From positions 1-33,678 of the forward strand of contig JAAEPL010000290.1 in assembly GCA_024232675.1 (NCBI GenBank): a stretch of DNA of 33,678 bases. Direction: 5' to 3'. Positions 1 through 33,678 of the stretch are shown piece by piece. The position numbers and the translations under genes are program-made. Source of the DNA: Planctomycetaceae bacterium. Lineage in GTDB: Bacteria; Planctomycetota; Planctomycetia; Pirellulales; Pirellulaceae. Under the pieces are notes generated by a model that worked only from the letters and a program-made list of their open reading frames with translations, ran no database searches and had not been told where the DNA came from. The number at the start of each line of letters is the position of its first letter. Position 1 is the first letter of the stretch.

Positions 1-411
1 ACCGTGGCTACCAATATGGCGGGGCGGGGAACGGACATCAAACTGACTGCGGACGTGATTGAAATCGGAGGCCTCCACGTTATCAGCGCCGAATTACATG
101 ATTCTGCGCGGATCGATCGCCAGTTGTTTGGACGCTGTGGTCGCCAGGGGGATCCCGGTTCCACCCGGTTGTACATTTCCGCCGAAGATCAATTGCTGGA
201 ATTGGCCTACGGGCGAACACGGGCAACGCGGATGCGGAAAGTCTCCGGTTGGCGAAAAGAGGATTGGTGGATTGAGCGATTTCATAAAGCTCAGGCCAAG
301 TTAGAACATGAACATTTCAAACAACGCCAGGTCATGATGCATTCTCAAAAAGAGAACTTTAAAGCCTTGCGAGAATCCGGCCGAGATCCTTATTTGGACG
401 TAGCCGATTAA
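1..411 (+). CDS. SecA-like preprotein translocase/helicase, C-terminal part (5' end outside window)
   Basis: Frame open to window start (ACC GTG GCT ACC AAT ATG...). Contains [15 protein letters not shown] and [23 protein letters not shown], matching SecA motor-domain motifs. Stops at 411 soon after the [16 protein letters not shown] region. Confidence 0.85.
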
Positions 412-592
412 CCATAAACTTAGCACTTCCAGGATTACCAACGGCGGGCAGCAAAGGCACAGAATGGTCGATCAAAGACGCGTTCGATTGCCTGCCGAGA
501 AATTCGGGAAGGCGAGGAATACCCATCAGAATGCTGGAAAAACAGCCAAGCGAAGCGATGAAAAAAAATTCTTTTAACCAAGGTCGGCAGAG

Positions 593-2632
593 ATGATCGA
601 GAAACAAGCGAATCAAGCTGAGCAAGCTCAGATCGATGCGGTGAAGCAGCGAATTCGCCGTATTCTGGGCGAGCTCAAAGCGCTTGCGAAGTCGCCCGAG
701 GTAACCGATGAACAGTTTCTTGCCCAAATCGCAGCGAGGACGCTGGAATCAACAGGGGCGGCCGGGGTTACTATTTGGCAGGTCAACGGCGACGGCGAGG
801 TCGCGGTGGTCCACGAGGCTGGCAGCACTTCCAATAATTCGCAATTGGATGATAGCCAACTGATCATCCACGAGCGGTTGGTGCGCACGGTCTCGGCAAA
901 CGGTCGGCCGACGCTTATCGAACCCCAAGCGGTCGATCCAAATTCGGGAGAGACGATTAACCCGATGGCTTTCCTGCTGTTGTTGAAACCACTCAATGAT
1001 CCATCGTTACACCGACGATTCGTCATCGAACTATTTCAACGTCCGGGAATTGCCGCTGCCGCGCGAGCGGGATACATGCGGTACCTGGAAGAGATTGGCG
1101 AGATCTTTGGATCCTGGCAAGCCCGGCACCAGTTACGTTTCCAAACGACCCAACAGACCCGCCAGCAGAAATTGTTGGACTTTGTACGCGATATTCATGG
1201 CTCCCTCGATCCTGGTGAGGTGGCTTATGCCGCTGCCAATGATGGTCGGTTGCTGGCTGATTGTGATCGTTTGAGCGTGCTCTCGTTCGACGGGCGGCGT
1301 TGCCAAGTGTTGGCTGTCAGTGGACAAGATGATTTTGACGACCGCTCCAATGTCGTCCGCAAACAACAGAACTTAGCCTCCCTTGTGTGTCGTACACAGG
1401 AACCCTTGTGGTTGATTGGGCAAAGCGAAGAGTTACCGAGAGCTACTCGTGACTTGGTCGACGATTATCTAAACGAATCCCATTCCCGCACGATCGGCGT
1501 GATTCCACTTTTTGATGGTAAGGGAGAGACGGATGAGGATACGGAGCTCGAAGACGTGGATACGGCAATTCCCACGGGAGCCTTAATTCTAGAGTGGTTT
1601 GCTCAGGATGTGACCGAAGACCAGGCCATGGAAGATGTCGTTGTCCTGTCTGATCATGTCGGACGCGCTCTGGCCAATGCCAATGAATACAAAGGGATCT
1701 TTCTGATGCCTGTGTGGCGGGCCGTCGGCAAGTGGAAATGGTTGATGTCGGCGCGTACGTTACCCAAGACAATTGCCGTTGGGGTCTCCATCTTGGTCCT
1801 GGCGCTGTTTTTTCTGGTCTTTCCGTGGTCCTTCAATATGCGCGTTGATGGCGTTTTGGAGCCGGTGGAAAAATACAACGTGTTTGCCAACTCCGCGGGG
1901 GTCGTTGAGGACGTTCTAATCCAGCACGGTCAGCAGGTGCTGAAGGGGGATCCGCTGGTGATCCTACGGAATAAAGACTTGGAAACTAAATTGACCCAGG
2001 CCTACAGCGAACTCGGTGTGGTCAGTCAGCAACAGGCCTCAGCGAGTGCAGCCGCTTGGCGAGCTCGACAAGAACAGAATCAAGAACAAGAGTTGTTAGC
2101 CTCGTCGGAGCAAGCAACGTTGCTGCAACAGAAGTCAGGTCTGTTGACCACGATTAAGTTGTTAGAGGCTCAAAAGGAGCAGCTGACGATCCGCAGCCCG
2201 ATTAACGGTACGATCGTAAGTTGGGATCCTGTCCGGCAACTCACCGAACGCCCTGTATCACCGCAGGACGTCGTCTTGGTGGTTGCCACGTTGGATTCGG
2301 AATGGCACATGGAATTGTTTATTCCCGAACGCAAATATGGTCATGTGTTAAAAGCGACAGAGAAACAGGGTAGTTTTCCCAAGGTTACGTTTTTTGCTGC
2401 GACCGACCCGAACCAACGTTTTAAGGGACAGATTACGCAAATGGAAAGTTACGCGTCCGAACATGCACCGTATGGTAGTAGTGTACGAGCGTTTGCAGAT
2501 TTTGATGGTGACCATCCAGAGCTTTACGTGGGTGCAGCTATTACGGCCAAGATTCATTGTGGAACAAAGTCCGTGGGTTATGCCTGGTTCCACGAGTTGT
2601 TTGAATTTGTGCAATCCCGGCTGTTGTTCTGA
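593..2632 (+). CDS. GAF-domain / HlyD-type membrane fusion (periplasmic adaptor) protein
   Basis: 679 aa. N-terminal GAF-like region, one TM segment (TIAVGVSILVLALFFLVFPW), then lipoyl/HlyD-like VDGVLEPVEKYNVFANSAGVVEDVLIQHGQQVLKGDPLVIL and LTIRSPINGTIVSW. Confidence 0.8.
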   Translation: MIEKQANQAEQAQIDAVKQRIRRILGELKALAKSPEVTDEQFLAQIAARTLESTGAAGVTIWQVNGDGEVAVVHEAGSTSNNSQLDDSQLIIHERLVRTVSANGRPTLIEPQAVDPNSGETINPMAFLLLLKPLNDPSLHRRFVIELFQRPGIAAAARAGYMRYLEEIGEIFGSWQARHQLRFQTTQQTRQQKLLDFVRDIHGSLDPGEVAYAAANDGRLLADCDRLSVLSFDGRRCQVLAVSGQDDFDDRSNVVRKQQNLASLVCRTQEPLWLIGQSEELPRATRDLVDDYLNESHSRTIGVIPLFDGKGETDEDTELEDVDTAIPTGALILEWFAQDVTEDQAMEDVVVLSDHVGRALANANEYKGIFLMPVWRAVGKWKWLMSARTLPKTIAVGVSILVLALFFLVFPWSFNMRVDGVLEPVEKYNVFANSAGVVEDVLIQHGQQVLKGDPLVILRNKDLETKLTQAYSELGVVSQQQASASAAAWRARQEQNQEQELLASSEQATLLQQKSGLLTTIKLLEAQKEQLTIRSPINGTIVSWDPVRQLTERPVSPQDVVLVVATLDSEWHMELFIPERKYGHVLKATEKQGSFPKVTFFAATDPNQRFKGQITQMESYASEHAPYGSSVRAFADFDGDHPELYVGAAITAKIHCGTKSVGYAWFHELFEFVQSRLLF

Positions 2633-2720
2633 CACGCTGGGGTATGCAAATGACTTGGTAAGTTCCAAGGGTTTGTCGTCATTGCCATAAATCGAAATCC
2701 ATTTCCTTTTCGTCCTTACC

Positions 2721-4919
2721 ATGTCCACTGCTCTCGAATCCACGAACACCCGGCCCGTCAAGCTAAAGATGCGCGGTGATTTGACGGCACACCGGCAGAT
2801 TTACCAAGGTCAGGTGTTTTGGGTTATCAAGGAGCCGGTGGGCCTGAGCTATTATCGGTTTCCCGAAGATAGTTATTTTGTCATGCAGCAGTTGGATGGG
2901 CAGCATAATCTGGAACAGATTGAAGCGGCCTACAATGCTGAATTTTCTCCGCGACGATTGACGATCGATAAGTTGCAGTCTTTCATCGGTAGCCTTCACA
3001 AAGCGGGATTACTGCAAGCGGTTTCGACCGGTCAGGGTCAGGAACTCCTGAAGCGAAGACAGAAACTGCGACGGCAGAAATTGTTTAGCCAATGGGGCAA
3101 CGTGTTAGCGTTGCGGTTCCGAGGCATCGATCCGGAACGCATTCTGAATAACATGAATCCTTCTTTCGGATGGATCTTTTCGGCCCCGGCGGTTTGCTTT
3201 GTGATGTTCTGCGGATTTTTGGCTCTGATGTCGATCTTCGTGAATTGGGAGCTTTTCCTCTCTCGACTGCCGACCTTTAACCAGTTCTTCGATCCCATTT
3301 CCTGGGTCCTGCTGGGAGTGGTGTTGGCGTTCACCAAGGTTTTGCATGAGTTCGGGCATGGCCTTTCTTGCAAACGGTTTGGTGGAGAATGTCATGAAAT
3401 GGGGTTCATGCTGTTGGTCCTGACTCCCTGTCTCTATTGCAATGTTTCCGACTCGTGGACGCTGCCGAATAAATGGCACCGAGCGGCCATCGGTGCTGCA
3501 GGTATTTACATCGAGTTGATTTTGGCCACGATCGCCACCGCCGTTTGGTGGCATACGGCACCCGGTATGCTGAATCAGTTAGCGTTGCAGATGATGACGA
3601 TCTGCTCGGTCAGCACCGTGTTGTTTAACGGTAATCCACTTTTGCGGTTCGACGGCTATTACATTCTAGCGGATGTCATGGAAGTTCCGAATTTGCAACA
3701 GAAAAGTACCCAAGCGTTGACCAACCTGTGTAAGAAACATTTGCTCGGCATCGAAAATGTGAATGAGCAAATGATGCCGACGCGGAATATGCCGATGTTC
3801 GCATTGTATGCGATCGCGTCGATCATTTACCGATGGTTCATCGTCATTGTGATCCTTGTTTTTCTGAACAAGTTATTCGAACCCTATGGTTTGCAGGTGC
3901 TTGGACAGATGATCGCGGCGATGTCGCTGGGCACGCTAATCGGTATGCCCCTGTATAAGTTGTACAAGTTTTTAAAGAACCCTGGACAAAGGTATCAAAT
4001 CAAGATGAAACGCGCTTTAATCAGCGGTGCCGTGATCACTACCGTGGTAGGCATAGTACTTTCCATCCCTTTGCCCTATCACGTCTATTGCGATTTTACG
4101 GTGCGTGGCAAAGGCAGCGAAAATGTCTATGTGCAGACGCCTGGCAGCGTCAAAGCGGTGCTGGTTACCACGGACCAAGCAGTCGAAGAGGGCCAGCAGA
4201 TCATTCAACTGGAAAATTTGCAACTGCAGGAGAGCCTTGTTGAGATCCAATCTCAATTGCTGGTTCTGGAAGCACAAGCAAGGACATTGGAGCTGAGGGC
4301 GTTTCGCAACACTGCCCTGAATGAACAACTAGTGATTCTGCAGTCACAAATCCAAGGCGAAAAGAAACGCGAGGCGGATATGCTGCAGCGTATCGAACGG
4401 CTTACATTGAAGGCACCTCGGCAAGGTTTTCTTATGCCGGTGGTGGAGCAGCAGTCTGGTGAAACCGAGATGAGCTTGCCGATGGCGGCTTTCGAGTCAA
4501 AGAATTACGAAGGTTGGTTGCCCGCAAGCATGCCGGTGTGTGCCGTTGGGGATCCCAATCAGTTGGAGGCGGTAATGGCCATTCCCGAAGAACGAGTTTC
4601 GTTTATCCAGGCGGGCATGGAGGTTAAAATTAAACCCTTTGCCTACTCGTCTCAAACGATCGATACCACCATTTATCGCGTGGGGAAACAAGCGATTCCA
4701 CCACCTCAGGCAGATGCCCCGCAAACGGGATTTGGAGCTATGGCCCAGGCAGCGATGGCTTCCCCCTCGAATCAATATTACGCCACCGCAGATTTGGGCG
4801 ATGGGCAAGGGGTTACCCTGAAAGTTGGGTCGATGGGACGTGCGAAAATTAGGGCCGGGTCGCGGAGTTTGTTCAGCCGAATCTCACGCTGGGCTGCGGA
4901 CACGTTCCGTTTTCAATAA
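2721..4919 (+). CDS. PqqD-like domain + M50 (site-2-protease-like) metalloprotease + HlyD-like domain fusion
   Basis: 732 aa. HEFGH (HExxH) at 3345-3359, second M50-type motif NGNPLLRFDGYYILADV, multiple TM segments, C-terminal barrel-sandwich region (VYVQTPGSVKAVLVTTDQAVEEGQQIIQLEN). N-terminal ~95 aa resembles PqqD-type winged helix. Confidence 0.8.
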   Translation: MSTALESTNTRPVKLKMRGDLTAHRQIYQGQVFWVIKEPVGLSYYRFPEDSYFVMQQLDGQHNLEQIEAAYNAEFSPRRLTIDKLQSFIGSLHKAGLLQAVSTGQGQELLKRRQKLRRQKLFSQWGNVLALRFRGIDPERILNNMNPSFGWIFSAPAVCFVMFCGFLALMSIFVNWELFLSRLPTFNQFFDPISWVLLGVVLAFTKVLHEFGHGLSCKRFGGECHEMGFMLLVLTPCLYCNVSDSWTLPNKWHRAAIGAAGIYIELILATIATAVWWHTAPGMLNQLALQMMTICSVSTVLFNGNPLLRFDGYYILADVMEVPNLQQKSTQALTNLCKKHLLGIENVNEQMMPTRNMPMFALYAIASIIYRWFIVIVILVFLNKLFEPYGLQVLGQMIAAMSLGTLIGMPLYKLYKFLKNPGQRYQIKMKRALISGAVITTVVGIVLSIPLPYHVYCDFTVRGKGSENVYVQTPGSVKAVLVTTDQAVEEGQQIIQLENLQLQESLVEIQSQLLVLEAQARTLELRAFRNTALNEQLVILQSQIQGEKKREADMLQRIERLTLKAPRQGFLMPVVEQQSGETEMSLPMAAFESKNYEGWLPASMPVCAVGDPNQLEAVMAIPEERVSFIQAGMEVKIKPFAYSSQTIDTTIYRVGKQAIPPPQADAPQTGFGAMAQAAMASPSNQYYATADLGDGQGVTLKVGSMGRAKIRAGSRSLFSRISRWAADTFRFQ

Positions 4920-5017
4920 TCCGTGATGCGGCTGGGGCGTTATCCAAGCGAGAAACGCCCATGCGGACTGTCCCGTGTCGGAGCAACCCACGAGGCGTTG
5001 TGGATGGAGCGGGGCGG

Positions 5018-5944
5018 TTACGGTTTGTCGAGTTGGATATCCATCGAAACGGCTGCCCCAGGGTGAAGCAACCATTCGTCGTTGACCTGTTTGTTGGTCA
5101 CAACGGCCTCCACAATGAAGGAGCTGCTGCCATCGGCCGCCGGTTGGAAATCTAATCCAATAGAGCGAACCTTTCCAGTGAACTGGGCCTTCTGTTCGCC
5201 GGCCAAAGAGAGGTAAACCACAACCGTCTTTCCCTTTAAGTCAACGGCATTGAACGCGCGAGTGTTGACCCGACCTTCGACTTTTACCTGTGACAGATCA
5301 ACGAGGCGCACGACGGTTTGACCTTCTTGTACAAACTCGCCTTCTTCCCGCTCGATTGACATGATTTGCCCCGGGTATTTGGCATCCAAGGAATGGCGGG
5401 ATTTCAGTTCATTGACTGCCTTAACCGATTGCTCTTCAATGCGTACAGTCCCAGCATCGATCTCTTTTTGCGCTTTGCTTCGCACCACTTGCAATTCAGC
5501 TTGCCTTGCCGCCAGGCGCTTGCGTTCTAGCTCCTGTCTCGTCGCGGCTCCTTTTCTTTGCAGTTCTTTTTCCGTTTGATATTCTTGAAAGGCAGTCGCG
5601 TACGAAGCTTCCGCGTATTCCACGGGCGTGTTGTCATCGGCTTGTAATTGGGCGTTCGCTAAACGAATATTCGCGGCTTCTAGTTCGCCGTCGACGCTGA
5701 CGGTGTCCAGCTGGGCAATCACGTCGCCTTCTTTGACCGTGTCTCCCTCACTGAAATTCACCTTGGAGATAAATCCCTTTACTCGGGCTGGCACCTCGAT
5801 ATCACGAAATGAGGAAACTAAACCGAGAGGAATATTCACCACGCGCTCGGCAGCAGTAGTCGTTTTCTCTTTTAATTGGGCTTGGCTGGCCAAAGGCACC
5901 ATCAACGCCACAATCAGGGTCGCCATTAAAGCAAGGTGTTTCAC
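5018..5944 (-). CDS. Secreted HlyD-family / RND-type periplasmic adaptor subunit
   Basis: 308 aa. Signal peptide MKHLALMATLIVALMVPLASQAQ, then VPARVKGFISKVNFSEGDTVKEGDVIAQLD (lipoyl-like), coiled-coil hairpin, and LDAKYPGQIMSIEREEGEFVQEGQTVVRLVD. Confidence 0.8.
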   Translation of the reverse strand: MKHLALMATLIVALMVPLASQAQLKEKTTTAAERVVNIPLGLVSSFRDIEVPARVKGFISKVNFSEGDTVKEGDVIAQLDTVSVDGELEAANIRLANAQLQADDNTPVEYAEASYATAFQEYQTEKELQRKGAATRQELERKRLAARQAELQVVRSKAQKEIDAGTVRIEEQSVKAVNELKSRHSLDAKYPGQIMSIEREEGEFVQEGQTVVRLVDLSQVKVEGRVNTRAFNAVDLKGKTVVVYLSLAGEQKAQFTGKVRSIGLDFQPAADGSSSFIVEAVVTNKQVNDEWLLHPGAAVSMDIQLDKP

Positions 5945-6083
5945 GATTTCATTTCCGGAAAAGGGTGCACGATTATTTTCACCCCATTGTATCGATCGTG
6001 GGCAAACGCGTTAGATTAAAATCGCTATGATAATAGGGTTGCAAGCTAGTAAATCAGGTAAAGCAGAGGGTTCGGGTTGTTGG

Positions 6084-7289
6084 ATGATTATCCACATCGA
6101 TATGGATGCGTTTTACGCGTCTGTTGAAATTCGAGATAATCCAGCTTTGCGAGATAAGCCGGTAATTATTGGCGGCTCACCGCAAGGTAGGGGTGTTGTA
6201 TCGACGGCCAATTACGTGGCGAGAAAGTTTGGCGTTCACAGTGCGATGCCTGCCGCGCAAGCGGTCCGTCTTTGTCCGCATGCCGTTTTTCTGCGGCCTC
6301 GAATGGAACATTACGTTGCCATTTCCCAACAGATTCGGGAGATTTTTTTCCGTTTCACCTCGTTGGTGGAGCCACTGTCGCTGGATGAGGCTTTTCTTGA
6401 CGTCTCCGGGTGCGAATCGCTATTTGGCCCGGCTCCTGAGATTGCCCGTAAGATCAAAGCCGCGTTGAAGAATGAGGTGGGGCTGGTGGCATCCGCGGGT
6501 GTGGCTCCGAATAAATTTCTTGCCAAGGTCGCTAGTGATTTGGAAAAACCAGATGGACTGGTGGTCGTACCTGCCGAAACTATCCAGTCTTTTCTGGATC
6601 CTTTACCCATTCGTCGGGTTTGGGGTATCGGGCCGCAAACGGAAAAGCGATTTAATGCTCTGGGTGTCAGCACGGTCGCCGGGATTCGAGGCTTAGCACG
6701 TGAGCAATTGCACCGAGAGTTTGGAGCCAACAGCGAGCACTTTTATCGTTTGGCTCGCGGGTGGGATAGTCGCGCTGTTGTACCGGAACACGAAGCGAAA
6801 TCTGTTTCCCACGAAAACACCTTTCCGGTGAATGTGGAAGACCCAGAGATGCTGCGGGCCTGGCTGCAGGAATTAATGGGTCAAGTGACCGTGCGGATGA
6901 GGCGGGCTCAGGTCAAAGGTAAGACGGTGCGAATCAAAGTCCGGTTTTCTGATTTCCGCACCATCACGCGCAGCGAAACATTGAACGAGCTTTCATTTGA
7001 GACGAGGCTGATTGAAACCACTGCGCAAAAACTACTTGCAAAAATTCTTCGCGAATCTCAGCAGCCCGTTCGCTTACTGGGCGCGGGGATGGCTAATTTA
7101 CGAGTTGGGGTACCGGTGCAGCAAACTCTGTTTGACGCAGAAGAAAAGCAGAAACAATCACGGATCGACGAGGCCTGTGACGAACTGAAACAAAAGTTCG
7201 GAGCGGCGGCCGTAAGGACAGCAGCGGCACTGGAAAGCGGCGTCAAAATCCACCGCAATCCCACCACCGAAGATCATAAATCGAATTAG
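6084..7289 (+). CDS. dinB: DNA polymerase IV (Y-family)
   Basis: MIIHIDMDAFYASVEIRDNPALRDKPVIIGG, SLDEAFLDVS and GVAPNKFLAKVASDLEKPDGLVVV are DinB signatures. The ORF track starts at 6027; the ATG at 6084 fits the conserved N-terminus better. Confidence 0.93.
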   Translation: MIIHIDMDAFYASVEIRDNPALRDKPVIIGGSPQGRGVVSTANYVARKFGVHSAMPAAQAVRLCPHAVFLRPRMEHYVAISQQIREIFFRFTSLVEPLSLDEAFLDVSGCESLFGPAPEIARKIKAALKNEVGLVASAGVAPNKFLAKVASDLEKPDGLVVVPAETIQSFLDPLPIRRVWGIGPQTEKRFNALGVSTVAGIRGLAREQLHREFGANSEHFYRLARGWDSRAVVPEHEAKSVSHENTFPVNVEDPEMLRAWLQELMGQVTVRMRRAQVKGKTVRIKVRFSDFRTITRSETLNELSFETRLIETTAQKLLAKILRESQQPVRLLGAGMANLRVGVPVQQTLFDAEEKQKQSRIDEACDELKQKFGAAAVRTAAALESGVKIHRNPTTEDHKSN

Positions 7290-7342
7290 ATCGCTGGAGT
7301 TACCTCCGCAATCCGCCCGCCCGATTCGCGAACAGGGGAAAG

Positions 7343-8173
7343 TTAAACGCGTGCTGGCTCTTTCGCAGTACCGGCGAGACTGGCGCTATCGGAGCAGGTT
7401 GCTATCGAGGCAATCGCGTTACCGTGGTTTTTGAGAATCAAAACACCGGCGAGCGTTTCGATCACGGCCGAACTGTTTTCCACCCAATCCCCCGTGTTGC
7501 AGTAAATGAAGGAGTCGTCTTCACTTTGCTTAAGTGTGGGGCGGTGAATGTGTCCACAAACGACGCCTCGACATTCTCGGTTTCGGGCATGCTGTGTAAG
7601 CGTTGATTCGAACCCGCCTACGGCGCCCACAATTTTTTTGCTCCAGCGTTTGGCAGCAAAGCAATAATTAACTTCATTCAGACCGACCGTGGCTATCAAT
7701 TTATTGGTGAAAAAATTGACGCGAGTTATCCCGTCGTAAACCGAAGAACCGAATCGGGACAAACGGTGGTATTTTTTTTCTACGGAGTCGAAAAGATCCC
7801 CGTGAGTGATCAATAGACGACTCCCGTCGAGCAAGTCGTGTTCAAACTCATCTGCCACTTCGACGCCATCAACCGCAGGGTGGGGTTGTCGTAGGAAGTC
7901 ATCATGATTTCCGGGCGTATAGAAAACCTGAGTGCCGGAACGAATCATGCCTAGGATATGGTCAACCAGTTCATTGTAAACCTCGGGCCAATGCCAGTGA
8001 TTTTTCAGCCGCCAACCATCCAGGAAATCACCGACTAAATACAGTCGTTCCGCGCGATAGCCTTTGAGAAAATTTAAACACGCTTCAGCTCGAGAAAAAC
8101 GAAAGCCCAGATGCTGGTCGCTGATGAAAATGGTACGAACGGTTTCGATCGTACCATTGGCCTGATGATCCAT
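7343..8173 (-). CDS. LpxH-like (UDP-2,3-diacylglucosamine diphosphatase family) metallophosphoesterase
   Basis: FISDQHLGF, YLVGDFLDGW, GNHDDFLR, ITHGDLFD and CGHIHRP calcineurin-like phosphoesterase motifs. Confidence 0.8.
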   Translation of the reverse strand: MDHQANGTIETVRTIFISDQHLGFRFSRAEACLNFLKGYRAERLYLVGDFLDGWRLKNHWHWPEVYNELVDHILGMIRSGTQVFYTPGNHDDFLRQPHPAVDGVEVADEFEHDLLDGSRLLITHGDLFDSVEKKYHRLSRFGSSVYDGITRVNFFTNKLIATVGLNEVNYCFAAKRWSKKIVGAVGGFESTLTQHARNRECRGVVCGHIHRPTLKQSEDDSFIYCNTGDWVENSSAVIETLAGVLILKNHGNAIASIATCSDSASLAGTAKEPARV

Positions 8174-8271
8174 GGCAAAGCTATAAATGCTGGAGCGGAT
8201 ATATGAAAAGACCTCATTTTATAAGACTTGAGATCAAAGGTCGACGGATAATTTCGCAGGAATCATTCGTC

Positions 8272-8685
8272 TCAAGCACTTACCCGAATAGGCGATTGAG
8301 TTGGCTGCGGAGCTTGGTTTGAATGAGCTTCCTGAATTTTCGGAGAGGCGACCAGGCTAACTGCTTTGTCGGTTTCGGGATGTCGAGATGTCAGGAGCAG
8401 CGTGGCAACGGCAAACAGGGAGAGCATAGCTCCCGATACCCATGCGGTGACTTGTCCAGCGGCAATACCGCTCCAAAACAGGAGCTGTCCAAAGACGAGG
8501 GTCATCATGAAACACCGCGAAAAGACGACATCGCTATTGCATGGTTTCGGTCGATTGGAAAGGCCTTGTTTTTCTGCCCGTAATTGCGCAATTCGGCGAG
8601 CGTAACCTGCACGTACTTCGTCTCGTGAAGTTTGGTCAATCACGTTCGAACGCACGAATGTGGAGTGTGTGGACGTGGGATGCAT
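8272..8685 (-). CDS. Hypothetical small membrane protein
   Basis: 137 aa ORF with two hydrophobic segments (FMMTLVFGQLLFWSGIAAG, VSGAMLSLFAVATLLL). No recognised family. Confidence 0.5.
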   Translation of the reverse strand: MHPTSTHSTFVRSNVIDQTSRDEVRAGYARRIAQLRAEKQGLSNRPKPCNSDVVFSRCFMMTLVFGQLLFWSGIAAGQVTAWVSGAMLSLFAVATLLLTSRHPETDKAVSLVASPKIQEAHSNQAPQPTQSPIRVSA

Positions 8686-8904
8686 GAAGGTTGCGGAGCG
8701 GTTGTCAATTCAATTTGGCGGTCGGCAAACCGGGTAGCTGTAACATCAATGGATATCGTCACAGGGCGTTTTCCGAAACCATGAAATTCGCTCAGGGCCG
8801 GTCATTTGGATTGCAGCTGAGAATGGCAACGTGCATTCAGCAGGAACCTGTTTTTCGGCAAGGATGCCCGTTAAAGCCTACTGGTTAATCGGGATGGGAG
8901 GCGG

Positions 8905-9891
8905 TCATTGAGCGAGTTCGGAACGCACGTGGTTTAACACCAAAGGACTGACATCTGAGAATGGTCCCTTGAGAAATGCGCCGGCAGCTGCTTTATGGCC
9001 ACCGCCACCGAATTCGCCCGCGACCAAATTGCATTGCACATCACAGCGACTGCGGAAGCTGATCTTGAAGCCTCCGGTCGGCTGTTCAATCATGATCACG
9101 GCGAATTTCGTACCTTGAATTTCCAGACAATGGTTGACCAGGTCTTCGGTGTCCGTTGGTAAGGCTCCCGTCTCCGTGAAGTCTTCCTTCAAAATGTAGG
9201 TATGCGCAAATCGGCCATCGAGTTCGGTGCGAATACGGTTTAACACCAGGCCTCTCAAGCGTAAGCGACCGACCGTTTCTCGCTCGTAAAGATCCGCGTA
9301 GATACCGGCGGGCGACGCGCCAGCTTCGATTAACTTGGCTGCTACGTCGTAGGTCACGAAACGCACCGAGGGGAATCGGAACCATCCCGTATCCGTGGCG
9401 ATCGCAGCAAACAGAGGCGTGGCCATCTCGGGCGTGAGTTGCATACCGAAGGCCTCGGTGGCATCCACGACCAAACGTCCGGTCGCTTCTGCTGTGGTTT
9501 CCTTGAAGGGAGTCGCGTCCAAGTCATCCTCGCCGACGTGGTGATCGAAAATGATTTTTTTACCAGTAAAATTACGAATCACATCGCCCATGGGCCCCAG
9601 TTGAGCCCAGGCGCTGGTGTCCAAAATCATCCAAAGATCGGCGTCCATCAATTCATCGGGTTGGATATCTTGCCCAATACACATGATGCGATTTTCTGGA
9701 TCGATGAATGCCAGATTGGACGGCGTCTCTTCGCCGTTCACGATGCGCACGTGTTTTCCCATTTGTTCCAGCAAACCGGCCATCCCCAATTCACTACCCA
9801 GGGCATCGCAATCGGGGCGAATATGGCTGGTGAGGACCACTTTGTTAGCGTTGTCCAAAACAGACTTCAAGGCGTGCCAGTCAATACTCAT
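8905..9891 (-). CDS. nrnA: DHH-family phosphoesterase, NrnA-like oligoribonuclease/PAP phosphatase
   Basis: TSHIRPDCDALGSELGM, FDHHVG and C-terminal GEFGGGGHKAAAGAFL (DHHA1) motifs. Confidence 0.88.
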   Translation of the reverse strand: MSIDWHALKSVLDNANKVVLTSHIRPDCDALGSELGMAGLLEQMGKHVRIVNGEETPSNLAFIDPENRIMCIGQDIQPDELMDADLWMILDTSAWAQLGPMGDVIRNFTGKKIIFDHHVGEDDLDATPFKETTAEATGRLVVDATEAFGMQLTPEMATPLFAAIATDTGWFRFPSVRFVTYDVAAKLIEAGASPAGIYADLYERETVGRLRLRGLVLNRIRTELDGRFAHTYILKEDFTETGALPTDTEDLVNHCLEIQGTKFAVIMIEQPTGGFKISFRSRCDVQCNLVAGEFGGGGHKAAAGAFLKGPFSDVSPLVLNHVRSELAQ

Positions 9892-9901
9892 GGTGCTAAT
9901 T

Positions 9902-10855
9902 TTAGGAGTTAGAGGAATTGAGGTCGGTCAGGAATGGTTGACCAATGTCTCGGGCTGCTTCTACATCTTTAGCCAATTGATCTTGGAGGGCTGCTGGTGA
10001 AGTAAAGTCTTGGACGCCACGCAGCTGTTCGAGGAAATCCACACCAATCACTTGACCGTAAATAGACTCATCAAAATCAATCAGGTGCACCTCGACCGTA
10101 AGGCGTTCCACTCCAAAAGTCGGCGACGGGCCGATATGAACCGCGGCCGCTACCTTTTGATCTGCCACCGTTGCCACGCCGGCGTAAACACCCATGGCGG
10201 GTACTAGCGTATCAATGGCGTCCAGATTGGCTGTTGGGAAACCGATTTGAGTGCCGCGCGAGGCACCATGAACGACCATGCCGCGAATGCGATACGGTTG
10301 CGTTAACATTTGGCGAGCCTCTTTCACATCCCCGCCGCGAATGCATTCACGGATTCGCGTACTGGAAATTAAGGCGTCTCCGGATATACCGGGTTCTACA
10401 ATCTCGCAATTGAGAGCGGAGTCGTCGCACAGTTCCTGCAAGCGTTGCACGTCGCCTTCGCGACCTCGGCCAAAATAGAAGTTGGGTCCTTCAACCACCG
10501 CTGCCGCGCGAAGTTGTTCGACAATGACGCGTTGAAAAAACTCGCGATAACTCAAACCCAGCAAAGCCCGGTCCGTGGGCCAGGCAATCATGTAGTCCAC
10601 GTCCAATTCAGCCAAAAGCTGGGCCTTGCGTTCGGTCCATGTTAACGGAGGAGGGGCGAGTTCGGGGCGTAGTAGACGAACCGGATGCGGGTCGAAAGTT
10701 AGCACGACGGCCGGCCCGCCAACTTGCTGAGCCCATGCTTTCAGGTGCTGAATGATACTGGCATGGCCTCGGTGTACACCATCGAAATTGCCGATCGTTA
10801 AGGCGCATCGAGCGAGGTTCTCGTCAATCTGATCTATTTGGCGGATGAGCTTCAC
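9902..10855 (-). CDS. ribF: Bifunctional riboflavin kinase / FAD synthetase
   Basis: ALTIGNFDGVHRGHASII, VVEGPNFYFGRGREGDV, ISSTRIRE and RGTQIGFPTANLD motifs. Confidence 0.92.
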   Translation of the reverse strand: MKLIRQIDQIDENLARCALTIGNFDGVHRGHASIIQHLKAWAQQVGGPAVVLTFDPHPVRLLRPELAPPPLTWTERKAQLLAELDVDYMIAWPTDRALLGLSYREFFQRVIVEQLRAAAVVEGPNFYFGRGREGDVQRLQELCDDSALNCEIVEPGISGDALISSTRIRECIRGGDVKEARQMLTQPYRIRGMVVHGASRGTQIGFPTANLDAIDTLVPAMGVYAGVATVADQKVAAAVHIGPSPTFGVERLTVEVHLIDFDESIYGQVIGVDFLEQLRGVQDFTSPAALQDQLAKDVEAARDIGQPFLTDLNSSNS

Positions 10856-10889
10856 GGCAGGCGATTAAAAAGGAGCAAGAATCGATGCG

Positions 10890-11612
10890 TCAAATTCGAC
10901 GAGGTGTGGGGAAATGCAAGGTGAACTGAGTGCCACGGTCGACCGCACTCTGCACATCAATTAAGCCCCCGTGAGCCTCAATGATCTTTTTGGCAGTGGG
11001 TAAGCCGAGTCCGGTGCCATTCCGTTTGCTGGAAAAAAAGTTCTCGAACATGTTCAACAGGGTGCGTTCGTCCATGCCGCTTCCCGTATCGATCAAATCG
11101 AGTGCGACTCCCTTCAAAGTTGGACGACTACGTACTTCGAGCCGACCTCCATGAGGCATCGCTTCGATCGCGTTTTTGATCAAGTTCACTAGCGCGGCTT
11201 GCAGAGTCCGAGAGTCCATCATGATGTGCGGCAAGTCGGCATCCAGGTAACGGACAATTTCGACTTCTTGCTGTTTTGCTTCCGCCGAATAGAAATCCAA
11301 AACCTGTTCTACTTGCTTGTTCAAATCACCCGCAGAAAGCACCAGTTTGTTCAACCGGGCGAACTGCAGGAAATCGTCTAGTAGATGTTCCAGTCGCGTG
11401 CACTGACTTTTGACAACACGGATCTTATTTAGAGCACGCCGTGATTCGGCCGACTTGACCTCTTCTAGATCCTCTTCCAGTAATTCGACATTCAATCGAA
11501 TGACGGATAATGGATTACGAATCTCGTGGGCTAAGGACCCGGCAAGGTCCGTTATTTCAGCCCACGCATCATTCGGCTGACTATCGGGAGTTGGGGAGGC
11601 ATTCATTAGCAA
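10890..11612 (-). CDS. Sensor histidine kinase core (HisKA + HATPase_c), no obvious sensor or TM domain
   Basis: H-box SLAHEIRNPLSVIRLNVELL, N-box LVNLIKNAIEAM, G-boxes DTGSGM and NGTGLGLPTAKKIIEAHGG. Confidence 0.88.
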   Translation of the reverse strand: MLMNASPTPDSQPNDAWAEITDLAGSLAHEIRNPLSVIRLNVELLEEDLEEVKSAESRRALNKIRVVKSQCTRLEHLLDDFLQFARLNKLVLSAGDLNKQVEQVLDFYSAEAKQQEVEIVRYLDADLPHIMMDSRTLQAALVNLIKNAIEAMPHGGRLEVRSRPTLKGVALDLIDTGSGMDERTLLNMFENFFSSKRNGTGLGLPTAKKIIEAHGGLIDVQSAVDRGTQFTLHFPTPRRI

Positions 11613-11747
11613 CTCAGTTTCGGGAACTCAGTTTCGGGAGCTGTAATGTAGGATGCCGACAGCTTTTTCTTGTCGCAAGAAGGTGCCCGCTTTGCGGGTT
11701 CTGGAATCCCCTGACAGCCCGTGTCAGTGCTTGACCAATTCGCAGGT

Positions 11748-11778
11748 CAGCCTCTCCCGATTTGAGGGGGAGAGGCTG
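11748..11778. terminator. Stem-loop downstream of pnp, candidate transcription terminator / 3' hairpin
   Basis: Perfect 11-bp inverted repeat CAGCCTCTCCC (11748-11758) / GGGAGAGGCTG (11768-11778) with a 9-nt loop. No clear U-tract on the minus strand, so terminator function is uncertain. Confidence 0.5.
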
Positions 11779-11795
11779 GTTCCGCAAAATGTCTG

Positions 11796-14159
11796 CTACC
11801 GGCGTTCGTAACGGCGACCACCGCCACCGCCACCACGATTGCCGCCGCCGCCGCTGCCGCCACGACCGCGACCACCGCCGCCGCCACCGCCACCGCGACC
11901 ACCACGACCGCGTCCGCCGCCACCACCACCTCCGCCGCCACCGCGGCGTTGGGGTCGTTCGCGATCTCCACGGTCGCCACCACGATCTCGGTCTCCGCGA
12001 TCGTCACGATCGAAGTCGCCATCGTCGTCGAATTCTCCGTCACCATCTTCTACGTCGAACTCATCTTCCAGACCGAGTTCTTCGATGGCACGTTTACGGC
12101 TGAGTTTGACACGGTCTTGACCATCCACTTCGATGACCATGACCTGCATTTCGTCGCCGATTTGGCAAACGTCACCGACGTCGCTGATGTATCCGTTGGA
12201 CAATTCACTAATGTGGCAAAGTCCGTCGCGGCCGGGGAGGATTTCAACAAAGGCTCCGAAATCCTTGATGCTGCTGACGGTACCGTTGTAGATCTTGCCG
12301 ATTTGCACGGTTGCGGTGCAGGCTTCGATCTGTGCCAGTGCGTCGGCAGCCATTTCGCCGTCCGTTGCGGCGACTGTGACCCAGCCTTCGTCGTCCACTT
12401 CAATGACGGTTTCAGTGGATTCTTGGATGGCACGAATGTTCTTGCCTCCAGGTCCGATGAGCATGCCAATTTTTTCGGGGTCGATCTGGGTACGCAGTAA
12501 ACGCGGTGCGTGTTCCGAGATATCCTCTTGAGGTTTGGAGATAACGGTTAGCATCTTGCGAAGGATGTTGATACGAGCTTCGCGAGACTGAGCCAACGTT
12601 TCTTTCACAATGGCCATTTCGATGCCGCGAAGTTTGAGGTCGAGTTGGATCCCGGTGATGCCGTTTTGCGTTCCGGCAATCTTGAAGTCCATATCGCCAA
12701 AGTGATCTTCGCTGCCGAGGATGTCAGTCAACAGAACGTGCTTGTCGCCCTCTTTGACCATCCCCACAGAAATACCAGCTACTGGATTGGTGATTTTTAC
12801 ACCCGCTGCCATCAAACCGAGGGTAGCACCGCAAACGGATGCCATGGATGAAGAACCGTTAGATTCCGTGATGTCAGAAATGACACGGATGGTGTAAGGG
12901 AAGTTCTCAGCTGTGGGGAGAACGGGTTTGACACTTCGTTCGGCCAAGGCACCATGGCCAATTTCTCGTCGACCAGGTCCGCGGTTGGGGCGGCATTCGC
13001 CGACTGAGAAAGCTGGGAAGTTGTAATCCAACATGAATTTCTTGGAGTACTCATCCATCAAGCCATCGACGCGTTGTTCGTCACGGCCGGTACCCAGCGT
13101 AATGGTGATCAAAGCCTGAGTTTCACCCCGTTGGAACATGGCGGAACCATGAACGCGTGGGATCAAGTTGACTTCGCATTGAATGTCTCGTAATTCTGCC
13201 GGTCCACGACCATCGGCACGTTGACCATCTAGCAACATTTCGCGAATGCAAACTTCTTCGAGATCGTGCCAAGCGCCCTTGAATCGGGAGGTGGAAATGG
13301 CTCCCTCGGCACCGGGGTCAGGAATCATGGCTGCCATGGCGTTGCTACGCAATTCGCTGCCTGCGGCGGCACGTTCGTGCTTGTTTCCGTCAGACGTCAG
13401 GGCGGCTTTCAATTGACCGTAGTACTGATCTTTCAGCTGACCCAGCAACCCATCGTCTTCTGGTGCTTGCCAATCCATTTGTTCGATACCGGCTTTGCTT
13501 TTCAGCTCTTCCATCATCTCGCAAACCTGTTGGACGATGCCATGGGCGAAATCGATGGCGTCCAGCATTTCGGCTTCGGGCATTTCTCGGGAAAACCCTT
13601 CGATCATCGTGACGGCTTTCGGAGTTCCCGAAAGAATCATGTCGAGATCACTCTCTTCCAACTCGTCGTGGGTTGGGAACGCGACCAATTCTCCATCGAC
13701 GCGACCTACGCGAACCGAAGCAACCGGCTCTGGGAATGGCATGGGCGAAGCGTAAACAGCAGCTGCCACACCATTCATGGCCAAGACGTCACCGTCGTTT
13801 TGCTTATCGCTGGACAAGACAATCGCCTGGCATTGAACTTCGTCCTTAAATCCATCGGCAAACATGGGGCGGATGGGACGATCACACAAACGTGAAGTGA
13901 GAATTTCCTTCGTGGTCGGACGACCTTCTCGCTTGATGAAACCACCGGGGAATTTACCAGCGGCAGCGGTTCGCTCACGATAATCACAGGTGAGTGGGAA
14001 GAAGTCGATTCCCTCTCGTGGGGATCCTGTGGTGACCGCATTCATGACCGTTGTGTCGCCGAGTCCGACAATCACGGCACAAGCGGCTTGTTTGGCCAAA
14101 TGGCCTGTTTCAAATGACAATGTCTTGTCGCCAATTTTTCGTTCAACTTTTAATTTCAC
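11796..14159 (-). CDS. pnp: Polyribonucleotide nucleotidyltransferase with acidic + RGG/glycine-rich C-terminal tail
   Basis: Two RNase PH domains (GETQALITITLGT), KH domain (IGMLIGPGGKNIRAIQE), S1 domain (GKIYNGTVSSIKDFGAFVEILPGRDGLCHISEL), then a low-complexity D/E- and RGG-rich tail. Confidence 0.95.
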   Translation of the reverse strand: MKLKVERKIGDKTLSFETGHLAKQAACAVIVGLGDTTVMNAVTTGSPREGIDFFPLTCDYRERTAAAGKFPGGFIKREGRPTTKEILTSRLCDRPIRPMFADGFKDEVQCQAIVLSSDKQNDGDVLAMNGVAAAVYASPMPFPEPVASVRVGRVDGELVAFPTHDELEESDLDMILSGTPKAVTMIEGFSREMPEAEMLDAIDFAHGIVQQVCEMMEELKSKAGIEQMDWQAPEDDGLLGQLKDQYYGQLKAALTSDGNKHERAAAGSELRSNAMAAMIPDPGAEGAISTSRFKGAWHDLEEVCIREMLLDGQRADGRGPAELRDIQCEVNLIPRVHGSAMFQRGETQALITITLGTGRDEQRVDGLMDEYSKKFMLDYNFPAFSVGECRPNRGPGRREIGHGALAERSVKPVLPTAENFPYTIRVISDITESNGSSSMASVCGATLGLMAAGVKITNPVAGISVGMVKEGDKHVLLTDILGSEDHFGDMDFKIAGTQNGITGIQLDLKLRGIEMAIVKETLAQSREARINILRKMLTVISKPQEDISEHAPRLLRTQIDPEKIGMLIGPGGKNIRAIQESTETVIEVDDEGWVTVAATDGEMAADALAQIEACTATVQIGKIYNGTVSSIKDFGAFVEILPGRDGLCHISELSNGYISDVGDVCQIGDEMQVMVIEVDGQDRVKLSRKRAIEELGLEDEFDVEDGDGEFDDDGDFDRDDRGDRDRGGDRGDRERPQRRGGGGGGGGGGRGRGGRGGGGGGGGRGRGGSGGGGNRGGGGGGRRYERR

Positions 14160-14207
14160 TTTTACAACCTTTATTCAAACATTCATTATTTATATGACAC
14201 AAAGTGG

Positions 14208-14369
14208 GTGCTTGAGCCGATGGATGCTTTGCCCAAGCACAACGCTCCCAAAGCATGTCTGGGAGTCGCAACATCACAACGTGAAGCGTTGTGGATAACA
14301 GGGATCAACCTAGAAAAAGATTGCCGCCGATACTACTAAAGACCGGCCCCGTGAAATAATTTCACGGGG
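14208..14369 (-). promoter_or_regulatory. Structured rpsO-pnp intergenic leader with four consecutive inverted repeats
   Basis: GTGCTTG 14208-14214 / CAAGCAC 14234-14240; CTCCCA 14245-14250 / TGGGAG 14260-14265; CACAACG 14275-14281 / CGTTGTG 14287-14293; CCCCGTGAAA 14347-14356 / TTTCACGGGG 14360-14369. Confidence 0.5.
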
Positions 14370-14425
14370 ACATGCAATGAATTGGCGCAGCTGCGCTGGA
14401 AAATCGCCGTGTTTCCAAGACGAAA

Positions 14426-14695
14426 CTATTTACGGATGCCAAGTCGACCAATGATATCGAGATATCGTTGGGGATCTTTTTGGCGTACGTAATCCAATAA
14501 CCGCCGACGTCTTGACACCATTGCCAGTAAACCGCGGCGTGTGGAGTAATCCTTCTTGTGAACTCGCATGTGTTCCGTCAACGCATTGATGCGAGTTGTC
14601 AAAATAGCGATTTGGACTTCGGGCGAACCAGTGTCGTCATCGCCCTGCTTGAATTCTCCAACAACTTCGCTTTTCTTTTCTTTTGTAATAGTCAT
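14426..14695 (-). CDS. rpsO: 30S ribosomal protein S15
   Basis: [70 protein letters not shown]. Start set to the internal ATG; the ORF track start is 14704. Confidence 0.95.
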
Positions 14696-15137
14696 CTGCA
14701 ACAATTATCCGGTTGCGGCCTTGTTCTGCATCCTGCCGCTAAAACGATTCGGATCCGGCTCCTAAAAAAAAACAACATCAAAAATACAAATACATTTACA
14801 TCAAATAACAGGTGGCCGCATAGGAACCTCGGGGAACGGGTGATGGTCGACGCAACAACAGCGTCTCCGGCCCGTAAAGAATCTCTACTACTTCTTCGCT
14901 ATGCTTTTTCCGATTAGGGCACATTCTTACCCATTCGTCCCCGTAAAACAAGTACATTTTCGGATCGGCGTTTCTGTGGTCAAGATCTACTTAATTTTCC
15001 CACCACATGTTACTTCGGTCGGCGTTTCGGAGGCGGTAGCATGCCTTTAATCTGGTCATCCCGCCAAATCCTAAATGAAAAAGATTTAGGCGAAGCGAGG
15101 CCCAATACCGTGAAAAACAGCGAAAACAGGAGCCAGA

Positions 15138-16787
15138 ATGCGTAAAACCCTGATTGTTCATCCGGAAGACCATATGGTCGTGGCCCTGACCGATTTACCG
15201 GCTGGCTCCCAGATTGAGGTGGATGGATCCCAAATACAGCTGGCAAATCAGGTGAAAGCCAAGCACAAATTCACCCGTTGGCCCTGTCGGGCGGGGGATT
15301 ATCTGAAAATGTATGGGCTGGTGGTCGGCCAAGCTTTGAGAGATCTGACGGCTGGGGAGCGGTTAGACACGACCAATTTGAAACATGCGGTGGCTGACAT
15401 CGCAGCGGCTAACCAGCAGAAGAGCTGGGAAGCTCCCGAGTTTGAGCGTTGGCGGGAGGCCCGATTTCAAGGGTATGCGAGGCCCGATGGGCGATTTGGA
15501 ACGCGCAACTTCTGGATCGTTGTACCTCTGGTCTTCTGCCAAAACCGCAACGTGGATGTGTTACGGGAAGCACTCTGGGATCAGTTGGGTTATGGATCGC
15601 GAAATCGGTTTTCCAACATGACTCGTCGCTTGGTGGAATTGCACGCTGAGGGTACGGCTCCCGAGTTAATTCGAGAAACGGCGTTCCATGTAGATCCCTA
15701 CGTGAATGATGCCAAGCCACTATTCCCTCATGTTGATGGGATCAAGTTCCTGACACACGACGGCGGTTGTGGGGGACTTTATGAAGACGCTCGCACGTTG
15801 TGCGGTTTGCTGGCGGGATATATCAATCATCCTAATGTGGCCGGGGCCACGGTGTTGAGTTTAGGGTGTCAGAAGAGCCAGATCGCGACCTTAGAGGCAG
15901 AGCTTCACCAGCGGAACGCCCATTTCCAAAAACCGCTCTACATTCTTGAGCAGCAGCAGGAGGGCAGTGAAAGTACGTTATTGGAGAAGGCTTTGCGATT
16001 TACTTTTGCAGGCGTGGCTGAGGCCGACCAGCAGCGTCGGCAAGCGGCTCCTTTGAGTCATTTGAACTTGGGAGTGGAATGCGGTGGCTCAGATGGTTTT
16101 TCTGGAATCAGTGCCAACCCTGCGATCGGATACTGTAGTGATTTGCTGGTAGGGCAGGGTGGCAGTGTCATTCTTTCTGAGTTTCCGGAATTGTCAGGAT
16201 GTGAAAACGATTTGGTTTCGCGTTCGAAGGATGCGGTCGTGTCTGAGCGGTTCTTGCAGATCATGAGAGATTACGAGTCGCGAGCGCAGCAAGATGGCGG
16301 TGGGTTCGACCAAAATCCCTCGCCCGGTAATGTTGCCGATGGATTAATTACCGACGCGATGAAATCAGCCGGCGCCGCACGAAAAGGCGGCACGTCTCCT
16401 ATTGTTGACGTGTTGGATTATCCCGAACCAGTGGTGCATCCGGGGTTAAATCTGTTGTGTACACCCGGGGGCGATGTGGAATCGACAACAGCAATGGCTG
16501 GGTCGGGAGCCACGATTCAATTGTTCTCCACTGGTTTGGGGACACCCACCGGTAACCCCATTTCTCCGGTTTTGAAAATCTCCTCGAACTCCGAATTACC
16601 TCAGCGGATGCCAGATATTATTGATTGGGACGCAGGTTCGATCATCTCTGGGCAGCAGACGATTGAAGAAGTGGGCCGCGCGATTTGGGAATTGGTCATC
16701 AAAACGGCAAGCGGAGAATATCACTGTAAAGCCGAGCAGCTTGGTCAGAATGATTTCATTCCCTGGAAACGCGGCGTTTCTATTTAG
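15138..16787 (+). CDS. UxaA-family (altronate/galactarate-type) dehydratase, full-length
   Basis: N-terminal SAF-like region (ALTDLPAGSQIEVDG) and UxaA-type core (GYARPDGRFGTRNFWIV, HDGGCGG, LSLGCQKSQ, LGVECGGSDGFSGISANPAIG). Confidence 0.88.
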   Translation: MRKTLIVHPEDHMVVALTDLPAGSQIEVDGSQIQLANQVKAKHKFTRWPCRAGDYLKMYGLVVGQALRDLTAGERLDTTNLKHAVADIAAANQQKSWEAPEFERWREARFQGYARPDGRFGTRNFWIVVPLVFCQNRNVDVLREALWDQLGYGSRNRFSNMTRRLVELHAEGTAPELIRETAFHVDPYVNDAKPLFPHVDGIKFLTHDGGCGGLYEDARTLCGLLAGYINHPNVAGATVLSLGCQKSQIATLEAELHQRNAHFQKPLYILEQQQEGSESTLLEKALRFTFAGVAEADQQRRQAAPLSHLNLGVECGGSDGFSGISANPAIGYCSDLLVGQGGSVILSEFPELSGCENDLVSRSKDAVVSERFLQIMRDYESRAQQDGGGFDQNPSPGNVADGLITDAMKSAGAARKGGTSPIVDVLDYPEPVVHPGLNLLCTPGGDVESTTAMAGSGATIQLFSTGLGTPTGNPISPVLKISSNSELPQRMPDIIDWDAGSIISGQQTIEEVGRAIWELVIKTASGEYHCKAEQLGQNDFIPWKRGVSI

Positions 16788-16856
16788 TCGAAGCTGCTGG
16801 GAATGGAACGCCGCTTTGTCTGGGCAGTGAAACGCGTCGTTCGCATCCGGCCGGGA

Positions 16857-18722
16857 TTAGGGGTCGGTTTGATCCAGCAAAGCCAAGGTTAACAATGCCA
16901 TGGCCGTTCCATAGCAGCGTCCCAATTCGTGTGAGTCGACAAAACATCCGTCCAGTTCTGGAAGCGCCAAGACTAATCGGCGATGCTGCTGGACCCAGGC
17001 GGCTTGTTGGGCTTCGTCTTTTAAGTAACTCAAAGCCTCGGCACGGCTTCGCATGTCGTACCAAAAGAAGAAGCCACCGTATGCCATGGTGGAGGTGTGG
17101 TTGTCGTATTTGTAACCGGCTGCCAGATAAGGATGATTTTCAAATGCCGATTGCAGTGCAAACTGCAAACGCTCGTCGGTCGATCCTCCCCATAACCACA
17201 AGCCTAATTCACAAAGGGGCATGCGGCCGGAGCTCTCGGGGATTTTTTTCTCGCCCGAATCGGCGTTAGAGCTGCGGTTTTTTTCGCGAGAAAAGTAGGG
17301 AAAGGCCCCACTGGCAAAGCGGTCATTGGCGAGAGCCGCGCGACCTTTTTGAATCTTCGCCTGATCTACAGAAGCTCCTGCATTGGCCGCAACTTTCAAT
17401 GCAGATAACGCGGTGGCGGTGACAAACGAATTGGCATATTCGTGATACCAGGCCCCGCGTCGGGTCTGGATGGATTCCAAGTCCGCGACTGCAGTCTGCA
17501 ACGCGGTTTGATAGGTTCGTCTAAATTCAGGATCACTGGCGACTAATTTGGCCAGAAAACGGATCCGGTAAGCTTGTGCCCAAAGAATTTCATCACGGTC
17601 GTCGAGGTTAAGGTGTTTGCGGTCACTGCAGAAATTGGCGGCACGTATCACGGCGCCGCGGATTTCCTGTTTCATGTCAGGACACCGCGAAAGGGATTCC
17701 CATAAAGCCTGTCCACACAGTGCGGTCACGGCCATGTGGACATTCGGCAGGCTGTCCGTGCCACCGAAATCGTAGTCCGAATCAAGCCAGCCACCATTTT
17801 CGTTTTGCATCCCCAGAAGGTAAGCGGTCGACTGTTGCCAAAGTTGCGGTTCGGTCCAGGTGTTGGCGGGGGCGGCACTGCCCCGTGAATCGAGACCGGC
17901 TCGGTAGGCCTTTTCAGGCAGTTTTTGATGGATCTCGAAGCCTCGTATAAAGGGACCCCAGTTTTCGGCCTCCGCGGCTGCCTTCCAGGCCAGTGGGTGA
18001 TCTGGTTGGCTGGCCTTGGCAGAGGCCCAAGTGGTGCGGGCTTGGTCATGTTTTCCCTCACGGAAAAGCGACATGCCAAGCAGTAAAGCCAGTTCAGCCT
18101 GACGGTTCTGTGGGATCGCAACTTGCTGCTCTGACAAGGGTTTTCCCTGACGAAATTGGTCGGCGAGTTCCGTCAGTTCAGGACTCCACAACGGCGTCGC
18201 GGGGACGCCTGCCCATCCCGCAATCAATCGCATCAACCAATAGGGGTCGAGGGTGGTGAGCTGATCGATCTTGTCCTTCACCGATCCGTCCGGATTCAAG
18301 ATCAAGAAACCCGGTTCCACAAAGGCATACGTTTTTATTTCCGGAAAGCGTTTCTTTAAATCGCCGCTGGCAGGTGACTTCACAGGGATGAAATGCTGGT
18401 TCAGCATTTCGGCAATGGCGGGCCAGGCAAAGGGACCGGCCATCATGTATTGATCAATGACGGGTTTCCGATCCATGAAACTGCCGGCAATGGTGGGTAC
18501 GTACCAGAAGACTGGCTTGCCACTGCTGGCGGATTCTTTAACGGCACTAGCGACATCGTCCCTCCACAGCACTTGGGAACCGCATTGGCCAGAAAATTGA
18601 CTGGGCTCAATGCGTATCTTCTTCGTTGAGTTTTTTTGTTGAGCTGTCAGTGTCGGTACGCTCAGTAACAAGAGTGCGAGACCGAGCAACCAAGGACGAA
18701 CTAAAAACATTGGGACTCCCAT
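16857..18722 (-). CDS. Secreted protein: thioredoxin-like N-terminal region + terpene-cyclase/prenyltransferase-like toroid region
   Basis: Signal peptide MFLVRPWLLGLALLLLSVPTLTAQ. N-terminal AVKESASSGKPVFWYVPTIAGSFMDR resembles a thioredoxin fold without CxxC. C-terminal LLGMQNENGGWLDSDYDFGG resembles alpha/alpha-toroid repeats. ORF track start is 18803; true start is likely 18722 or 18710. Confidence 0.6.
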   Translation of the reverse strand: MGVPMFLVRPWLLGLALLLLSVPTLTAQQKNSTKKIRIEPSQFSGQCGSQVLWRDDVASAVKESASSGKPVFWYVPTIAGSFMDRKPVIDQYMMAGPFAWPAIAEMLNQHFIPVKSPASGDLKKRFPEIKTYAFVEPGFLILNPDGSVKDKIDQLTTLDPYWLMRLIAGWAGVPATPLWSPELTELADQFRQGKPLSEQQVAIPQNRQAELALLLGMSLFREGKHDQARTTWASAKASQPDHPLAWKAAAEAENWGPFIRGFEIHQKLPEKAYRAGLDSRGSAAPANTWTEPQLWQQSTAYLLGMQNENGGWLDSDYDFGGTDSLPNVHMAVTALCGQALWESLSRCPDMKQEIRGAVIRAANFCSDRKHLNLDDRDEILWAQAYRIRFLAKLVASDPEFRRTYQTALQTAVADLESIQTRRGAWYHEYANSFVTATALSALKVAANAGASVDQAKIQKGRAALANDRFASGAFPYFSREKNRSSNADSGEKKIPESSGRMPLCELGLWLWGGSTDERLQFALQSAFENHPYLAAGYKYDNHTSTMAYGGFFFWYDMRSRAEALSYLKDEAQQAAWVQQHRRLVLALPELDGCFVDSHELGRCYGTAMALLTLALLDQTDP

Positions 18723-18881
18723 CCGGTAAAATGCTGCGTCCGGCATGTTATCCATCGGCCGTTGGCAATATCGGTTTATCGCTTTAATCACCGCTTTTGG
18801 CAACTCCGAGGCAGCAACAGGCTCCGCTTTTTGACGGCTTTGGCATTTGGAATCGCGATCCCCATCCCATTTAAACGCAGC

Positions 18882-18914
18882 AAGCCCGTCGGCTTGCGGG
18901 TTGCCGACGGGCTT
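18882..18914. terminator. Strong stem-loop between clpX and the next minus-strand gene, candidate intrinsic terminator
   Basis: Perfect 12-bp inverted repeat AAGCCCGTCGGC (18882-18893) / GCCGACGGGCTT (18903-18914), 9-nt loop. Confidence 0.6.
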
Positions 18915-18964
18915 TTGCGGTATCGTTTCGCTGGAACCTCGACTATCTCCGAGGTTCGCGAGGA

Positions 18965-20239
18965 TCAGGCGCTCTTACTTTCAGGTATCTCAAAAAGTTT
19001 GCGGTCGCCGTTGACTATCTCCTCTGTAATCACGACTTTGCTGCCTTTGGGTTGATCGGGCAAGTCGTACATGATGTCGAGCATCACGTTTTCCAATATC
19101 GAGCGAAGTCCACGTGCTCCGGTGCCCTTGCTGATAGCTTGGGAAGCGATCGAGTTCAGTGCATCGTCAGTGAAGATCAGTTCGCAACCTTCCATATCGA
19201 ACAAGCTTTGATACTGGCGAACCAGAGCGTTCTTGGGTTCGGTCAAGACTTTGACCAAACCTTCTTGGTGCAACGGAACCAGGGACGACGTGATTGGCAG
19301 GCGTCCGACAAGTTCCGGAATGAGCCCAAACTCCAAGATGTCATCGCTGGTCACTTCCGGCAACAACTGGCTCAAGTCCCGATCTTCGCGGATTCCAGCA
19401 TCTTGCCCGAAACCAATCGTCTTGCGACCTAAGCGTTTGCGGATAATGTCATCGATGCCGACGAAAGTACCGCCGCAGATGAACAGAATGTTGGAGGTGT
19501 CGATCTGGATGTACTGTTGCTCAGGATGTTTGCGACCGCCCTGTGGTGGCACGTTCGCAACGGTTCCTTCCAACATTTTCAGCAGGGCTTGTTGAACCCC
19601 TTCTCCCGATACATCGCGAGTGATCGAAACGTTGTTTGACGTCTTGCCGATTTTGTCGATCTCGTCAATGTAGATCACACCCCGTTGAGCCGCTTCGATA
19701 TCGAAATCAGCAGAGTGCAACAATTTCAAGAGTAAGTTTTCGACGTCCTCACCCACATAGCCTGCTTCGGTTAGCGTCGTCGCATCACCGATCGCGAATG
19801 GCACATTCAAGACGCGGGCCAGAGTGCGGGCCAGCAATGTTTTTCCGGAACCGGTGGGCCCCACCAACAAGATGTTGGATTTGTCGATTTCTACTTCGGG
19901 GTTTTCCCAACCGAGTGTCAATCGTTTGTAGTGATTGTGGACGGCAACAGAAAGCACCTTTTTGGCCCAGCCCTGTCCGATCACGTATTCATCCATCCGC
20001 TCTACGAGATCGCGTGGCGTCGGGATTTTTGAGAACAGTTGCTTGGTCGGACCGCGCCGACGTTGCTCCTGATCTAGGATAGATTGGCAAAGTTCAATGC
20101 ATTCACCGCAAATGTAAACATCGCCAGGACCTTCTACCAATGGGCCGACATCGCGATAGCTTTTTCGGCAAAAGGAACAGAAGGCGTTCTTTTTCGTCGC
20201 GCTTCGGCGACTCGTGTTGTTATCGTTCCCCGCGGGCAT
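18965..20239 (-). CDS. clpX: ATP-dependent Clp protease ATP-binding subunit ClpX
   Basis: Zinc finger [31 protein letters not shown], Walker [28 protein letters not shown], and [11 protein letters not shown] sensor-2 region. Confidence 0.96.
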
Positions 20240-20563
20240 GTAATTTCATTCCTTTATAATCAACGTTGGGATTGATTGTGGTGATCTCGAAAACGACCAG
20301 TTACGAGGAACCATGTTCCGGTCGTGTGCATCCCTGCCCGCAGTCTTCGAGTGTACCTACATTTATTCTGCCTTTTGAGGTGGAAAATCCACCACCGAAT
20401 TGTCTGTCGGATTTACTGGATGAGCTTGACTGAATCCGCTGATCGACAAAGTCGACCTGCTTGACTTACGTTCCACCCAAATCTTGCAAATCTTTCAAAC
20501 GCAGGCAACTTCATCAAATAGCTTCAAGTGATAATCCTGAACTTGGAGCTTTGTAACGATTAT

Positions 20564-20794
20564 TCAGTCGCGCTTTGCTTGCTGGACGGCTTTGGCAGCG
20601 ATGATCTTTTTCATTTTACGAAATTCGGCTTCGCTGATTTCTCCCGCCTCAAACATCTGTTGGAATTTGGAAATCTGGTTGTCCAGAGGCATTTGGTCCT
20701 GAACGGCCAAGCGTCGCGCCCGGATCGCCAGAGTAATTGCCAAGACAATCAAGCAAACTATTACAACGGAAGTTATCACAAGAGAAATATCCAT
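20564..20794 (-). CDS. Small membrane protein with SHOCT-like C-terminal segment
   Basis: TM segment followed by ISKFQQMFEAGEISEAEFRKMKKII, resembling SHOCT-type (L..L...G.It.eEFe..K) sequences. Confidence 0.6.
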   Translation of the reverse strand: MDISLVITSVVIVCLIVLAITLAIRARRLAVQDQMPLDNQISKFQQMFEAGEISEAEFRKMKKIIAAKAVQQAKRD

Positions 20795-21513
20795 GCGTCA
20801 GATTTGCCCAATTGATTCGGGTGTAAAAAGGAAAGCAATCGTTTAATAACCGCATTTCCAGTATACCGACTCGAGGTGGTCCAATGCATGGAGTTCCTCC
20901 AACAAAGTGGCGACAAAGCACGCTGACGCCGTGTTTGGCCAGATCAGAGTTCCCGCGTGTGGTCGGTCACTCCGTTTTCACCTGAAGGGACCGTCAAATG
21001 GCCCTAGATGCCTCGAATCCATGAGAAAAACAGACGATCTCCCGGCAGGTTGGGTTCCACAACTCGGCCGCGGCGACAGTGCCTGATCTGCCCAGTGATA
21101 CGCAAGGGCACATCAGTGGGTTCAAGAATTCTTCTTGGAATAAGTTTTGTGAGCGTCGACGGGACAGTGACGTGCAGGTCGCAGAAAATGACTGCTGGCA
21201 ATTTTTGCCGATTTGGGCATGCCTGCGGAGCCAAAGGAATGAGTGGTTCCCAACGATCGTAGTGCCAAAACACAATTCTATACAAAATTTGTACCGGTTA
21301 TGGCGAGGGGCTTTCGTTACGACACGAACGAACATTCTTTAGCTCATTTTCGTCTTCCCGACTATCTCCTGCATAACGCAATGTTTTTTGGAAATGCTGT
21401 CACATTAAAGTTTTGTAAGTCGATGACGGAAGTGATCCCCCACGGATCATTTTGGGCACCGCCCTGAATGAAACTCTACAATTTGAAACCTGACAACCGT
21501 CACGAGGAACGAT

Positions 21514-23634
21514 ATGAACTCTGTGCGCCTCCCCGCATGGTTCGCTTCCGCGGGCCTTGCCCTATTGCTTGCTACCTGTCCCTGGGCAGACGTCTCGATT
21601 GCTTCGGCTTTCGCCGTCGCTGATGGGCAACCGCCCAAGCTGTTAGCAACAAGCCAAAAATCTTTTGAAATCCCATTCACGATTGGGACCAACCAAAAAG
21701 ATGTTGTGGAAGTCGTTTTGCAAATGTCGACCGATCGCGGGAAGACCTGGCAAGAACACTCACGCCGCGCTCCTTCCGCGAAATCGTTTCCGTTTAGCTG
21801 TCGAGCGGACCAAGAATTTTGGTTTGCCATTCAGACGATAGATCGCAACGGGCAACGGGACCCAACTCCGCAAGCATTGAAACCCGAGTTGCGGATTGCT
21901 GTCGACACGGTACGACCCAAGCTGACGTTTCAAGTGCGGCCCGATGCCGCCGGGCGTATCGTTGGCATTTGGACGGCCAGTGATCAGAACATTGATCCTT
22001 GTTCCATGGTGATTCAGTACCGCAATCAAAACGCCGCGGACAATGAACCCTGGTTTAAGGTCCCTGCACAAACTTGTCGCACTGACGTGACCACAAGCTA
22101 TCGAGACGAGTTAGCTTGGTGGCCTCAGATCGCGGTTAGAAACCTTCAAGTGCGGGCCATTATTAAAGATCTCGCCGGGAATCAAGTATCGGTAGACCGT
22201 TCGATTGAAGTGCCGGTCGTTGCCGGCGCGCCAGGCGGAGTCATTGCCAATCCGTTGCGGACGCCCGCTCAAGTCGCGACACGAAATACGGACGGATCGC
22301 CGGTCCTTTCGACGAATTATTTAAGGTCCCGAGTACCTTTTGCATTGTCCGACAAAGTGCAGAAACCAGCTGCCGAGCCGCCGCAACCACAACCCCCTAT
22401 TCAGCCCGCTGGGTCCGCCACGCCTCAGCAGAATCAGGGGCCAATGACACCCCAGTCAAGAGTCCCAGCCAACTTTTCCGCAAGCTCCATGAGTGAGGTG
22501 ACCCCTCAACCACCGCGTTCGCGAACGAACCGATTTGCAAGTAACGCGCTGGATACCACAAGGCCTGCAGCGGGCGCTACGCAATGGAAAAGTCAAACCA
22601 ACAACGTCAGCCATAATCAAGTCAGTAAAGCGGCGACCGATTCTTGGAAGACGCCGAGCCAACCGAATAATCTGCCCGTGACCAACCCCGCTCCAGCGGT
22701 GAGCAAGCCGCGGCAGATGGCGGCCGTTCCCGATCCGATTCCCGCGCATCAACCGCTGCGAAGCGTGTCACCGCAACCTGTCCAACAGACCAGCAACACT
22801 GTCGTTCAGGATCCACTTGCACCGACGACCGATATGCCGGTTCAGACGGCTCAGCAAACTCAAAATACTCCGACCAATGCCCAATGGATTTCATCGACGA
22901 CCGGTTTGAAAAAACAACCGAATCCCACCGTGGCATCGGTCATGGTGGCAGGGCCCAAGATGGAAAGCATTCGGCGTTCGGCGCATCCTTCCAATTCGAA
23001 ACGGTTTCAATTGGAATATGATATCGATGCGGTGGGCCCTGCTGGAGCTAAATCGGTGGAGTTGTGGATGACCCCCGATGGAGGTGGCAGTTGGCGACGC
23101 ATGGCAGTTGACGAAGACCTGCGCAGTCCCGTCGATGCTGTGGTTGATCGTGAGGGCGTATTTGGATTTCGCATTCTCGTGATTGGCAATGATGGTCTGC
23201 GAGCCAGGCAGCCAAGAAACGGGGATCCGGCGGACATGTGGGTGAATGTGGATACCACCATGCCGACCGTTAAAATTAAGGCTGTGCCCTATGGTCGCGG
23301 TCAAGATGCCGGAAATTTACTGGTGCAGTGGAATGCCACAGATGCCAATTTAAGAATGCGGCCCATCAAGTTATCTTGGAGCCCCACGGGACAAGCACCT
23401 TGGACCACGATCGAGGATGGGATTCGTAACGAGGGACAGTATGCTTGGAAGCCCGCGGCCAATGTTCCCGATCAAATTTACTTGAAACTTGATGTGAGGG
23501 ATGTGGCAGGTAACACAGCGACGCATCAGTTGAATCGTCCGATCGATGTGTCCGGGTTACTTCCTCGGGGGCATATTCGGGGGATCACTCCTATCCGTGA
23601 ACTCCCGCCGAGTAACTCCGACACCAGCACTTAA
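21514..23634 (+). CDS. Secreted hypothetical protein with two Ig-like-type regions flanking a Pro/Gln/Asn-rich linker
   Basis: 706 aa, N-terminal signal-like segment. Related N- and C-terminal segments (VELWMTPDGGGSWRR vs VVLQMSTDRGKTWQE; VDTTMPTVKIKAVP vs VDTVRPKLTFQVRP). Low-complexity middle. Confidence 0.7.
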   Translation: MNSVRLPAWFASAGLALLLATCPWADVSIASAFAVADGQPPKLLATSQKSFEIPFTIGTNQKDVVEVVLQMSTDRGKTWQEHSRRAPSAKSFPFSCRADQEFWFAIQTIDRNGQRDPTPQALKPELRIAVDTVRPKLTFQVRPDAAGRIVGIWTASDQNIDPCSMVIQYRNQNAADNEPWFKVPAQTCRTDVTTSYRDELAWWPQIAVRNLQVRAIIKDLAGNQVSVDRSIEVPVVAGAPGGVIANPLRTPAQVATRNTDGSPVLSTNYLRSRVPFALSDKVQKPAAEPPQPQPPIQPAGSATPQQNQGPMTPQSRVPANFSASSMSEVTPQPPRSRTNRFASNALDTTRPAAGATQWKSQTNNVSHNQVSKAATDSWKTPSQPNNLPVTNPAPAVSKPRQMAAVPDPIPAHQPLRSVSPQPVQQTSNTVVQDPLAPTTDMPVQTAQQTQNTPTNAQWISSTTGLKKQPNPTVASVMVAGPKMESIRRSAHPSNSKRFQLEYDIDAVGPAGAKSVELWMTPDGGGSWRRMAVDEDLRSPVDAVVDREGVFGFRILVIGNDGLRARQPRNGDPADMWVNVDTTMPTVKIKAVPYGRGQDAGNLLVQWNATDANLRMRPIKLSWSPTGQAPWTTIEDGIRNEGQYAWKPAANVPDQIYLKLDVRDVAGNTATHQLNRPIDVSGLLPRGHIRGITPIRELPPSNSDTST

Positions 23635-24025
23635 AGAAGTCTTGGGTCCTAAACACTTCCTCGGCGGGCGTGAGCGTTCGCTGAGTTTTTTATCTGTTTT
23701 TGACAGGCTGTCACCCTCGGAATCCCCCCGTCGGTGCTCTCCTGTCGTCCATGTATGCCGCTTTGTGGGTGTTTCAACGCTAAGCGTAAACCCACTGCCT
23801 ATCAAAAAGCAAAAAGCGACCTCCAATCCCGCTCGAGTTTTGGTTGGAATTAGTGCCACGCGTTGCGTCGAAACCAAGACCGTCTGCTGTTAGGATATAA
23901 GATCCTCGATAAGGAATTGTTCCCATCTTGGAATGCACACGAAAAGTCGGTGACGTTCGCTGAAGCGTCTAGGACCCAACTCCGTTTGCCGCGTATTCCC
24001 TCATCCCCCTAACCGGAGGCGTTAC

Positions 24026-25198
24026 ATGTTTGCTTCAAAGAAACAAATTGCTCTGTTGGTAATGTTGGCAGTGACGTGGGTAGCTCCTAACACTAACCAC
24101 GCCCAATTGTCTGAAAACGAGGTGGTGCAGCATCTGAGTCCCAAGACGTTCATGGTCGTTAACTTCAATATCGAGGCGATCACCGCTGGCCTCGGCGAGA
24201 ACAACGAGGTGCTCCAGAAATATCGTGCACGCGACGCTGCCAGTTCACTGGACAACCCGAACGCCAAACAGATTTTGATGTTTCTTACAGACGATAAACT
24301 GGATCCTGCTGCCCCATTTAATATCCCGTTCGCTACATTAATTCGCTATCCGGATACGATCGATCAAGAATTCTATTTGGCAGCGAAGAACAAAAGAAAT
24401 AGCGAGTGGGAGACCTTTGCACCTCAATCGCTGGACGGCCAAGATTTAGTGGTAGGGCAATATTCTGAGCATATCGGGGACATGCAGATTCCCAACAACG
24501 CCTACTTTTTTCCCGTCGAAGATATGGTGGTCGAAGGCACGCTGCCGATGATGAAAGCGATGCTAGTTAATCAGACGGAAGGTAATGAAGGACCCGAGAT
24601 CGCTTCCAATGTGAATTTCGAAGCAGAGTTCCATTGCATCTTCGAGGATGGAAGTAAACTGATGTCGGTGCCCATGCTCTCAACTGTTTTTGAACAGATG
24701 TTGGGGACGGCCAGCCTGCCCATTCCTAGCGGGGGCGACCCGGTTGAAATCATCGAAGCCATGCGGCGGTTGGAAGTACTGTTCGACAGTAATGAAACAC
24801 CGACTCTGAAAGCCACGATTGAGTTCAGTACAGAGAAGGCTGCCAAGCAAGTCGAGGAGTTGATACAGGTGGGCATGCAAGCAGCTCCAGCCTTGATCAT
24901 GATGGCGGAAGCCGAAATAAGAAAAGATGCCAATATCACCAAGGAAGATTTGCAGCAAATGGAACCCGTCATCGAATTGGCCAAAGCAGCAATCAAGGAA
25001 CTGAAGACTGAGCGTAACGAGTCAACGATTCAAATTGAACTGGCTGCTGTCGATGGACTCAAGAAATTTCCTGCTGACTTGATGACGATTTTTATGATCC
25101 AGGAAATGGAGATAGACCGAATAACTGCCGAGTTGGAAGGCGATGGAGAGCCGGAACTTCAATTCGAAGCGGAGTTGCGGGACGATGGTGTGCGATAG
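24026..25198 (+). CDS. Secreted hypothetical protein
   Basis: 390 aa ORF with signal peptide MFASKKQIALLVMLAVTWVAPNTNHAQ. No family recognised. Confidence 0.65.
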   Translation: MFASKKQIALLVMLAVTWVAPNTNHAQLSENEVVQHLSPKTFMVVNFNIEAITAGLGENNEVLQKYRARDAASSLDNPNAKQILMFLTDDKLDPAAPFNIPFATLIRYPDTIDQEFYLAAKNKRNSEWETFAPQSLDGQDLVVGQYSEHIGDMQIPNNAYFFPVEDMVVEGTLPMMKAMLVNQTEGNEGPEIASNVNFEAEFHCIFEDGSKLMSVPMLSTVFEQMLGTASLPIPSGGDPVEIIEAMRRLEVLFDSNETPTLKATIEFSTEKAAKQVEELIQVGMQAAPALIMMAEAEIRKDANITKEDLQQMEPVIELAKAAIKELKTERNESTIQIELAAVDGLKKFPADLMTIFMIQEMEIDRITAELEGDGEPELQFEAELRDDGVR

Positions 25199-25435
25199 TG
25201 ATCTCTGGTCAACGAGGAGGATATTTTTTTCGGTGTTTTCTGCTGGCCTGAAAGTGTGCACCTGTTGACCAAAACCCAGCATGCCGTTTACCGATGGCTC
25301 AGATCAGGGCAGCTGATTGGTTTCACAGGTAAGCCGAACTCGCGGCCATTGATCCTTGGCCACAGCCATGGTGTATGTGGGGCCGTCAAATTAATTTCGG
25401 AAGCGTGTCATCATTTAGAAGCGAAAGTTATCGAA

Positions 25436-26851
25436 ATGAACTTAAAGAGCTTGATTCCCATTTCCGTCGGATACTTTTTGAGCATTTGGGGAGCGTGCCT
25501 AGCGGCCCAAGATGCGCAGCCAAACATTTTGCTCATCTTTACGGATGACCAAGGGTATCAGGATCTCGGCTGTTTTGGTTCTCCTGACATTAAGACGCCG
25601 CATCTGGACCAGTTGGCAGATGAGGGTCGGAAGTTTACCAGTTTCTACTCTGCTTGTTCGATTTGCTCACCTTCCCGGGCGGCTCTCTTGACCGGTTGCT
25701 ATCCACCGCGAGTGGGTCTGACCGAAGTGCTGTTCGCTCGAGATCATGTAGGCTTAAACCCAGAGGAGATCACGCTGGCGGAGATGCTCAAGCAAGTTGG
25801 CTACCGCACGGCTTGCATCGGCAAGTGGCATCTGGGACACAAGGCACCGTTTCTGCCGACCAAGCAGGGCTTTGATTACTATTTTGGAATTCCCTACAGC
25901 AACGATATGCGAATCGATCCCACAGCCAAGTTGGCTGACGATATTGTATTGCGTGAAGGTGTGACTCGTGACCAGATCAAAAAGGTACCCGTCAGCAAAC
26001 AAAAGGACCGCTTGGTGCCATTGATGAGAAACGACGAGGTAGTGGAGTATCCTGCTGATCAGGCCAGTCTGACACGTCGCTACACCGAAGAGGCCATTCG
26101 CTTTATAGAGGAAAATAAAGATCAGCCATTTTTTGTTTACCTGCCGCATACGATGCCACACATTCCGCTTTTTGCCTCGGAGGAATATCGCGGTAAAAGT
26201 GCTGCCGGTTTGTACGGAGATACGATTGAGGAGATCGATGGTAGTGTCGGTCAGTTGACGGATGCACTTGATCGGTTGGGGTTGGCAAAACAAACGCTCG
26301 TGATCTACACCTCGGATAATGGTCCTTGGAAGCTGGGAAATGGCCATGGTGGCCGGGCTCATCCTTTGCGCGGGTTCAAGTTCAATACTTATGAAGGCGG
26401 CATGCGAGTTCCCTGTATCATGCGTTGGCCGGGACATATTCCGGCAGGCAGTGAGACCGATGCCGTGGCTGGAACCATTGACCTCACGCCGACGATTGCC
26501 TCGCTATGCGGTGCAACTTTGCCACAAGATCGCGTACTGGACGGGCATAACATACTGCCTTTGATGACAGAGGAGTCTGCCACGTCACCGCACCAGGCTT
26601 ATTTCTACTACAAAGAAAATCGTGTCTCTGCTGTGCGAGCCGGGGATTGGAAGCTGCGCACGACGCCAGCGAATCCGGAAAAGCAAACGCCCGAATTGGT
26701 GGAGCTGTTTAATTTGCAGGATGATATTTCCGAGTCCAAAAATTTAGCGAGTGAGCATCCCGAAAAGGTTGCTGAATTGAAAGAAATGGCCAGGCTGTTT
26801 GATGGGAAACTAAAAAACGCATCCCGTCCGATTGGAGAGTTGGGAAAATAA
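25436..26851 (+). CDS. Sulfatase (arylsulfatase A type), secreted
   Basis: PNILLIFTDDQGYQDLGCFGSPDIKTPHLDQLADEG, FGly motif CSPSR at 25664-25678, GKWHLGHK, YTSDNGPW. Start at 25436 gives a signal peptide (MNLKSLIPISVGYFLSIWGACLAAQ). Confidence 0.92.
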   Translation: MNLKSLIPISVGYFLSIWGACLAAQDAQPNILLIFTDDQGYQDLGCFGSPDIKTPHLDQLADEGRKFTSFYSACSICSPSRAALLTGCYPPRVGLTEVLFARDHVGLNPEEITLAEMLKQVGYRTACIGKWHLGHKAPFLPTKQGFDYYFGIPYSNDMRIDPTAKLADDIVLREGVTRDQIKKVPVSKQKDRLVPLMRNDEVVEYPADQASLTRRYTEEAIRFIEENKDQPFFVYLPHTMPHIPLFASEEYRGKSAAGLYGDTIEEIDGSVGQLTDALDRLGLAKQTLVIYTSDNGPWKLGNGHGGRAHPLRGFKFNTYEGGMRVPCIMRWPGHIPAGSETDAVAGTIDLTPTIASLCGATLPQDRVLDGHNILPLMTEESATSPHQAYFYYKENRVSAVRAGDWKLRTTPANPEKQTPELVELFNLQDDISESKNLASEHPEKVAELKEMARLFDGKLKNASRPIGELGK

Positions 26852-27131
26852 CGAGCGCTAAAAAACTCGCCATTCCCATGCTGGACCGTACGACATTTCG
26901 AACGCGCGGGCCCTTGCCTCAGACCTGATAAATCGTATGCTACCTCACGTAAATTGGAACGTTAGGTGGGGGAAGCGATCGTGCAGTCGTGCGGGTCAAA
27001 ATTTATTTACGAGGTCTCGTGGTGTTACCCCAATCTCATGCAGGGTAAGAAGTCCGCCCAGCCAATTGTCAGCATTGACCGACCGCTCGTATTCACGAGG
27101 TATTTCTTGCCGGCGTCCCGCGAGTTCCACC

Positions 27132-28223
27132 ATGAGTGATCGCATTACTCACCTCGACACGGTGCGGGGAGTCGCTGTGATGGGAATACTGATCATGAAC
27201 AGTATTTCTTTCGGCTTAGGCAATGTCGCTGTCTTTGACATCTCGGCGGAGGGTACTCACACCGCGTTGGATTGGGCACTCGCGATCTTCGGTGAAGTCT
27301 TTGCTGATCAAAAATTCATGGGACTCTTTTCGTTGTTGTTTGGTGCCAGTCTGCTGTTATTTCTGGAACGAGTTGAAGAGCGGACGGCGCACCCCGTGCG
27401 TTTGAGTTTGTGGCGAAACTTGCTTCTGTTTTTTATCGGTGTGCTTCACAGTCTACTTTGGGTGGGGGATATTCTGTGTGTCTACGCATTGTGCGCACCC
27501 GTCTTGTTGATGGTTCGTAATGCCCGCTCCAAAACGTTGATCGCGGCAGGAATTGTTGTTTTTTCTTTCGCAATCGTTGTGCCGTTGTTGTTCAGTGGGG
27601 AATTGAATGATGCCGATTTACGGGCGATTTGGGGCGGAGATGAGACGCACCCGCAAGCCGGAGTCTTTTTGTTAGAGGTGCTCTTTGATGTATTCGCCAG
27701 AGCGCTCGGCATGATGTTGATTGGCATGGGACTATACCGCAGCGGCTGCCTGACTCGGTCGATCGAAAGGAGCACGCTGCAACGCTGTCTTTACGCCATA
27801 GGGCTTGGCGCGTTGCTTAGTGCGACCGGCGTGGTTTGGGTTAGCGTACAGGAATTTGACGCCCAAGCGGTGTTGGTCGGAAATCTCCCCAACACGCTGG
27901 CTACCTTGCCCATGACCTTGGGTTATTTGGGCGTGCTGGTCTGGTGGGACGGTCGTGCCGAGGGAGTAATGGTTCGACGCATTCGGGCGGTAGGCCGGAT
28001 GGCTTTGACAAATTATCTCGGCCAGACAGTCTTGTGTATGTATTTGGCGTATCTCATCCCGGATTTATGGATAACGCGTACCACCATTGGGATCACCATC
28101 GTTGCCATCTGGGCGTTGCAGTTACTTTTTTCAGACGCTTGGTTGCGGCATTTTCGAATGGGACCAGTGGAGTGGTTGTGGCGTTGCGCGACGTATCGCC
28201 GTTGGACGCCGCTTGTGCGATAA
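27132..28223 (+). CDS. DUF418-type multi-pass membrane protein
   Basis: MSDRITHLDTVRGVAVMGILIMNSISF N-terminus and C-terminal GRMALTNYLGQTVLCMYLAY, typical of DUF418/YeiB-like proteins. ORF track start is 26937. Confidence 0.8.
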   Translation: MSDRITHLDTVRGVAVMGILIMNSISFGLGNVAVFDISAEGTHTALDWALAIFGEVFADQKFMGLFSLLFGASLLLFLERVEERTAHPVRLSLWRNLLLFFIGVLHSLLWVGDILCVYALCAPVLLMVRNARSKTLIAAGIVVFSFAIVVPLLFSGELNDADLRAIWGGDETHPQAGVFLLEVLFDVFARALGMMLIGMGLYRSGCLTRSIERSTLQRCLYAIGLGALLSATGVVWVSVQEFDAQAVLVGNLPNTLATLPMTLGYLGVLVWWDGRAEGVMVRRIRAVGRMALTNYLGQTVLCMYLAYLIPDLWITRTTIGITIVAIWALQLLFSDAWLRHFRMGPVEWLWRCATYRRWTPLVR

Positions 28224-28456
28224 GCAAGCTTACTCAGTTGCGTTTTATCAGCCGGTTTCGACTTTTTTATCGGGCTCGAGCTTCCGTTGGAAATAATAAA
28301 CGCCGTGAAATTTCGCTGGTGTCAGGGCACTCACTACATGCTGCCAACGATCCATTTCAGGGCATGAAGTTTATGGGCTGAAGTGATAGAGCAGGCGGTC
28401 TCTCCAAGGTGTATGATAGAAAGCCCTATTTGTTACCTAGTCTGGGAGATGTGAAA

Positions 28457-29548
28457 ATGCAGTTGTGGTGTTTGGTCACTTTTCTTGTTGGTCTGGCCGC
28501 TGTACCCCTGCCAGCACCGGCTGCCGACCCTCCTGTTGAATTGGGGGCCGTGGATTGGGGGCGTGATTTGGAAGCGGCCAAAAAAACGTCGGCAGAGACC
28601 GGCAAACCCATTTTGGTACTGTTTCAAGAAGTTCCTGGCTGAGCGACCTGCCAAGATTTTGGCAGCGGTCCGCTGTCATTGCCCTTAATGGTGGAAGCGA
28701 TTGAAGATCAATTCATTCCAGTGGTTATTTTTAATAACAAAAAAGAGGATGAAGAATTATTGAAATCTTTCTCGGAACCTGCTTGGAATAATCCTGTCGT
28801 GCGTTTCTTGGATGGCGACGGGAAGGATTTAATTCCGCGCAAAGATAGTGTTTGGCAAGTTGCGCCTTTGGCCGAGCGAATGTACGCCAGTCTAGAGGCC
28901 GCGGGTCGGAAACCACCGGCTTACTTGCGGGCGATGGCTTTAGGGTGGCGTTATTCCCTGCAACGAGCGAGCTTTGCCATGTTGTGATACTGGGAAGGTG
29001 AGGCCCAGTTGGGTTCTTTGGAAGGTGTTTTTGCAACTCGCGCAGTATGGGCTGGGCCCCGTGAGGTGGTCCACGTCGTATTTGATCCGGAAGTTATTTC
29101 CTATGCCAATCTGTTGGCAAAAGCCCGGCAGATGAAATGCACCGACGCGGTGTATACCTTTAATGATGAGCAACAAGAGACAGCGCAAAAAGCAGGTGTC
29201 GAAAACATTATCACATGGCAAGAAGACCTGGAGACCAAACAAGTCGCAAAAGCTGAGCAGAAGTACTACTTGCGAAAATCCGTCTATGGCCACTTGCCTT
29301 TGACGGAATTGCAAGCCATTAAAATGAACGCTTTGTTGGGTGGGAAAAAGAGTCGTTGGGAGGTTAAGGATTTCCTCAGCCCGCGGCAAAAAAAATTGTT
29401 AGTGCAAGTGCGCCGAGCACTTGCCAAAAATCCCCAAGCGTTACAGCAATTCGGATTTCCGGAAGACCAAAGGGACTTGATTGACTATCAACGCCGAATC
29501 GAATCCCATCTGGATCTCATGGTCCCTGGGAAACCCAAAGCCCCATAA
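28457..29548 (+). CDS. Candidate two-selenocysteine selenoprotein: secreted thioredoxin-like (VPGU-type) + MsrA-like domains, with TGA at 28640-28642 and 28985-28987
   Basis: ORFs 28409-28642, 28679-28987 and 29009-29548 are in one frame. The stretches between them contain no stop other than the two TGAs. Readthrough gives GKPILVLFQEVPG-U-ATCQDFG and RASFAML-U-YWEGEAQLGSLEGVFATRAVW...VHVVFDPEVISY. ATG at 28457 has GGGAG upstream and starts a signal peptide. Confidence 0.82.
28661..28677 (+). promoter_or_regulatory. Candidate bacterial SECIS element after first in-frame TGA
   Basis: Stem GGCAGC (28661-28666) / GCTGTC (28672-28677), one G-U wobble, apical loop GGTCC. Loop begins 25 nt after the TGA. 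Confidence 0.6.
28989..29009 (+). promoter_or_regulatory. Candidate SECIS-like hairpin after second in-frame TGA
   Basis: Perfect 6-bp stem ACTGGG (28989-28994) / CCCAGT (29004-29009), 9-nt loop AAGGTGAGG containing GGU. Closer to the TGA than in the first case. Confidence 0.4.
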
Positions 29549-30213
29549 TTTATTGGTTTGTGAGGTTTTGCTCGACGGTTGTCGAATAAGGCGGAGTGCG
29601 TGCCTTGGGTACCACCCCAATCCAAGCCGTCTCGCAATGTCTTGATGGTGCCGTCCCTACAGCTGCCGAAGTACCACCTTGAATCAGCACCATAACAGAG
29701 GTGTTTCGTTGCTGCCAAAAGCACAATGGTGAAAAAAAGTTTTTTCGCCTCGGGTTCCTGTGCCGCTTACTTCCCGTGAGCCGCAGCGATCGCTTTTTTG
29801 GAAGTGCCTTTCTCTTAAGCAGTCAAAACGGCTGTCTGTTCCTCCAGTCGCTTCTGGGCATATGACTGCGGAGCTTGGTGTACCTTTTCTGCAGGCCCAA
29901 CTTGTCGCGATACCTGCGTCCTTAGCCGAAAAGGAAAGCAAAGTATGCAAGACGTAACGAAACACGCACTAAAGGCCGTTATCTGGGGTAAAGAGAACGC
30001 ACGCAGTGGCAGCTCAGAGCCCTATGACGGCTTCGCAGGTCGTCGGCAAAAGCAGAATTAATGGCGGAGTCATTTGCCAGGCTTGAACGGTCGACCGACG
30101 GAAATACCTCGACACCCGCAATCGCACTTAGGCAGAGATAGCGAAAAAATAATGTTGGGGCAGTAAGCGATCGGCGAATCCGATTTGACGCTCCTACGTT
30201 GAACGCCAGAGGA

Positions 30214-31632
30214 CTAAATGGGGTCCACAGCGTCCTCGGAAAATGGAGTTTCGGGTCGGGGCATCCATTTGCACAAGGCGATTCCAAAGAAATAAAGGCA
30301 GGTCAGTGGCGCACCCAGCATGAGCATGCTAATTGGATCGGCGGGTGTTAACAGCATGGATAGAACGCTGATGATCATCACGGCCAACCGCCAATTGCCC
30401 TTGAAAAATTCGATCGAGGCCAAGCCGACCCGATTAGTAAACAACATGACGATCGGTAATTGAAAGGCGATGCCAAACCCAAGTGGTAAGAACATGACAA
30501 ATGAGAGCCACTCTCCGATTCGCAATTGCGGCGAAATGCCCATGCTTGCGTTAAAGGAAAAGAGGAATTTCAACACAGGATCGAACACGAAAAAGAACGC
30601 CAGGCAAACGCCAAAGACGAAAAGTAAAATGCTGAGCGGCAGATAGTAGAAAACGTATTTCTGTTCATGCGGGTAAAGGCCTGCTGCTACGAACATCCAG
30701 ATTTGGTAGAAGACAAAAGGTGCTGCGATCGTCAAACCGACGATAATCGCCGCCTTGATCCAAACCATGAAAACTTCATGTGGAGAAAGCGCTTGCGTGC
30801 CTTCGGTGATATCTTGCCAGATCTCGACTCGAGCCAGATCGATGCTGGGCGGGGTGATTTCTTTGGGAAATACGCTGGCTATCAAAAGTCGATTTAATCG
30901 TCGGCTCAGTTCAACGTCGTTCGGGTGCAAATCGGCCTGAACTTTCATCAGCGCAATTTGGTTTTCCCGCGCCGGATTCAAGAGTTGTGAAAACGACCAT
31001 GAGGGTTGGCTGAATTGTTTCTTGAAGGCTGCCTCATCATGCAGCGCAGGATCTTCCAGCAGTTCGTTCAAGATCTTTATCAACCGGCTATGGGCGGCAC
31101 TTTCATCTTCCGGTTTGGCCAATTGTTTTAGAGCGTCAGGGGGTAGCAAATCATGGATGGCTTTGACGCGTTCATCGCTCCCCGCATCAGCCCCTTCCAG
31201 AATCGCATTCGTAACGGTTTCGGTAGCCGTGCCGGGCTTTATAGCGCTGGGGCGAAAGCGGTAGGGTGTTAAATCGATTTCTTCAAAGGAACCGGGACTA
31301 ATTGATCGAATCGCTGTCACCAATTGGCCAGGGTCGACCCATACGGTATTAGGGGCCAGTCCGTCCTGAATGCGGTTGGATATCTCTGGGGGGTAAAATC
31401 CCTCCAAAGCGGTGTAGCGATTCAACGCGGCTTTGTCATTGTATTGTTTGATGGCACGCCGTAAGGGCTGTTGCAGAAAGTTCACAACGTTCTCTGCAGT
31501 CATAAAACCCACAATACAGCCGATGCCAATAAAGATCAGGCAGCGCACCAATGTTTTGCGGAGTTCCTCAATGTGGTCCCCAAAGGACATCCGTGTGTCT
31601 TCGAAAAGATCGTCGGAGGGGCGTTGGGTCAT
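30214..31632 (-). CDS. tatC: Sec-independent (Tat) protein translocase subunit TatC with large insertion
   Basis: MSFGDHIEELRKTLVRCLIFIGIG N-terminus and C-terminal PFVFYQIWMFVAAGLYPHEQKYV...FGIAFQLPIVMLF...DPISMLMLGAPLTCLYFFGI. 472 aa with ~215 aa inserted in the first periplasmic loop. Confidence 0.9.
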   Translation of the reverse strand: MTQRPSDDLFEDTRMSFGDHIEELRKTLVRCLIFIGIGCIVGFMTAENVVNFLQQPLRRAIKQYNDKAALNRYTALEGFYPPEISNRIQDGLAPNTVWVDPGQLVTAIRSISPGSFEEIDLTPYRFRPSAIKPGTATETVTNAILEGADAGSDERVKAIHDLLPPDALKQLAKPEDESAAHSRLIKILNELLEDPALHDEAAFKKQFSQPSWSFSQLLNPARENQIALMKVQADLHPNDVELSRRLNRLLIASVFPKEITPPSIDLARVEIWQDITEGTQALSPHEVFMVWIKAAIIVGLTIAAPFVFYQIWMFVAAGLYPHEQKYVFYYLPLSILLFVFGVCLAFFFVFDPVLKFLFSFNASMGISPQLRIGEWLSFVMFLPLGFGIAFQLPIVMLFTNRVGLASIEFFKGNWRLAVMIISVLSMLLTPADPISMLMLGAPLTCLYFFGIALCKWMPRPETPFSEDAVDPI

Positions 31633-31854
31633 GAGTTAACTGGTCAAACTGTCGGAAAACGAATTAGCAATGGGAACTCAATACCATATCAATGGAAGCC
31701 TTGGTTTTCTATCTCAAATCAGCTGAATGCGGCTCAAATGACCTAATCGACAGGCAGTTAGACCGTTCCATCCGTCATAAGCTCAACTTGGAAGCCAACG
31801 GCACCTTTGATACTCTGCGGGTTCTGTGCAGCCCTTTTACCGAAGAAGCGAACT

Positions 31855-32853
31855 ATGTATCCACTACGATTCGAGCCGATTTTCCGACGCTACCTGTGGG
31901 GAGGTCGGCGACTCGCGACCGAGTTGGGGAAATCAATAGGGGAGGGCGTCTGTGCGGAGAGCTGGGAGATCGTTGATCGGCCAGAGGCAAATAGCGTCAT
32001 TGCCAATGGGGATTTGGCCGGTACGACGCTCCACGCATTGATTGGCAGTTCGGGTGAGCAACTGTTGGGGACCAAGGTCTACCAGCAAATTCATCGGAAA
32101 GAGTTGCCTGAACGATTGCGGGGTCGCTTCCCGTTGCTGCTGAAGTTTCTCGATGCCAACAAAACACTCTCCGTTCAGGTTCACCCCGATGATCTCGCAG
32201 GTTCAAAAAAAGAAATTCCCGACCTCGGTAAGACGGAAGCCTGGTACGTGATGGATGCCGCCGCCGGCAGCAAGATTTATTGCGGTCTGAAATCAGGAGT
32301 AGATCGCGAGCAGTTGGCTGAGGCTGTGACCCAAGGTGCGACCGAGCAGGTGATTCATGCCTTTGAACCCAAATCAGGAGATTGCGTCTTCGTACCAGCG
32401 GGGACAGTGCATGCTATCGGGCAGGGGTTGTTGGTAGCCGAGATCCAGCAATCTAGCGATACGACATACCGATTGTTCGACTGGAATCGAGTGGATGCCG
32501 AGGGCAATTCTCGCGATCTGCATGTCGCGGAAGCGTTGCAAGTGACCGACTTCGAAAACGGACCGGTGAGCCCGCAAACGATTGGAGAAACAGGGGAAGC
32601 CGATACGCAAGCACTCGTGCATTGTGAAAAGTTCAGTATTAAACGACGCTCCTTGAAAGCCGCTTCTACGCAAATTCGTTTGCACGGAGGGTGTTGTCTT
32701 TTAATGGTGGTGGAAGGTCAGTTACGTATCTTGGAGGAGCCTGCGGGTGAACTACTCAGCAAAGGGAGTTCCGTGTTGATTCCAGCGGCTTTGGAAACGG
32801 TGACGTTAGACTGCGTGGACGAAGCGATGGTGCTGGAAATTCGCATCCCTTGA
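31855..32853 (+). CDS. manA: Type I mannose-6-phosphate isomerase
   Basis: MYPLRFEPIFRRYLWGGRRL, LLLKFLDANKTLSVQVHPDD, KTEAWYVMDA, FVPAGTVHAIGQGLLVAEIQQSSDTTYRLFDWNR. ORF track start is 31807. Confidence 0.92.
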   Translation: MYPLRFEPIFRRYLWGGRRLATELGKSIGEGVCAESWEIVDRPEANSVIANGDLAGTTLHALIGSSGEQLLGTKVYQQIHRKELPERLRGRFPLLLKFLDANKTLSVQVHPDDLAGSKKEIPDLGKTEAWYVMDAAAGSKIYCGLKSGVDREQLAEAVTQGATEQVIHAFEPKSGDCVFVPAGTVHAIGQGLLVAEIQQSSDTTYRLFDWNRVDAEGNSRDLHVAEALQVTDFENGPVSPQTIGETGEADTQALVHCEKFSIKRRSLKAASTQIRLHGGCCLLMVVEGQLRILEEPAGELLSKGSSVLIPAALETVTLDCVDEAMVLEIRIP

Positions 32854-32964
32854 AAGCGACAGGGTAGCTAGCGTTCTAATTTAGTGCCTCAATGAACTTG
32901 TGCTGGTCGCCTGACGTATCTAACGTCGCACCCTCTTTCCGAGTATTTATTCACATCGTTGCGC

Positions 32965-33222
32965 ATGCGCTTTTTTCAATACGTTACCGTTTCCATGCTG
33001 CCCATCGTTTTGGTTTGCGGGTGTAATATCCGATCCAATTTGGAGGCACCGGGTGACGTTTATCGCCAACGATTTGACGCCGTCGTTCACGACCCGTTCC
33101 CGAGTGACCAATTGGGACCGACGATTGAGGGGGCACGGCCGCTGGAATACGATCGGCCGATGGACCAGACGACTAATCTGCAGACGAACCCTTTTATGCA
33201 ACGCAATAACGGCATGCGATAG
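32965..33222 (+). CDS. Small putative lipoprotein
   Basis: MRFFQYVTVSMLPIVLVCGCN resembles a lipoprotein signal with lipobox Cys. No further homology recognised. Confidence 0.5.
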   Translation: MRFFQYVTVSMLPIVLVCGCNIRSNLEAPGDVYRQRFDAVVHDPFPSDQLGPTIEGARPLEYDRPMDQTTNLQTNPFMQRNNGMR

Positions 33223-33292
33223 TTGGGTTGGGGGGAAGCGGCACTTTTGCGGCACTTTTTCGGCACGTTTGCGGCGGGCATCGCTAGGACAT

Positions 33293-33678
33293 TTATTGTT
33301 TCCCGTCGTCGGGATGTTTGCCGTCGTCATGCGGTGAATCAAATCCTCGTCCATGATTAAATAAGGCCATAAACGCCTTCACTTCGTTGCGGTCAATGAC
33401 CCCGTCAAGGTTGTTATCCATGTGGCTTAAATACAGAGTCGCCTGTTGGGCGGGAAATTCACTGCCTTCAATCAAGCCATTTTTGTCGCGATCCAAATCG
33501 CTAACTCGCGCAAACATGCTAGGCATGAAAATGCCAGGGCGGCTACCCAAGCGGCGATCGGCCCGGATTTCGATTTCGTATTTCTGTGAAATGGTTTGGC
33601 AAAAGGTCTCCGCATCATCGCAAACGGTGTAAGTCAGCAAAACAGAAATGGATTTGTCAGGCGATGATTTCCGTTCCC
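33293..33678 (-). CDS. EF-hand (calcium-binding) domain protein, 5' end outside window
   Basis: Two EF-hand loops, DRDKNGLIEGSEF and DNNLDGVIDRNEV. The reading frame stays open from the track's TTG start (33640) to the window edge (...ERKSSPDKSISVLLTYTV). Confidence 0.75.
   Translation of the reverse strand, partial: ERKSSPDKSISVLLTYTVCDDAETFCQTISQKYEIEIRADRRLGSRPGIFMPSMFARVSDLDRDKNGLIEGSEFPAQQATLYLSHMDNNLDGVIDRNEVKAFMALFNHGRGFDSPHDDGKHPDDGKQ

Follow-up and report, generated by a model that had tools for sequence, protein, structure and literature searches.

The gene at positions 28457-29548 (forward strand) of the 33,678-nt stretch of DNA analysed here (the window) is very probably intact and, as judged from sequence, encodes a redox selenoprotein in which both internal UGA codons appear to be read as selenocysteine (Sec). 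The support for this reading, itself sequence-based, comes from family membership, conservation, the presence of Sec machinery, selection acting past both UGAs and RNA constraint.

Reading frame and selection past both UGA codons

The frame runs from an ATG at 28457 to a TAA at 29546-29548 and contains two in-frame stops, TGA at 28640-28642 (codon 62) and TGA at 28985-28987 (codon 177). The preliminary description had read three successive ORFs of one frame separated by two TGAs; its coordinates are exact and there is no further in-frame stop. With TGA translated as Sec, the product is a protein of 363 aa carrying U62 in the motif EVPGUATC and U177 in MLUYWEGEA, a gene that a standard-code gene caller would split into pieces. 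The N-terminus of the readthrough protein is hydrophobic and signal-like. A probable signal peptide, read from the sequence, spans residues 1 to about 23 (MQLWCLVTFLVGLAAVPLPAPAA-D; 28457-28525, forward strand), where the AlphaFold2 model places a helix at residues 4-15 with low confidence, and the protein is presumably exported to the periplasm.

Two in-frame TGAs within one gene could also be expected if UGA had been reassigned throughout the organism to another amino acid, e.g. Trp. This is hardly conceivable, since TGA serves as the ordinary stop of 6 of the 22 clear genes of the window, no internal TGA is found in the other 21, in which TGG occurs 133 times, the homologous residue is Cys rather than Trp, and tRNA-Sec, SelA and SelB are all present in the genome (see below).

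A congener represented by an independent assembly (G436, locus L131) has the same 363-codon frame with both TGAs and no indels, and the two codons are found again in a third genome of the family (L135). Between the window gene and L131, dN/dS (Nei-Gojobori) equals 0.18 before U62, 0.066 between the two codons, 0.10 after U177 and 0.10 overall. The longest identical run of this gene pair, in which about 7 differences per 60 nt are expected, is 86 nt long and covers the second UGA together with the hairpin that follows it (hairpin 2, see below).

The assembly of the window genome (G000, 4.88 Mb) is fragmented into 684 contigs and 90% complete, which could favor the view that the gene is a pseudogene or that its two stops arose from sequencing or assembly errors. 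We consider this extremely improbable, because the identical pair of TGAs is present in L131, within the genus, and in L135, within the family, the frame shows no other defect and evolves under purifying selection, and the TGAs are confined to two redox Cys columns.

The L131 copy terminates with TGA, in addition to two internal TGAs that are apparently Sec codons, while the window copy stops with TAA. As the stop of L131 is itself TGA, context must tell Sec from stop.

Misbinning was also considered, since 8 same-family genomes of the first phylum sample gave no strong match to the protein. It was rejected on the grounds that a genus mate, 98% identical to the window in PNPase, has the same two-TGA gene, and that the family occurs in 10 of 149 same-family genomes. 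The C-terminal tail of the window PNPase (11796-12046) has a very high content of Gly, Arg and Asp, and both strands there contain long open frames of low complexity.

A search for functionally related neighbours of the gene gave no result. The neighbouring genes encode a DUF418 protein, a sulfatase, TatC and mannose-6-phosphate isomerase, the last two being syntenic in several related loci. TatC (30214-31632, reverse strand) carries a long additional stretch ahead of residues 277-442 and adjoins the gene also in the related loci L050, L054 and L082.

Family membership and domain architecture

The VPGU-type selenoprotein group named in the preliminary description does exist, and the protein belongs to it: NCBIfam profile NF041383 ("VPGUxxT thioredoxin-like (seleno)protein, type 2") matches residues 28-315 with 385.5 bits against a cut-off of 275, over its full length (1-287 of 287). 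The VPG[U/C] site that characterizes NF041383 lies in the Trx-like domain, as EVPGUATC at residues 58-65. This domain is a Thioredoxin_7 domain (PF13899, E=3.4e-9, above the cut-off; residues 33-119, 28553-28813, forward strand) with the UxxC site U62-A-T-C65, and C65 is present in 112 of the 113 family members compared.

The C-terminal half contains an MsrA-like core (residues 174-231, 28976-29149, forward strand; LUYWEGE...E203...C228). In the window protein the PMSR profile (PF01625) reaches 18.9 bits over these residues (E 0.0019), which is below the Pfam cut-off of 23.7. The same profile matches 12 of 13 aligned relatives at E<0.01 (best 3.5e-6), and the family profile matches MsrA chains in the PDB with E down to 1e-10. 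The AlphaFold2 model (pLDDT 87, pTM 0.83) gives MsrA structures as the top Foldseek matches in the PDB, the best being the crystal structure of the U16C variant of Clostridium oremlandii MsrA, a natural selenoprotein. Taken together, the sub-threshold PMSR match, the matches of the relatives, the PDB profile and the model indicate a fusion of a Thioredoxin_7 domain with an MsrA-derived one. By profile and fold the C-terminal domain is MsrA-derived, i.e. related to MsrA, and is not classed as MsrA. The thioredoxin-MsrA-like fusion proposed earlier therefore holds with respect to MsrA relatedness, while MsrA activity is reserved, as several MsrA loops have been lost.

The family members were drawn from 392 genomes of the phylum, 84,980 scanned species genomes and the 149 same-family genomes; as the patterns used in the 84,980-genome scan required Cys to be encoded at the site that they covered, members with Sec at both sites (U/U) were missed there by design. 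Among the 113 distinct members, the pairs at sites 1 and 2 are C/C in 73, U/C in 22, U/U in 17 and G/C in one, with C/U in none. The alignment of positions 62 and 177 with homologues, suggested as a check in the preliminary description, shows that column 62 is occupied by Cys in 73 members, Sec in 39 and Gly in one (Cys or Sec in 112 of 113), and column 177 by Cys in 96 and Sec in 17 (113 of 113). Both TGAs do fall, as had been described, at predicted catalytic Cys positions, the second at that of the MsrA GCFW motif. The two-Sec fusion, which had been considered notable, is real as far as sequence shows, but the gene is not unique, as 17 of the 113 sampled members share the U/U arrangement. 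Named members of the family include Pirellulaceae, Phycisphaerae, Saprospiraceae, Verrucomicrobia, Myxococcota and Ignavibacteriales. In the tree of the members, several loci from genomes of the same family as G000 are separated by zero branch length from named Pirellulaceae, Mariniblastus and Rubripirellula records, which makes Pirellulaceae the most likely origin of the window.

Sec machinery and SECIS-like hairpins

The four genes whose presence had been proposed as a test, and which were expected elsewhere in the genome, were all found outside the window, on other contigs of the same assembly: selA (7e-146, contig C656), selB (1e-112, C12), selD (4e-107, C661) and tRNA-Sec (71 bits, C260; anticodon TCA, i.e. 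UCA, according to ARAGORN). SelA is also present in 14 of the 15 two-Sec genomes tested, the exception (G173) being 77% complete, and in all 7 U/C genomes of the phylum sample.

The selD gene (L017, 54-980 of its contig, minus strand) has an in-frame TGA in the motif CAGUAGK and likely encodes a Sec-containing selenophosphate synthetase. A separate exported MsrA, encoded on contig C174 (L139, about 56-1000), is selenoprotein-like, with Sec in GLGUFWG and Cys in HEPC. The genome thus has further selenoprotein-like genes.

Bacterial SECIS elements are described by a loop of 3-9 nt with an early G, a stem of 4-16 bp, a spacing of 16-37 nt and an MFE of -7.5 kcal/mol or lower (PMC13188914). Hairpin 1 (UGGCAGCG-[GUC]-CGCUGUCA; 28660-28678, forward strand) agrees with all of these rules, having the loop GUC, 8 bp, a UGA-loop spacing of 25 nt and an MFE of -11.0 kcal/mol. 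Compensatory changes support it among the 8 members sharing the arrangement of the window; covariation at site 1 was counted on this subset because the loop distance varies between subclades. The idea of one homologous site-1 hairpin across the whole family was rejected, as that distance ranges from 18 to 27 nt and differs by subclade.

Hairpin 2 (GGCCC-[AGUU]-GGGUU; 29002-29015, forward strand) fits the same rules in its loop, its 5-bp stem and its spacing of 19 nt. In the window its MFE is -6.1 kcal/mol alone and -9.0 kcal/mol with an outer helix (a 43-48 nt fold), against the threshold of -7.5, and it is no stabler than shuffled sequences (z -0.05, or +0.80 for 48 nt). An RGUU tetraloop 19 nt after the site-2 codon is present in 17/17 Sec members versus 7/96 Cys members (Fisher 5e-15, relatedness ignored), and the tetraloop with four pairs in 15/17 versus 2/96. 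In the site-2 stem, 94% of cells are paired, double changes occur at 4 of 7 pairs and no slid register equals the one proposed. Compared with synonymous shuffles, the RNA is more stable in Sec than in Cys members at both sites (p=1e-7 at site 1, 2e-5 at site 2), with the reservation that all these U-versus-C statistics take related sequences as independent. An Rfam search of the window gave no match at gathering thresholds.

The energetic weakness of hairpin 2 in the window, together with the published listing of NF041383 with one Sec, would agree with a reading in which only the first UGA is decoded and the second terminates translation, leaving a thioredoxin-like selenoprotein of a single domain and a C-terminal part in decay. 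We find this improbable. Decay is at odds with the low dN/dS past the second UGA and with a column 177 that holds Cys or UGA and nothing else; likewise, the association of the RGUU loop with Sec, the compensatory pairs and the position of the longest identical stretch of the gene pair all argue that the second codon is decoded as well.

The relative L050, a U/C member with Cys at site 2, has an AGTT loop and a partial stem at the corresponding position, perhaps a remnant or a precursor of a site-2 SECIS.

Proposed function, evolution and relation to known selenoproteins

In the mechanism that we infer for the two-Sec protein, which comprises Sec insertion, export, the substrate and the electron path between the domains, SelB and tRNA-Sec would decode both UGAs, each directed by the hairpin that follows it. 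In the N-terminal Thioredoxin_7 domain, U62 and C65 would form a UxxC redox pair. The MsrA-derived domain would contribute the catalytic U177, the conserved acid E203 and C228 as the probable resolving Cys. U177 may reduce a sulfoxide-like or other oxidised substrate, C228 would then resolve it by forming a selenenylsulfide, and either the protein's own UxxC domain or an exported reductant could reduce this bond.

U62, C65, U177 and C228 are the only thiol or selenol positions of the mature protein and fall naturally into two pairs, U62/C65 of thioredoxin type and U177/C228 of MsrA type. C228 (codon at 29138-29140, forward strand) is Cys in 101 of the 113 members, is lacking in 3 of the 17 two-Sec members, and lies near the place of the HEPC Cys of the seleno-MsrA encoded in the same genome, which makes it the best candidate to resolve U177.

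The catalytic features of MsrA that are kept are U177 in the GCFW position, Y/F178, W179 and E203 (112 of 113 members), which matches Glu94 of E. coli MsrA. According to the MsrA and family alignments, two MsrA loops are missing family-wide, one between GVxxTxxG and xEVVxV and the other after SYxxLL. We take these loops to be the ones on which Tyr82, Asp129 and Tyr134 lie in E. coli MsrA. Their loss makes the reduction of peptide Met sulfoxide uncertain. It is nearly an even question whether, with both Sec residues made, the MsrA scaffold serves another substrate, or exchanges electrons internally with the thioredoxin domain, rather than acting on Met sulfoxide. The loss of these loops throughout the family while Cys/Sec, FW/YW and the acid stay, as well as the sub-threshold PMSR score, would fit such a change of function; the conserved Glu and aromatic residues, together with Sec in the catalytic position, speak instead for some remaining MsrA-like catalysis, and no positive evidence names another substrate.

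A tree of the 113 members requires no fewer than 13 changes at site 1 and 3 changes at site 2. The AU test rejects monophyly of the 17 two-Sec members (p=0.005), and the window gene groups with two other two-Sec members of the same family (99% SH-aLRT), amid U/C and C/C relatives. On more than one occasion, therefore, the second Sec either arose or was retained while other lineages lost it, and the two-Sec form is recurrent in the family.

Although this is a tentative idea, which we hold to be rather less likely than not to be correct as a whole, the protein might be a two-center selenoenzyme whose second Sec was repeatedly acquired, with the UxxC site feeding electrons, within one polypeptide, to an MsrA-type Sec domain that has been remodelled and whose substrate is not peptide Met sulfoxide. 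Sec would then have entered the reductase site before the terminal site, as U/C and U/U members are seen and C/U never; no significance is attached to the absence of C/U, given that about 3 changes at site 2 suffice in the tree.

The second Sec site, with a SECIS-like hairpin of its own, doubles the number of Sec sites known for the family, and the link between the C-terminal half and an MsrA-type catalytic center makes the function testable. The C/C, U/C and U/U members of the family form a natural series, with gain or loss of Sec at corresponding sites. Such a series might be helpful in understanding the reasons for using Sec, the way in which two SECIS elements act in one short mRNA, and whether there is a set order of Sec entry in redox relays.

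The first Sec of NF041383, in VPGU, is already known. A 2026 review (PMC13188914) lists the family with the motif VPGU and one Sec, as a predicted selenoprotein that is not experimentally verified, and, as cited there, NF041383 corresponds to OS_HP5 of the Olavius symbiont study of Zhang & Gladyshev (2007). No description of a second Sec was found in the literature searched, the scope of which excluded the 2007 Olavius study and Haft & Tolstoy (2025), and the second site appears to be new within a known selenoprotein family.

The window protein resembles NF041383 in its full-length match, VPGU site and two-domain layout, and differs from the family as listed in its second Sec at the MsrA-type site, its active site being UATC (UxxC). 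With seleno-MsrA (PF01625; Sec16 of C. oremlandii MsrA) it shares Sec in the GCFW position, the conserved Glu and the fold, but it lacks the loops for other substrate-side residues, is fused to a Thioredoxin_7 domain, has a different candidate Cys partner (C228) and scores under the PMSR cut-off. NF041382 (VPGUxxT type 1) has in common with it the N-terminal VPGU thioredoxin-like domain (126 bits, residues 24-151), but this score is far under the 350-bit cut-off and the match stops short of the C-terminal MsrA-like domain. Finally, the Trx7/PDZ (seleno)protein NF041199 shares the Thioredoxin_7 region (24 bits, far below its cut-off) and, unlike the window protein, is a PDZ fusion listed with CxxU.
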